Below are positions 1 through 64,000 of a stretch of 64,000 bases of DNA, one piece after another. The position numbers and the translations under genes are program-made. The stretch is from positions 1-64,000 of the forward strand of contig JAHHIE010000019.1 in assembly GCA_019358945.1 (NCBI GenBank), written 5' to 3'. The notes under the pieces are model-generated. The model saw only the letters and a list, made by a program, of their open reading frames with translations. It had not been told where the DNA came from and did not search any database. The stretch comes from Stenomitos rutilans HA7619-LM2. GTDB taxonomy: Bacteria > Cyanobacteriota > Cyanobacteriia > Leptolyngbyales > Leptolyngbyaceae. The first letter of the stretch is position 1. Every line of letters begins with the position of its first letter.

Positions 1-37
1 CGTTGACGCTCTCGCGTCTCTGTAAAGTTGTAGTCAT
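1..37 (-). CDS. psbA: Photosystem II D1 protein, N-terminal fragment cut by the window edge
   Basis: Reading leftward from the ATG at 37-35, the only codons present give MTTTLQRRESVN, which matches the conserved D1 start (MTTTLQ followed by a basic stretch and ES). D1 binds the PSII reaction-centre cofactors in the thylakoid membrane and is the most rapidly turned-over photosynthetic protein. Only 12 codons lie in the window, so which psbA copy this is cannot be judged. A sigma70-like promoter sits at the expected distance upstream (98-126), which supports the call. No strong Shine-Dalgarno sequence precedes the ATG. Confidence 0.85.
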   Translation of the reverse strand, partial: MTTTLQRRESVN

Positions 38-97
38 GATAGGTAATGAGTGCGTTGTGGAGATGAATGTAACGATTGCAGAAGCAACCGTACACAT

Positions 98-126
98 AAC
101 ATAACGAAATTCACAAGACTTGTAAA
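98..126 (-). promoter_or_regulatory. Probable psbA promoter
   Basis: On the minus strand a -35 box TTTACA (126-121), a 17-nt spacer and a -10 box TATGTT (103-98) point toward psbA and predict a leader of roughly 55 nt. Just upstream the strand reads GTAACAAA and, 11 bp on, TTTACAAG. These resemble HLR1 half-sites bound by RpaB at high-light-regulated genes, but the spacing was not compared with verified sites. Confidence 0.55.
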
Positions 127-363
127 GGGTTTGTTACGATAATTTTTTGATCGCACAGTCAAAACCTTTAAACCTCGCTGTGTCGATCGTGCAACTGTTT
201 TCGCAAACGCAAGGAGAATGAACCTTTGAGAGTGTTAGCCCCGATTGTGTGAAAGTAATTAGTCCTCAGTGAGCATGTGAGCATTCACTTTGAGAATTAG
301 CAATATTTCTCAATTTTCGTCTAACTCATATTAGGTACGAACAGCGTCAACTGAAGGCGAATT
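127..363. other. Intergenic region between psbA and the ligase gene
   Basis: No gene is visible. The part nearest psbA is AT-rich and probably belongs to its upstream regulatory region. No terminator-like hairpin was recognised for the ligase gene that ends at 364. Confidence 0.4.
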
Positions 364-1137
364 TTATCTTTCGGTGCTACCTGTTGCTGCTTCGCTTTCA
401 ACGCCCCACTCTCCGCCATGCGTCAAGACAGACTCCCACTCTTCAGCCGATAGGGGTTCTACCTGAAAAGTAGCTCCAAAGCACCCTTCCGCTGCTACCG
501 TCAAAGCGTTGATTACAGTGTCAAACAGCGCTTCTGGTGGTAATGCCAACGAAAGAAGCGGTTGCTTTGGTACCACGCTAAAAACTTGTTGATGTAAGGC
601 AGGATCAGTGCAAAGGCGCATCGAGCCATGCTGTAAGGCTCCTGAACCACGACGCAGTTGAGCACTGCCAATAAGCTTAGACCCATCTGCTAGGACGAGA
701 TCTGCACCCGTTGCAGTGCTGAAGCAGTTAGGGTTGTGGATGTAGCTTCGCCCAACCTGCCCATATTGCAACTCGACACCCAGCGATCGCCAACCCTGGA
801 TCAAGAATTCGCAAATGCTTCGATACGCCTGCAACCGATTAATCGGCAAACCCGACATAACAACGGCATAGGTTAAATCTCCCTGATGGAGGACTGCACG
901 GCCCCCTGTTGGTCGTCGTATCAATGACAGTGGTTCACCTTGCCAGGTCAAATGTTGCCAATGCCCTGGCCAATGATGCTGATGGTAGCCCAACGAAATT
1001 GCAGCAGGCTTCCAGGTATAAAAGCGCAGTGTTGACGGCTGCTTCCCTTGCAGGTGCTGGGCTAACAACCAGGAGTCTAGCGCCATTTGAACACTCCCTG
1101 GCGCGTTCAGAGGTGGAATGATCCGCCAGGTTTGCAT
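364..1137 (-). CDS. Lipoate-protein ligase A / BirA-LplA-LipB family protein
   Basis: About 257 residues of the cofactor-transferase (BPL/LplA/LipB) fold. The signature RRPTGGRAVLHQGDLTY near residue 75 and GSKLIGSAQLRRG near residue 150 supply the adenylate-binding loop and the conserved lysine expected of lipoyl/octanoyl transferases. Such proteins attach lipoate or octanoate to E2 and H-protein domains in the cytosol. I chose ATG 1137 (MQTWRIIPPL) because cyanobacterial homologues begin at this W-R-x-I-P motif. An upstream ATG at 1179 would add 14 residues with no family resemblance. Whether it is a true ligase or a LipM-like octanoyltransferase cannot be told from sequence alone. The gene stands alone. 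Confidence 0.85.
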   Translation of the reverse strand: MQTWRIIPPLNAPGSVQMALDSWLLAQHLQGKQPSTLRFYTWKPAAISLGYHQHHWPGHWQHLTWQGEPLSLIRRPTGGRAVLHQGDLTYAVVMSGLPINRLQAYRSICEFLIQGWRSLGVELQYGQVGRSYIHNPNCFSTATGADLVLADGSKLIGSAQLRRGSGALQHGSMRLCTDPALHQQVFSVVPKQPLLSLALPPEALFDTVINALTVAAEGCFGATFQVEPLSAEEWESVLTHGGEWGVESEAATGSTER

Positions 1138-1260
1138 AAGAGCCACATGGGTGCAAGAACACTCGAAAGGCAGAAACACGCTGAATGCACGGGTGATGCT
1201 GTCCTCTGCTTTCCAGCTTCTAGCTCATTCTAAAAACTGGCAACCGACCACGGTTCAGGT

Positions 1261-1758
1261 TTAGCTTGCGCCAAACTCGGCTTGAAGCGGTTCATCTTGC
1301 TCGTCGGCGATCGTTGCAACGAGGGTAATTGCACGTGAAATCTCACCAGGAGAGAGATCAGCCAGCGATCGTGCCGACAACACGACAACATCATTCTGCA
1401 AAATCGCGAAGCGAGCTTCTAACGTTCCAGACCAGTTCAACTCAAGCAACTTGCGAGTGAGCTTAGCTTCATCTTTTGCTGGCAGCTTCAAAACGGTTGA
1501 CCAAGCACTGATGGTGTCTTCATTAGAAAGCCCAGTTAGTTGAACAAACACCTCAACTGTGCCGTACTTGAATTTCCAAATGTAGCCGCCATCAATCGTG
1601 CTAACCATCGCGGTGTTGTCGCTATCCAAACTGTCAATCACCGTCTCAATGACATCCACAATATTTGTAGCAGTGATGCTGTCAGTTCTAGAATTGACGA
1701 CATCTTCATCCGCTGGGGTCTGAGGAGAAGTAGTGGAGCTTGGTTGGGAGGTTGTCAT
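1261..1758 (-). CDS. YbjN domain-containing protein
   Basis: About 165 residues. A Ser/Thr/Pro-rich N-terminal tail of roughly 40 residues precedes a YbjN-type domain (DVIETVIDSL, then a beta-rich stretch and the ending LSPGEISRAITLVATIAD). YbjN domains resemble type III secretion chaperones in fold; in cyanobacteria the function is unassigned. Start ATG 1758 (MTTSQPSS) is preferred over 1812 because the extra 18 residues are Cys-rich and unlike the family. Same strand as the ligase, 123 bp apart, so co-transcription is possible but not shown. Confidence 0.75.
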   Translation of the reverse strand: MTTSQPSSTTSPQTPADEDVVNSRTDSITATNIVDVIETVIDSLDSDNTAMVSTIDGGYIWKFKYGTVEVFVQLTGLSNEDTISAWSTVLKLPAKDEAKLTRKLLELNWSGTLEARFAILQNDVVVLSARSLADLSPGEISRAITLVATIADEQDEPLQAEFGAS

Positions 1759-1862
1759 AGAAAGTTCTGTGCAATCACATGGGTAAGCGTTAAACGTAGA
1801 GTTGCAGATCAACGCGCATCGATCTCTACCGTTATCTCACCAGTATGGCATTCTGAGTCTAC

Positions 1863-2146
1863 CAGGATTTACGCAAAAACCATTTTGAGGGACGGATTTT
1901 TGAGTTTCCGACACAGGTAGTCATCAAGTAAACCGTGCTTGAGCTGATCAATCGATCGCCCATTTAGCAAGGGCATTGAGGCTGACCCAAACCAGAAAGG
2001 CACAACTGATATGGGTGCGTTGAATCCGTGCTTTACGGCACTGGCAAGCCTCTAACCCGGTTACCTGGTTGCCCTTGCGCTGCCATTGCTTGATCTTTCA
2101 GGATTTTTGCCAGCCAACTATGCCTTCTTCCTTGGCGTAAATCCTG
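1863..2146. mobile_element. Decayed insertion-sequence relic with 12-bp terminal inverted repeats
   Basis: CAGGATTTACGC at 1863-1874 is matched by its perfect inverse GCGTAAATCCTG at 2135-2146. The 284-bp unit contains only the frameshifted 3' end of a DDE transposase on the minus strand, whose stop codon lies within the terminal repeat. The ends resemble the TAGGACTTACGC ends of the MITEs at 18298 and 51263, so this may be an internally deleted relative. No clear target duplication flanks it, which fits an old copy. Confidence 0.7.
1869..2097 (-). pseudogene. Transposase C-terminal remnant, frameshifted
   Basis: On the minus strand one frame reads KIKQWQRKGNQV, then LEACQCRKARIQRTHIS and CAFLVWVSLNALAKWAID, then a stop. 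Shifting frame gives QLKHGLLDDYLCRKLKNPSL and a terminal stop at 1869-1871. This combination (CRKARIQRTHIxCAFLVW, then QLKHGLL-DYLxxxLKNPSL) is the usual C-terminus of a common cyanobacterial IS transposase. The catalytic domain is absent and the frame is broken, so it cannot be active. Confidence 0.7.
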
Positions 2147-2156
2147 AGATGTATCC

Positions 2157-2192
2157 AAAAAAAAGCCCAGACACAACGGCCTGAGCTTTTTG
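2157..2192 (-). terminator. Rho-independent terminator of the RRM gene
   Basis: On the minus strand AAGCTCAGGCC, a short loop, then GTCTGGGCTT followed by a run of eight T forms a stem-loop with U-tract. It lies about 100 bp past the stop codon of the RNA-binding protein gene, in the right orientation. Confidence 0.7.
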
Positions 2193-2288
2193 AATTATAT
2201 TTTGAGACGATTGGCGGTAGTAACTGGCTCGATCGCCTGAGTCTCCCTAAAGACGCTCACACATGAAGCGCTCCACCTTGGTAGCAAA

Positions 2289-2594
2289 TTAGTTGCGAGA
2301 AAAGCTATTGTTGCGACGACCACCGCCACCACCAAAGGAAGAACCTCTGTCTTCGCGGGGCTTCGCTTTGTTGACTTTCAAATCGCGACCCATCCACTCA
2401 GCACCGTCGAGTGCTTCAATGGCAGCCGCTTCTTCAGCGTCACTACCCATTTCAACGAACCCAAAGCCACGAGGGCGACCAGTCTCGCGATCGGTGGGCA
2501 ATTGAACTCTTTTAACTGAACCATACTCTGCAAACACAGAACTCAGATCAGCTTCTGCAACGTCATAGGAGAGGTTGCCTACATAAATCGACAT
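2289..2594 (-). CDS. Single-RRM RNA-binding protein with Gly-rich tail (Rbp type)
   Basis: A 101-residue protein: one RRM (residues 1-80) with RNP2 IYVGNL and RNP1 RGFGFVEM, then a short glycine-rich tail ending RRNNSFSRN. This is the typical cyanobacterial Rbp architecture. Members bind single-stranded RNA in the cytosol and many are cold-induced; some help to localise thylakoid-protein mRNAs. The start is supported by GGAG about eight bases upstream. The gene has a terminator at 2157-2192 and a long AT-rich upstream region, compatible with a long regulated leader as in cold-responsive rbp genes. Confidence 0.9.
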   Translation of the reverse strand: MSIYVGNLSYDVAEADLSSVFAEYGSVKRVQLPTDRETGRPRGFGFVEMGSDAEEAAAIEALDGAEWMGRDLKVNKAKPREDRGSSFGGGGGRRNNSFSRN

Positions 2595-2971
2595 AGATTG
2601 GCTCCAAAATCAGAAGGTCGTAGAGAGTGAGATTTCGGAGAGAAGCCTGCCAATACAAAACGTGAAAAACTCGTCAAGACTAGAAACAAATTCTGCAACC
2701 GATTACTTATTCTCACTCGTTATCATAACACTGCCTTAAGTGTTTTCCTCCCTTACAGGTTGCGACACCGAAACAATACTTAACATTCAAATTGTACGTA
2801 GTTAACAAACGATCGAAGTCTATAGAAGGCTAGAGGCTAAAGGAGTTGATTGATTGTTGGTTGTTGGAAGAAAACTGACCGCTAGCGGCCGATCGCTCAC
2901 AGAAGGATTAATGCATGATGAGTAGTACTTATCACATCCTACAAAATTCGGTGTGACTTCATTTTCATTCT
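2595..2971. other. Upstream region of the RRM gene
   Basis: A 377-bp AT-rich gap between the RRM gene start and the 3' end of the aldehyde dehydrogenase gene. It must hold the rbp promoter and leader. A weak palindrome AACACT-6-AGTGTT lies at 2727-2744. Short open frames here have no coding character. No promoter could be assigned with confidence. Confidence 0.4.
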
Positions 2972-4651
2972 TTAGCTTTGCAAAGCCGCTAGAACAACCT
3001 TGAGTAGGCTTATCCAGGATGGTGCTGCTTGAAGGACTGTGAACCGTCGCGCGAGTTGCAACAAGTTGCGATGACGAGCAAACCAAATAGGCAGGGGGAA
3101 ACCCCGAAAGGGTGCTCGTAATACCGACTTCTGTGGGTGGTCAAAGAGGTAAGCATTGTGAACGACGCCACGACCAGAGGTAATATCTTGCAACGAATTG
3201 CCAGGAAAAGCACCCCAAGAAAAAATGGGTAGCGAAAAAAGGACGGCTGACCAGACGTTGATGCCGATCGCCCCATAGCGTAACTGCGCGATTGCGTCTT
3301 CCATCCCCTTTCCAAGCTGCTGCTCCGTCTGCGGATCGACCAAAAGCGTGCAGGATAAATTGCCCCAGACCTGTTCATTCACAAACGCGATTGCCTGTGA
3401 CAAAAAGTCTTCTGCATCCGCAGCAGGTAGGCTAACTTCCGCCAACACACCACAAAAAGCTTCCTGGGTCAGCGCATACTCTCCTATTTGTGCAGGTACG
3501 TCTAGAATCAGCGTCCAGGGAAGCGTGTCGGTTGGGGTTCCTAACGCGATCGCCTGCGGATACCGCTCTAAAAACGCCTGATAGCGCTCCGATGCTCCAG
3601 GATAATAAGCTTTGCGGGCTGGCGTTTGGGCTAGCTCCTGCTGAAGTTTGGCTAAAAAGGCTTCTCGCTGTGTCCAGCCGTTTGCAGTGACGATAACTTT
3701 GGCGGCGGCACAGTTAAAGCTGGCGTTATGCGCGACCATCCCAGCAATATGTCGTGCTTGAAAGGCAAGGTCTGCCTCTGACCAGTGACCGGGTACGACA
3801 ATCACTGGCGTGACGCATCCTAGTTCTGACGTGACGGGTTTTATGATGAGCGGCTGACGCGCTGCCTTGCGCTGGGCTTGTTCATCTGGCGTACTGCCCC
3901 AAACGATCGCATCATGAGTGTGATGGGAACCCGTGATATGAATGGTTTCGATCAGGGGATGCTGGCATAGATGCCGACCCAGTTCGGCACCACCATAGAC
4001 AATCTCTAAAAAGCCATCCTGCCGTAGCGATCGAAACGCCTTCTCCAGAACCGCTCCCATGTAGGCATTTACGGGATTCATTTTGAGCAAGACGACTGCA
4101 TCTTCTGCAAAAAGCTTGTAGAGAGCATCAAGCGGCGCGATCGACGAGACGTTTCCGGCTCCCAGCACGAGCGCTACTGTTCCAGCTTCTGGTTTTTGCC
4201 GATACACCCGTCCCTGGGTTGGTTCGTATTCTGGTTGTAGCCAGACTTCGCCCACAAAGCCCAGCCACAGTAAGCGCTCCATCCAGTTGGCGGGCAAGAC
4301 TTGCGCGATCGTTTGATTCGCACGAGTTCGCAGTTTGACGGGCCGAGGTTGCCCTTTTGCCTCCAAAGCCACAATGAGCGATCGCAACGCGGCAACGGTT
4401 GCGGTGGGGCCTACAAACCATTCTTCCCCTGCCAACGGGCTTGCAGGATCAATGCTTTTCGCACGACAGGCGACGGCTGCCCAATCAGAGGCTACCGTCA
4501 TCACATCATCCAGACAGTGTTGGAGATAGGTGATGCGATCAGTCAGGCTGATGTTTAACCAGGTATCCTTACGCTGATGCAGGCGAGCAGCGATCGCATC
4601 TGCCTGTTCCAGAGATGTTTCATCGATTGAAGGGAGTGGAGTATCAATCAT
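2972..4651 (-). CDS. Aldehyde dehydrogenase family protein
   Basis: 559 residues of the NAD(P)-dependent ALDH superfamily. The cofactor-binding segment EAGTVALVLGAGNVSSIAP lies near residue 160, and the region IETIHITGSHHTHDAIVWG near 240 corresponds to the FTGS motif. FNCAAAK places a candidate catalytic cysteine at about residue 314. The protein is longer than a typical 480-500 residue ALDH, with an N-terminal helical extension and a C-terminal extension rich in Trp, Phe and Arg (residues 500-559) that could touch membrane. The substrate is not evident. It diverges from the AAA+ gene across 81 bp, which must hold both promoters. Confidence 0.75.
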   Translation of the reverse strand: MIDTPLPSIDETSLEQADAIAARLHQRKDTWLNISLTDRITYLQHCLDDVMTVASDWAAVACRAKSIDPASPLAGEEWFVGPTATVAALRSLIVALEAKGQPRPVKLRTRANQTIAQVLPANWMERLLWLGFVGEVWLQPEYEPTQGRVYRQKPEAGTVALVLGAGNVSSIAPLDALYKLFAEDAVVLLKMNPVNAYMGAVLEKAFRSLRQDGFLEIVYGGAELGRHLCQHPLIETIHITGSHHTHDAIVWGSTPDEQAQRKAARQPLIIKPVTSELGCVTPVIVVPGHWSEADLAFQARHIAGMVAHNASFNCAAAKVIVTANGWTQREAFLAKLQQELAQTPARKAYYPGASERYQAFLERYPQAIALGTPTDTLPWTLILDVPAQIGEYALTQEAFCGVLAEVSLPAADAEDFLSQAIAFVNEQVWGNLSCTLLVDPQTEQQLGKGMEDAIAQLRYGAIGINVWSAVLFSLPIFSWGAFPGNSLQDITSGRGVVHNAYLFDHPQKSVLRAPFRGFPLPIWFARHRNLLQLARRFTVLQAAPSWISLLKVVLAALQS

Positions 4652-4732
4652 AGGAAGTCATCGCCAGTAGAATAACGACAGCGGTGCCAGCGCCATTCAA
4701 GCTACCACGCTTCAGCCTCAGAGGAGATATTT

Positions 4733-6136
4733 GTGAATCAGCGGGAGATCAAAAAAGAAGCGAACCTTTTATACAAGACGGTGTTACCGCTCCTAGACCG
4801 AGAGGGGTTTGAAGCAGTATTCTTGACCGACCTGGCGACGATCGTACAGCTTTGTGGTCGCAGCAATGGGGCACTCACCGCCGATGAATTGCTGGCCTTT
4901 CTGGTGCTTTTTGCGCTGGTTAAGCAGGACGCACCGAAGCTTCGGTTGGCGCTTGAAGAGTGGGATCGTTCTTCAGAGGCAAGGCGGGATGCCGAAAAGA
5001 CAACGGTGAAGCTATTGCTAGATCTGACGGCTTCCCAAAAACAACCCCCACAGTTAACCCTGCCATCTATGCTTAATGCGCTTGATCAGGAAAAGGGGAC
5101 TCGCTACCTGGAGTCTGTGGTGAACGCGATCTATCGTTTTGCTCAAGCAATGGTGAAAGCCAATGGTACGGTGAGCATGCAAGAAATGGAGGCGCTGTCG
5201 CATATCTGGCAACTGCTGCACACGTATCGTCCTCTAGAAAATACGAAAGAAAATCTACCCGATCGCTTCTCCCTCCCGGTGCAAAACGTGGAAGAGGTGT
5301 TGGGTGAACTCAACCGTCTGGTGGGGATGGAAAACATTAAGACCGAAGTGAGAACACTCACGAATTTTTTGAGGGTGCAGCAGGCGCGATCGCAGCGCGG
5401 TATGACAAGAACACCCACTTCCCTACATTGCGTCTTCAGTGGCCCACCGGGAACGGGAAAAACAACTGTTGCAAGGCTGATGGGCAAAATTTTTAAGGAA
5501 TTGGGCTTTCTCGAAAAAGGTCATCTGGTAGAAACCGATCGCGCGGGTATGGTGGCCTCTCACATTGGCGGCACGGCTGAAAAAGTAAATGCCCTGGTGA
5601 ATTCAGCGCTAGACGGTGTGCTGTTTGTGGACGAAGCCTATGCGTTGAAACCGCCCAACTCGACTCAGGATTTTGGGCAGGAAGCGATCGATGTCCTGAT
5701 CAAACGCATGGAAGACTATCGCAACCGTCTGGTGGTCATCGTAGCGGGCTACACCGACGAAATGGAAACGTTTATTGAATCCAATCCGGGGCTAAAATCG
5801 CGCTTTAACCGCTACTTTTACTTCAAAGACTACACGCCGGATGAACTGCTCGCCATTTTTCAAAAGCTGTGTCGTGACGGGCACTTCAAACCGACTGAGG
5901 CGACGAATCAAGCACTGTATACCTTGCTCAACACGTTGTACGATCGCCGCGATCGCACCTTTGGCAATGCTCGCCTGGTACGAAACCTCTTTGAGAAAAC
6001 GATCGAGCAGCAAGCCAATCGCCTAGCAGTGATCACAACTTTGACAGATGAAGTCTTAACCACGCTGGAGCCTGAAGATATTCCGCCGATAGAAACGGTG
6101 GTGCCCAGGGAAGGAGAAGGCGCGGAGGGGGTGTAG
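4733..6136 (+). CDS. TerB-like/AAA+ ATPase of the CbbX-SpoVK type
   Basis: 467 residues starting at GTG 4733, supported by AGGAG about ten bases upstream. Residues 1-175 are helical with acidic loops (VKANGTVSMQEMEAL), resembling TerB-like domains. Residues 190-445 form an AAA+ module of the CbbX/SpoVK family: Walker A GPPGTGKTTVARL near 238, Walker B GVLFVDEAYAL near 295, and SNPGLKSRFNRYF near 350 carrying the arginine finger. Such hexameric ATPases remodel protein partners, for example Rubisco for CbbX. No Rubisco or tellurium genes are nearby, so the client is unknown. The MIF-like gene follows 69 bp downstream on the same strand. Confidence 0.8.
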   Translation: MNQREIKKEANLLYKTVLPLLDREGFEAVFLTDLATIVQLCGRSNGALTADELLAFLVLFALVKQDAPKLRLALEEWDRSSEARRDAEKTTVKLLLDLTASQKQPPQLTLPSMLNALDQEKGTRYLESVVNAIYRFAQAMVKANGTVSMQEMEALSHIWQLLHTYRPLENTKENLPDRFSLPVQNVEEVLGELNRLVGMENIKTEVRTLTNFLRVQQARSQRGMTRTPTSLHCVFSGPPGTGKTTVARLMGKIFKELGFLEKGHLVETDRAGMVASHIGGTAEKVNALVNSALDGVLFVDEAYALKPPNSTQDFGQEAIDVLIKRMEDYRNRLVVIVAGYTDEMETFIESNPGLKSRFNRYFYFKDYTPDELLAIFQKLCRDGHFKPTEATNQALYTLLNTLYDRRDRTFGNARLVRNLFEKTIEQQANRLAVITTLTDEVLTTLEPEDIPPIETVVPREGEGAEGV

Positions 6137-6205
6137 GGGACAGGGTGTGGAGTGTAGAGCAGCATTTCATGGCAGACTGATCACATCGTCTACAGGTCTT
6201 CTCCT

Positions 6206-6559
6206 ATGCCCCTCATCAACGTTCAAACCTCCATCTCTGAACCGGACAAAGCCAGTGTGGAAACTTTGCTCAAAGCCCTTTCGGCAAGTCTTGCAAAACA
6301 TACAGGTAAGCCAGAATCCTATGTGATGACAGCCTTTAAGCCAGGTGTCAGCATGACCTTTGCTGGCACGCTGGAACCTGTTTGCTACGTTGAAGTGAAA
6401 AGTATTGGTAGCTTTACCCCTACCCAAACGCAAGCCATGAGTCAGGATTTTTCCCAGCAGATTGAGCAGGCGATCGCGGTACCCAAGCAACGGATCTACC
6501 TGGAATTTGCCGATGCCAAAGGCTATCTGTGGGGATGGAACGGAACGACGTTTGGGTAG
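6206..6559 (+). CDS. Phenylpyruvate tautomerase / MIF-related protein
   Basis: 117 residues of the MIF/tautomerase superfamily. After Met removal the N-terminus is Pro (MPLINVQTSI), the catalytic proline of this family. The body matches the MIF pattern, with LAKHTGKPESYVMTAF and YLEFADAKGYLWGWNGTTFG at the end. Members form cytosolic trimers that tautomerise keto-enol substrates such as phenylpyruvate; the bacterial substrate is usually unknown. It probably shares a transcript with the AAA+ gene upstream. Confidence 0.85.
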   Translation: MPLINVQTSISEPDKASVETLLKALSASLAKHTGKPESYVMTAFKPGVSMTFAGTLEPVCYVEVKSIGSFTPTQTQAMSQDFSQQIEQAIAVPKQRIYLEFADAKGYLWGWNGTTFG

Positions 6560-6594
6560 ATGTGTTTCGATTAGCGGTCAGTGGGCGGTAGAGA

Positions 6595-6790
6595 AGTTTT
6601 GAGTTTTGAGTTTTGAGTTTTGAGTTGAAGAGTGATCAGCAGTCAGTGATCAGTTGTCTTCTAATAATCAACCTCTTCTTGAGCGGTCAGCTTTTTTCTA
6701 ATACATTTCCCTTTCATTGAGCTACAGATAAGGTACTCTAACCAGCGATACTACGTAGGTTTGGTCACTTAAAACTCAAAACTCAAAACT
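6595..6790. repeat. Inverted arrays of the GTTTTGA heptamer between convergent genes
   Basis: Four tandem GTTTTGA units (about 6597-6627) are faced by TTAAAACTCAAAACTCAAAA (about 6770-6789), their inverse, with CAGTCAGTGATCAG-type heptads between. The arms could pair into a long hairpin. This array fills the gap between the convergent MIF-like and tamB genes and may act as a bidirectional terminator. Confidence 0.7.
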
Positions 6791-6794
6791 GGTA

Positions 6795-9700
6795 TTAAAA
6801 CCGTGTCTCGTATTCCACAACCGCGCGGCTATCTCCCGAAAAGTCGCTGGAACCGCGCAGCAGTAATTGATCATTCAAGCGATAGCGCAGACCAAATTGG
6901 GTCGGTTGGTTTGAGGTCAAGATTCTCAACACTGAAAGGGAAATACTGGGCGTGATGTCGAGGGCTGCCTCTGCACCCAAGCCGAGCGTTGAACCGCCGC
7001 TGCTCGTATCGCGTGCGCGATCGGGTCGTGTGACGGTGGGGAAAAGCCGAAACTCGCTCAGTCCGAGCGCATTGCCAATGACCCCCTGAATGTTACTGAG
7101 CAACGCAGACCCGGCCAGATTGGCAATACCCAGAGCCGTATCGCCTCGCCCTAATGTACTGACGAAACTCGCGCCCAAAAGGGACACAATCTCGGCTTCG
7201 CTGCGGGCGGGACTGCTGGTAAGTCTGAGATTATTCACCAACTGGCTGGCTGGCCCTTGCACCTGTGCTTGGATACGCACTGTTTGTAACGAACCATAGG
7301 CAGAGGCCGTTGTGAGGCTAGAGTCGTTGACTTCAGAGGAAATGGTTGAAGTGGGCAGGCGACTATTGGTGACTTCAGCAACCGAGGCAATCAGGCGTAC
7401 ATTGAGGTTGGGATCAAGCCCCTGTTTCTCAACAAATTCAGCCGTTTGGGGATAGCCACGAGCCAGCGTGAATTGAGTGGTGTACAGGTTGACTTGACCT
7501 GATTTGAGGCTAACCAGCCCTTTGGGGCGCAGGTCATCCAGTGGGCCGTTGATGGTAAGGCCACCTGTGGCGACAAAGCTTAGTAACGGGGCGCTTACCA
7601 CCCGAACGCCATTGGCTAACGTAATGCTGAGATCATCAAAGGTGATGACGTTATTACCGCCAAACGTGCTCGTTGAGCCTGCGGTTGCTCCACCTGATGT
7701 CGCTCCACTGCCTGCACCTGCGTTGCCGCCCCCTGCACTGGTGAGCAGCACCTGTCCATTAGAAAGCTGAATAATACCGCTAATGATGGGATTGAGAGCC
7801 GAGCCGACCACTTGAACGTCTCCATCCACTCCACCCTGATACAGCCCTTTGAGACTGATGCCGACCTTGTTCAGGTTCACATTAAGGGGCGTTTGGCGAT
7901 CGGGATCGTTGGCAGACAAGGCTGCAAAAATGGGCAGCACACCAGCCGCCGTGACATTGCCGCGCGTAAACTGCCCGGTGACATTATCCACCCGCAGTCG
8001 ATCGCGATCAAACCGAATGGTGCCCGTTACGCCTTTTAGAGGTTCGGGCAGGGCGCGGGCTTGCAGAGTCGCATTTTCAAAGCTAGCGGTACCTGTTGCG
8101 ATCGGTCGTCTGAGCGTACCCTGCACTTCAGCATTCACCTGACCTTTGCCATCGACCCAGGCAACCTGATTTTGGAGTAAGTTGAGTAGCGCCAGTCCTT
8201 CATTTTTGACATTCACGCTGAGCCGAATTTGATCATTATCGGGTTCAACCGAGGCAAACGGTAGTTTTTGCGGAATGCTGCCAGTGAGCGTAATCGGTTC
8301 ATTGCCGCTAATCAACAGTCGGCTACCAAAGTTGAGACGAGCATTGCTATAGCCAAAGTTGCCCTGGGCTTGCTGAATGTCGGTGCCGTTTAACACTCCA
8401 TCCGTCAGGCTTAACAGCCCCACCACTTGAGGATTATTCTGGCTACCCGTGATGGTTGCTGTAGCATTCAGGTTGCCTTGCACATTAAGCGGCAGGTTAA
8501 ATAATTCGGTCAGACGATCGGCGGGAATATTCTCCATACGGAACTGGCCTGACTGCGCTGACCCACCCACCTGACCTGAAAATGTAACCAGGGATTGATC
8601 GGACTGGAATCGTAGGGGGAGAAGCGTCACAATGCCATTCTCAAAGCTGCCTCTTGCCACCACTCGCTTGGCGGAAAGCGCGCTGCCCCACTGCCAGTCT
8701 TGTCCCCGCAGGTTGAAGTTAGCGCTGATGCCTTTTCGCAACGATCCCGAAGCACTGATGGTGCCACTGAATGCCCCTTTGAGTTCGCTCAATTCGGGGA
8801 GCGGTGATGCTTGCTGACGGGCCGCTAGTTGCGCTTTCAGAGCTTGAATTTCAGCGATGCGGCGGATTTGAGTTAATAACGGTGTGCTGGCTAACTCTAC
8901 GGGTACAGTCTCCAAATCAGCGGCTGTGCCGTAGGTGGGTAATGTTCCACCCCGCGCAAAGTCCGACAACTGAAAGTATTGCAGCAACTCCAGGACATCT
9001 TGAAGTTGCCCCTGCGGCACCGTCAACTGCGCTTGAAACTGCGGGTCTATACCAGCAAGCTTAGCGCTGGCATCCAGTTGAAAGCGGCTTTGTCCCCGAC
9101 GTAGCTCAGCTCCAGAAAGGGTGGCAACACCGTTGGAGAGGCTAACCCGTCCACCGAATTGATCGGCGCGATAGGTGCCGATCGTCGGATTGGTCAAGGT
9201 GAATTGTCCGTTGGCGCTGAGCTGACTCAAATCGCCCGATCGCAAGCGGCTTAGATTCACTGCTACACTGCCATTGAGTTCACCCGATAGGGGAAAGAAG
9301 GCTGCCGTTGCAGGGGTATTCAAGAACGACAACGGAAAGCGTTCGGCATTGACCAGCAGCACATCGCCCCGTCGCCTCCCTGTTGCCACCGCTTGACCAC
9401 GCCGAAGGTCAAACGTATTAATCTGGTAGGTTGAATCGAGCGTCAGCGCAATGCGGTCTTGCTGACCGACCAGATTTAACGCCACACCTCTTGCGACGCG
9501 CAGAGTTCCTCGCAGCGGCGATTCAAAGGCGGTACCATTGACGGCAAACTGGCGTAAGGTTACGCCCCCGTTGATGTTGGGATTGGTCAAATCACCCGTT
9601 AAGCGTCCCGCAAAGTCTACCCGTCCGGAGTAATCAACTGTTTTGGGAATGGGAAGCGCGATCGCCTGCAAGTTGTAGTTGGTCGTGCGGACGTTCAGAT

Positions 9701-11615
9701 CCAGCGCTGTAATGGCTGGGGTGCCCGTCAGACGTGCGTAGATGTTTCCAGCGGCGCTAAAGCCCGGAGCGGTGGCGCGTTGCAGAACAACCTTTTGTCC
9801 ATCCCAGGCAAACTGTGCATCGAGCGGTTCTGCAATGACCGAAACCCCTTGCGATAGTCGCGCCCGCCCCTGCGCACGCACGCTGGCTGGGCTGAAGTTA
9901 GACAACGATCCAGAAAGGGAAACGGCTCCGTTAAATAACCCTCGTAAGCCTGAAGAAAAACGACTGAGCTGCACTTGGGAGCCAGTCACCAGTGCCTGCC
10001 AACGTCCATTTGCGGCTCTTGCCTGAGCGCTGACCGTGCCGCCAGCCACCGCAAAGTTGGTATTCTGAAGCGTCGTCACGCCATTGGCGATGATGATTTC
10101 GCCTGAACCAGCATATTGCGCTTCGGGTGCCTGCCAGCGAACGAAGGTACGGGGATTGGTGGCCGTGCCTGTGACGATCGCCTGCGCATTCACGCGGCCG
10201 ATCGCAACGGGCGACGCATTTCCCCCTGTATAGGCACTCGCGATCGGCTCACCCGGAATGCCAACTGCCCGGACATTAAACGCCAGTTGTACCGGATTGC
10301 TAAGTTTAACCCGGCCTGCTCCAGTGACTTGTCCACCTGCTGCCGGAGTAGCCTGTACATCGGCGATCGTCAGCGTTTGATTGGCAGTCGCCAGTTGAAA
10401 TTTAGCGCTGTACTTACTGAGGTCAACACGATCGACCTTCCCTGGTTTCGTATTTCGAGCCACGCCCGTAATGACAGGCTGCTGCGTTGCTCCCGTGACC
10501 TTCAAATCTGCCAGTACTTCACCCGATGCGGGTACAGGTAGCTTCAACTGAAAGGTGTCTAGCACTTTAGCAATGCTGACAGGCTTCACCCGCGCTGTAA
10601 GGTTAAACCCTTGATCAAAATCCAGTGTGCCGCTTGCCTGAACGGGAATTTTGCTCTTACCAAACAGGGTTTCTGTATTCTCCAGGGTCAACAGCGTTCC
10701 TTGCAGTTGTAGCTCACCTTTTGCCTGCGTAAAGGTGTAGGGTACTTTGGGAATCGCCAGCGTTGCCCCTGTAAAGGTAGCAGTGCCCGATAGATAAGGC
10801 GTTTTTTGATTGGGGCGAATCTGTACAGCAATATTGCCGTTCGCCCGTCCGGCTGGCAAGTTGACCGGAAGTTTGACGAGGCGATCGATTTCCGTCAAGG
10901 CAAAATTCTGCCCCTGTACCTGTAAATTTGTCTGCGACGGCGATCGCAGCGTTTCGCCATTGAGCTTTAACTGACCGCCTGTATCTGATTGCCCTGAGAG
11001 TTCGTAGGTAATGCGTTGATTTTGGTCAAAAAAGCTAGCGCTACCGTTCAGTTGAGACAGATTAACCGGAACAGCCTTGCCTCCCGTTTTACCCGCTGCC
11101 ACCAACACCGCTCTCGCATCTTTAAAGCGAATTGCTTGCAGTTCAGTTTTGACAGGCCCTTTGCTCTCTTCATCTGAGATTTGCACCGAAATCCAGGTGC
11201 CATCGGGTGCCTGCTCAAGATACAGTTCTGGCTTGTCCAGTGTGATATCCAGATTCAGATTGCGAGTGAGCAGTAACCGAATCGGGTTAAACGCGACATC
11301 GACGGCTTGAACGGTCGCGCGATCGGGATCGGTGGCCGTTGCGGGTACCGATGAAGCCCCAAAGCGCAAACTGGTGAGCGAAAAGCGCTCAACCCGACCT
11401 AATTTCACCGGGCGCTTCAGCGATTCACTTAAGTTTGACTCTACCAGTGGAGCCAGCTTTTCGTTGACAAACACCCAGCTGTACCAAGCACCTCCTGCCA
11501 CGCCAGCCAGCGCTACAACACCTAAAGGAATCCCAACTCGTCTCAGTAAACGCGATCGTGAGCGCCTGCTAGAACCTGAACCAGGGTCGTTATCGGGGCT
11601 TGGCAAGTTCGTCAT
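6795..11615 (-). CDS. tamB: Translocation and assembly module protein TamB (DUF490)
   Basis: A very large protein of about 1,606 residues: cytoplasmic Arg-rich N-terminus, one membrane helix (VGIPLGVVALAGVAGGAWYSW), then a long run of AsmA/TamB-like beta repeats. The C-terminal DUF490 domain ends in the short beta segment AVVEYETRF. TamB proteins bridge the inner and outer membranes and take part in outer-membrane protein assembly and phospholipid transport; in cyanobacteria they also relate to the chloroplast TIC236 protein. A Gly/Ala/Ser-rich insertion (AGSGATSGGATAGSTSTFGG, near residue 1300) looks like a flexible linker. ATG 11615 (MTNLPSPDN) is preferred over an upstream in-frame TTG at 11684. 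The tpsB gene lies elsewhere in the window, not adjacent. Confidence 0.9.
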   Translation of the reverse strand: MTNLPSPDNDPGSGSSRRSRSRLLRRVGIPLGVVALAGVAGGAWYSWVFVNEKLAPLVESNLSESLKRPVKLGRVERFSLTSLRFGASSVPATATDPDRATVQAVDVAFNPIRLLLTRNLNLDITLDKPELYLEQAPDGTWISVQISDEESKGPVKTELQAIRFKDARAVLVAAGKTGGKAVPVNLSQLNGSASFFDQNQRITYELSGQSDTGGQLKLNGETLRSPSQTNLQVQGQNFALTEIDRLVKLPVNLPAGRANGNIAVQIRPNQKTPYLSGTATFTGATLAIPKVPYTFTQAKGELQLQGTLLTLENTETLFGKSKIPVQASGTLDFDQGFNLTARVKPVSIAKVLDTFQLKLPVPASGEVLADLKVTGATQQPVITGVARNTKPGKVDRVDLSKYSAKFQLATANQTLTIADVQATPAAGGQVTGAGRVKLSNPVQLAFNVRAVGIPGEPIASAYTGGNASPVAIGRVNAQAIVTGTATNPRTFVRWQAPEAQYAGSGEIIIANGVTTLQNTNFAVAGGTVSAQARAANGRWQALVTGSQVQLSRFSSGLRGLFNGAVSLSGSLSNFSPASVRAQGRARLSQGVSVIAEPLDAQFAWDGQKVVLQRATAPGFSAAGNIYARLTGTPAITALDLNVRTTNYNLQAIALPIPKTVDYSGRVDFAGRLTGDLTNPNINGGVTLRQFAVNGTAFESPLRGTLRVARGVALNLVGQQDRIALTLDSTYQINTFDLRRGQAVATGRRRGDVLLVNAERFPLSFLNTPATAAFFPLSGELNGSVAVNLSRLRSGDLSQLSANGQFTLTNPTIGTYRADQFGGRVSLSNGVATLSGAELRRGQSRFQLDASAKLAGIDPQFQAQLTVPQGQLQDVLELLQYFQLSDFARGGTLPTYGTAADLETVPVELASTPLLTQIRRIAEIQALKAQLAARQQASPLPELSELKGAFSGTISASGSLRKGISANFNLRGQDWQWGSALSAKRVVARGSFENGIVTLLPLRFQSDQSLVTFSGQVGGSAQSGQFRMENIPADRLTELFNLPLNVQGNLNATATITGSQNNPQVVGLLSLTDGVLNGTDIQQAQGNFGYSNARLNFGSRLLISGNEPITLTGSIPQKLPFASVEPDNDQIRLSVNVKNEGLALLNLLQNQVAWVDGKGQVNAEVQGTLRRPIATGTASFENATLQARALPEPLKGVTGTIRFDRDRLRVDNVTGQFTRGNVTAAGVLPIFAALSANDPDRQTPLNVNLNKVGISLKGLYQGGVDGDVQVVGSALNPIISGIIQLSNGQVLLTSAGGGNAGAGSGATSGGATAGSTSTFGGNNVITFDDLSITLANGVRVVSAPLLSFVATGGLTINGPLDDLRPKGLVSLKSGQVNLYTTQFTLARGYPQTAEFVEKQGLDPNLNVRLIASVAEVTNSRLPTSTISSEVNDSSLTTASAYGSLQTVRIQAQVQGPASQLVNNLRLTSSPARSEAEIVSLLGASFVSTLGRGDTALGIANLAGSALLSNIQGVIGNALGLSEFRLFPTVTRPDRARDTSSGGSTLGLGAEAALDITPSISLSVLRILTSNQPTQFGLRYRLNDQLLLRGSSDFSGDSRAVVEYETRF

Positions 11616-11708
11616 TTGTGGGGGAGGGGTGACTACTGGAGCCAATATACTGCTTACACTTGCGAATCTCTCATACTCTCGCAACTTTTAAATTAAAAAT
11701 TTTGGCGC

Positions 11709-11870
11709 AGTAGGAGTCAGCGGTCAGAAGTCAGTTTTTGCCTTTTGCCTTTTACTCTTTACCTTCATCTCTCATCCTTCTGCCTCCCCCGACCCCTGCC
11801 TCCCCCGTTCCCTTTGCTCCCCCTATTCCTTTCTGCTCTGCCCCTACCCCTCACCCGTCACTCGCTCAAA
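11709..11870. repeat. Composite heptad repeat array upstream of clpP
   Basis: Starts with GGAGTCAGCGGTCAGAAGTC, continues with TTGCCTT heptads (TTTTGCCTTTTGCCTTTT), then a pyrimidine-rich stretch of CTCATC-, CTGCCTCCC- and CCCTCACCC-type units. The same order of units occurs in the insertions inside the oxoprolinase gene. No gene is visible. Confidence 0.6.
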
Positions 11871-11907
11871 TCGGTAGAATGATAAAAACCGATCGAGGGC
11901 AAATGCC

Positions 11908-12513
11908 ATGATTCCTACCGTCATTGAGCAATCTGGTCGGGGCGAACGTGCCTTTGACATTTACTCGCGGCTGCTGCGAGAGCGGATTGTGTTTTTGGGA
12001 CAGCAAATTGATGCCGACCTGGCAAATTTGATTGTGGCTCAGTTGCTCTTTCTGGATGCTGAAGATCCGGAAAAAGATATCTATCTGTACATCAACTCTC
12101 CCGGTGGCTCTGTCTCAGCAGGCATGGGTATTTACGATACGCTGCGGCATATTCGCCCCGATGTCTCGACGATTTGCGTTGGGTTAGCTGCTAGTATGGG
12201 CGCGTTTTTGCTGAGCGCTGGTACCAAAGGTAAGCGGATGAGTCTACCTCACTCGCGGATTATGATTCACCAACCGCTGGGTGGCGCCCAGGGCCAAGCA
12301 ACCGACATTGAGATTCAGGCGAAAGAAATCCTGTACCACAAGCAGCGGTTGAATGAAATGCTGGCAGAGCATACAGGTCAGCCGATCGAACGCATTGAAG
12401 AAGATACCGAACGCGACTTTTTTATGTCTTCCGAAGAAGCAAAGGAGTACGGGTTGGTTGATCAGGTGATCGATCGCCGTCCGTCTGCCACTCGTCCGGC
12501 TGTTTTGAAGTAG
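11908..12513 (+). CDS. clpP: ATP-dependent Clp protease proteolytic subunit
   Basis: 201 residues, standard ClpP length. The catalytic triad is complete: Ser96 in [11 protein letters not shown], His121 in [10 protein letters not shown] and Asp170 in DTERDFFMS. The N-terminus [27 protein letters not shown] is the processed-edge region that forms the axial loops. ClpP tetradecamers degrade unfolded or adaptor-delivered proteins with ClpC/ClpX. Cyanobacteria encode several clpP paralogues and a noncatalytic ClpR; the intact triad makes this a ClpP. No clpX or clpR follows, so it is a stand-alone copy. Confidence 0.95.
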
Positions 12514-12514
12514 A

Positions 12515-12657
12515 GCGATCAGCGGTCAGCGATCAGCCGAACGAGGCTTTAGAGATTATTGTTTGGGATGATGTCACAAAATAGCATCTCTGTAGAGTGC
12601 GGCTTTGCGATCGCGCTTTCTCTAAATGCTGAAGACTGACTGCTGACCGCTAACTTC
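12515..12657. repeat. Inverted CTGACCG-type heptads between convergent genes
   Basis: AGCGATCAGCGGTCAGCGATC lies just past the clpP stop and its inverse type CTGACTGCTGACCGCT lies just before the stop of the lipoprotein gene, leaving about 100 bp between. The arms could pair and may separate the two convergent transcripts. Confidence 0.5.
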
Positions 12658-12659
12658 AG

Positions 12660-13022
12660 CTATTGAGATGTACCTGCTTGCCCCTGACGTTGAGCACGGG
12701 TAGCTTTTATCATGTCTTGAATTTTGGTCTTTTGCTCTGGTGTCAGGTCGAGACTTGCTATTGCCTCGCGCATTCTTACGCCCTGTTGCAGTTTTGCCTG
12801 GAGTTGCTGCGACTGTTCAGGAGTTAGCACCGCTTCAATCTGCTTACGCATGGCTTCGCGTCGCTGTGCCCGTTCTGGCGATCGAGCCTTATCTGATGGT
12901 GCCGCACCGGATGACATCGTATCTGTCTGGGGTGATTCTGACGCATTGGGCTGGGAGCATGCAGAGACGCCGCCAATAAGGAGCATCCCTAGAAGCATTG
13001 TGGTCGCGGTCGATCGTTTCAT
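12660..13022 (-). CDS. Small lipoprotein with two LTxxQ (Spy/CpxP-like) motifs
   Basis: 120 residues. MKRSTATTMLLGMLLIGGVSAC is a signal peptide whose VSAC end fits a lipobox, so the mature N-terminus would be lipidated Cys22. The mature part is helical, Gln/Arg-rich and carries LTPEQSQQL and LTPEQKTKI, the motif that defines the Spy/CpxP periplasmic chaperone family. It probably acts in the periplasm on unfolded proteins or metals. It is somewhat shorter than Spy of E. coli. It diverges from the HEAT-repeat gene at 13182. Confidence 0.7.
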   Translation of the reverse strand: MKRSTATTMLLGMLLIGGVSACSQPNASESPQTDTMSSGAAPSDKARSPERAQRREAMRKQIEAVLTPEQSQQLQAKLQQGVRMREAIASLDLTPEQKTKIQDMIKATRAQRQGQAGTSQ

Positions 13023-13181
13023 GAAATCACCATCTGTTGAGAGTTCTCACGACGTTAGACGGTTGATGTGCGATGGTGGTTCATGTCAATCATTGGGAGT
13101 GAGCGCTCTAGACTTTTTTGCAACCACGATCGTTCAGGCAAAGCCATTGTGTCAAAATGAGGCAACTGTAGTCTTAGACGC

Positions 13182-14474
13182 ATGTCAAATGGATTAGAGC
13201 AGGCTGAGGCTGCGTTTGAGCAAGGCGATTGGTGTCTGGTACATCAATGTTTGCAGCAATGGTTGGTTGATCGCACCGCCGCAGAGCTTTCCAACCGCAC
13301 ATCAGAGCGTGCCTTAGAGCTGGCGATCGCCATCCTTGAAGCAGGCGACTTTCAAGAGCGATGGGATATTGCTAAACTGCTGCCTGCCTTTGGGGATCAG
13401 GCCATTGATCCCCTAATTGCCCTGCTTCGAGATGATGAAACTGATGCAGATGCGTGTTGGTTTGCAGCCCGTGCGCTGGGTGCTTATCCCCAGCCGAACG
13501 TCGTTACAGCGTTGCTGGCACTGCTGCAAACCACCGACCAGGATGAATTGAGAAGCATTGCGGCTGAAGCCCTGGCGCATATCGGTAGTCCAGTGATTGC
13601 GGCATTGACAGAGATGCTGGCACAGGACGACACTCGCCTGTTCGCGGTGCAATCGCTGGCGATCATTCGTCGCACAGAAACCATTGATCCGCTTCTTAGT
13701 GTGGTGGGTGATCCCAATCCAACTATACGGGCGATCGCGCTCGGCGCACTGGGCAGTTTTCATGATCCCCGCACACCACCCGTACTCATCCAGGGGCTAC
13801 AGGATCAAAACGCAATGGTCAAACAAGTAGCGGTCGAAGAACTGGGCTTTTGCAACGATTCCGCCCTTCAGTCCGACCTCGTTAGCTTGCTGTCAGGGTG
13901 TCTTCAGGATCAGGATGCAGCGGTACGTCAGGCAGCCACGATCGCCCTCGGACGGTTAGGCTCTGATGCAGCCGCAGATGCCCTCTTTGGAGTGCTAAAG
14001 GCTCCACAGACTTCAGTGCTGTTGCAAACCGAGATCATTTGGGCATTCCATCGCATTGGCACAACGATCGCGCTGAACTATCTACGACAAACCCTGCATC
14101 AATTCAACCAGCCTGCCTCCCTGCCGCTTTATCAAACCGTTCTCACCGCGATCGGACGTTGGGAAACCGACGATGCCAAGCCTCAAGCGGCTCAAATGTT
14201 AGCGGAGGCACTGGCAATCCCTTTTGTGGTTGAGCAACCGATGCTGAAGCAGGCGATCGCCAACGGTCTGGGCGCACTGAGCCAATTAGAGACGCTCGAA
14301 ACCCTGATACAGCTTTTAGCGAGTGAAGAAATGAGTGTACGACTCCATGCGATCGCTGCCCTCAAAGCCCTGGATGCAACCACGGCTCACCAACGGCTCA
14401 AAAGCCTGGTCAACCGCTCTGATGTGCCAGAAGCCCTTAAGCAGGGAGCGGCGATCGCGCTTCAGGAATGGTAG
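13182..14474 (+). CDS. HEAT-repeat protein
   Basis: 430 residues of tandem alpha-helical HEAT/PBS-lyase-like repeats (PLIALLRDD, ALLALLQTT, AALTEMLAQ, PLLSVVGDP, PVLIQGLQD, then further copies), covering roughly residues 60-420. The N-terminal 55 residues are helical. In cyanobacteria this repeat type occurs in phycobilin lyases (CpcE/F), NblB and scaffold proteins. No conserved lyase partner gene adjoins, and the length exceeds CpcE/F, so a scaffold role is more likely. The start ATG 13182 lacks a good ribosome-binding site. Confidence 0.75.
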   Translation: MSNGLEQAEAAFEQGDWCLVHQCLQQWLVDRTAAELSNRTSERALELAIAILEAGDFQERWDIAKLLPAFGDQAIDPLIALLRDDETDADACWFAARALGAYPQPNVVTALLALLQTTDQDELRSIAAEALAHIGSPVIAALTEMLAQDDTRLFAVQSLAIIRRTETIDPLLSVVGDPNPTIRAIALGALGSFHDPRTPPVLIQGLQDQNAMVKQVAVEELGFCNDSALQSDLVSLLSGCLQDQDAAVRQAATIALGRLGSDAAADALFGVLKAPQTSVLLQTEIIWAFHRIGTTIALNYLRQTLHQFNQPASLPLYQTVLTAIGRWETDDAKPQAAQMLAEALAIPFVVEQPMLKQAIANGLGALSQLETLETLIQLLASEEMSVRLHAIAALKALDATTAHQRLKSLVNRSDVPEALKQGAAIALQEW

Positions 14475-14657
14475 CCATTGATGACAGTTGGCAACCCTCA
14501 GCTAGCAACCAACCACTAGCAACCAACAACTCCTTTACTCACACCCTTGCACGGACACTGTACAATGCGGCAAACTGACGCTAGTCGATACACTGACTGA
14601 TTCTGCCTGTGCCAGCCTGCCCTTGGCACTCTCCTTATTCATCCAAGCTGACAATTC

Positions 14658-16439
14658 ATGCTGCTGCCGAATACCCAACGCCGAACAAAGATTGTTGCCA
14701 CCATTGGCCCAGCGACCAGTAGCCCGGAGGCTCTACGTGACCTGATTGAGGCCGGAGCCACAACCTTGCGCCTTAATTTCTCCCACGGAACGCATGAGGA
14801 TCACCAGCGTAGTATTCGCCTGATCCGCCAAACCTCCTTTGAATTAAATCAGCCTGTAGGCATCCTCCAGGATTTGCAAGGCCCCAAAATTCGGTTGGGT
14901 CGGTTTGGAAATGGGTCGATTATTCTCAACAAAGGCGATCGCTTTACCCTGACCAGCAAGCTTCTAGAAGGCACTCAAACCATTAGCTCCATCACCTATG
15001 AACCGCTAGCAGATGAGGTGCCTGAAGGATCGGTCATTTTGCTGGATGATGGCAAGGTGGAAATGTTTGTGGAGAAGGTCGATCGGGCCGCACGCGAACT
15101 TCACTGTGTCACGGTGGTTGGCGGAGCGCTCTCCAACAACAAAGGGGTGAATTTTCCCGGCGTTTACCTGTCGATCAAAGCGCTCACTGACAAAGATCGC
15201 AAAGACCTGACCTTTGGGCTAGATCAGGGTGTAGATTGGGTGGCCCTCAGCTTTGTCCGCAACCCGCAGGATGTGCTGGAAATTAAAGAACTGATTTCCA
15301 GTGCGGGTAAAAACGTCCCGGTCATCGTCAAGATCGAGAAGCACGAAGCGATCGAAGAAATGGAGTCCATTCTCTCCATTAGTGATGGGGTCATGGTGGC
15401 GCGGGGCGACCTGGGTGTGGAACTGCCCGCCGAAGATGTGCCCGTGTTGCAAAAGCGGTTGATTGCGACAGCAAATCGGATGGGCATTCCGGTTATTACC
15501 GCGACACAGATGCTCGACAGCATGGTGCATAGCCCTCGCCCAACCCGCGCAGAAATTTCGGACGTGGCAAATGCCATTATCGACGGCACAGATGCGGTGA
15601 TGCTGTCTAACGAAACGGCAGTAGGCAAGCATCCCGTTGAAGCGGTCGCAACGATGGCACGGATCGCCGTGCGGATTGAGCAGGAAAATTGGAAGCAGAC
15701 GATCGAGGATCGAGGGCGATCGATCCCCAATGCGATTAGCCATGCCGTGAGCCAAATTGCCGACCAACTCGATGCAGCGGCCATCATGACGTTGACCAAA
15801 ACCGGAGCGACGGCACGCAATGTCTCTAAATTCCGTTCTACGAAACCGATTCTAGCTATCACGCCGCATGTGGATGTCGCGCGGCAGCTTCAGCTTGTGT
15901 GGGGCGTAAAGCCTCTGCTGGTGCTTGATTTACCGTCCACCGGGCAAACCTTCCAGGCCGCGCTGAATGTGGCACAGGAAAAGGAGCTTCTCTGCGAGGG
16001 TGATCTGGTCGTGATGACGGCTGGCACGCTACAAGGGGTTTCTGGCTCGACCGATTTAATTAAGGTGGAAGTAGTCACTGCCGTGCGGGGTAAGGGTGTC
16101 GGCATTGGTCAGGGCATGGTGAGCGGCAAGGCACGGGTCATCCACAGCAGTGCTGACATCAGCCACTTCAGTCCTGGCGAGATTTTGATCGCGCAGCATA
16201 CAGGCGCTGAGTTAATTGAAGCGATTCGGAAAGCCGCTGGCATTATTGCCGAAGAAGGTAGTTTGACCAGCCACGCCGCCGCGATCGGGCTACGACTGGG
16301 CATTCCCGCGATCGTGGGCGTGAAAAACGCCACCTCCGCCATTCGGAACGGAGACATCATCACACTTGACTTGCAACGAGGCTTGGTCTACTCCGGTGCG
16401 AGCATTCCCAATCAGGTAGAATCGGCGCTACCCGTTTAG
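14658..16439 (+). CDS. pyk: Pyruvate kinase with C-terminal PEP-utiliser domain
   Basis: 593 residues. The barrel and lid domains occupy residues 1-345: RRTKIVATIGPATSSPE at the N-terminus, the active-site segment VPVIVKIEKHEAIEEM near 220, and MVARGDLGVELP near 245. A C-terminal allosteric domain follows to about 475. Residues 490-590 form an extra PEP-utilising mobile domain (GKARVIHSSADI, EGSLTSHAAAIGLRLGIPAI) like the swivelling domain of PpsA/PtsI, whose TSHAAAI resembles the phospho-His motif. This long form is common in cyanobacteria and Bacillus. It makes ATP from PEP in glycolysis. Lone gene, flanked by heptad repeats. Confidence 0.95.
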   Translation: MLLPNTQRRTKIVATIGPATSSPEALRDLIEAGATTLRLNFSHGTHEDHQRSIRLIRQTSFELNQPVGILQDLQGPKIRLGRFGNGSIILNKGDRFTLTSKLLEGTQTISSITYEPLADEVPEGSVILLDDGKVEMFVEKVDRAARELHCVTVVGGALSNNKGVNFPGVYLSIKALTDKDRKDLTFGLDQGVDWVALSFVRNPQDVLEIKELISSAGKNVPVIVKIEKHEAIEEMESILSISDGVMVARGDLGVELPAEDVPVLQKRLIATANRMGIPVITATQMLDSMVHSPRPTRAEISDVANAIIDGTDAVMLSNETAVGKHPVEAVATMARIAVRIEQENWKQTIEDRGRSIPNAISHAVSQIADQLDAAAIMTLTKTGATARNVSKFRSTKPILAITPHVDVARQLQLVWGVKPLLVLDLPSTGQTFQAALNVAQEKELLCEGDLVVMTAGTLQGVSGSTDLIKVEVVTAVRGKGVGIGQGMVSGKARVIHSSADISHFSPGEILIAQHTGAELIEAIRKAAGIIAEEGSLTSHAAAIGLRLGIPAIVGVKNATSAIRNGDIITLDLQRGLVYSGASIPNQVESALPV

Positions 16440-16563
16440 TGGGAAAAGCAGGGGGCAGAGGGCAGAAGCTGACCGCTGATAGCTGACCGCTCAAAACGCT
16501 TTCTTCACTTTCCCCACGTCCCCGGCATCTTCCATCCTACTGTCATCCCACTGTCATCGCGCC

Positions 16564-18018
16564 TTAATTCGCCCAATCTTTTGCCCAGTGGAGCGTCTTG
16601 TGGACTTGTTCCAACGTTGCGGCTTCACAGTACAGGCGTAGTACAGGCTCAGTGCCACTAAAGCGAATGAGCAGCCAGCTTTGGTCTGCCAGACGAAACT
16701 TGTACCCATCAACGGAGAGGCAGTCGATGACGGCTTGTCCGGCAATTTCGGTGGGCGGGCTGGTTTGCAGTTGGTCGAGCAACTTTGCCCGCACGTCCAT
16801 TCCGGCAAGGGGAATATCAATGCGATCGTAGCTGGAGAAAAAGCCCGTCCGTTCCTGGAGCCTGCGATAGAGATCACTTAAATCGAGACTAGAGTGTACG
16901 ATCGCCTCCAGCACATACAGCGCTGACAGCAGCGCATCGCGTTCGGGAATGTGATTGCCATAGCCAACACCGCCCGATTCTTCGCCGCCTAGCAGTACCT
17001 GCGTTTCTAACATGCGATCGGCGATGTACTTGTAGCCCACTGGAGTTTCAAAGACAGGCAAGCCATATAGGGCCGCCACTTTGGGCATGAGGTCAGACCC
17101 GCTGATAGTCTTGACCAGTTCGCCGTTAAAGCCACGATTGGCAACCAGATGTTCGATTAAAACGGGAATCAAGATTTGTGAGCTGAGAAAATTGGCTTGC
17201 CCATCCACTGCAGCGATGCGATCGCTGTCGCCATCAAACACCAACCCCACCGAAAGCCCTGTTGGGTGTTCCTGACGGTAGGCACGAATATGATCAAAAA
17301 AGTCCGTGAGGTAGCGTGGCAGTGGTTCGGGTGCGCCGCCGCCAAAGAGCGGATCGCGATCGCTGTGCAATTCTCGAATCGGCGTTTTGAGCAGCTTTTC
17401 TAGCCCACCTGCCGCTGCACCATGCATCACATCGGCAAATACAGTGAGCGTCCCTTGCTGAATCGCCTGACGAATCGCGGCAATATCGACCTTTGTTTCT
17501 AACCCCTGGCAGTAGCCTTCCCAGGGATCAAGGGTTTGCAGTACTCCTGGTGTGCCTGTGACCGTTTTGCCTTCTGCTAAAAGGGCTTCAATCTGCTGCG
17601 TGACCGACGGTGGAACTGAGCCACCAAAGGCACCTTTCACCTTCAAGCCAGAGTAACGACCGGGATTGTGGCTGGCTGTAATCACCAGGGCACCGAGGGC
17701 ACTGTATTGCTTGGCAGCCCAGCTAAATGCAGGCGTTGGGGCATATCCGTCGGATAGCAACACATCAAAACCAGCGTCTCTCACCGCTTCTGCCGTCGCC
17801 AGGGCAAAGTCTTCAGAGAGGAAGCGGCGATCGTACCCCACAATGACCAGTTTATTTGCGGCGGTGGTGCCATAGACATTTGCCAGAACCTGTGCGGCTA
17901 ACGGTGCCACCTGCGTCAGGCGATCGAACGTAAAATCGGCGGCAATCAGTCCGCGCCAACCATCTGTACCAAACTTGATCGGAGTGGAGCTAACCGACGT
18001 TGGAGAGGGGTGATTCAT
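16564..18018 (-). CDS. Phosphoglucomutase/phosphomannomutase family protein
   Basis: 484 residues of the alpha-D-phosphohexomutase superfamily. The phosphoserine loop is TASHNP (Ser116), the metal loop DGDSDR (residues 262-267), the sugar-specificity loop GGEESGG near 345 and the phosphate-binding loop RFSGTEPVLRLY near 455. It interconverts hexose 1- and 6-phosphates for glycogen and cell-envelope precursor supply. Converges with pyk across a repeat-filled 124-bp gap. Substrate preference (glucose or mannose) is not certain from sequence. Confidence 0.9.
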   Translation of the reverse strand: MNHPSPTSVSSTPIKFGTDGWRGLIAADFTFDRLTQVAPLAAQVLANVYGTTAANKLVIVGYDRRFLSEDFALATAEAVRDAGFDVLLSDGYAPTPAFSWAAKQYSALGALVITASHNPGRYSGLKVKGAFGGSVPPSVTQQIEALLAEGKTVTGTPGVLQTLDPWEGYCQGLETKVDIAAIRQAIQQGTLTVFADVMHGAAAGGLEKLLKTPIRELHSDRDPLFGGGAPEPLPRYLTDFFDHIRAYRQEHPTGLSVGLVFDGDSDRIAAVDGQANFLSSQILIPVLIEHLVANRGFNGELVKTISGSDLMPKVAALYGLPVFETPVGYKYIADRMLETQVLLGGEESGGVGYGNHIPERDALLSALYVLEAIVHSSLDLSDLYRRLQERTGFFSSYDRIDIPLAGMDVRAKLLDQLQTSPPTEIAGQAVIDCLSVDGYKFRLADQSWLLIRFSGTEPVLRLYCEAATLEQVHKTLHWAKDWAN

Positions 18019-18297
18019 GAACGGGACAGCCTTACGTGCTTTCGATTCTTGCCCTTCGAGTGTATGCGGAGAACTACTCCTTCAGCTACCCTCTAGCCCT
18101 GCAAAAAAAGATCTCTGCTAGCGGCAATACAACCGATGGCTGTCGCTTTCAGCATCACGCTTCACAATTTACTGCTACCACAGCTTTATAAAACCTTTAC
18201 AGAACAGCTTTCATCGCTCAAAACAGCATGAAGAATGAGCCAACACCCCGGTTGCTGCCTTTGCTCCGCTTATAGCAAAAGGCAAAAGGTAAAAGGT
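18019..18297. other. Upstream region of the phosphoglucomutase gene
   Basis: About 280 bp without a coding frame of note; it must hold the phosphoglucomutase promoter. It ends in GGCAAAAGGTAAAAGGT units, into which the MITE at 18298 inserted. Confidence 0.4.
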
Positions 18298-18594
18298 TAG
18301 GACTTACGCATTTGGCCCCCCAACTCTCAATTCTGGGGGCTTTAATTGGCTCGGTTCCCCCTTTCTTGTAGCTTGCTTCCCAAAGGGTATGCCCAAAGGG
18401 CTATGAGTTAGGGGCTAGGCAGTGCTTTAAAGCTTCAATCGTTTCATTGCTGATAGCTTCTGCCCCCTAAATCCCCCAATGCTGGGGGACTTTGAAGCTG
18501 GTTTGTAAGCCCTCAAATTTGGGGGTTGGGGGCTTCCGGGGGCTCTAAAGCACGCCCTAGGGAGCGAAAGATGACCGCTTTTGCGTAATTCCTA
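18298..18594. mobile_element. MITE, 297 bp, TIR TAGGACTTACGCA, 5-bp target duplication
   Basis: Begins TAGGACTTACGCA and ends TTTTGCGTAATTCCTA, an imperfect inverse. The direct repeat AAGGT flanks it exactly (18293-18297 and 18595-18599). Its two ends match, in inverted orientation, the two ends of the shorter element at 51263-51373 (shared blocks around CTTTAATTGGCTCGGTTCCC and GGAGCGAAAGATGA). The internal 180 bp is unique to this copy and encodes nothing. It is non-autonomous, presumably mobilised by an IS with the same ends. Confidence 0.8.
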
Positions 18595-18605
18595 AAGGTA
18601 AAAGG

Positions 18606-18690
18606 CTGATAGCTGACCGCTAATAGCTGACCGCTGACCGCTCTTTAACTCAAAACTTCTCCGCTAACCGCTGACCGCTAACCCAACCTT
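18606..18690. repeat. CTGACCG heptad array
   Basis: Repeated AGCTGACCGCTAATAGCTGA-type units with a period of seven bases, interrupted by TTTAACTCAAAACTTC. They lie directly downstream of the tpsB gene and may serve as its 3' structure. Confidence 0.6.
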
Positions 18691-18724
18691 CTGCATCTTC
18701 CCTCCCATACCTTTAAGGGCATGC

Positions 18725-20575
18725 TTAAAACTGATAGGTAAGGCTGAAATAGAAGCCTTCATCCTGGGCATCATTGCCCCGATCGCGCAAGTCTACAAAC
18801 GGAATGGCATAGTCAAGCCGTAGATTGAGGCGCGGCAGCGGTTGCCAGAGCAGTCCTAAGCCGAGCGCGGCGAGAAAACGCTGCGACGGAAGTGGGTTTG
18901 GGTTGTCTGACTGATTCCAGATCGTGCCCATATCAAAAAACGGTGCGAGCTGAAAGGTGGGTAATCCGGCTTCATCCCGTCCCAGCGTGATTCGATCTTC
19001 AATCGAGAAGCGAAAGCCATTGTCACCAGAGCGTGCGTTTTGACGGTAGCCCCGCAGCGATTGCCCACCTCCAATGACAAACTGTTGGGATGGCAAGAGA
19101 CTATCAGGTGTGAGCTGCAAATCGAGTTGACCAATGATCAGATTGTTATTCCCCAACCGCTGTACCCGTTGCGCCTGTCCCTGCCAGCTAAAGAATCGGC
19201 CATCTGGCGTGGGCGAATCATTTTCGGTAGCGTTGAGAATGCCCAGTCCCAGGTTGAACTGCGATCGAAAGGCCCAGGCTCCCTGTGGATCACGCCTCAC
19301 ATAGTCTTGCCCAAGCCTGAGGACGCGTGTTTTGCTGTTGCCATCGGCATCAGGGCCGATGCCAAACGGAGTACCGATATCGTTAAAGAGAAAGGTCTGC
19401 CCATCTTGGATGGCAAACCCAACTGACAGCGCAAATTCCTCACGCGGTGTACGAATCAGTGGTTGGCGATAGCTCAACTCATAGAGGGTGGTCTTGCCGC
19501 GAATATCAAACACTGCAAAAGCAGGATCGACAATGCGGTTCTTGCTGGGCGCAATGCGAAGCTGCACCGTACCATTCATCGCATTAATTGGTGCAATGTA
19601 GTTAAAGTCGAAGGCATCTGACCCTCCACGCGTCGTACCGAAGTAGGAGGCCGAAAGCTGATCACCAATGCCTGTCAGGTTGCGATAGCTGATGGCTCCA
19701 CCCAAACGAACGGCACCAACGCTTGGCGGTGAATAGTTATCTGTTTGCAATAAGCCGTCGATCGCCTTGGCTTCTGCTACCCGCACAATTAGAATGCTCT
19801 GTCCCAACTTCGTGCCTGGACGTAAACTCGCCTCTACGTTGGTGAACAATGGATCGGCTTTGAGCAAGCGCAACTGATCTTCTAACCGATCGCGGCTGAG
19901 CGGTGGCTGAGTGCCAAGTTGAATGCGGCTGCGAACGTAGTTGGGGTTTAAGCGCTGAGTGCCTTCAATATCGATGCGTTCCAGTGAACCCTCGACTACG
20001 CGAATCTGCACGATTCCATTAGTCACTGTCTGGTCTGCCAGAATCGCCCGTGAGGTAATGTAGCCCCGATCGAGGTAAAGCTGGGTAATGGCATCAGCCG
20101 CTTGTCTCAGTTGTTCTAACGTGACTTTGCGATTTTCTAAGGGTTTGGTAATTGGATCAAATTCTTTTGCACCCAGGATGGTGCTTCCCGTTACTTCGAT
20201 ACGGGTCACATCGAGCTGAGGGGACTGCTCTCCTGGCGCTGTTTCTGGTGGCGCGGATGGCGCGGGCGGCAAAATGGGCTGCTCTGGTATTGGCGGCGTT
20301 GGGGTGGGAGCAGGTTGAATCAGGCGATCGCGGTTTGGATCGGGTGACAATTGGCTAGGATCAGGAAGTAGGGGTGGCGTTGGATTCGGTGCCAGGGGTG
20401 GTGTTGGCCCTGAAGGCGGCGTTGGTACCTGTGCTACCAGAGCACTTGAATTGTTGACTGTAAAGGCTCTAGAGAGATCTACAGACGTGTTCGCCAGCAC
20501 TTGTGTCGGCAAGAGCCAGAAAACGGTGCCCACGATCGAAACCCCACACTCAAAACTAAGACCCCTTCGTTGCAT
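18725..20575 (-). CDS. ShlB/FhaC/HecB-family two-partner secretion pore (TpsB)
   Basis: 616 residues. Signal peptide residues 1-28 (cleavage after QVLA), a Pro-rich linker (about 50-120), a POTRA domain (TRIEVTGSTILGAKEFDP, about 125-200), a second POTRA-like part (RIDIEGTQRLNPNYVRSRI), then a 16-strand beta-barrel domain ending in Phe (FYFSLTYQF), as expected for an Omp85-type outer-membrane protein. The motif VIGGGQSLRGYRQNARSGDNG corresponds to the conserved L6 hairpin VRGY/F. It exports a TpsA partner across the outer membrane. No TpsA haemagglutinin-like gene is in the window. It diverges from a DUF928 gene, a pairing seen in other cyanobacteria. Confidence 0.9.
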   Translation of the reverse strand: MQRRGLSFECGVSIVGTVFWLLPTQVLANTSVDLSRAFTVNNSSALVAQVPTPPSGPTPPLAPNPTPPLLPDPSQLSPDPNRDRLIQPAPTPTPPIPEQPILPPAPSAPPETAPGEQSPQLDVTRIEVTGSTILGAKEFDPITKPLENRKVTLEQLRQAADAITQLYLDRGYITSRAILADQTVTNGIVQIRVVEGSLERIDIEGTQRLNPNYVRSRIQLGTQPPLSRDRLEDQLRLLKADPLFTNVEASLRPGTKLGQSILIVRVAEAKAIDGLLQTDNYSPPSVGAVRLGGAISYRNLTGIGDQLSASYFGTTRGGSDAFDFNYIAPINAMNGTVQLRIAPSKNRIVDPAFAVFDIRGKTTLYELSYRQPLIRTPREEFALSVGFAIQDGQTFLFNDIGTPFGIGPDADGNSKTRVLRLGQDYVRRDPQGAWAFRSQFNLGLGILNATENDSPTPDGRFFSWQGQAQRVQRLGNNNLIIGQLDLQLTPDSLLPSQQFVIGGGQSLRGYRQNARSGDNGFRFSIEDRITLGRDEAGLPTFQLAPFFDMGTIWNQSDNPNPLPSQRFLAALGLGLLWQPLPRLNLRLDYAIPFVDLRDRGNDAQDEGFYFSLTYQF

Positions 20576-21018
20576 GTGTTACCCGTTCTTTTAAGGTTAG
20601 AGTTCTAGCAGTTAGAGAAAAATATCTGACTGCACCAGCCTACTCGATGGCGCAGGTACTTGATTAGAAATACTTCCTGCAAACAAATTTAAGGGTTAAG
20701 CCACACCCATCCCGCGCTCTTTTTCTCGGACAAGTCCACCGACGAGCAGCCTCAAGCCTAAAATGCCCCAATCATGTCAGGGTTTGACAGAACGAGATGC
20801 ACCTTCTGACTTCGCTCCATCTGATTTAGCTCAGATTGGCTGCATAGAACCCCTTTGGCTTACAAATCTTTTCACAACACGAGCATAGGAAGCTTAGATG
20901 GGACGAATAAGTCTTTAAAGCAGTCAACGGTTAGTTTTTGCCTTTTACCTTCTACCCTCCTCCTGTCCCCCCTTGATACGACAATACTGATGTGATTGCT
21001 TTTGAGGATAGGAAAGGT
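20576..21018. other. Divergent intergenic region, tpsB / DUF928
   Basis: 443 bp without an obvious gene. It must hold both promoters. TTTGCCTTTTACCTTCTACC-type heptads lie near the DUF928 gene. No operator was recognised. Confidence 0.35.
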
Positions 21019-21759
21019 ATGCGTTTAGCACATCGGTTCGCGCTGGCGATGCCCTGCTTCGGAGTCTTGTTGAGCGTTGTTATGGGTAGTCTCCCGCCGC
21101 TCACAATGGCGGCAGACTTTAAGCCACCTCAGCGTGGGTTGCCGGGACGGCGGGAAGGGGCAGGTACGCGCGATGCGATCGTCTGTATTCAAGCTAGCCC
21201 GCCTCAACTCACGGCAATTCTCCCAGAGACCAACTTGGGGCTAACAACCGCCGCCTACCCGCGCTTCTTTTGGTTTGCGCCCAAAAGTAAAGCAAGATTT
21301 GTTGAATTTACTTTGTCTGAAGTGAACGAGCAGCGAGAAGACCAGATGCCTGTTTATAAAACCATTTTCAACATTACGGGTATGCCTGGTGTTGCGAGTC
21401 TGTCTCTACCCAGCAATGCCGCGATTCCGCCATTAGTTGTAGGCAGAGACTATCACTGGTCTGTAGCGCTGATTTGCAATCCAAACGATCGCACACGCGA
21501 CATCAAAGTCGATGGTTGGGTACAACGCGTCGCACCAGATGCACGCTTGACCAACCAGCTTGCAAAAGCCACACCCGTCGATCACGTCTCACTCTATGCC
21601 AGCAACGGCCTCTGGTTTGACACACTCATGACATTGGCAGACCAGCGCTGCACCAGTCCCAAAGACGCTGCACTGATCAGCAGTTGGGCTGCCTTGTTGA
21701 AATCGGTGCAGTTGGCGGCGATCGCGGAGCAACCATTGCTTCAGCAGTGTCAGAAGTAG
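21019..21759 (+). CDS. DUF928 domain-containing exported protein
   Basis: About 246 residues. MRLAHRFALAMPCFGVLLSV is a signal peptide, so the product is periplasmic. The body matches DUF928: LTAILPETNLGLTTAAYPRF, FWFAPKSKARFVEFTLSE, then VVGRDYHWSVALICNPNDRT and DVKVDGW-like IKVDGWVQRV. I chose ATG 21019, preceded by AGGAAAGG, over GTG 20992. DUF928 proteins are largely cyanobacterial, often near two-partner secretion pores or CHAT/CHASE2 genes; the function is unknown. Its position next to tpsB suggests a role in the periplasm during secretion, which is inference. Confidence 0.8.
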   Translation: MRLAHRFALAMPCFGVLLSVVMGSLPPLTMAADFKPPQRGLPGRREGAGTRDAIVCIQASPPQLTAILPETNLGLTTAAYPRFFWFAPKSKARFVEFTLSEVNEQREDQMPVYKTIFNITGMPGVASLSLPSNAAIPPLVVGRDYHWSVALICNPNDRTRDIKVDGWVQRVAPDARLTNQLAKATPVDHVSLYASNGLWFDTLMTLADQRCTSPKDAALISSWAALLKSVQLAAIAEQPLLQQCQK

Positions 21760-21894
21760 CTACTAGCGGTCAGCGGTCAGCTTTAAATTCAAGGTTGACC
21801 GCTGACCGCTATCAATCAATTAAGTTATGACGCGCAGATGAGAGCGCTGTCAGGTTGCAGAGTAGGATGTAACCTGATTGTTTTGAGTCTGGCT

Positions 21895-23505
21895 ATGTCG
21901 CGTCGGCTTCCTGCTTCTCGTCCACTGCTTCGTCATCGCAGAAGGTTATGGTTTGAGCGCCTGATGGCGATCGTGGCCTTAGCAAATCTTGGTTTGGTCA
22001 TCTTTGACCTGAGCTACGTCCCCTTGCGTAACTTTTGGCTGCTGGGCAAAGTGAAGCTTCCTCTACTGCCCAGTGTGATCCTTCCCATGCCACCCGCCCC
22101 GGCTGTGTGCAAACCAATAGGCGAACCTCCCGATAAAGCTACTCTCTTTACGGCTTGTTACGATCGCGTCAAAGGCATCGAAGCCTACCGTGATACGCAG
22201 GCATATCTAGAGAATGTCAATCAGCTAGAACAGCTCATTCAGCAAGGTGGCGTCAAGTCCCCTGCGGTCGCTCAAGCGCTTAAAGGACTCCAAGAGCAGA
22301 GCACGCGCATGATTGACGAGAACTGGTTCACAGTTGCGAACAAAACTGGCACGCTAGAAAAGATCAAAGACCGTATGCGCGATCGCATCTACAAGGAGAA
22401 GGCGACGATTGCCGCTTCACTGGTGAGCATCGATCCTACGCAACGGATTGCTTTTGAAGAAGCCACCCGCAAAAAGGCGAAGCAATCCGCGAAAAAAGCA
22501 TTTATGCTCTTTTGGACGCCAGACTATCTCGCTCAGGCTGGCGTGCAGCAGGAGCTTACCTGGTTTGATCGACGCATCCGGGATCTGATGCAAACCAATT
22601 ACTACCGTTCGATTGAAGAGAATGGTGAGTTCACCAATAACTTCTGGTTGCTGGATGCTCCCTTCGTCATTTTGTTTGCGATCGAATTTATTGCCCGCAC
22701 CTGGTATATCAGTCGCCAGTTTAAAAGCGTGAGCTGGCGTGGTGCTCTTTTCTGGCGCTGGTACGACCTTTTCCTCATCTTTCCTTTTGGCATTCTGTTT
22801 TATTCCTGGGCATGGCTTCGCATCATTCCAGTCAGCTTTCGTCTCCATCAAGCCCGTTTTGTTAATCTAGCCCAACTCCGTGAACAGGCAGCGCAAGGGT
22901 TTGTTGGCAGCATTGCCGAAGAATTAACCGAAGTAGTGGTGGTGCAAGTGCTGAACCAGGTGCAGCAGGCTGTACAGCAAGGCGAAATTATGCGCTGGTT
23001 GCTACAGCCTAAAAGCAATCAGATCAAGGTGAATAACGTTGATGAGATCACAGAACTGGTCTCATTGTTTATCAAACTCACGGTGTATCAAGTATTGCCA
23101 AAAGTGCAGCCCGACCTGGAAGCCCTGCTGCGCCACACCATTGAATCTGTTCTGAACCAGGCCCCCGCCTACCAAACGCTAAAAGCCATGCCAGGATTAG
23201 GCGAAGCGCCGACGCAGTTGATCGATCGCCTGGTTTCGGACGTGCTGCAAGCTGCGTACAACTCCCTTACAACTGCTCTCGAAGACCCGATTGGTGCACA
23301 ACTAACTAACCGCTTAATCCAAAATTTTGGACAGGCTCTTGGTGATGAAGTGCAAGAACAGCAGGTGACCAATGAGTTAAAAACGCTGGTTAACGACTTT
23401 CTTGAAGAATTGAAATTAAATTACGTGAAGCGATCGGCTGAAATTGATGTTGAAACTCTGCTCGAAGAAACTCGCCAACTTCAGCAAAGCGCTAGAAAAC
23501 AATAG
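21895..23505 (+). CDS. Membrane protein with voltage-sensor-like helices, function unknown
   Basis: About 536 residues, not recognised as a named family. A first helix (LMAIVALANLGLVIFDLSYV) is followed by some 220 soluble, mostly helical residues. Next come APFVILFAIEFIARTWYI, with the E-x-x-x-R pattern of a voltage-sensor S2; RWYDLFLIFPFGILFY, like S3 with its Asp; and AWLRIIPVSFRLHQAR, like a weakly charged S4. No pore helix or selectivity filter follows; the last 210 residues are soluble and helical. ATG 21895 is preferred to 21838 because the Arg-rich tail MSRRLPASRPLLRHRRR directly precedes the first helix. It lies 135 bp after the DUF928 gene, same strand. Confidence 0.65.
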   Translation: MSRRLPASRPLLRHRRRLWFERLMAIVALANLGLVIFDLSYVPLRNFWLLGKVKLPLLPSVILPMPPAPAVCKPIGEPPDKATLFTACYDRVKGIEAYRDTQAYLENVNQLEQLIQQGGVKSPAVAQALKGLQEQSTRMIDENWFTVANKTGTLEKIKDRMRDRIYKEKATIAASLVSIDPTQRIAFEEATRKKAKQSAKKAFMLFWTPDYLAQAGVQQELTWFDRRIRDLMQTNYYRSIEENGEFTNNFWLLDAPFVILFAIEFIARTWYISRQFKSVSWRGALFWRWYDLFLIFPFGILFYSWAWLRIIPVSFRLHQARFVNLAQLREQAAQGFVGSIAEELTEVVVVQVLNQVQQAVQQGEIMRWLLQPKSNQIKVNNVDEITELVSLFIKLTVYQVLPKVQPDLEALLRHTIESVLNQAPAYQTLKAMPGLGEAPTQLIDRLVSDVLQAAYNSLTTALEDPIGAQLTNRLIQNFGQALGDEVQEQQVTNELKTLVNDFLEELKLNYVKRSAEIDVETLLEETRQLQQSARKQ

Positions 23506-23553
23506 GTAAAAGCTCTTGATTAGATTGACGTTCTCTCAAAACGGTCAGCCGTC

Positions 23554-23712
23554 AGTCTCATACAAGGCTATTTCATTCTAGGAACTGAGTCCATTGGGCA
23601 ACGGCTTTGACCACAGATGAAGCGGATCAGCGGTCTGCTAGCTGTGAACAATCATCCGTTTCATCCGTTCTTACCCGCTGCCAAATAGAATGAAATAGCC
23701 TTGAGTCTCATA
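23554..23712. mobile_element. MITE, 141 bp, with perfect 18-bp TIRs and 9-bp target duplication
   Basis: CAAGGCTATTTCATTCTA (23563-23580) is repeated in perfect inversion at 23686-23703, and AGTCTCATA flanks both ends exactly (23554-23562 and 23704-23712). Inside, GATGAAGCGGAT (23616-23627) and ATCCGTTTCATC (23654-23665) form a second stem of 11/12 bp, so a transcript could fold into a long hairpin. There is no coding capacity. It lies between the 3' ends of the membrane-protein and amidase genes. Confidence 0.85.
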
Positions 23713-23808
23713 TCGGACTGATGCATTTTGACCAAAACCCCGGAGGTTTAAGCGTCAAGATTAGTCTAAGTTCAACACCTGGTTAAAACCTCCGAGGTTT
23801 GCGTAAGG

Positions 23809-24585
23809 TCAGTCATACAGGTGAGGGCAACGATCGTCCAGATACGAAAAGACTGCACGGGTTTGGGCGATCGCGGTTCGATCAAGGTCTGCTATCAACA
23901 GCGTTTCTTCTGCCCCTGCCTGCGCGAGCACCTTACCATCGGGATCGGCTATCGTGCTTAGGCCACAATATTTGAGATGGCCTTCGGTACCAATGCGGTT
24001 AGCATACGCCACAAAGACTTGATTTTCGAGCGCACGGGTAGGAATTAAGACCCTGGGAATTTGGGTGTAGGGGAACATGAGGGCAGTGGGCACAGCGATG
24101 AGTTCAGCACCCCGGAGTGCCAAGGCGCGGACAGCTTCGGGAAATTCGACATCGTAGCAGATTAAAATGCCGACTCGAACGCCTGCGATCGTGTGCAGCC
24201 CCCAGTCCCGACCAGGCGTAAACAGCCGTTGTTCTTCGGCACCAAAGAGGTGGACCTTGCGATAGTTTGCCGCTAACGTACCGTCGGCCTCAATGAGTGC
24301 AGCCGCGTTATAAATGGCACCCCCATCCCGTTCAGCATAACCAAACAGCAGCGCTACGTGGTGCTCACGGGCAATCTCAGCCGCTAGCTGGAGCGATCGT
24401 CCCCGCCAGGGTTCTGCTAAACGCTTAACGTCATCACCAATGTTGTAGCCCGTTAAAAATAATTCGGGAAAGATGAGCAGCGTAACATTTTGCTTAGCTG
24501 CGGTAGCTGTCGTGTGTGCCAATAGTTCTAAATTCGCGGTTACATCTAGCGGTGTCCCCGATCCCTGGTAAAGCCCTACTTTCAT
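23809..24585 (-). CDS. Carbon-nitrogen hydrolase (nitrilase superfamily)
   Basis: 258 residues with the complete nitrilase-family triad: Glu in LIFPELFLTGYN (near 42), Lys in YRKVHLFGAEE (near 110) and Cys in ILICYDVEFPEAVRAL (near 143). Such cytosolic amidases release ammonia from amides or N-carbamoyl compounds. The size and the CYDVEFPE form fit the amidase/omega-amidase group rather than a true nitrilase. Substrate not determinable. It diverges from the ParM-like operon. Confidence 0.88.
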   Translation of the reverse strand: MKVGLYQGSGTPLDVTANLELLAHTTATAAKQNVTLLIFPELFLTGYNIGDDVKRLAEPWRGRSLQLAAEIAREHHVALLFGYAERDGGAIYNAAALIEADGTLAANYRKVHLFGAEEQRLFTPGRDWGLHTIAGVRVGILICYDVEFPEAVRALALRGAELIAVPTALMFPYTQIPRVLIPTRALENQVFVAYANRIGTEGHLKYCGLSTIADPDGKVLAQAGAEETLLIADLDRTAIAQTRAVFSYLDDRCPHLYD

Positions 24586-24656
24586 CGCATCCCAGCCTCA
24601 CAGCCACATAGCCTTTCCGCGTTGCAAAAATTCATTTGTTGTTCGATCGTCAGGGG

Positions 24657-24685
24657 TTGCAATTTTAATACACCTGAACTACAGT
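24657..24685 (+). promoter_or_regulatory. Candidate promoter of the parM/parR-like operon
   Basis: TTGCAA (24657-24662), 17-nt spacer, TACAGT (24680-24685): a good match to a sigma70-type promoter. It would start transcription near 24692, about 65 nt before the ATG, just before the three 10-mer repeats. Confidence 0.45.
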
Positions 24686-24700
24686 ACAGAAATACTAATG

Positions 24701-24730
24701 GGGACAAACGAGAACAAACCGTGACGAACC
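24701..24730. repeat. Three tandem 10-mers before the ParM-like gene
   Basis: GGGACAAACG, AGAACAAACC and GTGACGAACC follow one another without gaps. The shared core is A/G-A-C-A/G-A-A-C. The helical-turn period and the position ahead of a parM-parR-like operon fit binding sites for the RHH adaptor (a parC-like or operator site), which is inference. Confidence 0.4.
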
Positions 24731-24758
24731 GCTACGGATTCAGTATAGAGAGGAACTC

Positions 24759-25778
24759 ATGACTTCCGCTACCAGACAGACAAAAGTTAGAAAACCCCCT
24801 TCTGCGACAACCGCGACCTATACGCTTGCGCTGGATGCAGGAAACTACGACCTCAAATTTTGGGACGGTGAGTCGCACCCTAAAGCCATTCGCTCAGTGC
24901 GCTTCCAACTTCCTCAAGGTCGTGATGCCGTGCGTCACACCGATGCCTCCCCTCTAATTGAGCTACCCGATGGTAACCGCTATCATTTCGGCGCACAGGC
25001 TTACAAATATCGCCGCCAACAGCAAACGGTCGTTGAAAACAAGGTTGAACTGTCCCGTTTGCATCTCTACGCCTGCCTGGAACCCCGCGAAAGTGAGACT
25101 GAATTTGCGATCGACATTTACGCCTCCACCCCAGAACCCGCCAAGAACGAAGATGCCATTCGTCAGCACCTGCTAGGCATGCATGAGTTCAAGCGCAATG
25201 GGCTGGATTATCGCGTCCTGGTAGAACGGGTTGAAGTAGAACGGGAGGGCATGGGTGCATACCATTACGCCCAGCGCTTAGGGCTGATTCCCGATACGGG
25301 CTACACGATCGTCGTAGACATTGGTGGGGGTACCTGGTTGACCCGTCTGGTAGATGCTGAAGGTGACGTGATTGACGAAAACGTGATGGATCGCGGCGGT
25401 GCCTATGAATTGGCGACGTCCATTAGCTTCGATCGTCGCCTGACCAACGCTTTGGGCACAACTGCCGATCCTAGCCTCATCATGGATGGTTTTCGGACAG
25501 GACACAATTACGCCGACACCGAGTTGAGCTGGCAGCCCTGGCTGGAAGAACACCTTGATCCCTGGTTTAAGGGTATCTTTCAAACGGTGAAAGCTCAGTA
25601 CACTCCCTACATGGCGCGAGTAACGCGCTTTTTGGTTACGGGCGGCAGTTCTCACCTCATTTCAGAGCGTCTAGCGGGTCGTAAACTATTCGCCGTGATG
25701 ACTGACCCTCAATTTGCGAACGTGCGTGGTTTATTTCCCGTTGTGAATGGAGCACAGCTATGTATGACAACAAAGTAA
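24759..25778 (+). CDS. ParM/StbA-like actin-family ATPase
   Basis: 339 residues of the ParM/StbA branch of the actin superfamily. Phosphate-1 motif LALDAGNYDLKFW (residues 24-36), phosphate-2 motif YTIVVDIGGGTWLTRLVD (near 185-202) and the adenosine motif RFLVTGGSSHLI (near 290). The N-terminal 20 residues are basic and Thr-rich. It is expected to polymerise with ATP and move DNA bound by its adaptor. The next gene overlaps its 3' end by 19 bp and encodes a small RHH-like protein, the classic parM-parR order. The context (rplI, dnaB, pyk, psbA nearby) indicates chromosome rather than plasmid. The start is supported by GAGGAACTC just before the ATG. Confidence 0.8.
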   Translation: MTSATRQTKVRKPPSATTATYTLALDAGNYDLKFWDGESHPKAIRSVRFQLPQGRDAVRHTDASPLIELPDGNRYHFGAQAYKYRRQQQTVVENKVELSRLHLYACLEPRESETEFAIDIYASTPEPAKNEDAIRQHLLGMHEFKRNGLDYRVLVERVEVEREGMGAYHYAQRLGLIPDTGYTIVVDIGGGTWLTRLVDAEGDVIDENVMDRGGAYELATSISFDRRLTNALGTTADPSLIMDGFRTGHNYADTELSWQPWLEEHLDPWFKGIFQTVKAQYTPYMARVTRFLVTGGSSHLISERLAGRKLFAVMTDPQFANVRGLFPVVNGAQLCMTTK

Positions 25779-26023
25779 GGCTTAGCCAGGATGTACTGGA
25801 AAAAGCCAGCCTGATTGCCTCGGAATGGGGCTTGAAAAATGCTCGCGCTGCGGTAGAAGCCGTTTTTCGCCGCTACGCTGACGAGTACCTTGATGGCACT
25901 GGACGCACACCCCAATGGGCAACCCACGAAGGCTTGCCTGCCAGCATGTTTTTGCTGCCTGAGCGATCGCAGCCCTCTACCTGCGAAGCCCTGAGCGAGC
26001 TAGATGATTTGCTAGGGCTGTAA
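25760..26023 (+). CDS. Small RHH-like adaptor, ParR candidate
   Basis: 87 residues overlapping the ParM-like gene by 19 bp. The N-terminus has ribbon-helix-helix form: strand NKVRLSQ, helix VLEKASLIASEWG, turn, helix ARAAVEAVFRRYADEYL. A Pro/Thr-rich linker follows, and the C-terminus CEALSELDDLLGL is a short acidic amphipathic helix. ParR proteins of type II partition systems combine an N-terminal RHH that binds parC with a C-terminal peptide that binds ParM, so the layout fits. The assignment rests on gene order and pattern, not on recognised identity. Confidence 0.6.
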   Translation: MYDNKVRLSQDVLEKASLIASEWGLKNARAAVEAVFRRYADEYLDGTGRTPQWATHEGLPASMFLLPERSQPSTCEALSELDDLLGL

Positions 26024-26227
26024 CGGCAATCGGTTGTAGACGCTTCGCTTGTGAAAGGGATGGGTGAGTAAGTCTTGTGCTACCTATCCATTCCTTCAAG
26101 CTTTTAATCCAACGGCTTTATCAAATGCCCAGTTTGCCATCGGATCGGTGACAAGTGCAGTTAGGATAGGCATAATTTTCTGTTGCAACGCGGCTGTCGC
26201 AACAGGAGTGATGTCTCCAGGAACTGT

Positions 26228-28696
26228 ATGGTTAATCAAGATACTGAATCTGCTGCCAACGACAAAGAAACGCCTCTCGTAGCAGACGTTGCCCTAGAGC
26301 AACGAGATAGTGCTTTAGGAACTTCATCTGCTCGATCGCACACGTCAGGCAGTCAGTGGGCTTCACCCCCAGAGCCGATTCGCCAGATTCTAGATGCTCC
26401 CGCAACACCAGCCGTCCTGATTTCGCCAGGCAATCAATGGTTGGTGGAGTTTGAGCAACCGGCTTTAACCACGATCGCCGAACTGGCTGAACCGATCGTT
26501 GCTGTGGCCGGTTTTCGCCTCAATCCCAAACTAAGCTGTCCTGCCCGCCACCACACTTACCGAGGAATGTGGTTACAGGCGATCCCATCCGGTACACGAC
26601 AAGAAGTTTCATTGCCGGATGATGCTCAAATCAGCTATACGCGCTGGTCGCCAAATGGTCAAATGCTTGCTTTTGTGCTGACGCAGACCACTGGCTTGGA
26701 ACTCTGGGTGATATCTCTGGCAGATGGCCTTCCCCGTCGGCTCACCGATCCCATTTTGAATGCGACCTACGGCACGCCTTACCGCTGGCTTTCCGATGAC
26801 GCGCTGTTGTGTAAATTGATTCCAGGCGATCGAGGTGAGCCGCCTGTCAAACCCTCAGTGCCAGCAGGCCCCATCATTCAGGAAAATCTGGGACGCAAAA
26901 GCGCGAACCGCACGTATACAAACCTGCTGCAAAATCCTTACGACGAGCAGTTATTTGAGTATTACGTCACCTCAACGTTGATCCGCGTTACGCTCGATGG
27001 ACAGCATGAGCCGTTAAGTGCGCCTTGCCTGATTGACGAAGCGATGCCGTCACCCGATGGCAACTACATCTTGTTGACAACGCTGCATCGTCCGTTTTCC
27101 TACCAGCTACCCAGTTCCTATTTCCCTCAGCGGATTCAGGTGCTCGATCAAGCAGGTCAGATGGTTTACGAATTGGTGGATCTACCGCTGGCAGATTATC
27201 TTTCGACCAAATTCGATGCGGTGACTGTTGGCCCCAGACGCACTTGTTGGCGCACCGATCGTCCTGCTACTCTCTACTGGGTCGAAGCGCTGGACGGCGG
27301 CGATCCGGTCGTGGAAGTACCCCACCGGGATGTGCTGTATGCACTGGATGCACCCTTCACGGGATCACCGAAAGAATTGTGGCGATCGCAGTATCGGTTT
27401 CGGCGAGTGCGCTGGGGACGTGAAGATGTGGCGCTGGTGTGGGAGCGCTGGCACGATACCCGACAGATTAAGCTGTGGAAAATCAATCCAGCGCAGCCAG
27501 AAACGCCACCCCAATTATTAGTGGAACGCAGTTACGAAGACCATTACAGCGATCCTGGTATGCCGTTGACCGTGCCAGGAGCGTTTAAGCGGCATGTGTT
27601 GCAGTTTACTCCAGATGGCAGCAGCCTTTACTTCACGGGACGAGGCGCTTCACCTTCAGGGGTGTATCCCTTTCTCGATCGCTGGGATCTTACGACAGCA
27701 GCGCCCGATCGACTGTGGCAGTGCCAATCGCCTTACTTCGAGTCTGTGGTCAAACTGCTCGACGATGAGGCGCATCAGATGATCACCATGCGCCAGTCCC
27801 AAACTGAACCGCCTAACTTCTTCCTGGTGACCCGGCCAGTCGGGCAGTCAGTACCGTTGACAGCGTATCCTGATCGAGCGCCGCAGTTCGCAGGCATTCA
27901 TAAAGAAGTCGTGCGCTATCAGCGGGCCGATAGCGTAGAACTATCCGCCAAACTTTACCTGCCAGCAGGCTATGACCCGCAGCGGGATGGAACGTTGCCA
28001 ACCCTCTTCTGGATTTATCCTGAAGAGTTTAAGAGCCGTGATCTGGCGGGGCAAGTAACGACCGCTGAACATACCTTTAGCCGTCCGGGTGGTACCTCGG
28101 TGTTGTTTTTGCTCACCCAGGGCTATGCCGTTTTGGATGATCCCAGCTTGCCTATCATTGGTGAAGGCGATGCAGAACCCAACGATACCTATGTCGAGCA
28201 GTTGCTTGCAGGCATTCAAGCCGCGATCGACTACGTGGTTGGTCGGGGAGTAGCAGACCGTGCCCGACTCGCGATCGGGGGACATTCCTATGGCGCATTT
28301 ACAACCGCTAATGTTCTGGCACACAGCAATCTTTTTCGCGCGGGCATTGCTCGTAGCGGTGCCTACAACCGAACGCTTACCCCCTTTGGCTTTCAGGGCG
28401 AACAGCGCCACTTCTGGGAAGCCGCAGATACGTATATGCAGCTTTCCCCGTTTACCCATGTGGGCAAGATTACGACACCGCTCCTGCTCATTCATGGGGC
28501 AGACGACAGCAACGCAGGCACCTATCCCCTCCAGACTGAGCGGTTTTACGAAGCCCTCAAAGGTCTGGGCGCAACCGTCCGTCAGGTGATGCTACCTCTA
28601 GAAGACCACGGATATCGTTCCCGTGAAGCGATCGGGCATGTGCTGTGGGAAATGGTGCAGTGGTGCGATCGGTACTTGAAGGGGGAAATGGAATAG
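26228..28696 (+). CDS. S9-family serine peptidase, glutamyl-endopeptidase-like
   Basis: About 822 residues. A beta-propeller domain (about 60-560) with DPP-type repeats precedes an alpha/beta-hydrolase domain (about 570-820). The triad is Ser in IGGHSYGAFTTANVL, Asp in LIHGADDSNAG and His in LPLEDHGYRSRE. The form GGHSYGAF with HGADDSNAGT resembles the chloroplast glutamyl endopeptidase CGEP and bacterial relatives, which cleave peptides after Glu. No signal peptide is evident, so it is probably cytosolic. ATG 26228 with AGGA just upstream is chosen over an upstream TTG (26183). Confidence 0.85.
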   Translation: MVNQDTESAANDKETPLVADVALEQRDSALGTSSARSHTSGSQWASPPEPIRQILDAPATPAVLISPGNQWLVEFEQPALTTIAELAEPIVAVAGFRLNPKLSCPARHHTYRGMWLQAIPSGTRQEVSLPDDAQISYTRWSPNGQMLAFVLTQTTGLELWVISLADGLPRRLTDPILNATYGTPYRWLSDDALLCKLIPGDRGEPPVKPSVPAGPIIQENLGRKSANRTYTNLLQNPYDEQLFEYYVTSTLIRVTLDGQHEPLSAPCLIDEAMPSPDGNYILLTTLHRPFSYQLPSSYFPQRIQVLDQAGQMVYELVDLPLADYLSTKFDAVTVGPRRTCWRTDRPATLYWVEALDGGDPVVEVPHRDVLYALDAPFTGSPKELWRSQYRFRRVRWGREDVALVWERWHDTRQIKLWKINPAQPETPPQLLVERSYEDHYSDPGMPLTVPGAFKRHVLQFTPDGSSLYFTGRGASPSGVYPFLDRWDLTTAAPDRLWQCQSPYFESVVKLLDDEAHQMITMRQSQTEPPNFFLVTRPVGQSVPLTAYPDRAPQFAGIHKEVVRYQRADSVELSAKLYLPAGYDPQRDGTLPTLFWIYPEEFKSRDLAGQVTTAEHTFSRPGGTSVLFLLTQGYAVLDDPSLPIIGEGDAEPNDTYVEQLLAGIQAAIDYVVGRGVADRARLAIGGHSYGAFTTANVLAHSNLFRAGIARSGAYNRTLTPFGFQGEQRHFWEAADTYMQLSPFTHVGKITTPLLLIHGADDSNAGTYPLQTERFYEALKGLGATVRQVMLPLEDHGYRSREAIGHVLWEMVQWCDRYLKGEME

Positions 28697-28721
28697 GGGT
28701 CGGGAGGTAGGGGATGGGGTG

Positions 28722-28860
28722 AGAGTTATGAGTTGTGAGTTAAAAGTTTTGAGTTGAAGAGCAGCCAGCTAACCCTGAGGGAAGCAAGCTACAGCGGTCA
28801 GCTTCCTTCTAAAAATCACAACTAACAACTCCTTCTACCTTTTACCTTTCATCTTGAGCC
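28722..28860. repeat. Heptad repeats downstream of the S9 peptidase gene
   Basis: AGAGTTATGAGTTGTGAGTT and AAAGTTTTGAGTTGAAGAGC units, then a CAGCGGTCAGC unit and pyrimidine-rich TACCTTTTACCTTTC. The 15-mer GGGAAGCAAGCTACA here occurs inverted inside the MITE at 18298. The remaining 200 bp to rplI show no gene; they should contain the rplI-dnaB promoter. Confidence 0.55.
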
Positions 28861-29060
28861 GTCAGCCATTAGCTTTCAACGCTCAACTGTCCCGCTTGCT
28901 TTTGAAAACCAACAACGGCTTTAGCGATCAGTTCACTCCCCATTCCCCACTCCTATCCTTCTGCTTTTTTCAAAATTCTATGGCTTCAAGTTCCTACATA
29001 CGGTACTATTGTATTTCTGTGGGTTTTTACGCTTAGAAAGATTGTGGCAAAGGAAAGGCT

Positions 29061-29519
29061 ATGGCGAAGCGAGTGCAATTAGTTCTCAGTCAAGATGTCA
29101 GCAAGTTAGGCAAAGCAGGCGATCTCGTTGAAGTCGCTCCCGGCTATGCTCGCAACTATTTAATTCCTCAGGGCTTCGGGGCACGGACCACGCCCGGTCT
29201 TCTAAAGCAAGTCGAGCGTCGTAGAGAGCTAGAGCGGCAGCGATTGCTGGCAGAAAAGCAGCAAGCTGAAACGATCAAGAAAGCCCTCGAAACAGTCGGG
29301 CGTTACGCGATCGCCAAGCAGGCAGGCGAGAAGGATGCCATTTTTGGTACGGTCACGCATCAAGACGTGGCAGATGCCATTCTGGAAGCAACGAAGCAGG
29401 AAATCGATCGTCGTGGCATTACGCTACCCGATATTCACCAGCTTGGTTCCTACAAGGCAGAGGTTAAGCTGCATCCTGAGGTTACCGCTACCGTTGAGAT
29501 TCAGGTTGTCGCTAGCTAA
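29061..29519 (+). CDS. rplI: 50S ribosomal protein L9
   Basis: 152 residues of normal L9 length. The N-terminal globular domain contains the signature [20 protein letters not shown] with GFG following (residues 12-35). It is followed by the long connecting helix ([19 protein letters not shown]) and the C-terminal RNA-binding domain. L9 binds 23S rRNA near the L1 stalk and limits frameshifting. AAGGAAAGG precedes the ATG at a good distance. dnaB follows 427 bp later, a widely conserved rplI-dnaB neighbourhood. Confidence 0.97.
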
Positions 29520-29946
29520 GGCGTGATCAGATTGTCTAAACGTTTGCTACTGAATCAGGCGATGGCTCCACAATGCCATACTTTAGTTGCTTGTAGGCAT
29601 TTGGGTAATGGCTTTCGTGTCGTTACCTATTTTGATGGCAATTTAAGACTGCTTCGCACCCGGTTTTCTCATGAGCTTGGTTTTTCCTGGGCTTGTTTTT
29701 GAACAGCAGGCCATAGCATTTGTCGTTGGGTGATCGTTGGACTAAAATAGTACAATAATACTAATTTGCTCCATGCAGTTTGGTCGGCTTTGGCAAAAGC
29801 TCCACATTTAGCGCCTTAAGCAATGACAAGTTTGAAATAACGCTAAATGTGCTTGCAGATGGTGGCCTTAGCTGTATAGTTGGGGTGGATTAACGCGCGT
29901 TGGTGCAAATCCAACTTAATCAACGTATCGCCATCACCCACTGCTC
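29520..29946. other. rplI-dnaB intergenic region with an 11-bp inverted repeat
   Basis: 427 bp without a convincing gene. CACATTTAGCG (29803-29813) and CGCTAAATGTG (29841-29851) form a perfect 11-bp stem with a 27-nt loop. There is no T-run after it, so an intrinsic terminator is unlikely; a protein site or an RNA structure ahead of dnaB is possible. AT-rich AGTACAATAATACTAAT at 29749-29765 could be a promoter. Confidence 0.45.
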
Positions 29947-31299
29947 ATGGTTCAGGAACTCAACTTTCAAACCTTTAGCGATCGCCTACCGCCTCAAAAC
30001 ATCGATGCTGAGGAGTCGATCCTGGGTGGCATTTTGTTAGATCCAGAAGCGATTAATCGAGTAGCAGATATACTGCACCCTGAAGCGTTTTACCTGAGCG
30101 CACATCGTGAAATTTACCGGGCCGCGCTGGTCTTACAGGCTCAGGGCAGCTCAACCGATTTAATGAGCATTACCTCTTGGCTCATCGATCGCGGCTTATT
30201 AGAGAAAGTGGGTGGGCAGAGCAAGCTGGCACAGTTGATCGATCGCACCGTCAGCGCCGTCAACATCGATCAGTACGCCCAACTGGTGATGGACAAATAC
30301 ATGCGCCGCAAGCTCATCAAAGCGGGCAACGAAATTGCGCATTTGGGGCATGATACGGCAAGCGACCTGGAAAATGTGCTGGATCAGTCGGAGCAAAAGC
30401 TCTTTGGCGTCACGCAAGACCGTCCGCAGCAGGGTTTGATGGCAGCTTCAGATATTCTGACACATACCTTTTCGGATATTGAAAGCCGATCTCTGGGGAT
30501 GGTTTTGCCAGGGTTATCCTGCGGTTTCTACGATCTGGATGCGATGACGCAGGGCTTTCAACGCTCCGATCTCATCATCGTAGCGGGGCGACCGTCGATG
30601 GGCAAAACGGCTTTTACCATGAACGTGGCTCGTAACATTGCTGCCTTCCATAAGCTGCCCGTTGCGGTTTTTAGTCTGGAAATGTCGAAGGAGCAGTTGG
30701 TACAGCGCTTGCTGGCGAGCGAAGTGCGGATTGAAAGTGGACGGCTGCGGGCAGGACGGGTTAGCCAAAACGAATGGGAACCATTGGGGCACGCTATTAG
30801 CACCCTGTCGCAATTGCCCATGTTTATTGACGATACGCCCAATATCAGCATTACTGAGATTCGATCGAAGGCACGCCGCCTTCAAGCAGAACAAGGTGGG
30901 GCACTGGGTCTCATCCTGCTGGACTATTTGCAGCTAATGGAAGGCGGCGGCGATAACCGGGTGCAGGAGCTATCACGTATTACGCGGGCGCTCAAGGGTT
31001 TAGCGCGAGAACTGAGTGTGCCTGTCATTGCGCTCTCACAGCTCAGTCGTAGCGTAGAAGCGCGTACCAACAAACGTCCAATGATGAGCGACTTGCGAGA
31101 ATCTGGAGCCATTGAGCAGGACGCTGACTTAATCATGATGCTCTACCGAGACGAATACTACAACCCAGATACGCCCGATCGTGGCATCGCCGAAGTCATC
31201 ATCTCCAAACACCGGAATGGTCCAACCGGAATGGTCAAGCTATTGTTTGAGTCGCAGTTTACCCAGTTCCGCAATCTCGCTGCCCCTAATCGGATGTAG
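29947..31299 (+). CDS. dnaB: Replicative DNA helicase DnaB
   Basis: 450 residues. The N-terminal domain (RLPPQNIDAEESILGGILLD) binds primase; the RecA-like domain has Walker A GRPSMGKTAF near 216 and Walker B ALGLILLDYLQLM near 320, and the end contains ADLIMMLYRDEYYNPD. It is a hexameric 5'-3' helicase at the replication fork. Several cyanobacterial dnaB genes carry inteins at the P-loop or nearby; none is present here. The start lies at ATG 29947 without a strong ribosome-binding site. Confidence 0.97.
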   Translation: MVQELNFQTFSDRLPPQNIDAEESILGGILLDPEAINRVADILHPEAFYLSAHREIYRAALVLQAQGSSTDLMSITSWLIDRGLLEKVGGQSKLAQLIDRTVSAVNIDQYAQLVMDKYMRRKLIKAGNEIAHLGHDTASDLENVLDQSEQKLFGVTQDRPQQGLMAASDILTHTFSDIESRSLGMVLPGLSCGFYDLDAMTQGFQRSDLIIVAGRPSMGKTAFTMNVARNIAAFHKLPVAVFSLEMSKEQLVQRLLASEVRIESGRLRAGRVSQNEWEPLGHAISTLSQLPMFIDDTPNISITEIRSKARRLQAEQGGALGLILLDYLQLMEGGGDNRVQELSRITRALKGLARELSVPVIALSQLSRSVEARTNKRPMMSDLRESGAIEQDADLIMMLYRDEYYNPDTPDRGIAEVIISKHRNGPTGMVKLLFESQFTQFRNLAAPNRM

Positions 31300-31352
31300 G
31301 CGCGGGTTTATAGATGATGGCGTTTGACCCTGGTGAGTTAAGGGTTAGCCCA

Positions 31353-31784
31353 TCAATGAATTTGACGTAAGGTTTGAAGAGCATAGATTACACCCATTGA
31401 TGCCTTGCCAGATTCGTAAGCCGCTTCGTGCACTACACCATCTTTTAGCTTGATGTGCATTAATGTCAGTGGATGCAAAACCCCTTTAAAGTCACCAAAC
31501 TGTATTTCTTCAATGTCTTTTACAACGGTTTGGGCTTTCATCCCTTCTTTAGCGTAATAAACCGCTCGTGATGAAATCAGTGTCCAGGTTTTTTCATCAA
31601 CAAATACGACTAGAAACGGCAACTCTTTTGACTCAAGGTTGCAACAACTACACAAATATGTCTGAACCTGATTGTCAAGATCGTTCCACAGCTTGGTATA
31701 TTGCCACGTTTGATAAGCCGTACTATGGCGTTCAACTGCGGCAGATAAGACTTTCAGGATACTTTCATCGGTTTTTAGACTCAC
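31353..31784 (-). CDS. Hypothetical protein, PH-like pattern
   Basis: 143 residues, not recognised. Residues 55-110 alternate hydrophobic beta-strand patterns (FLVVFVDEKTWTLISSRAVYY, then IEEIQFGDFKGVLHPLTLMHIKL) that resemble a bacterial PH-like sheet, ending in a helix (GVIYALQTLRQIH). There are three Cys in a CSCC cluster near 46-50. No signal or membrane segment. It is convergent with dnaB. The reading frame uses ordinary codons for the window, so I take it as real. Confidence 0.55.
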   Translation of the reverse strand: MSLKTDESILKVLSAAVERHSTAYQTWQYTKLWNDLDNQVQTYLCSCCNLESKELPFLVVFVDEKTWTLISSRAVYYAKEGMKAQTVVKDIEEIQFGDFKGVLHPLTLMHIKLKDGVVHEAAYESGKASMGVIYALQTLRQIH

Positions 31785-31910
31785 CGATCGCCTCGCTTAA
31801 TCACCTGCTTGCATTACCAATTGGCAAGATCAACCTCAGTTTGAACGCACATTGCTCAGCACTAATTCTGATTAAGGACTTAATAGCCGAGGTGCAGCTA
31901 ACAATTCTAG

Positions 31911-32243
31911 CTAATGCGAAACAGTCTTCGAGTACAGTTGCAACACGACGACACCAGCAACAATCAGCGTCATGCCGATGAGACCAGCCTGGTCGATCGT
32001 CTGGCGATAAAAGACCCAGCCGAAAAAGGTGACGAGGACAATGCCTAGCCCTGACCAGATAGCGTAAGCAACCCCGACGCTGATGGTTCGCAGGCACAGC
32101 GAGAGGAAATAGAAGGCAGAGCTGTACCCAACCAAAACAATCAGGCTGGGTACAAGCTTGGTAAAAGATGCCGTTGCTTTAAGAGCGCTCGTCCCAATCA
32201 CTTCAGACAGAATAGCAAGGAGCAGGTAAGCATAGTCCGGCAT
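31911..32243 (-). CDS. SMR-family multidrug/cation exporter (EmrE/QacE type)
   Basis: 110 residues, four membrane helices. Starting at the second Met (MPDYAYLLLAILSEVIGTS), the key glutamate falls at position 14 as in EmrE, within AILSEVIGTSALK. GVAYAIWSGLGIVLV is the third-helix signature. Such antiparallel dimers exchange toxic cations (or guanidinium) for protons at the plasma membrane. An extra Met one codon upstream (32246) is possible. The drug-export versus guanidinium (Gdx) subtype is not settled by sequence, and no guanidine riboswitch was seen. Confidence 0.9.
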   Translation of the reverse strand: MPDYAYLLLAILSEVIGTSALKATASFTKLVPSLIVLVGYSSAFYFLSLCLRTISVGVAYAIWSGLGIVLVTFFGWVFYRQTIDQAGLIGMTLIVAGVVVLQLYSKTVSH

Positions 32244-32260
32244 CACACAATTCCACTGGG

Positions 32261-32806
32261 TTAGCTGAGCTTGAGCAGTTCGACATCAAAGAGGAGGGTG
32301 GCGTTGGGTGGAATGATACCCCCTGCGCCCCGTGCCCCATAGCCTAGCTCAGAGGGGATGATGAGTTGACGACGACCGCCTACTTTCATGCTGCCAACGC
32401 CTTCATCCCAGCCTTTGATCACCTGCCCCACCCCAATTTTGAACTGGAAGGGCTGGTTACGATCGCGCGAGCTATCAAACTTTGTGCCATCTTCCAGGGT
32501 GCCTGTGTAATGCACGGTGACGGTTTGTCCTTTTTGGGGTGACGCTCCCGTCCCTTCAACCAAATCGACATACTTAAGCCCAGAAGCGGTCGTTACAGGC
32601 TCTTTGGGGGTTGGTGAAGTGGAGGCATCTGCCATAAGTGTAGGTGCGATCGACGCGTTGTGGGTTTTCATCATGGTTGCAGCGACTTGAGGCGTGCTAG
32701 TCAGCTCACTGGCGATCGCAGTATCCGACTTGCCCATAAACTGGGAGACGATCAACACCACGACACAGGCAAGCATGACTCCCAGGCTGACTAAAATTTC
32801 CTTCAA
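32261..32806 (-). CDS. FKBP-type peptidyl-prolyl isomerase, exported/anchored
   Basis: 181 residues. The N-terminal hydrophobic segment (ILVSLGVMLACVVVLIVSQF) is a signal anchor, then about 50 low-complexity residues. The FKBP domain spans residues 75-180: TVTVHYTGTLEDGTKFDSS, VGQVIKGWDEGVGSMKVGG, LIIPSELGYGARGAGGIIPP. It folds proteins by proline isomerisation in the periplasm or thylakoid lumen. The SMR gene begins just 17 bp after its stop, same strand, so they may be one transcript. Confidence 0.92.
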   Translation of the reverse strand: MKEILVSLGVMLACVVVLIVSQFMGKSDTAIASELTSTPQVAATMMKTHNASIAPTLMADASTSPTPKEPVTTASGLKYVDLVEGTGASPQKGQTVTVHYTGTLEDGTKFDSSRDRNQPFQFKIGVGQVIKGWDEGVGSMKVGGRRQLIIPSELGYGARGAGGIIPPNATLLFDVELLKLS

Positions 32807-32942
32807 AATAACTCTCCTCTCAGATTCAGTCTTCGTAGTCAGTCATCAGCGATTCAGCATGTAGTGATTTAGCATGTAGTCGCTGACATCTGCCCATTGT
32901 ACAAGGATTTCAGCGGGGAAAGCCCGGAAACCTACTGTAGAT

Positions 32943-33710
32943 TTAGGGCGTTTGTGTTTGAAGATAGGCTGCAAGCTGAAGATCAAACAGTGTGGCACCA
33001 TTCGCAGGGCCAGCTAAAACCTGAAACGGTAGCGACGGTTCTCCCAGGTGATCTAGAACTAAAGCTGCACCTGCAAAGTCTTGTGCCTGGGTGTAACCAT
33101 TCACCGTAATCACCGTTTGCAGGTTTGCCTGCTTAGCAGATTGTAAGCCAGCCTCGGAATCTTCAAACACCAAGCATGCCTCTGGCTCTAGCTGCAATGC
33201 TTGTAAGGCGTAATGGTAGATGTCTGGCGCAGGTTTTTTGGCTGGCACAATGTCACCAGCGGCAATGACCTCAAACCAATCGAGGCTATCGGCACCCAGC
33301 GCCGTTTGCAGTAGCGCCGTGACGTTTGCGGGAGTCGTGGTAGTCGCGATCGCCAGTCTGAGTCCTGCGTCCCGTGCTTCCTGCAGCAAGCGTTTTACAC
33401 CCGGACGGAGTGGCACCACATTCTCTTCGATGAGCCGCGTATAGTGCGCTGTTTTCGCTTTGTGCAGCCCAGCGATCCATTCCCGGCGATCGCCCGGTGG
33501 CTCAAACTCTGGATAATCGGTCGTGAGGTACTGATGAATCCGTTCCTTGCCACCCGTTACCGCTAGCAACTCGCCGTAGCGCTCAACCGACCATTCCCAG
33601 TCGAGACCCGCATCGGCAAACGCTCGATTAAAGGCCACCCGATGCCCATCTCGTTCGGTATCGGCTAACGTACCATCAACATCAAAAATCAGTGCTTGGA
33701 GTTTGGACAT
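32943..33710 (-). CDS. HAD-superfamily phosphatase, CbbY-like
   Basis: 255 residues. Motif I FDVDGTLADTE (nucleophile Asp10, acid/base Asp12), motif II ATTTTPANV (Thr near 121), motif III Lys in IVPAKKPAPDIY and motif IV CLVFEDSEAGLQSA are all present. The helical cap (RDGHRVAFNRAFADAGLDW, GGKERIHQYL) is of the CbbY type, which removes inhibitory xylulose-1,5-bisphosphate produced by Rubisco. Substrate is inferred from this cap only. The AI-2E-family gene lies 42 bp upstream, same strand. Confidence 0.85.
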   Translation of the reverse strand: MSKLQALIFDVDGTLADTERDGHRVAFNRAFADAGLDWEWSVERYGELLAVTGGKERIHQYLTTDYPEFEPPGDRREWIAGLHKAKTAHYTRLIEENVVPLRPGVKRLLQEARDAGLRLAIATTTTPANVTALLQTALGADSLDWFEVIAAGDIVPAKKPAPDIYHYALQALQLEPEACLVFEDSEAGLQSAKQANLQTVITVNGYTQAQDFAGAALVLDHLGEPSLPFQVLAGPANGATLFDLQLAAYLQTQTP

Positions 33711-33751
33711 GAGTGCGATCAGAAAGAAGGATGAGTGGCTGATACCTTACC

Positions 33752-34975
33752 CTATTCATCTTCGCCGATCGAGGGGCCGATCGAGGAATCGTCTGCTGGC
33801 TCAGTTTTTGCTTCTGTGGGCAATGGGCGAGGAGGAACGTCAGGTTCGTCAGGTACCGTTGAGCCAGCGGCTGAGGAGGGTAGGTCGCTTGAAGCAGATG
33901 GTTGCCCCGAAAGCGTGGCTGCCGGAAGGGAGTGCGTCAAATGCTTGGGATGCAGCACGCCCCACCGATCCATGACATCTTCGATAAAAACTCGGCGAAT
34001 CCAGATCTGAGTCACAACGGTCAAGGGCAGTGCGAGCGCCAACCCTAAAAAACCAAAAATCGTCGCAAAAAAAACCTGAGCTAACAGCGTTGCGGCTGGT
34101 AAGAGGGCCACTTGCTGAGCCATGACATAAGGCGTCAGCAAATTGCTCTCAAACTGCTGGATCGCCACATACAAGACGAAGACAAACAGTGACTTTAAAG
34201 GCGAATCTAACAAGGCGGTTGCCATTGGCAGCACGACGCTCAGCGTTGGCCCAATATTGGGAATGAAATTGAGCAAGCCTGCAAGAATCCCCTGTGCCAT
34301 TGCCGCTTTCACTCCCAAGAGTGCCAACCCAATGCTGCTGAGTATGGCAACCACACTCATGCTAATCAGGGCTCCAACAATCCAACGCCCTAACGAAATT
34401 TCGCACTCTCGAAGGATGCGATCGACCCGGTAGCGATAAAAGGCTGGAAACAAACGAATGAAGCCCCGGCGGTACGCTAAAGGATTGATCAGCAGCATCA
34501 ATCCTAAAATCAGCACCAGTAAGATGTTGACGACAACCCCTAAAGAGCTAGAAAAGAAGGCAAACGACCCGCCCAATAAGCGGTTGATGTAGGGCTGAAT
34601 CTGCGCATTCAAGCTATCAAGGCTTGGTAGATAGGGAATAACAGACGGCGGGACAAAGTGAACCAGGTTGTTTGTCCAGGCATCCAGGCGATCGAACGAC
34701 GCAGGCACCAGCACGACCAGATCTTGAAACTGGCTAGCAAAGGGCGGCACGATGAGAAAGAAAAACGCGATCAGTGCTGCCAAAAAGGAGGCAACCGAGA
34801 GTAAAACGGCCCCCGATCGCCTTAGTCCCAATGCTTGAAAGCGTTGCGAGAGTAAATTCAAGCTATTTGCCAGCACAACTGCCGCGAATACCAGCAGCAA
34901 CACCTGGCGAATTTGCCAGAGAATGTAGAGACTAACGGCTAGCGCGAGAAAACCAATCCATTGACCCAAACTCAC
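33752..34975 (-). CDS. AI-2E family transporter (UPF0118)
   Basis: About 407 residues with eight predicted membrane helices in the AI-2E/PerM arrangement. Conserved features: RWIVGALISMSVVAILSSIG, LLNFIPNIGPTLSVVLPMA near 245 and a C-terminal part EDVMDRWGVLHP. The last 55 residues are disordered and rich in Pro, Ser and acidic residues. I chose GTG 34975 (then SLGQWIGF), preceded by TCTGGAG, over TTG 35026. Family members export small molecules or exchange sodium and protons; in cyanobacteria the substrate is unknown. Confidence 0.85.
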   Translation of the reverse strand: MSLGQWIGFLALAVSLYILWQIRQVLLLVFAAVVLANSLNLLSQRFQALGLRRSGAVLLSVASFLAALIAFFFLIVPPFASQFQDLVVLVPASFDRLDAWTNNLVHFVPPSVIPYLPSLDSLNAQIQPYINRLLGGSFAFFSSSLGVVVNILLVLILGLMLLINPLAYRRGFIRLFPAFYRYRVDRILRECEISLGRWIVGALISMSVVAILSSIGLALLGVKAAMAQGILAGLLNFIPNIGPTLSVVLPMATALLDSPLKSLFVFVLYVAIQQFESNLLTPYVMAQQVALLPAATLLAQVFFATIFGFLGLALALPLTVVTQIWIRRVFIEDVMDRWGVLHPKHLTHSLPAATLSGQPSASSDLPSSAAGSTVPDEPDVPPRPLPTEAKTEPADDSSIGPSIGEDE

Positions 34976-35141
34976 AGCAACTCCAGACAATGTGAATGAT
35001 GAGAGAACCGCGACAATCGGCTGCAAAGCAGACTTTTCATGAGCATCCCATGTCTGGAGAACAACGATCGATCAACACAACGCTCAAGGCGAAGAGTCGC
35101 CGTCTACCTATTCTCGCCCACATGGTTGTTGTCTGCTTGTA

Positions 35142-35336
35142 CTATCTGCTGCCAGCCTGTGGGTGCCGTTGCTGCCAGCGCCATACAAGCATTGCTGCTG
35201 CAATCACCGCAGGCAACCACACAGCAAGCAAAACCGTCAGTGTTGTAGGGGCGATAGACAGCGCTGGTGCACCGTACTTGATCGCGATCGACAACACCGT
35301 CGAGAGCGCGAAAACTTTAAGAATCAGTTCAATCAT
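35142..35336 (-). CDS. Small membrane protein, two helices
   Basis: About 64 residues from ATG 35336: ILKVFALSTVLSIAIKYG, then a short loop and TVLLAVWLPAVIAAAMLVWRW, ending in a basic tail. GGCGGAG precedes the start. Similar small hydrophobic proteins are common in cyanobacterial genomes, without known function. It lies on the same strand upstream of the AI-2E-family gene, and the hydrophobic pattern and start signal support translation. Confidence 0.5.
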   Translation of the reverse strand: MIELILKVFALSTVLSIAIKYGAPALSIAPTTLTVLLAVWLPAVIAAAMLVWRWQQRHPQAGSR

Positions 35337-35466
35337 ACGCTCCGCCCTGCAACTTGAGAAAATTGTAAAGGCTTCAGCGATGCTTCGCTCAAACAAGCAA
35401 TTCCTGGTGATTCACTGCAAATGTGTGTTATGTTTAACAGCGGTGTTTAATTAAACCGCACCGCAA

Positions 35467-35538
35467 GGGTTGCTAGCTCAGTGGTAGAGCATTCGGCTTT
35501 TAACCGACTGGTCCCGGGTTCGAATCCCGGGCAACCCA
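35467..35538 (+). tRNA. trnK: tRNA-Lys (anticodon TTT)
   Basis: 72 nt with the full cloverleaf: acceptor GGGTTGC pairs with GCAACCC, D-arm GCTCAGTGGTAGAGC, anticodon loop CTTTTAA (anticodon TTT), T-arm CCCGGGTTCGAATCCCGGG, discriminator A. The 3' CCA is not encoded. It reads AAA/AAG codons. No integrase or duplicated 3' end nearby. Confidence 0.97.
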
Positions 35539-35597
35539 TTTTAAGGGCAAACTTACCTACACCTACGGCACACAAGCTTTGTCAGGTTTCAATACGT

Positions 35598-37928
35598 CTA
35601 GTCTAAAGGCAAGGAATCGCGAGCTGCATCGCTCACGGCTACCGTTGTGATCGGGAGTGGTTGCATCGTTGTGGGTGCCTGTGCTGGCACGATCCAATCA
35701 CTTGCCTGGTTGAGCGCATAGAAACCGCCGCAGAGCAACAGGCGATCGCCTACCTGTAAATCACTCGCTCCATCGGGAAAGCGAATAAATTTTCCTTCTC
35801 GGCGAATGGCTTGAATCAGTACGCCAAACTGTCGTCGAATGTGGAGTTCAGCAAGGGTCTTACCGACAACTGGGCTGGTTTCAGGCACTAGCAACCACTG
35901 GCAAGACGCATTCTCTGTGGGAACTGCCGCTTCGCCTTTGGCTAACTCGTCAAAGGCTGCCAACTCGGCGACCTCTCCAACCACCAGTAAGCGATCGTCC
36001 GTCTGCAACATGGTTTTCGCATCGGGGTAATCGATCTCTTCCCCATCGGCCCGCTGGATAGCCATCAAGCTTACACCCGTCAGGCGGCGCATATCCGTCT
36101 CTTCGACCGTCATCCCAATGAGCGGTGAGACGTTTGGTAAGGGATACCAGCGGTTATTCATCTCCTGAGTCGCCTCTTTGAGTTCTCGCGATACTTGGTA
36201 GGAAGGCCTCTCAGACCGCAATTCAAGATAGTGAGAGTTGCGAATTTGCTGCACTTCACGTTGAATGACAGGTAACGGTAAGCCAATGCCCGTAAGCAGA
36301 TGCGATGACAGCTCTAAGCTGGCTTCAAACTCTGGCTGTACGACCTCTTTTGCACCCAGTTGATAGAGCAATTCAATGTCTTTATCCTGGTTGGCTCGCA
36401 CGACGACATCTAGGTCGGGAGCCAGTTCCAGCGATCGCTTGAGGCAGAGTCGGGTGCTCATCGGATCGGGTAGAGCGATCGCCATCCCCTGAGCTGACTC
36501 CACACCTGCTTTTTCCAACACATTCAAGCTGGCTGCGTTGCCGTAGATGTAAGCAATCCCAGCCTCCCGCACGTCCTGAATCCGACGTTCTGATTGGTCA
36601 ATCACAATCACGGGGTAGCTGTGTTCACGCAAAAGCTGCACGATATTCCGCCCAACTTGCCCATAACCGCAGACCACGACATGATTTTGGGTGGGTAGTT
36701 CATCTGCGACTTCGATGGCAACGTCTGTCCGTTCCAGGTATGCCCTCAGCCAGGGAAGCGATTCTGCCCATGCGAATAATTGAGGAATCAACCGGAGGAT
36801 AAACGGAGTGAGCACCAGCGTAACGGCTGTGGTACCCAGGATTAACAGATAAACGCGGCGCGAAACCAGGCCCAATTTCTGCCCCTCACTTGCCAGCACA
36901 AAAGAGAATTCTCCAATTTGTGCTAGCCCTAAACCCGTGATGAGCGCTGTTTTAAACGGATATCGGAAGAGCATCACCAGCGGAGTAATGATCAAAAACT
37001 TGCCCACAAACACCAGGGCAACCAGACCCAGAATCAACTCCAGGTTGTTCCACAAAAAGAGGGGATCAATCAGCATCCCGATCGCCGCGAAAAACAGGCA
37101 GGCAAAAATATCTCGCAATGGCTCCACGTAGTTCAGCGTTTGGTCGGCGTATTCCACCTCCGAAATCATGAGACCTGCAACAAACGCGCCCATTTCGATC
37201 GATAGACCCAGATGCTCTGTAAGCAGCGCAATGCCCAAACAGATCGCTACCACACCAAGCAAGAATAACTCGCGACTTTCAGTGCGCGCCAGTAACCGCA
37301 GCAACGGGGGAATCACCCAGATGCCTGCAATCACCGCTCCCAGACCTAGCAGACCTGTTTGTAAGAGCGCCCAGCCGATCGCCAGACTCACGTCTTCAAC
37401 AGGTTTGTCGAGGGCAGGCAACACTGCCAGCATCACGCCCAAGGCCAGATCTTGCACTACAAGGATGCCCAGCATGACCTGTCCGTGCGGCGTAGCCGTC
37501 TCGTTGCGCTCCATGAGGCACTTCAACACCACTGCCGTCGAAGATAGCGAGAGAATAGCTCCTAAAAAGACGCCTTGCGCTGGAGAGGTCACCCAACCCA
37601 TGCCAATCGAAACCAGAGCGGTGATGGCGATCGTCAGTACAATCTGCAACCCACCCCCGCCCAGGCTGATCCCTTTAACTTTCTTTAGTTCTGTAAAAGA
37701 AAACTCTACGCCGAGGGCAAACAGCAAAAAGGCGACTCCAAACTGTGCCAGCGTTTCAACCTGAATCAGTTCTTTGATCAGCCCCAATCCGGCTGGCCCC
37801 ACGATCATGCCTGCCAACAGGTAGCCCAGCAGAATGGGTTGCCGCAAGACTGCTGCCAGAATACCCCCAGCGGCAGCAGCAGCCAGTACCGTGACTAAAT
37901 CAACAATCAGCCTGAAATCTTCTTGCAC
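35598..37928 (-). CDS. Cation:proton antiporter with RCK domains (KefB/YbaL type)
   Basis: 776 residues. Residues 1-385 form the CPA2 antiporter domain of 12-13 helices, with FGVAFLLFALGVEFSF, a conserved pore region and ALITGLGLAQIGEFSFVLA. A Rossmann RCK/TrkA-N domain follows (VVVCGYGQVGRNIVQLL, near 410-530). Two TrkA-C domains lie near 590-670 and 690-755. It exchanges K+ (or Na+) for H+ and is gated by nucleotide binding to the RCK domain. No kefF-type regulator adjoins. Cyanobacterial relatives act in pH and ion homeostasis of plasma or thylakoid membrane. Confidence 0.9.
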   Translation of the reverse strand: MQEDFRLIVDLVTVLAAAAAGGILAAVLRQPILLGYLLAGMIVGPAGLGLIKELIQVETLAQFGVAFLLFALGVEFSFTELKKVKGISLGGGGLQIVLTIAITALVSIGMGWVTSPAQGVFLGAILSLSSTAVVLKCLMERNETATPHGQVMLGILVVQDLALGVMLAVLPALDKPVEDVSLAIGWALLQTGLLGLGAVIAGIWVIPPLLRLLARTESRELFLLGVVAICLGIALLTEHLGLSIEMGAFVAGLMISEVEYADQTLNYVEPLRDIFACLFFAAIGMLIDPLFLWNNLELILGLVALVFVGKFLIITPLVMLFRYPFKTALITGLGLAQIGEFSFVLASEGQKLGLVSRRVYLLILGTTAVTLVLTPFILRLIPQLFAWAESLPWLRAYLERTDVAIEVADELPTQNHVVVCGYGQVGRNIVQLLREHSYPVIVIDQSERRIQDVREAGIAYIYGNAASLNVLEKAGVESAQGMAIALPDPMSTRLCLKRSLELAPDLDVVVRANQDKDIELLYQLGAKEVVQPEFEASLELSSHLLTGIGLPLPVIQREVQQIRNSHYLELRSERPSYQVSRELKEATQEMNNRWYPLPNVSPLIGMTVEETDMRRLTGVSLMAIQRADGEEIDYPDAKTMLQTDDRLLVVGEVAELAAFDELAKGEAAVPTENASCQWLLVPETSPVVGKTLAELHIRRQFGVLIQAIRREGKFIRFPDGASDLQVGDRLLLCGGFYALNQASDWIVPAQAPTTMQPLPITTVAVSDAARDSLPLD

Positions 37929-38271
37929 TGCAACTTAAATATTAAAAAACGTATCGATCGCGCTCATTTTAGAATACAAACTTTTTGGGACAAGCGGGGC
38001 ATGTTTGCGGATTCCCAGGTGCAATCGCGGCTTCAGCAGTCTTTTCTCATCTTGGTCGGTTCCGCTCGTGAGTTCTGATACAAAGGCAGCAGTTTCTCTC
38101 GCTACGATCTTTCTTTCCGGCTCAGCGGCTGACTTTATCCTGAATCTTTTGGGTTGCCCTGGAAACAAGAGACGAGGAACGCTATTCTATCTGCCAGTAA
38201 TGCACGCGTTGCCAGCCATGAACCCAAAGTTGCTGAACCAGGTTAGATTTGCTGCTATATTGTCTTCAGCC
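37929..38271. other. Divergent region, antiporter / M23 peptidase
   Basis: 343 bp between the antiporter start and the chosen start of the peptidase gene. The peptidase frame remains open across most of it (upstream Mets at 38005, 38200 and 38218), but the encoded stretch has no family resemblance. TTGCTG, 17 nt, TATATT-like boxes lie just before 38272. Confidence 0.35.
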
Positions 38272-39156
38272 ATGCCCAAGCAGGCATGGAGGTCTGTTTG
38301 GGGTGGAAGGCGATCGTCCCTGGTTGCCACATCGCTGGCGATCGGAACAACGGTTACTTTAACCTTGCCTGCAACCGCGCTACAGGTTCAGGTCACGCCA
38401 ACCAATCCACAACTGGGTGATACGCTATCCGTCACCATTACAGACACGCCCAGCAACAGCGCACCCGTTGTGACTCTGGGCAACCGAACCTACACCTCGT
38501 TTCCGTCTGGTGATCACTTTCGAGCGTTGTTGCCCACGACCCCACTCGATAAACCTGGCAAGCTGACGCTACTTGTCAAGAACAGCAGCGAAACCGATCG
38601 TCTCGTGCTGCAACTCCGGGGCCGTAAATTTCCCACGCAATCGATCTGGCTACCTCCCGGTAAAGATCAGGACTTGTCAGACTTTGAATTTAATCAGGTC
38701 GATGCGTTCAAAAAGCTGGTAACGCCCCAGAAGTTTTGGAATGGCCCCTTTCTCAAGCCAAACGGAGGCCCCATTACTACGATCTACGGAGTTCGCCGCT
38801 ACTACAACGGCAAATTTGCTAATGATTATTATCATCGTGGGGTGGACTACGCGGGTGCCTATGGCTCCCCTGTGATTGCACCAGCGGCAGGACGCGTCTC
38901 ACTCATTGGGCAGGAAGCCAAGGGCTTTGTGATTCATGGCAACTGCATTGGGATTGATCACGGGCAGGGGGTTGAAAGCATCTTCTTGCACTTGAGCCGG
39001 ATTTTAGTGAAAGAAGGCGATATGGTGAAGGCGGGGCAGGTCATTGGAGCCTTAGGCGCGACGGGTGCTGCCACAGGGCCTCACCTCCACTGGGGCCTGT
39101 ATGTGAACGGTCAGTCAATTGACCCATTGCCTTGGCGCACAAAAGGGTTTGAATAA
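38272..39156 (+). CDS. M23 (LytM) family metallopeptidase, exported
   Basis: About 294 residues if started at ATG 38272, which gives a good signal peptide (SSLVATSLAIGTTVTLTLPA, cleavage near TALQ). An Ig-like beta domain (TPTNPQLGDTLSVTITDTP) precedes the LytM domain. The zinc ligands are visible: YYHRGVDYAG (His, Asp) and GPHLHWGLYV (H-x-H). It cleaves peptidoglycan cross-links or activates amidases in the periplasm. A longer start at 38218 is possible. Lone gene before comFB. Confidence 0.85.
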   Translation: MPKQAWRSVWGGRRSSLVATSLAIGTTVTLTLPATALQVQVTPTNPQLGDTLSVTITDTPSNSAPVVTLGNRTYTSFPSGDHFRALLPTTPLDKPGKLTLLVKNSSETDRLVLQLRGRKFPTQSIWLPPGKDQDLSDFEFNQVDAFKKLVTPQKFWNGPFLKPNGGPITTIYGVRRYYNGKFANDYYHRGVDYAGAYGSPVIAPAAGRVSLIGQEAKGFVIHGNCIGIDHGQGVESIFLHLSRILVKEGDMVKAGQVIGALGATGAATGPHLHWGLYVNGQSIDPLPWRTKGFE

Positions 39157-39277
39157 CTTTATAGTTAAAGGCGCGATTAAGCTGATACTGAACGTGCATT
39201 CTGGGGCAAGATTATTCAAGGCAACTCGTCATTTAAAGCAACTTGTCGAACAACGGCGCTGCGGAGTTTAGAGCATT

Positions 39278-39829
39278 ATGAGTATTGAAAAGATCGTAGA
39301 GCAAGCGCTACAGGATGGCTACTTGACTCCAGCGATGGAAGCAGAAGTGGGTAGAATTTGCGACACCGCTTCAGAATTGTCGATCGAAGAATACATGTCT
39401 CTCGATCGCCTGATGGGGGCGTTACTGACAGGAGAGGTGGTTGCGGTTCCACGGAAGCAGTTCATCAACGTGATGGAAGAACTGGTGCTAACAGAGGCCA
39501 TTGCTCGCGTCGCTGAGATTGAAGCCACCAGCGATCGCACCCTGGATCTGGGTGACATCGCGGCCTATGCGCTGAACCGTCTACCACCCCTCTATGCCAC
39601 CACTGAGGAAGGCGCAACCTATCAGCGGCAGCGAGCCAAAGAAGAACTCCTAGGCTTGATTGCTCAACAGGTGGGTGAAGCGATCGCCCGCAACCTCGAT
39701 CGTCCCGAATTCTTCCCAGAACGGCAGGCGCTGGGTAAAAACTCTGGTGATGAAATCCTGACGCAGGTGAGCACTCTACTGCAAGCCTACGCACCCAACT
39801 TTGAACCACAGTCAGGCGCACCAATCTAG
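39278..39829 (+). CDS. comFB: ComFB-family protein
   Basis: 183 residues. The segment QFINVMEELVLTEAIARVAE through DIAAYALNRLPPLYATTEEG (residues 60-120) matches the late-competence ComFB domain. N-terminal 55 residues are helical. Family knowledge: cyanobacterial ComFB proteins have been described as cyclic-dinucleotide receptors linked to natural competence and type IV pili. That link is not visible in the sequence. Nearby genes for a peptidoglycan peptidase and an L,D-transpeptidase concern the wall, not uptake. The window also holds a PilB-like ATPase and a CheA/MCP module at a distance. Confidence 0.8.
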   Translation: MSIEKIVEQALQDGYLTPAMEAEVGRICDTASELSIEEYMSLDRLMGALLTGEVVAVPRKQFINVMEELVLTEAIARVAEIEATSDRTLDLGDIAAYALNRLPPLYATTEEGATYQRQRAKEELLGLIAQQVGEAIARNLDRPEFFPERQALGKNSGDEILTQVSTLLQAYAPNFEPQSGAPI

Positions 39830-39951
39830 ACGCGGCAAAGCTATCAGCCGTCAGCTTTCAGATTACTCAGTTCAATGATGTTCGCTTGCTGAGCGTCTGT
39901 TGATGGCATAGTCCGTCTGCATGCCGAAAGGATACTTGTGTATAGGGGTGT

Positions 39952-40551
39952 TCAGGGGCGAACCTCTACAGCGGTACCGATCGTAATCTGATCGTACAGC
40001 GCGACCACATCACGATTGCGCATGCGGACACAGCCGTGAGATACCGCTTGCCCAATCAGCTCTTCCTGGTTGGTACCGTGGAACCCGATGTGAGCACGCC
40101 CCTCATGCAAAAAGCCAATCCAGCGCTTGCCAAGCGGGTTGGCGGGACTGACGGGGATAACTTCACCCGTGATGGGGTGCTGCCATTTCGGATCACGCTG
40201 CATTTCCATGACGTAAAACGAGCCGCTCGGCGTTTCCCAACCCGCTTGCCCGATCGCAACCGGGTAATGAGTTACACGCTGCTGATTGCGATAAACGTAG
40301 ACCTGGCGATCGCTTAAATCAAGGACGAGCTTCGTTTCACGCTTAAGCGTCGTTCCAACTGCCGCTGAATGATCCGTTACGCTGCGATCGTTGCTCTGAC
40401 TTGTGCGAACTTTAACCACTGGTTTGCTAGCAATGCTTTGAGGATTGGATGCCTGAGCGATCCACTGAATGCCTAACAGCAACAGTGCCGATCCAACACA
40501 AAGAAACATAACGCTACGAGCAAGGCGATCGTCTCGAACGGTTGCAGCCAT
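39952..40551 (-). CDS. L,D-transpeptidase (YkuD domain)
   Basis: 199 residues. One N-terminal hydrophobic helix (SVMFLCVGSALLLLGIQWIA) anchors or exports the protein. The YkuD domain spans residues 75-199 with the catalytic motif HIGFHGTNQEELIG and SHGCVRMRNRDV; Cys in SHGC is the nucleophile. It forms 3-3 peptidoglycan cross-links or attaches lipoproteins in the periplasm. Lone gene, converging with comFB. Confidence 0.92.
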   Translation of the reverse strand: MAATVRDDRLARSVMFLCVGSALLLLGIQWIAQASNPQSIASKPVVKVRTSQSNDRSVTDHSAAVGTTLKRETKLVLDLSDRQVYVYRNQQRVTHYPVAIGQAGWETPSGSFYVMEMQRDPKWQHPITGEVIPVSPANPLGKRWIGFLHEGRAHIGFHGTNQEELIGQAVSHGCVRMRNRDVVALYDQITIGTAVEVRP

Positions 40552-40663
40552 CAGTTACCACTCATCAGCCCTGTCTCTAATCTACTCTGAGAAAGCAAAT
40601 AAGCCCACTCCTCCTTTGAGGTTAGAATCCACATCCGCTTTACGTCATACGGTAGATTTCAGC

Positions 40664-40906
40664 TTAGGCCGATTTCTGGTTTTTCGAGGCTTTGATGCGA
40701 TCGAGCAAAAGTTGTGACACTTCAGTCGCTACAAGCGTCACTAACACCGCATCATCAATCTCGCCCAGAAATGGAATGAAGTCGGGCAAAACATCAAACG
40801 GGCTGAGGACGTACATCAGCGTGCCAGCAATGATCCACCAGCGATATTTGGGATTAGCAACAAGTTGGCGGTACCAGTTGTAGAGGGAGCGGAGAGGCAA
40901 AGACAT
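40664..40906 (-). CDS. YkvA/DUF1232 family small membrane protein
   Basis: 80 residues. The DUF1232 core YRWWIIAGTLMYVLSPFDVL, then PDFIPFLGEIDDAVLVTLVA is nearly the whole protein. Two hydrophobic stretches suggest membrane association. Function unknown; the motif SPFDVLPD is diagnostic. Confidence 0.88.
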   Translation of the reverse strand: MSLPLRSLYNWYRQLVANPKYRWWIIAGTLMYVLSPFDVLPDFIPFLGEIDDAVLVTLVATEVSQLLLDRIKASKNQKSA

Positions 40907-41096
40907 GGATTAAATCCTCGCGATTACAATTTCAATCATCGCAAGTTCAACCTGACTATTGACGGTTTGTCGTTATGGATAACCGAAGCATTTTTAGGAG
41001 AGAAAGTACGATAGAAGGTGTTCTGTAATCGTTAACGGGCTTTATTTTCGAGTGTTGCAGCGGTCAGCTAGGAATGCTGCTTTTTCCAATTGTTGC

Positions 41097-41783
41097 TTAA
41101 ACCTCGTCAGGATTAACCCCCAGCGATCGCAGGCGTGCAGCAAGGCGATCAGCACGCTGTCCTTCTTTGATTGCCAGCTCTTCTGGCGTGAATAAGCGAT
41201 TGCCTTCCTGATCGAACCAGTAGAGCCATTCGCGGGTGCGTCCGCAGTGAGTGCCCTGATCACGTCCGATCGCAAGCCCAATTTCGGGTAGCCATACGCG
41301 ATCACCAGGTTGCAGTACGTACTTTCCCTCTACCAGCCGATACACCTCTAGAGGTAAGCGCTTCCGGCGATAGCGGCGACTGGGTACATAGATAACGTAG
41401 TACAAAATGCCGAGTTGAGCGTAGTCAGATTTCTTCTGCTCGTATTCGCCCCCGTAGGTTTTGGAGACGACTTCTAGTGCCAGTAGGGGTGTGATGCCAT
41501 CTTCTTCCCATAGCACATAGCTTAAGCGCCCTTCTTCATCCACAAAGCGATCAACTCCAAGGCTAAGAAAGCCATCGGGTACAATCGGCGGCTGGTTGGG
41601 CGCGTAATAAATGCCCATATCGATGCCGAAGAACCAATCGGCGCGATCGCTCCATGCCAGTGCCAAAATCGCTTGCAGCAAATTAGGGATAAGGTTTTGC
41701 AGCTCGTTATCCACAGGTGCATCGTCTGAATCGGGTAGCTCTGCCGCAGAGGGCAAACAGCTTAACGGGTCGTACTGTACCAT
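41097..41783 (-). CDS. Uma2-family PD-(D/E)xK nuclease-like protein
   Basis: About 228 residues from ATG 41783 (MVQYDPLSCLP). The Uma2 fold is seen in VPDGFLSLGVDRF, LLALEVVSKTYGGEYEQK and DYAQLGILYYVIYVP, with the E-x-V-S-K core. The C-terminus has an acidic/basic helix (KEGQRADRLAARLRSLG). Uma2 proteins are strongly expanded in cyanobacteria; their nuclease role is inferred by fold only. A longer frame to 42011 runs into the divergent oxoprolinase gene and is rejected. Confidence 0.85.
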   Translation of the reverse strand: MVQYDPLSCLPSAAELPDSDDAPVDNELQNLIPNLLQAILALAWSDRADWFFGIDMGIYYAPNQPPIVPDGFLSLGVDRFVDEEGRLSYVLWEEDGITPLLALEVVSKTYGGEYEQKKSDYAQLGILYYVIYVPSRRYRRKRLPLEVYRLVEGKYVLQPGDRVWLPEIGLAIGRDQGTHCGRTREWLYWFDQEGNRLFTPEELAIKEGQRADRLAARLRSLGVNPDEV

Positions 41784-41909
41784 GCTGACTTCACCGGGTC
41801 GTGCTAACTGTATCTTAACGGATGCAGGGGGTTCAGCTTTGGGGCGGGTCTGTCGGAGGGCGATCGCTGACACAATAGGTCTAAGCAACGAGATGGCAAG
41901 GATCTGGGA

Positions 41910-44900
41910 ATGGCAACTCATTCTGACGCACGCTGGCAATTTTGGATCGATCGGGGTGGTACGTTTACGGATATTGTGGCGCGACGACCAGACGGAAGCT
42001 TGACGGTACACAAGCTGCTCTCTGAAAATCCTTCACGCTACCGTGATGCGTCGATGCAGGGGATTCGAGATCTTTTAGGGATTGCGGCGGATGCACCAAT
42101 TCCATCTGAACAGATCGCCGCGATTAAAATGGGCACGACCGTTGCGACCAATGCGCTGCTAGAACGGAAAGGCGATCGCGTGGTTCTCGTCATCACCAAA
42201 GGCTTTCGGGATGCACTGCGGATTGGCTACCAGAATCGTCCCAACATTTTTGCCCGTCACATCGTTCTGCCCGAAATGCTGTATGAGCGCGTGATCGAAG
42301 TTGAGGAACGGTACAGCGCTCAGGGTGAGGAGCTGATCCCCATTTCTAGCCGCACAGAAGCGGAACTGCTCGCGGCCCTACAGAACGCCTATGAAAGTGG
42401 CATTCGAGCTTGTGCGATCGCCTTCATGCATGGGTACCGCTATTCTGACCATGAGCAGAAAGCTGCCGCGATCGCGCGTGAGATTGGCTTCACCCAGGTT
42501 TCCGTTTCCCATGAGGTCAGCCCCCTTATGAAGCTCATTAGTCGAGGCGATACGACTGTTGTGGATGCATATCTCTCGCCTGTTTTGCGACGGTATGTGG
42601 ATCGAGTGAGTGGGGAATTGGGCGGGAGTGGGGAGCGGGGAGTGAGGAGTGGGGAAGCAGAGGGAGTAGGGGGCGCAGGGGAGGCAGGGGAGCAAGGAGA
42701 ACTCAAAACTCAAAACTCTCCAGCGAAGCGGCGCAAAGCGCTACTCAAAACTCTCGCTCCTTACCCCTCACCCCTCACCCCTCACCCTTCACCTCAACTC
42801 CTCTTCATGCAGTCAAATGGGGGCTTAACGGATGCTCGATCGTTTCAAGGTAAGGACAGCATTCTTTCGGGGCCTGCTGGCGGCATTGTGGGAGCGGTTC
42901 AGACAAGTAAACTGGCTGGGCTGGAGAAAATCATTAGTTTCGACATGGGTGGTACGTCTACTGATGTGGCGCATTATGCAGGCGAATACGAGCGGGAATT
43001 TGAAACCGAAGTGGCGGGTGTACGGCTACGGGCACCGATGATGGCGATTCATACCGTGGCAGCAGGGGGCGGGTCAATCTTGCACTTTGATGGGTCGCGC
43101 TATCGTGTGGGGCCAGAGTCAGCCGGAGCCAATCCGGGGCCTGCGTGTTATCGCAACGGCGGCCCGGTGACGGTGACAGACTGTAATGTCATGCTGGGCA
43201 ATCTGCAATCAGATTTCTTTCCTAAAGTGTTTGGTATGAATGGCAATCTGCCGCTGGATGTCACGGCCGTACAGCAGAAATTTAGCGATCTAGCCGCAAC
43301 CATTCAGTCTGTAACTGGTGATGTTCGATCGCCCGCACAAGTAGCTCAAGGCTTTCTGACGATCGCTGTTGAAAAAATGGCAAGCGCAATTAAAAAAATC
43401 TCTGTACAGCGCGGCTACGATGTCAGCGAATATACCTTGTGCTGTTTTGGTGGTGCGGGAGGACAACATGCCTGCGCGATCGCAAACACGTTAGGCATGA
43501 AGCAGATCTTTTTGCATCCTTTCGCAGGCGTTTTATCTGCTTACGGGATGGGCTTAGCAGATGTCCGTGTCATGCGTGAAAAAACCGTCGAGGCAACCTT
43601 AAATCACTTGTTGCTACCAGAGCTTGAACGCAGCCTCGCTGACCTAACAATAGAGGTGAACGCAGAATTGCTGCGACAAAACATTCCAGAGGCTCAAACA
43701 CAAGTCTTACCCAAGGCTCACTTGCGTTATCAAGGGACAGACACAGCGCTCATCGTTCGCTTTGGTGATCTGGATACGATGATTGCGGCCTTTGAGCAAG
43801 CACATCGTCAACGCTACGGTTTCATTGCTCAAAAGAAGGCGTTGGTGGTTGAGGCCGTTTCTGTTGAAGCGATTGGCACAACCAATGCGATCGCAGAACC
43901 CATCATCACAGAAACTCGCATAGCTCCCTTAGAACCGATCGCCACCGTCCAGACCTATATAACTGATTCCTGGCAACCAACCCCGGTGTTTCAGCGCGAG
44001 GATTTATTTCCGGGCGATCACATTGCTGGCCCAGCACTTGTCATCGAACTCACAGGCACGAACGTCATTGCACCCGGATGGCAGGCGGCGTTGACGGAGC
44101 GAAAGCATTTGATTTTGCAGAAGGAATCAGGAATCAGGAGTCAGGAGTCAGAAGCGGGGGAACAGAGGAAGCAAGGGGAGCAGAGGAAGGGTGAAGTCCT
44201 AACTCAAGACTCGAAACTCATCATTCAAAACTCTCGACCCACACCCCACACCCTACACCCCACACCCCACACCCCTGATCCCGTCCTGCTCGAAATCTTC
44301 AATCACCTGCTCATGGCGATCGCCGAGCAGATGGGTTTCACGCTGCAAAACACGAGCTACTCCGTCAACATCAAAGAACGTCTCGACTTCTCCTGCGCCA
44401 TTTTCGATCAGCACGGACAACTTGTTGCCAATGCACCCCACATTCCTGTGCATCTCGGTTCCATGAGCGAAAGTGTGCAATCGCTGATCACAACTTGCGG
44501 CGACACGTTGAAACCTGGCGACGTTTACGTGCTCAACAATCCCTACAACGGGGGAACGCATTTGCCGGATGTAACGGTGATTACGCCAGTGTTTGAGAAG
44601 GATGAAACTAGGGGGATGAGGGATGAAAAAAAAGCTGATTCATCTCTCATCCCTCATCCTTCATCCCTTCCCGATCGCCCCCTCTTCTTCCTCGCCTCTC
44701 GCGGTCATCACGCTGATATCGGTGGCATTTCACCCGGTTCGATGCCGCCGAACAGTACATCGATCGCGCAAGAAGGCATTCTCATCGACAACTTCCAGCT
44801 AGTAGCTCAAGGGCAATTTCGCGAGCGTGAACTGCTTGAATTGCTGACGACAGGAGATTATCCGGTACGCAACCCGACGCAGAACCTGGCGGATTTGCAG

Positions 44901-45884
44901 GCACAAATTGCAGCAAACGAGCGGGGTGTGCAGGAGCTTCACAAGATGGTGCAGCACTATGATTTGGAGACCGTACAGGCGTATATGCGGCACATCCAGG
45001 ACAATGCCGAAGACTCAGTGCGCCGCGTCATTGATGTGTTGACGGATAGCAGCTTTACCTACGCGATGGATGATGGTAGCCAAATTGCAGTGACGGTGAC
45101 AATCGATCGTCCGACTCGTAGTGCCACGATCGATTTCACAGGCACATCGCCCCAGCAACCCAACAACTTCAACGCTCCGGTAGCTGTGTGTAAAGCGGCA
45201 GTTCTTTACGTCTTTCGCAGTTTGGTCGATGACGATATCCCGCTCAATGCAGGCTGTCTCAAGCCGCTCAACATCATCATTCCTGATGGCTGTATGCTCA
45301 ATCCGCGCTATCCAGCAGCCGTTGTAGCAGGCAATGTGGAAACGTCGCAGGTTGTTACCGATGCGCTGTACGGAGCTTTGAACGTGATGGCAGCGTCGCA
45401 GGGCACGATGAACAATTTCACCTTTGGCAACGATCACTATCAGTATTACGAAACGATCTGTGGTGGATCGGGTGCAGGGGCGACATTTGACGGTACAGAT
45501 GCGGTGCAGACACATATGACGAACTCTCGGCTGACTGATCCAGAGGTATTGGAATGGCGCTTTCCAGTGTTGTTAGAAAACTTTGCAATCCGTTCTGGTA
45601 GTGGTGGAGAGGGCTTACATCGAGGTGGAAATGGCGTAGTGCGTCGCATTCGCTTTTGTGAACCCATGACTGCTGCGATTTTGTCTGGACATCGTCTGGT
45701 GCAGCCGTTTGGTTTGGAGGGCGCTGCGGCTGGAGCAGTGGGACGCAATTGGGTTGAACGAGCCGATGGCACGATCGAGCCTTTAGACAGCAAAGCCAAA
45801 GTCACCATGCAATCTGGCGATGCGTTTGTGATTGAAACCCCTGGCGGCGGTGGGTATGGGTTGCCGTTGTCTAAGGAGCTATAG
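41910..45884 (+). CDS. Fused 5-oxoprolinase/hydantoinase A-B with three repeat insertions
   Basis: 1,324 residues. The HyuA half (1-735) starts with [16 protein letters not shown] and [18 protein letters not shown] and includes [18 protein letters not shown] (actin-like ATP-binding). The HyuB half (about 790-1324) includes [20 protein letters not shown] and [18 protein letters not shown]. The fused enzyme opens 5-oxoproline to glutamate with ATP in the gamma-glutamyl cycle. Three low-complexity segments (about residues 233-297, 735-791 and 896-921) are translated heptad repeats; without them the length is near 1,180-1,200, closer to the family. They sit at a surface site, the inter-half linker and a loop, and the frame stays open. 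Confidence 0.9.
42607..42800. repeat. In-frame composite heptad insertion 1 in the oxoprolinase gene
   Basis: GGGGAGTG/GGGGAAGC-type purine heptads, then ACTCAAAACTCAAAACTC, then CCCCTCACCCCTCACCCCTC (period seven). The same units fill intergenic gaps. It interrupts a conserved run between [13 protein letters not shown] and [13 protein letters not shown]. Confidence 0.8.
44112..44283. repeat. In-frame composite heptad insertion 2 in the oxoprolinase gene
   Basis: ATCAGGAATCAGGAGTCAGG (period seven), purine-rich GGGGAACAGAGGAAGC, an AACTCAAGACTCGAAACTC core, then CACACCCCACACCCTACACC heptads. It lies between the HyuA and HyuB halves and lengthens their linker. Confidence 0.8.
44598..44672. 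repeat. In-frame heptad insertion 3 in the oxoprolinase gene, with hairpin
   Basis: GGATGAGGGATGA (44614-44626) and its perfect inverse TCATCCCTCATCC (44647-44659) flank an A-rich and CTGATTCATC stretch; both arms have a period of seven. It interrupts VTVITPVF and [16 protein letters not shown]. Confidence 0.75.
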
Positions 45885-46313
45885 CGATCGCCCCTCAGAC
45901 AAGGTTCGGCGGTGCAGCGAATTCAGTATTAACCCTGAGATTAACCAACCTTAATGAGCTGGGATTACGGTTGTAAGGGTATTAGTTTGTCTCCTTTGAT
46001 GCAGCTTGCTAGTGAAAAACACGGCAACAAAGCTGCCTTTATGAGAGCCATGCAGCCAAACGCGATCGCTCATGTTCTTTGAAGTGAGCGAAACCTAACA
46101 TTCAGTGCAATGGCATGCTTTCGGCTTTGAGAGTACTGCTTAGCGCTGTCTTTTTTGTGTGCGTCAACCAACGTCAACGCATAGAGGCGCAGGCTAGGAT
46201 TTTTGCTCTTGCTTGCTGAAGCGGTTGTGTTCATGCTGCGGGAGCAACCGTTCTGGCAAACAGGTGATGCAGTAGTTCGTTTTGCAGTTCATTTTTCCTT
46301 CAGTGAGGATTTT
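45885..46313. other. Region upstream of the PhoX-like gene
   Basis: 429 bp. Apart from the candidate Pho box (45928-45957) nothing with coding character is seen; a frame open from 46203 to the PhoX start is not supported as translated. It should hold the phoX promoter. Confidence 0.4.
45928..45957 (+). promoter_or_regulatory. Candidate Pho box
   Basis: ATTAACCC, ATTAACCA and CTTAAT recur about every 11 bp (12, then 10), resembling the (C/T)TTAA(C/T)(C/T)-type tandem Pho box of cyanobacteria. It lies 357 bp before the PhoX-like start, which is far. Spacing is imperfect. Confidence 0.35.
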
Positions 46314-48698
46314 ATGCCTAATTTTTCGCGCCGACAATTATTGGTTTTCTTTGGGAGCACTGCTGCGGCTACCGCTTTAGAACCAGTTGTGAGTCACAAA
46401 CTCTTTGGCGGTAGCAATGCCAGCACCGCTGAAGCGGCTTCTCTCACGTTTACGCCCGTGCGTCTACCGCATCCATTGCCGATTTACCAACAGCAGAGTA
46501 GCTTTTTAGCCACTGGTTTTGGTCAGGGTAGTGTGCTACCAGCCGCACCAGCCCCTAATCTCGATACCTTTAGCCCTATTGATGACCTGGTTGTGCCGCC
46601 AGAGTATGAGCGCTATGTCATCGTGAGCTGGGGCGATCGCGTCTTCCCAAACGAGGAAGATTACTTTGGCTATAACTGTGATTACACAGGCTTTGTGCCT
46701 ACTGAAGGCCGCAACGATGGCTATCTTTGGGTGAATCACGAATACAATAGTTTCCCTATTTCTCCCTTTGCACCTGAAGCGCCTACCGATGTGGCTACGT
46801 TTGCCGCCTCTGGTCCGATCGTGATCGAGGGGTTTCCCACTGAGCGAGGGCGTGCGCTTTCGGGTGAGTTTATGTACAACATGGGTGGGTCGATCGTTCG
46901 CCTCGTCCGTGAGGGTCGTAGAGAACGGTTTGCTGTCGTCGAAGATGAGAAAAATCGCCGTCTTCATGGCTTATCGGGTCTGGGCATCAATAGTCAGCGC
47001 TCCGATACCTACAACAATGTCACCAGTTGGGGATCGAAAAACTACCAAACAGGCGATCAAAACTATCTCATTGCGACTGGGCCTGCTGCCAGTGACGTGT
47101 TTGAAGGCATTAATTCAGATGGATTAGGCAATAAGATTATTGGAACGGCTTACAACTGCTCTGGCGGCACTAGCCCCTGGGGAACTATACTCTCTGCCGA
47201 GGAAAACTTTCAAGGATCAACAGGCGCGTTCTTTGTGGGCGTTCAGGAAAATATCAAGCCTGACGGGACTCAAACTGCCTATGCTGCGGGCACGACTGGG
47301 GCAGAATTTGGTTTGGTAGGTGAGAAATATGGCTGGATAGTGGAAATTGACCCAGCTAATCCTGAATTCCGTCCCCGTAAACATACGTCACTCGGTCGAT
47401 ATCGCCATGAAAACATTGCCATGCGTGTGCAGGCAGGCAAGAAGCTGGTGGCGTATATGGGTGACGATCGCCGAGGCGGGCACACCTGGAAGTTTGTCAG
47501 TAAAGGTACGGTCAAAAATCCTAAGAGCAACAGCAACAGCAAGCTGTTTGAAACCGGCACACTCTATGTTGCGAAGTACAATGCCAATGGCACGGGTAAC
47601 TGGCTACCGCTGCTGCTCTCGTCGCCCACCAATCCAGTGAAGCCCTCTGACCTGACGGCTGGTGACCCGTTGAAGCTTAGAAGTGGTAGCACCCGATTCC
47701 CCAAACGGGCAGGCATTGCGGGTCAGACTAGCGATGGTGGATCAGTGGTCGTAGCGCTTACCCAACTAACCAGTACGACCAACGGTGTCACAACGGTTAC
47801 AGCCGTGGCTGAAAGCGATGCGTTACCGGGCTACCAGGGTAAAAAGTTAAGTGACTTCTACACCAGCCAGGGTGCTGTTCTGGTCGATGCGTTTCTGGCG
47901 GCTAATTTGATTGGTGCGACTCCCACGGCTCGCCCTGAAGACATTGAAATCAACCCCAGGAATCCCAGAGAAGTCTTCATTTCTTATACCGATGGTGCTC
48001 CTGGCAGCGATGGCTACCCCGATTCCCGCATCTTTGTGGTGGGTAAGTACGCAGCAGCGGTCAACGACACCCAGCAATCGGGCGGTCTCTACAAGATTAT
48101 TGAAGATAGCGCTGATGGCACAGGTACAACGTTCCGCTGGGAGCGGTTTGTTCAAGGTGGTGAGGCGGGAGCCGAAGCGGGTGCAGGGTTTGCCTCTGTT
48201 GATAACCTGGTCTTCGATAACCGTGCCAACATTTGGGGTGTGACGGACATGTCTACAACCACCCACAATGGGTTTGCGACGGGCGCGGCTGGGACACCAA
48301 ACCTGATCGACCATACCAAAACAGGTGATGTGTCTGCCTTTACGGGCGTGTTTGGTAACAACTGGTTGTTCTACATTCCCACAACGGGTGACCACGCAGG
48401 GCAAGTAGTGCCGTTTGCCTACGGGCCACCACGCTGCGAGATGACAGGCCCCACGTTTGTGGGCGACACGTTGATTATCTCGGTACAACATCCTGGTGAG
48501 GACTGCCCCTTTACGCCAAATGTGACCTTGAGCCGCACGATCGAGCTTTTAGCCTTGAGCGGCACCTTGTTTAATCAAACGCGGACTGTCTCACGTGGTA
48601 GCAACTGGCCCAGCAACATTCAAGGGCAGGCAGACGGGCCACCAAAGCCCTCGGTCGTTGGCATTCGTCGCAAGCGATCGAACGGTCAGTTTGTTTGA
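46314..48698 (+). CDS. PhoX-like phosphatase (DUF839), Tat-exported
   Basis: About 794 residues. The Tat signal FSRRQLLVFFGSTAAATALE (twin Arg at residues 6-7) is followed by the DUF839/PhoX beta-propeller: LWVNHEYNSFP, GGTSPWGTILSAEENFQG, GRYRHENIAMRVQAGKKLVA, EDIEINPRNPREVF. PhoX enzymes bind Ca2+/Fe3+ and hydrolyse phosphomonoesters in the periplasm or outside under phosphate limitation. ATG 46314 with GTGAGG upstream is chosen; a TTG at 46203 would put 37 residues before the Tat signal. Whether all metal ligands are present was not checked residue by residue. Confidence 0.85.
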   Translation: MPNFSRRQLLVFFGSTAAATALEPVVSHKLFGGSNASTAEAASLTFTPVRLPHPLPIYQQQSSFLATGFGQGSVLPAAPAPNLDTFSPIDDLVVPPEYERYVIVSWGDRVFPNEEDYFGYNCDYTGFVPTEGRNDGYLWVNHEYNSFPISPFAPEAPTDVATFAASGPIVIEGFPTERGRALSGEFMYNMGGSIVRLVREGRRERFAVVEDEKNRRLHGLSGLGINSQRSDTYNNVTSWGSKNYQTGDQNYLIATGPAASDVFEGINSDGLGNKIIGTAYNCSGGTSPWGTILSAEENFQGSTGAFFVGVQENIKPDGTQTAYAAGTTGAEFGLVGEKYGWIVEIDPANPEFRPRKHTSLGRYRHENIAMRVQAGKKLVAYMGDDRRGGHTWKFVSKGTVKNPKSNSNSKLFETGTLYVAKYNANGTGNWLPLLLSSPTNPVKPSDLTAGDPLKLRSGSTRFPKRAGIAGQTSDGGSVVVALTQLTSTTNGVTTVTAVAESDALPGYQGKKLSDFYTSQGAVLVDAFLAANLIGATPTARPEDIEINPRNPREVFISYTDGAPGSDGYPDSRIFVVGKYAAAVNDTQQSGGLYKIIEDSADGTGTTFRWERFVQGGEAGAEAGAGFASVDNLVFDNRANIWGVTDMSTTTHNGFATGAAGTPNLIDHTKTGDVSAFTGVFGNNWLFYIPTTGDHAGQVVPFAYGPPRCEMTGPTFVGDTLIISVQHPGEDCPFTPNVTLSRTIELLALSGTLFNQTRTVSRGSNWPSNIQGQADGPPKPSVVGIRRKRSNGQFV

Positions 48699-49014
48699 AG
48701 CAACGCTGTATTGAAGGAGGCGATCGCATCTCTCTGCACAGCCAACGAGTAGGAAGGGCGTAAGGGGAACCGGTTAAACGTCACGCTGTTTCCCCACTCT
48801 CCTTTTTCTATCAAAGTCGTTTCCTCTGCTCAATCTGGTCAAAAAGTCTTGAGCGGTATCCAACCATTCACAGAGGGTTTAAAGTAAGTCAGCACACACT
48901 CAATCAGGGCATGGAGGCATGTAACTTTGCAAGTTGCGTGTCAAATCATCGCATTCGCTTAAGTTGGCTTCAGACGTTTAAGTTGGCTTCAGACTTTCAT
49001 CGTATTGGGACATT
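48699..49014. other. phoX-pilB-like gap with a 17-bp direct repeat
   Basis: 316 bp. TTAAGTTGGCTTCAGAC occurs at 48959-48975 and again at 48978-48994 (period 19), just before the ATPase gene. A GGGGAA/TTCCCC imperfect stem near 48770-48795 could be a weak terminator for the phosphatase gene. No gene seen. Confidence 0.4.
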
Positions 49015-50760
49015 ATGCAGGCTTCAAACGCGTCACCTTCAGCTTGGCAGCAACTTAAAAATCGCGATATCACCTGCGAAGAAGCCATCCATCTTCTAGT
49101 AGATGAGCAGGGCATTGTTAATCTTCCGTTGCTCGATCGCGAGGTCACCTACCGTTTTCTCAAATCATCGACTGATCGCCGATCGCTGCCGCCTGTGATG
49201 CCGCTGCTGCTGTGGCGCAACTGCTATTACCTGGGTAGCCCCATTGCGCTCAGTGAAGCGGCGGTCGCCAGCCTGAGAGAGCAGACTGGCACAACCATTC
49301 AAATGATTGCGATCGCCGAACAGAGCTACCGTGCCTGGTTCCAAAGCCAAACGTTTGACCAAACTCGCATCAGTGCCGATGCGCTGACCAACCCGCTTAC
49401 TGGGGAAGTCGAGCAAGAAAATATTGGCATTGTGACAGAACTCCATCTGTCAAAAGCGACGGATCAGATTGGGCGCATCAAAGCGCTGATTTCTGGGGCT
49501 TTACGGAACCGTGCCAGTGACATTCATTTAGAACCAACGATCGATGGTTTGCGAGTGCGCTACCGCATTGACGGCATTCTGCGCAACATTACAACCCTAC
49601 CTTTGGAGGTTAGTCGGCGAGCCGTCGTTGCCCTTAAAGTGATGGCAGATATGGATATTTCCGAGAGCCGTCGCCCGCAAGATGCCCGCATCAGTGAGAA
49701 ATACGTTTCGGAAACCGAAGCGGAAGTTGGGCTGGATATGCGAGTCAGCACATTGCCGTGCGTGGGCGGCGAGAAGGCTGTCATTCGCCTCCTCCCCCGC
49801 CAAAATCCATTCTCCAGCATTAACGAACTGGGATTTTCTGACAAGGCGCTAGCGATTTACAAAGGATGGTTGGCACAGCCGCAGGGGATGGTCATTTTTA
49901 CTGGCCCAACAGGGTCGGGCAAAACCAGTACGCTGTACACCAGTTTGCAGGCGATCGCCACCGAGCACGTCAACGTCGTCACGGTCGAAGATCCCGTTGA
50001 GTACGTGCTGCCGTGTATTACTCAAACTCAGGTGCATGAACCCGCAGGCATGACGTTTGCGGCAGGACTCCGCGCCATTTTGCGGCAAGACCCCGATATC
50101 ATCATGCTGGGGGAAATTCGCGATCACGAGACGGCTGAAACCGCCGTTCGGGCAGCACTGACGGGGCACCTCGTTCTTACGACGCTGCATACCAACGATG
50201 CCACCAGCGCCATTCCCCGCTTAAAAGATATTGGCCCCGACCCAGGGTTGATTAGCGATGCGCTGCTGGGCATTGTGGCTCAACGGTTGGCACGCAAAGT
50301 GTGTACACACTGCGCCGAACCCTACACACCCACTGAGAAAGATTTAAACGTGCTTGGACTGGAGTTGAAGCAGGCAAACTCAACCGCATGGCGATGTGGA
50401 AAAGGCTGCGGACGCTGCTTTAACTCTGGCTATTTGGGCAGAGAAGCGTTGATCGAAATGCTAAATATTGATACAACCGTGCGGCAAATTATCTATGAAG
50501 GCAGCATGACCGACCTGCATAAATACTTGAATGACAGCGGGTTTCAATCCTTTCAACTTGCCGCGATCGAAAAAGTCACGACAGGTAGAACCACAGTGGA
50601 GGAAGTACTGCGCGTACTGCCCCACAGTGCCCTCTATCGCAGACGATCGCCGATCGCTTCAAATTCAATCGCCCCCAATCTGATCGCGCCCAAGCCACCA
50701 GACCCAAGCCGAAATCCGATCGCTCCTAACAGCTTGAAGGAAAAGAACGCGCTGAACTAA
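49015..50760 (+). CDS. GspE/PulE/PilB-family secretion/pilus ATPase
   Basis: 581 residues. The N2-type domain (SDIHLEPTIDGLRVRYRIDG, near 165) precedes the RecA-like domain with Walker A FTGPTGSGKTSTLYT near 300, the Asp box VVTVEDPVEYVLP, Walker B DIIMLGEIRDHETAETAV and the His box HLVLTTLHTNDA. A four-Cys zinc motif is visible (CTHCAEPY and CGKGCGRC). It is shorter than PilB1 of cyanobacteria (about 670) because the N1 domain is reduced. The last 40 residues (SPIASNSIAPNLIAPKPPDP) are a repeat-like tail. No pilC, pilT or gsp genes adjoin. It energises pilus or type II-like assembly. Confidence 0.88.
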   Translation: MQASNASPSAWQQLKNRDITCEEAIHLLVDEQGIVNLPLLDREVTYRFLKSSTDRRSLPPVMPLLLWRNCYYLGSPIALSEAAVASLREQTGTTIQMIAIAEQSYRAWFQSQTFDQTRISADALTNPLTGEVEQENIGIVTELHLSKATDQIGRIKALISGALRNRASDIHLEPTIDGLRVRYRIDGILRNITTLPLEVSRRAVVALKVMADMDISESRRPQDARISEKYVSETEAEVGLDMRVSTLPCVGGEKAVIRLLPRQNPFSSINELGFSDKALAIYKGWLAQPQGMVIFTGPTGSGKTSTLYTSLQAIATEHVNVVTVEDPVEYVLPCITQTQVHEPAGMTFAAGLRAILRQDPDIIMLGEIRDHETAETAVRAALTGHLVLTTLHTNDATSAIPRLKDIGPDPGLISDALLGIVAQRLARKVCTHCAEPYTPTEKDLNVLGLELKQANSTAWRCGKGCGRCFNSGYLGREALIEMLNIDTTVRQIIYEGSMTDLHKYLNDSGFQSFQLAAIEKVTTGRTTVEEVLRVLPHSALYRRRSPIASNSIAPNLIAPKPPDPSRNPIAPNSLKEKNALN

Positions 50761-50786
50761 GTTTTATACCAAGGCAAAACTACTCA

Positions 50787-50957
50787 TTAAAAACAATCCA
50801 AATCACGATGTTCACTGAAATTGTAGGTTCTACTACCTCGCTTAGGCTGCGATCGTTCTGGCTTCTGAAATTTGCTAGAACTATCCGAATTAGGTTGGTT
50901 TGGATTCTTTGAGTTTTGGCTAGACTGTTCAGAGAATTTATCTTCTGGCTCAGACAT
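50787..50957 (-). CDS. Small hydrophilic protein, hypothetical
   Basis: 57 residues from ATG 50957 (MSEPEDKFSEQSSQNSKNPN). It is rich in Ser, Asn and Gln and ends PKRGSRTYNFSEHRDLDCF, a more ordered-looking tail. No family recognised and no strong ribosome-binding site. It could be a chance frame; the coherent hydrophilic composition is the only support. Confidence 0.3.
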   Translation of the reverse strand: MSEPEDKFSEQSSQNSKNPNQPNSDSSSKFQKPERSQPKRGSRTYNFSEHRDLDCF

Positions 50958-51064
50958 GGAAGATAAGAATAATTTAGCAACCGAAAAGGAACAAAGCGTT
51001 GAACTCGTCATTTAAGATAGGTATAAGTAGTACCCTTGCTTTAACAATAATCGTGACTGTATAG

Positions 51065-51265
51065 GGATTACTACCCAAACCAGCAGATGAATTCTACACA
51101 GCTAGTGAACTATTAGACGAGCTAGAGAGCTACGACCGATGCTATTCAATGCAGTACATTACTTTAAGTCGTGCCGAGACTCTCAAAAGCTTAGATGAGT
51201 TGCGCCTCCCAAAAGTAACATGCCTTAAATGGGCAACTTTCCTAATTATGTTTGCACATTACTAG
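51065..51265 (+). pseudogene. Protein-like reading-frame remnant ended by a MITE
   Basis: After a stop at 51062-51064 the frame runs LLPKPADEFYTASELLDELE, SYDRCYSMQYITLSRAE, TLKSLDELRLPKVTC and so on for 66 codons. Its stop (TAG, 51263-51265) is the first three bases of the MITE. There is no start codon before ATG 51150. This looks like the tail of an older gene interrupted by the element. The family is unknown. Confidence 0.35.
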
Positions 51266-51373
51266 GACTTACGCAAAAGCGATCATCTTTCGCCCCCTAG
51301 CCCCCAATGCTGGGGGAACCGAGCCAATTAAAGCCCCCAGCATTGGGGGTTTGGGGGCAAATGCGTAGTCCTA
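51263..51373. mobile_element. MITE, 111 bp, TIR TAGGACTTACGCA, 5-bp target duplication
   Basis: Starts TAGGACTTACGCAAAAGC and ends GCAAATGCGTAGTCCTA (one base short in the inverse). ATTAC flanks both sides exactly (51258-51262 and 51374-51378). Inside, CCCCCAATGCTGGGGG and CCCCCAGCATTGGGGG pair. Its ends match those of the 18298 copy in inverted order. No coding. Confidence 0.85.
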
Positions 51374-51463
51374 ATTACTATTCGCTGTTGACATAGTTTT
51401 ACACACAGCTACCTAAGTAAAATTTTGAGCGTACAAGAAAAGGGGGCGACTGCGTAAGTTCTA
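51374..51463. other. Short gap after the MITE
   Basis: About 90 bp to the 3' end of the next minus-strand gene; no feature seen. Confidence 0.3.
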
Positions 51464-52027
51464 TTATTTTCTTACGCCTTGAGCATAAGCAGGTACGACA
51501 GGTGCTGGCCGAGCGCTGGCGGTAATGGATTGCCCAGACATAATCACTGCTTTGATTGGCAAGACCGTTGAGCGGAAGCCCTCTTTGGTTGGTTGTAGTG
51601 CTAGAAAAGAAACGCTCCACCCTGCTTGCTGTAGTGTCCAGGCCGATACGCCACCTTCTCTCGTTGCAGTAGGGTAGATCATTTGAGGTAGATAAGTTAC
51701 GGCGATCGCGTCAAAGTCAGCCCCAGATTCGTAAAGCACTCGCCGGATCTCTTGCCAGCAATCGGTAGTCGGTTGCATCCGTGCGCCGTTACTCATCAGC
51801 CTAGCGCCCAACAGGCTTGTCAATTTAGCGCAGATTTCTTCAAGACGAGAACAATCGCCCCTCAGCAACATTGCTTCTTCTGGCAAGAGGATGTCGTCTG
51901 TTTTGGGCGTCCAAAGTTCAAAGCAGGTATGCGCGTCAATAGGGACGGTCGTTAGCTTGAGGTGAGACGGCAGCCCTAAGGGATTGGGGGCGACCGCAAG
52001 TGCAACTGGAATGAAGGAGTCAAGCAT
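51464..52027 (-). CDS. Hypothetical protein
   Basis: 187 residues, not recognised. It begins MLDSFIPVALAVAPNPLGLP, has a mixed alpha/beta middle (CFELWTPKTDDILLPEEAMLL, then LTSLLGARLMSNGARMQP) and a tail rich in Pro and Ala. No membrane helix. AAGGA lies about 11 bases before the ATG. Codon use is ordinary for the window, so it is probably real. Confidence 0.5.
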   Translation of the reverse strand: MLDSFIPVALAVAPNPLGLPSHLKLTTVPIDAHTCFELWTPKTDDILLPEEAMLLRGDCSRLEEICAKLTSLLGARLMSNGARMQPTTDCWQEIRRVLYESGADFDAIAVTYLPQMIYPTATREGGVSAWTLQQAGWSVSFLALQPTKEGFRSTVLPIKAVIMSGQSITASARPAPVVPAYAQGVRK

Positions 52028-52522
52028 GAGCGTACAGTTCCTTCAGTAAACTCAATGGGTTAGTGATATAGCAAGTTGACATAGGTTGCAGGCGGTTTGC
52101 AAGTGGCTTTAGCCCCTTACCAGGCAGATTGAGTTGTGCCTTTTGGACTGCGCCTTTTGCACTGTTTGCGCTTGCTTCCGCTGGTAAACCACCACGTACT
52201 GACCTTCCTAAGATGGCTCCTGCTAGAGACTCTTTTGTACTGAAACGATAAAAAAAGGGTGAAGCAAGGATGAAATCTGTCTTCACATCGTCCCTTTTCA
52301 CCGCCTTCATTCGTCTCTAACAAATGAGATTGGTCAGCGCTGCAAGACGCCTTAAGATGGTAGAAGAGTCATCCAGATTACAAAGCCGGGTTGTGCATCG
52401 AACAAACACATTGATACCTCAACCCCTCTTTGGTACCTCTTTAAGGATCACTTGAGGCTAGACGGAGACGAACCGTTTGGCATAAGTCTTGACTACTTCA
52501 ACTTGTTCTTTGAACGCGACGC
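52028..52522. other. Gap between hypothetical and DUF4346 genes
   Basis: 495 bp. A minus-strand frame (52310-52020) of 96 codons is open but has the composition GLPAEASANSAKGAVQKAQ with no recognisable fold and is not counted as a gene. No clear promoter was picked out for the plus-strand gene at 52523. Confidence 0.35.
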
Positions 52523-52909
52523 ATGATGAATCAAACTATTGCAGATATCACTGCAATTGATCAAAAGTTATCCAAACGTCATATTGATCTTGATCCCGGT
52601 GGATACGTCATCATCTACCTCGATCGGGAGCAAAGGCTGATTTGCGCCAAGCATTTCACCAACGTTATTGACGATCGGGGCCTAGCCTGCGATCCCGCAA
52701 CTGGCAAACCCATTCCCACACGCGGCAAAATCGAACGACTGCCCGCTCATATTTTCAGTGGCAGAACCGCCAAAGAAATCTGCGTGCAGCTTTTTGAGCA
52801 AACAAACCCATGCCCTATCATTATGCTCGACCATGCCTCCTACCTCGGACGCGAGTTTCAACGGGCAGAAGCAGCACTACTGAGTGGGCAAGAGTACGTA
52901 CAGGACTAA
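52523..52909 (+). CDS. DUF4346 domain-containing protein
   Basis: 128 residues: LDPGGYVIIYLDREQRLICA, AHIFSGRTAKEICVQLFEQ and HASYLGREFQRAEAALLSG match DUF4346, a domain resembling the N-terminal part of tetrahydromethanopterin S-methyltransferase subunit A. In cyanobacteria it is a widespread single-domain protein of unknown role. A second Met one codon later is equally possible. Converges with psb32. Confidence 0.75.
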   Translation: MMNQTIADITAIDQKLSKRHIDLDPGGYVIIYLDREQRLICAKHFTNVIDDRGLACDPATGKPIPTRGKIERLPAHIFSGRTAKEICVQLFEQTNPCPIIMLDHASYLGREFQRAEAALLSGQEYVQD

Positions 52910-52920
52910 AAAGAGTTAAA

Positions 52921-52986
52921 AGTTTTGAGTTTTAAGTTCTGAGTTGTATATCTGCATTCAAAACTCGAAACTTAAAACTCAAAACT
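52921..52986. repeat. 25-bp inverted heptad repeat between convergent genes
   Basis: AGTTTTGAGTTTTAAGTT and on to 52945 pairs with 52962-52986 in 23 of 25 positions, with a 16-nt loop. The arms are GTTTTGA-type heptads. It lies between the DUF4346 and psb32 stops and would make a strong stem for both transcripts. Confidence 0.75.
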
Positions 52987-52991
52987 GATCA

Positions 52992-53720
52992 CTAGCCTTC
53001 TCGCGCTTGGAGATACAGGTAAAAATAGTACGTTGCCATCGGTACAACCGTTGCAACCACAAGGAAGCCAATGACCCAAACCGTTGCATTACTTTCTTTC
53101 GTTTGCTCTGGCGTTGCAAAGGTACCTTCGACTTGAACGTTATCAGTCAGCGTCGGCGGTCCTGGATCGGGGCGACCGGAGAGTACGGCGCTGAGGCGAT
53201 CGCCCGCACCCAAGAGCGCTTGATTGTACTTGTTTCCTTCTTTGAGCGGAATCAAGACAGTTTCTTGCGTCACGCTCTCAGCAAGATCATCTGTTAGCTT
53301 TGTTTTCACCGCTTCACCCGCACTCAAGGCAACGTTGTTAGTGAGACTATCTAACACCAATAAGGTCTGGTTTGCCTTCGCCTCTGAAGTCGGGAACCAA
53401 CGATCAAAGAGCTTGTCGGTAAAGGTTTCGATCGTCTCGCCATAATCCAAGCGGTGAATCGTCACAAAGTGAACCTCATTCCCCGTTTGCTTTGCCAGAT
53501 CCCTCAACGTCGTCGCAATTTTGCCCTCGTTAGAGCGACTCAAAACTTCTGCCTGATCAACAATCCAGGTGCCGACCTTTGGTTTTGGCACTTCACTTAC
53601 GCCTGTAGCGCTGGCAGGCAAGGCAAAAAGCTGTGTTGCCAAGACGAAAACTGCAAGAGAAACAAGCAAGTGCTGAGTAAAGTGCTTCCAATAGCAGAGT
53701 GATTTGAAGAGGCGTTGCAT
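52992..53720 (-). CDS. psb32: TPM-domain protein, Psb32-like
   Basis: 242 residues. Signal peptide (LLVSLAVFVLATQLFALPAS), TPM domain (VDQAEVLSRSNEGKIATTLR, VHFVTIHRLDYGETIETF, residues 50-180) and a C-terminal membrane helix (VWVIGFLVVATVVPMATYYF). This layout matches Psb32 of cyanobacteria, a thylakoid lumenal PSII-associated protein that aids repair and protects from photodamage. The alternative is a general TPM phosphatase-like protein; the length and topology favour Psb32. Confidence 0.8.
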   Translation of the reverse strand: MQRLFKSLCYWKHFTQHLLVSLAVFVLATQLFALPASATGVSEVPKPKVGTWIVDQAEVLSRSNEGKIATTLRDLAKQTGNEVHFVTIHRLDYGETIETFTDKLFDRWFPTSEAKANQTLLVLDSLTNNVALSAGEAVKTKLTDDLAESVTQETVLIPLKEGNKYNQALLGAGDRLSAVLSGRPDPGPPTLTDNVQVEGTFATPEQTKESNATVWVIGFLVVATVVPMATYYFYLYLQAREG

Positions 53721-53846
53721 AAGACCGTTCTAAAAAACTTATTACTCCAAAATACTACGCTTATACAAAAGATGGATAGAGGCAAGGGAGGGGAGGCAGC
53801 TTCCTCTGCTTCCCCTGCTTCCTCTGCTCCGACTCCCTCTTCACCA

Positions 53847-55139
53847 CTAATGACCGTTCAAGTAATAATCTCTTGTGCCCTTAGCGCTAATGGCTTCACC
53901 GAGGCGGGTTAAAGCATGGACGTAGGCAGCGGTGCGTAAGTCGATCGACAAATCACGGGCGATCAACCAGATGGATTCCGATTCCTCGACGATGCGGTAT
54001 TTGAGTCGTTGGTTGATCTCATCCAACGTCCAGTACAGGCCGCTGCGGTTTTGCACCCACTCAAAGTAGCTCACTGTAACCCCGCCCGCGTTGACGAGAA
54101 TGTCTGGAAAGACGTAGATGCCTTGATCGCTTAGGATGCGATCGGCGGCAGAGGTAATGGGGCCATTGGCGACTTCATAGATGAGTTTTGCCCGAATCAT
54201 GTCGGCATTGGCCTCAGTGATTTGATTCTCAAGGGCAGCAGGTACCAGAATATCCACATCCAGAGCAAGCAGCTCAGCATTGGTGAGTACGTCGTCAGCG
54301 GCTGTGTGGCAAACAGTACTGTCGCAGTACAGCGCTTTAACCCCTCGGTGAGAGTCCTTGAACTGGCGAATGCTGGGAATGTCCAGCCCATTTTTGGCAT
54401 AGATGCCACCCTGCGAATCGCTGACCGCAACAACTTTATAGCCTGCTCGAAAGAGCAATTCTGCGAGGATGCCCCCAGCGTTGCCAAAGCCCTGAACGGC
54501 TACGGTTGTGGTGCTGGGGTGACGATCGAACTTGGGCAGCGTTGATTCAATGACAAAAAAGGCACCCATTGCCGTTGCGGTTTCGCGGCCCAGGCTGCCG
54601 CCCATGCTGACAGGTTTTCCGGTGACAACAGCAGGACAGATCTGGCGCTTGATGATGCTGTATTGATCCATCATCCAGCCCATGATCATGGCGTTGGTAT
54701 AAACGTCAGGAGCCAGGATGTCTACATCAGGCCCAATGAAATCGGCGATCGCATCAATATACCCCCGGCTCAGACGCTCCAATTCCATACGGGACAATTC
54801 TTTTGGATTCACAGTGATGCCGCCTTTTGCCCCCCCAAACGGAAGGCTGAGCGCCGCGCACTTAAAGGTCATCCAAAACGCCAGGGACTGCACTTCATCT
54901 AGCGAAACGTGGGGATGATAGCGCACGCCACCTTTACCGGGGCCTCGCGTATCGTCATAGCGCACGCGGTAACCCTGAAAAAGCTTGAGCGAGCCGTTAT
55001 CCATGCGAACGGGGATCGAAACTGTCAGGCTGGTTTGGGGAAATTTTAGCGTTTCAACGGCATCCTCTGAAATAGACGTATATTTCAGTGCATGTTCCAG
55101 TCGTTGATTAGCATCGGCTAAAAGCGAATCAGGTATCAT
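53847..55139 (-). CDS. gdhA: Glutamate dehydrogenase
   Basis: 430 residues from ATG 55139, supported by AGGAAGAG just upstream. The substrate site is GPGKGGVRYHPHVSLDEV, the catalytic lysine lies in LPFGGAKGGITVNP (near 115), and the Rossmann motif is VAVQGFGNAGG near 220. It interconverts glutamate with 2-oxoglutarate and ammonia in the cytosol; in cyanobacteria it supplements GS/GOGAT. NAD or NADP preference is not settled. The upstream frame to 55328 is rejected. CheA lies upstream, same strand, 328 bp away. Confidence 0.95.
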   Translation of the reverse strand: MIPDSLLADANQRLEHALKYTSISEDAVETLKFPQTSLTVSIPVRMDNGSLKLFQGYRVRYDDTRGPGKGGVRYHPHVSLDEVQSLAFWMTFKCAALSLPFGGAKGGITVNPKELSRMELERLSRGYIDAIADFIGPDVDILAPDVYTNAMIMGWMMDQYSIIKRQICPAVVTGKPVSMGGSLGRETATAMGAFFVIESTLPKFDRHPSTTTVAVQGFGNAGGILAELLFRAGYKVVAVSDSQGGIYAKNGLDIPSIRQFKDSHRGVKALYCDSTVCHTAADDVLTNAELLALDVDILVPAALENQITEANADMIRAKLIYEVANGPITSAADRILSDQGIYVFPDILVNAGGVTVSYFEWVQNRSGLYWTLDEINQRLKYRIVEESESIWLIARDLSIDLRTAAYVHALTRLGEAISAKGTRDYYLNGH

Positions 55140-55467
55140 AAAACTCTTCCTTTCAGTAAGTGCACGATCGCTGTGCTCTATTGCAGCCACCGCAACAATA
55201 ATGGGCGCATCTAAAGACGCTAGCTGTTTCTTCAACGATCCTGCCAATGGTTTTGGCACTATAGAGAATTTCGTTGCTTTTCTATAGAGTTCCCAAACAC
55301 AAAACGCCGTTGATATAACGATCCCCACTTTGCGGGAAGAAATTTTAGAGATAAAGAATGCCTTGATCTTTTAGGTGGTTGCTGAACATACTTCTTCTGT
55401 ATAGAAAGTTCATAAAGCCGCGATCGCGTTTCTAAGGGGTGAGTTCTGCGGCGGCTCCCTTCAGCAA
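55140..55467. other. gdhA upstream region
   Basis: 328 bp between the cheA stop and the gdhA start. It should hold the gdhA promoter; AGAACTTTC-like and TATACAG-like sequences occur but no box pair was convincing. No gene. Confidence 0.35.
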
Positions 55468-58400
55468 TTAATGTACTATAAGGTTCAGTAGCGCGTTAAC
55501 TTTTTTCAGTAAATCAACGGTAGAGAATCCTTTGGTTAAATAGTCATTTGCACCTAAGCGTCGGGCTTCATCAAACCATTCTTCTGATAAACGGGACGAA
55601 ACAACCAGAATAGGTACCTTAATCCCTGCTTGACGGCAGCGATCGACTAGCGTGAATCCATCCATATTTGGCATTTCGATGTCTGTAATGACGAGATTAG
55701 GCTGAGGATTCGTCTGGAGCCAGTGCCATGCTTCTTGACCATCGGCACAGGTATGGGTGAGATAGCCATTACTATGCAGGCTGGCCTCCAACCGTCGCCG
55801 CATCAACGCCGCATCATCCACAATAAGGATTGATTGAGTCGGATGGTCAGCGTGCCAGTCATCTGGCTCAGAAGGCGTAATGGAAACCGCTTCTATAGTC
55901 GGTGCTGGAGTCGTTAAAAGCTGTTCTGCCACAGCCTGTGCTTCCAGTACAGGAACGAGAGATCCACTTGCCTGTAGGCTGACTCCGATTAACCCATTGG
56001 GTACAGCTAGTGGCCGTGGAATGGGGTTAATCATGAGTTCCGCTTGCTCTAGAAGTTCGTCAGCCAGTAACCAAGCACCTTGCTGGGTGCCTGCTAACGC
56101 CACGTAAAGACAAACGGTAGTATTCGTTAAGGGACGATCGGGTGCCTGCGGTTGCCAATACCTGAGCAAATCTAGCGCTGGCAACGAACCAGTTTCATGG
56201 CGAATGATCCAGGTGTAGGCTTGGCTCGGATCTGCGGGAAGGGGCGCATCTAGGCTATCTAAGAGAGTAATCGTCCTGATGTCATCCTCTGGAATCGCAA
56301 CGGTCTGCTCACCGACTTGCAGCAACACGCAAGGAACTAATAGTCGCGGCACTGGGAATTGAATTTGAAACGTGGTACCAGTGCCAGGAACCGTACTGAG
56401 ACTCAATCGCCCACCAAGACGAGCCACCTGAGCGGCAACCACATCCATCCCCACCCCGCGTCCAGAAATTTCACTGACCTGATTTTGGGCGCTAAAACCT
56501 GGCTGGCAAATCACAGCTAAAAGCGCTGCTGGCGTTTGGGCACTACACAGCGGCAGGTGTAAGGCTTCGGCTCTCGCTTGAATGGTGCTGGCATCCATCC
56601 CACGACCATCATCCTGAATTTCAAACTGAAAGCGATTGCCCTGCCGTTGGAGCGATAGCGTAATGGTTCCTTGCTCTGGCTTCCCTTTAGCGGCCCGCTC
56701 AGCAGGGGACTCCAACCCATGATCGTAGGCATTCCGAATGAGGTGAAGCAAGGCGGGTTCCAGGTTACGGGCGATCGTGACATCCAATTCTGTTTTTTCT
56801 CCCTGCACGAGCAACTGGGCAGGCTTGTTATAGCGTGTAGTGAGGTCACGCAAAATCGCTCTGGCACGGAAGCTCAAGTTTTGGAAGGCTACCAGGCGGC
56901 TATCTTCGATCGTGCTTTGTAGCTTGAGTACGTTGCGATCGACGCTTTGAAGATAGGCCGCGATTTGCTGTGTCGTTTTGCCAGTCTCTGCACCCATTTC
57001 AGATAAGCGAAGGCTCGTTTCCAGTAGCCGATTGATGACGGTATAACCCTGGCGATAGCGTTCTGGGGTTGGGCCAGCGGGTGCCTGGGAGCTAAGGCTC
57101 AGCTCTTCCAGTAGGGTATAGTCATCCTGAATTTGACGAAGATGCGTAATACATTGTGCGCCTTCTTGGGCAAGCGTCATAATCTGCGCGATCTGGCTTT
57201 GTAACGCTTGATAAAAGCCCTGCGTGGTACGCAAGCTTAGCAGCGTTTCAACCAGGTGTTGTGCCGATTGATCAAGCGACTCTAAAGGGACAGGAATTTG
57301 CACTTTCTCCAGGGTTTGGATCGCAGGATCGGGCTTTGGCAGTGCGGTTTGGTTGACGATCGAAGGGGGATGTAAAGATTGCGACCCGTCGATCGCGTCT
57401 CGTTGTTCATGCAGGGGCGCTTGAGATTCAGCCGAATTCTCGATTGGGCTAGTTTCGACCAACCAATCTAGCTCTGGTTCCTCATTCAAGGGGATCTCTG
57501 GCGAAGAGGTTGAGTCGGGCGTTATAATCCCGCGATCGTCGGCTAAGCGGAGTTCATCTGGATGGAAGTTTTCATCTGCAAAAGCTGGTGCGTCTTCAAG
57601 AGGGAAGGCATCGTTGAGAAAATCGATGATTTGTGATGTTGAAGTTGCTTCAGTTGGAGCCAGGGCCGCAAAAGATGCACTAGCAAGCCAGTCTTGATCT
57701 AACGTATCGCTGCGATCGATTTCACAATTGGGATCAGAGACGACCTCAAGTGTTGGCTCTACTAAACGGTTCTGCTCCGGGTCTAAATCACTGCTTACCT
57801 GGCCCGTGACACCGTCTATAAAGGGATCGACGAGATCATCAACATGTTCGGTCTGCGAGATAGCTTCACCAGAATGCAACGCATCGAGAAACGTGCCAAC
57901 GTCAGCAATGATATCTGTCTGTTCAAAATAAGCCAGCAAAGCATCAGGTTCATGAGCGTTTAACTCATGCACATCTGAGTCATGAATGCCCAATGGTGCA
58001 AAGGCTTCCATACTCAGATCGGTTAAGGGTTCGGTCATCCAGGCATTGCTTTCGTCCACCTCTGACTCGGCAGGCAGAGAATGATTCAACAGAGAACTGT
58101 CAGGCTGAAAACTCGCAGACTGAAAACTGTCAAAGGCAAAAGGTACAGGCTGTCCGCTTTGCTTTGCACACCGCTTCAGTGCCTGGAAAAACAGTGACCA
58201 TTGCGATCGCCAAACGGCATTATCTCGATGCTCCAACAAGAGCTGCGCTTTTTGAAGAAGCTCTGCCCAACCGGATGCCAGGTGCAACTCTTGACCAATT
58301 TCGGCGAGTTGCTTCAAACTCTGCTGAGCCGTGTGAACCGTGCTGGCAGAGACCATTCCCGTTTTGGGCAGACGCTCTAGCGCTATATCGAGTTCCAGCA

Positions 58401-58908
58401 CAACGAGATCCAAGCCTTCTTCTGCAAACGCCTGATGAAGTTGGCTGGCTTCATTCCATTGGGGCAGGTAGCGCTCCCGAATCTCTTGATGAATCATCTG
58501 GATACGGTTGAGAATCGGTTCCTGCCCTTCAACTTGCTGACGGGGTTCCAGAGCACCAGTCAGCAACTCACCTGCTTCGATTAAAACCTGGCTGAGATGG
58601 TCACCTGCCAAGTTGGGAGCCACTTCCAGGTAGCGTAAATCCGCCAGCACATCCTCCACTGCCGTTGCAATGTGCAAGACGGCATCTGCCCCGATCGTCA
58701 CCGCGCCCCCTTTAATGGTGTGCACACACCGATAGAGTTCCTGGATGTCTGAGCGCCACGACTGAGCCTGAAGAGACTGAGCAATCTGGCTATATTTCTG
58801 CAAGTAGTGTTGCGTATCAACAGCAAACAGACCGCGAAGCTCTTGCTGCAATTGTTCGTCAGCGATCGCGTCAAAGCGTTGGGAAGAATCAATCTCTGGC
58901 ATCGACAT
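55468..58908 (-). CDS. CheA-like hybrid kinase: Hpt, HATPase, CheW and receiver
   Basis: 1,146 residues. Hpt domain with phospho-His63 (CVHTIKGGAVTIG). An acidic, Asp/Glu/Ser-rich spacer (about 270-560) follows. A helical dimerisation part (about 590-690) leads to the HATPase: N-box HLIRNAYDHGLESPAER, G1 DDGRGMD, G2 SGRGVGMDVVA. CheW-like domain near 880-1000. C-terminal receiver (VDDAAL, phospho-Asp in VITDIEMPN, Lys in LTKGFS). This is the PilL/HmpE-like layout of cyanobacterial taxis and pilus systems. Two MCP genes lie directly upstream, same strand. Confidence 0.9.
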   Translation of the reverse strand: MSMPEIDSSQRFDAIADEQLQQELRGLFAVDTQHYLQKYSQIAQSLQAQSWRSDIQELYRCVHTIKGGAVTIGADAVLHIATAVEDVLADLRYLEVAPNLAGDHLSQVLIEAGELLTGALEPRQQVEGQEPILNRIQMIHQEIRERYLPQWNEASQLHQAFAEEGLDLVVLELDIALERLPKTGMVSASTVHTAQQSLKQLAEIGQELHLASGWAELLQKAQLLLEHRDNAVWRSQWSLFFQALKRCAKQSGQPVPFAFDSFQSASFQPDSSLLNHSLPAESEVDESNAWMTEPLTDLSMEAFAPLGIHDSDVHELNAHEPDALLAYFEQTDIIADVGTFLDALHSGEAISQTEHVDDLVDPFIDGVTGQVSSDLDPEQNRLVEPTLEVVSDPNCEIDRSDTLDQDWLASASFAALAPTEATSTSQIIDFLNDAFPLEDAPAFADENFHPDELRLADDRGIITPDSTSSPEIPLNEEPELDWLVETSPIENSAESQAPLHEQRDAIDGSQSLHPPSIVNQTALPKPDPAIQTLEKVQIPVPLESLDQSAQHLVETLLSLRTTQGFYQALQSQIAQIMTLAQEGAQCITHLRQIQDDYTLLEELSLSSQAPAGPTPERYRQGYTVINRLLETSLRLSEMGAETGKTTQQIAAYLQSVDRNVLKLQSTIEDSRLVAFQNLSFRARAILRDLTTRYNKPAQLLVQGEKTELDVTIARNLEPALLHLIRNAYDHGLESPAERAAKGKPEQGTITLSLQRQGNRFQFEIQDDGRGMDASTIQARAEALHLPLCSAQTPAALLAVICQPGFSAQNQVSEISGRGVGMDVVAAQVARLGGRLSLSTVPGTGTTFQIQFPVPRLLVPCVLLQVGEQTVAIPEDDIRTITLLDSLDAPLPADPSQAYTWIIRHETGSLPALDLLRYWQPQAPDRPLTNTTVCLYVALAGTQQGAWLLADELLEQAELMINPIPRPLAVPNGLIGVSLQASGSLVPVLEAQAVAEQLLTTPAPTIEAVSITPSEPDDWHADHPTQSILIVDDAALMRRRLEASLHSNGYLTHTCADGQEAWHWLQTNPQPNLVITDIEMPNMDGFTLVDRCRQAGIKVPILVVSSRLSEEWFDEARRLGANDYLTKGFSTVDLLKKVNALLNLIVH

Positions 58909-59062
58909 AAGGCACCATTAAAAAAAGATTCAGAGAGCGTCAGCAGTCAGTAGTGCAAAGAACTAAAGAAAAGCGATTTTGCTTGAAGTGATGCACGTTA
59001 TGGAGCGGCAAACTGCTGCATTGAGTGAAGCGTTTAACTGTCAACCAGATGTTTGGTAGAGA

Positions 59063-61618
59063 CTATACGGCGTTGGGTGTTACAGAAATAGCTGCACCAT
59101 TTTGAGCCGAGGGATCAGCAGGTGTAAGCATCCGCAGCGACTCAGGCGGTGGTGAGGCTAACTGGTCTGGACGCAATTGAAAAAATTCCACACTGTGGAG
59201 TAACGACTGCGCTAACTGCTCCATTTGCTCTGCCTGTTCTTTAGTGACATCGGCTCGCTGCAACGTTTCAGCAGAACTATTGGCAATATCACGCACCGAT
59301 TGCAACGTGGTTTGAGCGGCATCCGCGATCGTTTGGCTGGATTGCGTTACTTGCTGACCCATTTGCGCCACACGTTCACTCACTACTCGGATGGTATTGA
59401 ACGCCTGCTGCGATTGTTCTACACCAACAGTAAAATGGTTCACCTGTTGACTAATACCTTGCACATCATAATTAAGCCCAGACACAACGGTTTGAATTTG
59501 CTCCGTCCGTTGCTGGAGCGCAATCAAGCTCTGATTTGTTTGAGCGGCGAGTTGATTCACCTGCACGGCGATCGTCTCAAATTCATGAGTGATGACTGCC
59601 ATCTGTTCGGGATCTTGCTGCACGGTCGCCCGGTTGGACAACATCGATGCATTGACCGCAAGAATACGGGTCATCGCGGCAATGCGTTTCTGATCTTTCA
59701 CAAACTGTGTTGCCAACTCCACATAGTTAGTCAGCGTTTGAGTTCGTTTGACGATTTGCTCCGTCTCTTGCTGTAAGCCTTGAATACCCTGGGTCATCGC
59801 TGTAATTTCGTATTGCCCGTCGGCAATGGCAGCTTGAGTGAGTTGAACAGCATCTCCGGTGTCGATCGCTTGCAAGGCAGCCTCTTGAGCCTGGTTGTTC
59901 ACCTCTTCCATCAACGTTTGCACCTGAGCGACTGATTGAAATTGCTGTTGCACGTTAGCGGCTACCGATACAGCCAACCGTTCTAAGTATGTTGTTCCAT
60001 GTGTCACTCGTTCAGCAGCATCCAGCACCTCCGCCATCACCTGCCCTAATCGCATAATGAGACGGTTCAAGGTATCGCCCACCAATCCTGTTACCCGTGG
60101 GCTAACTTCAGCTTCGATGGTCAAATCACCGTCTTCCACCGCAGAAACGACATCGAGTAGGTGCCCAACCTCCTGCTGTAGCGCCTGACTTTCCTCATGC
60201 AGCATTGCAGTTCGTTCTGCCACCCGTTGCTCTAGCTCTTTGTTAACCGTTTCCAATTCAGTAAACGACTCGCGCAACTGGATCGCCATTTGATTGAACG
60301 ATCGTGACAGCACGCGCAACTCACCAAAACCCTCTACCGCTACGCTTTGATCAAGATCGCCGCTAGCGATCGCTTGCGAAGCCTGACTTAAGCGCACCAG
60401 GGGGTTTGTCAATCGACGAGAGGCCATGAGACCCAGAAGCGTAGAAAGCACTAATGCAACACCACACAGCGCGATCGTGTTACGCGTGTTGGCATTGATC
60501 TGCGCCATAAAGTCGGATTCCGCGGTCACAACTACAATCCGCCAGTTCAAACCCCATTGATCTTTCCAGGGCGTTACCTGCACAAAATACCGTTCTCCGT
60601 TGAAATTAAAACTGGTAAGTTGGCTATTTCTAATATTTCCGGGGGTGCCAAACGAGGTGCTTAGATATTGAGCGGTAGCACTGACGAGTGGATCAGTGCT
60701 TTTTTCGGCGGGTACTCGTTCTGGTTTACCCTGTACGACTTTGTACGCTGGCTCTTTGCCTGAATTTGCCACGATGAGACCGTTTTGCTCAACAATGAAC
60801 ACTTTGGCAGACGGACTCACATTCAACGTGTTGAGAAAACTGCTGATTTGCGTGAGGATTAAGTCAATCCCAATCACACCAACAAATTTTCCGCCAGTGG
60901 CATAAACCGGAAAACTGGATGAGATCGACATAATTTCGGGTTTGTCTTCCCACTGATAAATCTGGGTCCACAGTGGATGCCCAACCCTTGCTGCATCGGC
61001 ATACCAGGCTTCTTCTCGCGGATCATAGGTTTTCACGGAGTCTAACTTAGTGCGATCGCCCTTTTGATCGGTTTGGTAAACATGAAGCTTGCCCTCAGTT
61101 GAGGATTGAGAAACTTCATTAATCAGCAAATTGCCATTATCTAACCGCTCAACGCCAATAAATTCACCGTCTTTATTGGCAAAGTTGCTGTAACCGATAT
61201 TGAAGACTTTCATTTGTCTCCAGAAGTATTTCCCTAGCTTGTTGAAGTCTTGCAAATTCACCATGCCCAACTCAACCGCGTCTATGTTGATCTGGTTGAC
61301 TTGATGCGGCACACTTAAATACGAATCAAGGTGAACCGAAACGCGCTTGCTAGCTTCGGTTTGCAACCGTCCAGCTAGTTCGCTAACCGCCTGTTGTCCA
61401 TTGCGAATTGATAGCCAGCCAGTGAGGCCAACTGCGCTGACGATCGGCACAACAAAGGCAGCTACAATCAGAACGCGAATGCTGGTGGTGTCTCGCAGAC
61501 CTAAAACTGGAGCTTTAGAAGGCGTCGGCACGATCGCTGGCACGTGTATTGATGTTGATAGGAGAGACGTTGCAGATGATTGGGAACCAGCCGTTGATTC
61601 TGATTGAAGGGTCGTCAT
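59063..61618 (-). CDS. Methyl-accepting chemotaxis protein, dCache-HAMP type
   Basis: About 851 residues. N-terminal helix (VLIVAAFVVPIVSAVGLTGW), a periplasmic dCache-like sensor (about 80-375, with FVGVIGIDLILTQISSFL), second helix (TIALCGVALVLSTLLGLM), HAMP near 410-465, a second HAMP-like segment (EVGHLLDVVSAVEDGDLTIE) and a C-terminal signalling coiled coil. The usual hairpin E-V-R-x-L-A-E-R is replaced by VNQLAAQTNQSLIALQQR. ATG 61618 (MTTLQSES) is preferred to TTG 61663. PilJ/HmpD-like; it would feed the CheA gene 154 bp downstream. Confidence 0.88.
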   Translation of the reverse strand: MTTLQSESTAGSQSSATSLLSTSIHVPAIVPTPSKAPVLGLRDTTSIRVLIVAAFVVPIVSAVGLTGWLSIRNGQQAVSELAGRLQTEASKRVSVHLDSYLSVPHQVNQINIDAVELGMVNLQDFNKLGKYFWRQMKVFNIGYSNFANKDGEFIGVERLDNGNLLINEVSQSSTEGKLHVYQTDQKGDRTKLDSVKTYDPREEAWYADAARVGHPLWTQIYQWEDKPEIMSISSSFPVYATGGKFVGVIGIDLILTQISSFLNTLNVSPSAKVFIVEQNGLIVANSGKEPAYKVVQGKPERVPAEKSTDPLVSATAQYLSTSFGTPGNIRNSQLTSFNFNGERYFVQVTPWKDQWGLNWRIVVVTAESDFMAQINANTRNTIALCGVALVLSTLLGLMASRRLTNPLVRLSQASQAIASGDLDQSVAVEGFGELRVLSRSFNQMAIQLRESFTELETVNKELEQRVAERTAMLHEESQALQQEVGHLLDVVSAVEDGDLTIEAEVSPRVTGLVGDTLNRLIMRLGQVMAEVLDAAERVTHGTTYLERLAVSVAANVQQQFQSVAQVQTLMEEVNNQAQEAALQAIDTGDAVQLTQAAIADGQYEITAMTQGIQGLQQETEQIVKRTQTLTNYVELATQFVKDQKRIAAMTRILAVNASMLSNRATVQQDPEQMAVITHEFETIAVQVNQLAAQTNQSLIALQQRTEQIQTVVSGLNYDVQGISQQVNHFTVGVEQSQQAFNTIRVVSERVAQMGQQVTQSSQTIADAAQTTLQSVRDIANSSAETLQRADVTKEQAEQMEQLAQSLLHSVEFFQLRPDQLASPPPESLRMLTPADPSAQNGAAISVTPNAV

Positions 61619-61726
61619 AGGAAAGTTCTGAGGTAAGTGACACGGGTTTGTATCAGAAGTCAATGCCTTGGGCAGAAAGCGAGTGAGGCTAGACGCAACA
61701 GGCTTGAAGTACCGTATGAAGAAGCA

Positions 61727-64000
61727 CTAATTAGAAGCAACCGTCTCGGCAGAAACGGTCACAGCCATGTCTGTCATAGCAGGCTGCCCGTTTTGCATGG
61801 GGTCAACAGGCAACTGGAAGAACTGCACTGTTTGCAGCAGTTGTGCGGCGAGTGCATCCATGTGATCCGATCGTTCGCGGGCCACCTGCGTCAATGCAGC
61901 AGTTTTGTTGGCTAATCCAGTAATGTCTCGCATCACATGTGCCGTTGACTGTGCCGCTTCCATAATCTGTTGACTGAATTGGTTCACGGCTTCACCCGCC
62001 TGTACAGCCTCACCCGTGATGCTTTGCACCGTTTGAAAGACGTGCTTTGACTGTTCAACACCAGTCGTAAATTGCCGCACCAGTTCGCCCATACTTTGCA
62101 CATCTCCATCGACTGCCGAGACCGCATTGTGAATTTGGGTACTCCGTTGCTCCAGGCTCGTCAGACCTTCACTCGTTTGCTGCGCTAGTTTATTAACCTG
62201 ATCAGCAATGGAATCAAATTCACGAGCAACGACCACAAATTGTCTGGGATCGCGCTGTTCTGACGCTCTTGCTGCCACCAGCGAGGCATTGAGTGACAGA
62301 GTCTGCGTGACAAACGCAATCTGGCTCTGATTTTGCACAAATTGATCGGCTAAGCCCACAAATTCACCAAGCGTCTTCATCCGCTGCACAATCCGATTAG
62401 TTCCTTCTTGTAGAACCGCGATGCCCTGAGTTAACGCATCGATCGCCTCTTGCCCCAGCACTAACGTACTGGACACCGTTTGCAGTGATTCATTTGATAC
62501 CTTGACCCGTTCCGCCGACCCTTGCGCTGCGTGTTCCACTTGTTCGGTCAGGTTCAACACCTGGTTGACAGCTTGCGCCTGCTGATCGGCATTCGTTGCA
62601 ACGGTTTCAACCAGTGCTTTTTGTTGATTAGCAGATTCCGATACCTGATGAGCCGCCACTAACACCTGATTTAAGACGTAAGCAAAGCGTTCAATCAACC
62701 GATTGAAGGTATCGGCCACTAGGCCAGTGGCTCGATCGCTGACTTTCGCCTGAGTGGTTAAATCCCCTTCCTCCACATCCGAAACCACATCCAACAAATG
62801 ACTCACTTCCTGCTGCAAAAATTCACTTTCGAGCACGATGGAAACCAGGTTGGCAACACCAGCGACAAAGGTTTTCTCGTCAGCCTGCCAGGTGTGAGAC
62901 GCCTCTGCATGTTCACATTGAATGAATCCCACGGTTCGATTCGCAATTTGAATGGGCACATACAACAGCGCTCGTGTGCCAGGTGACAGCACCCCTTCGG
63001 TCAGCAGTTGGTGAAGCGCGGAGGTAGTGCGAACGTTGCTCACAGTAAGGAATGGCTCAATTTCCAGAGGCTCAAAGTAAGCCAGAATTTCAAGAGCTTG
63101 GATCGAATCGCCATCAGAGTGTTGTTGCAAGCTTCGGTCATAGCGATCGAGACAGGTGAGAGAGCTTCGATTGGCGCTATAAAGCCAAATACTGGCTCGT
63201 TCCAACTTCAATGTTTTGGCGATCGCCTCACTAAAGCTACGGGTTGCTGCTTGTACATTGCCCTGCACTAAAGCTTCATGTCGAGCCAACGCCGATAGCA
63301 CATCATTCTGCTCCTTAAGTTGCTCTGTATTTTGCTGCATCGTGTGCAGCAAGTCCTGGATTTGATCCGCCATCTGATTAATATTGGAACCCAGCACTGC
63401 TAGTTCGTCCCCACCTTTGATAGGGATGCGCGCCTCTAGATGTCCCTGACCGATTTTTGCAACGACTTGAGCCGATTGCAGGACAGGTCGAAGCCCTCGA
63501 TTGATTAAGTAAATTGATGCAGCAATCACGATCAGTAATGTCAACCCAAGCCCAACCAAAAGAATCTGTAACTGTTGCTTTTGCGCCGCAAAGACAATCT
63601 CTGGATCAGTGGATAGAAGGACACTCCAGTTGAGAGCGGGCAACCCTTTCAATGTTGTGGGAGGAATATAGGTCACAAACTGCCCCACGTGGGTGCTTGG
63701 ATTAACGGTAAAGAGACTGCCAGGTTTCTGAGCCGCTCTGAGCGTCACAATTGCTGGAAAAATTTCTTCAATGCGCTTTTCTTTAAAGGCTTTATTATCC
63801 GTGGTGGCATCGCCGCCACTCGACGTAACCTTGTTGACATAAACCCCTTCAGGACCATAGAACACCTCCCCAGAGGCGTTAATGAGGTAATACGCGCTGC
63901 CCTCCTGCGGTTGCAAGGCCTGAATCAAATCACTTAATTTAGCGACGGGTATGCGAGCACGGATGGTGCCTATGATTTCACCTGTGTCCTTATCTCTCAG
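61727..64000 (-). CDS. Methyl-accepting chemotaxis protein with GAF domain (partial)
   Basis: At least 758 residues; the frame runs off the right edge (RDKDTGEIIGTIRARIPVAK continues before the first Leu). The visible part begins in a periplasmic Cache-type sensor, then a helix (ILLVGLGLTLLIVIAASIYL), HAMP (QVVAKIGQGHLEARIPIKGG), a GAF domain (about 220-375), a second HAMP-like segment (EVSHLLDVVSDVEEGDLTTQ) and a signalling coiled coil with VNKLAQQTSEGLTSLEQR. The two MCPs share the second HAMP and signalling parts, so they are probably paralogues by duplication. Same strand as the second MCP, 108 bp apart. Confidence 0.85.
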   Translation of the reverse strand: MRDKDTGEIIGTIRARIPVAKLSDLIQALQPQEGSAYYLINASGEVFYGPEGVYVNKVTSSGGDATTDNKAFKEKRIEEIFPAIVTLRAAQKPGSLFTVNPSTHVGQFVTYIPPTTLKGLPALNWSVLLSTDPEIVFAAQKQQLQILLVGLGLTLLIVIAASIYLINRGLRPVLQSAQVVAKIGQGHLEARIPIKGGDELAVLGSNINQMADQIQDLLHTMQQNTEQLKEQNDVLSALARHEALVQGNVQAATRSFSEAIAKTLKLERASIWLYSANRSSLTCLDRYDRSLQQHSDGDSIQALEILAYFEPLEIEPFLTVSNVRTTSALHQLLTEGVLSPGTRALLYVPIQIANRTVGFIQCEHAEASHTWQADEKTFVAGVANLVSIVLESEFLQQEVSHLLDVVSDVEEGDLTTQAKVSDRATGLVADTFNRLIERFAYVLNQVLVAAHQVSESANQQKALVETVATNADQQAQAVNQVLNLTEQVEHAAQGSAERVKVSNESLQTVSSTLVLGQEAIDALTQGIAVLQEGTNRIVQRMKTLGEFVGLADQFVQNQSQIAFVTQTLSLNASLVAARASEQRDPRQFVVVAREFDSIADQVNKLAQQTSEGLTSLEQRSTQIHNAVSAVDGDVQSMGELVRQFTTGVEQSKHVFQTVQSITGEAVQAGEAVNQFSQQIMEAAQSTAHVMRDITGLANKTAALTQVARERSDHMDALAAQLLQTVQFFQLPVDPMQNGQPAMTDMAVTVSAETVASN

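Follow-up and report, generated by a model that had tools for sequence, protein, structure and literature searches.

At this locus, two overlapping genes encode an actin-like ATPase and a small ParR-like protein, and they are preceded by a promoter, a palindrome and a short array of tandem 10-mers (Table 1). The window, meaning the whole 64-kb stretch of DNA that was analyzed, lies on a contig of 106 kb. The first-pass annotation had read the locus as a type II partition system, and the three parts that it named, a ParM-type actin, an RHH-type partner and a parC-like array, are all present.

Table 1. Features of the operon and its upstream region (window coordinates)
Feature	Position	Strand	Description or basis
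Promoter: -35 TTGCAA (24657-24662), 17-bp spacer, -10 TACAGT (24680-24685)	24657..24685	+	weak consensus; aligned with relatives
LexA-box-like palindrome AGTATTTCTGTACT, overlapping the -10	24683..24696	-	16.5 bits, matrix of published sites
parC-like array GGGGACAAAC GAGAACAAAC CGTGACGAAC and a weak fourth unit CGCTACGGAT	24700..24739	+	periodicity tests, genome scan
ParM-like actin ATPase, 339 aa	24759..25778	+	Pfam, PHROG, fold matches, invariant nucleotide motifs
ParR-like protein, 87 aa	25760..26023	+	RHH-type N-terminal domain (residues 1-48), variable linker, acidic C-terminal helix CEAL-ELDDLLGL

The product of the first gene belongs to the ParM group of actin-fold ATPases, as had been proposed. 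It matches Pfam ALP_N (E=2e-6, over the cut-off) and the PHROG "partition protein" (E=5.9e-19), and its AlphaFold model matches Ta0583 (Z 23.4), Alp7A (21.9), CorM (21.6), pSK41 ParM (20.9), Dh-cParM1 (20.1), R1 ParM (19.1) and AlfA (17.9). The nucleotide motifs D26-x-G28-N29, D187-I-GGG-T192 and G295-G296 are intact and invariant in 24 orthologues, among which about 156 residues are invariant in total. A basic N-terminal tail (about residues 1-20) precedes the actin core. Tails of ~12-30 residues occur in nearly all actins of the chromosomal clade and are missing from the closest plasmid relatives; the start codon lies about 20-40 residues before the core aspartate in most chromosomal actins versus 8 in those plasmid relatives. 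Among its close kin, the basic tail (MTxxTRQxxxRK...) thus appears to be specific to the chromosomal clade, a feature newly noted here. No phage relative was found.

The second gene overlaps the first by 19 nt, and such an overlap is the rule at homologous loci with a recognized partner (87 of 106, some loci being represented more than once). Its product is predicted to start with a strand-helix-helix arrangement (helices 10-23, 28-44 and 76-84 in the AF2 model, whose confidence is low overall (61) and fair over the RHH part only). A fold prediction of this protein had been called for, and all informative matches were indeed RHH proteins of the NikR, CopG, Arc and VapB/MazE types, although they are weak (Z ≤3.6). 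Residues K5, R7 and most of residues 3-41 are invariant among homologues; in RHH proteins, the strand with K5 and R7 is the one that contacts DNA. The linker is variable, the core of the C-terminal EAL..LD.LL motif is invariant, and the small proteins encoded beside plasmid and Symploca ParMs end in a similar motif. A conserved C-terminal motif together with an RHH-type N-terminus fits a ParR that binds actin through its C-terminus. The small, overlapping, RHH-like protein with an acidic C-terminal helix that the first reading described is therefore probably an RHH partner with a ParM-binding C-terminal segment, and we infer that it binds both DNA and filaments. Pfam and NCBIfam assign it to no family, a PDB sequence search with its profile returned chance matches only (the best being an archaeal histone), and tblastn recovered no plasmid relative.

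A promoter upstream of the actin gene had been described as good. It exists, but its consensus is modest in the window, where TTGCAA-17-TACAGT was not listed by a consensus scan; relatives have TTGACA-N17-TATAGT at the same position. Alignment of the homologous upstream regions reveals TATAGTACnnnnGTACTAA-tGGGGACAAA. Its part AGTACnnnnGTACT overlaps the -10 and is identical to the LexA consensus published for cyanobacteria, AGTACWNWTGTACT (PMC3091678). The first reading had mentioned neither this box nor the relation to CorMR/FcmBC described below. Scored with a matrix of 48 published cyanobacterial LexA sites, which come from lexA, recA, uvrA, ssb and other genes (PMC3091678), the palindrome in the window is the top site of the 64 kb, and none of 6000 background segments scores as high. 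With the 95% background level as threshold, a LexA-like box is present in all 74 homologous upstream regions, and with the 99% level in 66 of them; one half-site is degenerate in the genus of the window. The finding of a promoter palindrome that matches the cyanobacterial LexA box and is kept in all 74 of these regions is new.

The matrix was also applied to control genes. In the same genomes, most lexA promoters contain GGTACAnnTGTTCT or a near variant, and nine of ten reach roughly the 99% background level or exceed it. No box was found within 275 bp of recA, the other positive control, in ten of ten Leptolyngbya-like genomes, and dnaN, the negative control, has a box in two sister genomes. 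Read by eye, the sequence of LexA from the host genome has an intact Ala-Gly cleavage site and both catalytic residues, Ser and Lys. Control of the operon by LexA is suggested by the box, but is uncertain because the recA promoters of these genomes lack one; in these Leptolyngbya-like genomes, LexA may control something other than a classical SOS regulon. Among upstream regions of FcmB/CorM-type genes, 10 of 31 exceed the 99% level, where 1% is expected.

The tandem 10-mers noted in the first reading are present at 24700-24729. Self-similarity phased at 10/11 bp is significant in the 160 bp upstream of the ATG (p=0.002 when compared with Markov shuffles, and p=0.03 when periods 8-13 are tested more loosely), and the phased 10-bp pattern occurs only once in the whole 7.3-Mb genome. 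The genus of the window retains a good array. Across the clade, the first unit GGGGACA is widely kept, 16 bp (or 36-37 bp) past the palindrome, and the full array is found mainly in near relatives. An array is significant at p=0.05 in just 11 of 74 chromosomal upstream regions and is therefore not conserved across the clade; its decay outside the near relatives is likewise a new finding. On contig C70 of the host genome and on the Oscillatoria plasmid pOSCIL6304.01, plasmid-type ParM genes also follow a 10-bp array of this type (p=0.002 each). Contig C70 (344 kb) has two plasmid-type parM regions (46000-56000 and 148000-158000) that lie 102 kb apart and are identical over 9800 compared bases, and it may represent a circular plasmid that was assembled more than once.

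Orthologues of the operon lie on the largest contig (5.3-7.3 Mb) of seven near-complete relatives (G010, G011, G019, G027, G030, G033 and G057), which indicates that the locus is chromosomal, as the first-pass annotation had assumed from its surroundings. Counting the host genome, a close match (67-98% identity, or 66-98% when named genomes are added) was found in 34 of the family's 35 genomes, and some genomes of other families have one as well. Among the named genomes with the operon are those of Lyngbya sp. HA4199-MV5 (98%), Stenomitos frigidus, Tildeniella nuda, Leptolyngbya, Myxacorys, Phormidesmis, Oculatella and Nodosilinea. The hosts belong to one large group of filamentous cyanobacteria made up of Leptolyngbya-like genera, Nodosilinea, Oculatella and their relatives. 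Presence in relatives at the same locus had been proposed as a check: the operon is there, but its flanks are shared by near relatives only. The neighboring nitrilase and S9 peptidase are common to relatives with at least 93% identity, and neither was found as a shared neighbor beyond the genus; the operon thus persists while its surroundings change. In the seven relatives, it lies 0.76-2.2 Mb from dnaN (13-35% of the contig), dnaN being assumed to mark the origin. A second, diverged dnaN-like gene is found on a secondary contig of two sister genomes (G011:C2 and G033:C2; E about 1e-36).

By sequence, the actin is related to plasmid ParMs. In a maximum-likelihood tree, a branch with 91/95 support separates the chromosomal sequences, which fall within plasmid ParMs and have as neighbors the Symploca ParMs and the ParM of Allocoleopsis plasmid pMIC7113.05 (A. 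franciscana PCC 7113, NC_019741), the nearest plasmid relative found (49.7% identity). The plasmid parM is likewise followed by a small gene whose product has a similar C-terminal motif (DATNALDALLSA). Unlike the window operon, however, the plasmid encodes an actin without an N-terminal tail and a partner whose RHH region is unrelated by sequence, and its upstream region has neither a strong LexA-like box (10.0 bits) nor a significant 10-bp periodicity (p=0.2). In Symploca, the parM genes have an additional small RHH-like frame (MTKRREVRFFPDEEHLDILESLQ...) about 50-300 bp upstream, besides the downstream ParR-like gene.

Taken on its own, relatedness to plasmid ParMs could reflect a partition locus that was integrated recently and by accident and has no role in the cell. 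This is very improbable: the operon occurs in nearly the whole family and parts of others at 66-98% identity, with its roughly 156 invariant residues in 24 orthologues, it stays while its neighbors change, and no plasmid relative exceeds 50% identity. The operon is instead a fixed trait of the lineage. The earlier suggestion of capture from a plasmid is thus upheld as to ancestry, but the capture is an old, clade-wide one.

The type II plasmid systems ParMRC (R1, pSK41), AlfA and Alp7A resemble the operon in the actin fold, in upstream repeats and, as predicted for the window operon, in an RHH-type partner with an acidic C-terminal helix; the window operon differs from them in being chromosomal and in its array, which comprises 3-4 short units and is not kept across the clade. 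CorMR of Anabaena sp. PCC 7120 is reportedly the subject of a preprint by Springstein, Loose and colleagues. Its actin CorM (PDB 9RMI) is the homologue of FcmB, a chromosomal ParM-derived actin that sets cell shape with its partner FcmC in Nostoc punctiforme and forms membrane filaments around the cell, and whose mutants show no obvious nucleoid change (PMC12645912). FcmBC/CorMR and the window operon are both of plasmid ancestry, lie on chromosomes of filamentous cyanobacteria and pair a ParM-derived actin with a small partner encoded downstream; their actins match in fold (Z 21.6) and are both extended N-terminally of the core. The two actins, in contrast, have no significant pairwise similarity (BLASTP E=0.056; profile comparison probability 20%), and the partners differ in sequence and in length, that of FcmBC/CorMR comprising about 150-169 residues (MFQWSKKVVKSVTFNP...) and that of the window family 79-104 residues with the RHH domain MYDNKVRLS....

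The two systems are also rarely found in the same genome. A CorM/FcmB set was identified in Nostocaceae-like genomes through its match to Anabaena CorM 9RMI (708 bits, E=2e-212). Among 195 genomes of the class, the window family occurs in 35, the CorM family in 52 and both in four. When HetR is used as a marker of filamentous forms, 97 genomes remain, with 34, 42 and four, respectively (Fisher p=3.7e-6 in a test that ignores shared ancestry), so that 4 of the 72 HetR-bearing genomes with either system have both. Family f24 contains six genomes with the window family and 13 with the CorM family, with zero overlap; three of the genomes with both systems belong to family f13. Direct orthology with FcmB/CorM was rejected on the basis of the actin sequence, the different partner and this rare co-occurrence. 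In the tree, a single clade of the window family and FcmB is not rejected (AU p=0.146) owing to the very long branch of FcmB. We favor two separate domestications of the window family and CorM, without regarding them as proven. From the sequences compared here, the window operon would represent a second, apparently new ParMR lineage resident on cyanobacterial chromosomes.

Two further observations concern CorM/FcmB-type genes. One genome has a second such gene (G134:C2, 978-2520, reverse complement), a 514-residue frame with a hydrophobic and coiled-coil-like N-terminal stretch before the actin core, as if the protein were anchored directly in the membrane. Large plasmids of Trichormus, Dolichospermum and Nostoc (NC_007410.1, NZ_CP047243.1, NZ_CP043059.1 and NZ_CP026684.1) carry genes of this type as well (69-76% identity), although the published FcmB genes are described as chromosomal.

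We lean towards the view that the operon is a domesticated, plasmid-derived ParMR that has long been kept as a chromosomal system separate from CorMR, with filaments most likely serving a role in the cell. Its long conservation in this branch of the cyanobacteria suggests that it probably serves the cell itself, and by analogy with CorMR, a role in cell shape would be likelier than chromosome segregation. A counterargument is that the invariant K5 and R7 and the good array in the window's own genus would also fit a live partition system. Such a system, in which the partner on the promoter array would act as a centromere complex and filaments would push sister chromosomes or polyploid copies apart, has all three type II parts and invariant residues in the RHH strand to speak for it, as well as the array of the same type before a plasmid-type ParM on C70. 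Chromosome-encoded ParMs that polymerize are also known from Desulfitobacterium and Clostridium (PMC12270681). Those of D. hafniense and C. botulinum are likewise chromosomal ParM-type actins, but come from Firmicutes, match the window actin negligibly in sequence (E=0.59) and have no known function (PMC12270681). That the operon moves chromosome copies, as the first-pass annotation had suggested, nevertheless seems unlikely given an array that reaches significance at no more than 11 of the 74 orthologous loci, the absence of a second array from the genome, the distance of 0.76-2.2 Mb from dnaN and the precedent of CorMR/FcmBC, which controls shape and leaves the nucleoid without obvious change.

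The conserved palindrome raises a different question, namely which protein occupies it. Short palindromes are targets of RHH repressors, and AGTACnnnnGTACT is kept wherever the RHH partner occurs; it could therefore serve as an operator for this partner itself, without any part for LexA. We regard this as possible but doubtful, as the palindrome matches a matrix built from sites at lexA, recA, uvrA, ssb and other genes, and the same box lies near FcmB-type genes that have a different partner, mostly in genomes without a full window-type operon. A box placed over the -10, above the 95% level in every upstream region and top-scoring in the window could equally belong to an actin regulated by LexA and DNA damage, whose filaments would form once LexA is inactivated and, while repair proceeds, would alter the shape of the cell, its division or its nucleoid. 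The retained cleavage and catalytic residues of LexA and the excess of boxes near FcmB-type genes are consistent with this. It is offered as a tentative explanation, since recA has no box in ten genomes, LexA of cyanobacteria does not always act as an SOS repressor (PMC3091678), a half-site is degenerate in the genus of the window, and another protein, the operon's own RHH protein included, could bind the palindrome.

For the domesticated system that we prefer, a mechanism is proposed where the actin-like protein would polymerize with ATP and the partner would dimerize through its RHH domain. Bound to the promoter-proximal GGGGACA/10-mer sites, the partner would control its own operon, while its acidic C-terminal helix would engage filament ends in a ParR-like manner. 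A LexA-type repressor at the -10 palindrome would form a second layer of control. The filaments would then act in a cellular role such as cell shape, replacing CorMR, and not in plasmid segregation. DNA-binding autoregulation would probably have been retained during this change, with the partition array in decay.

More speculatively, filamentous cyanobacteria could have domesticated plasmid ParMR systems independently at least twice, as chromosomal cytoskeletons that replace one another from lineage to lineage, the window operon being the one that came under LexA control and whose filaments respond to DNA damage or to some other signal acting through LexA; we hold this broader scenario to be conceivable rather than likely. 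If plasmid segregation actins did become cytoskeletons more than once in one phylum, repeated recruitment from plasmids would be possible, and the two lineages would form a natural replicate for the changes that are needed: loss of the array, a new N-terminal tail, a new partner and new promoter control. The LexA-like box would, in addition, predict specifically when the filaments are made.
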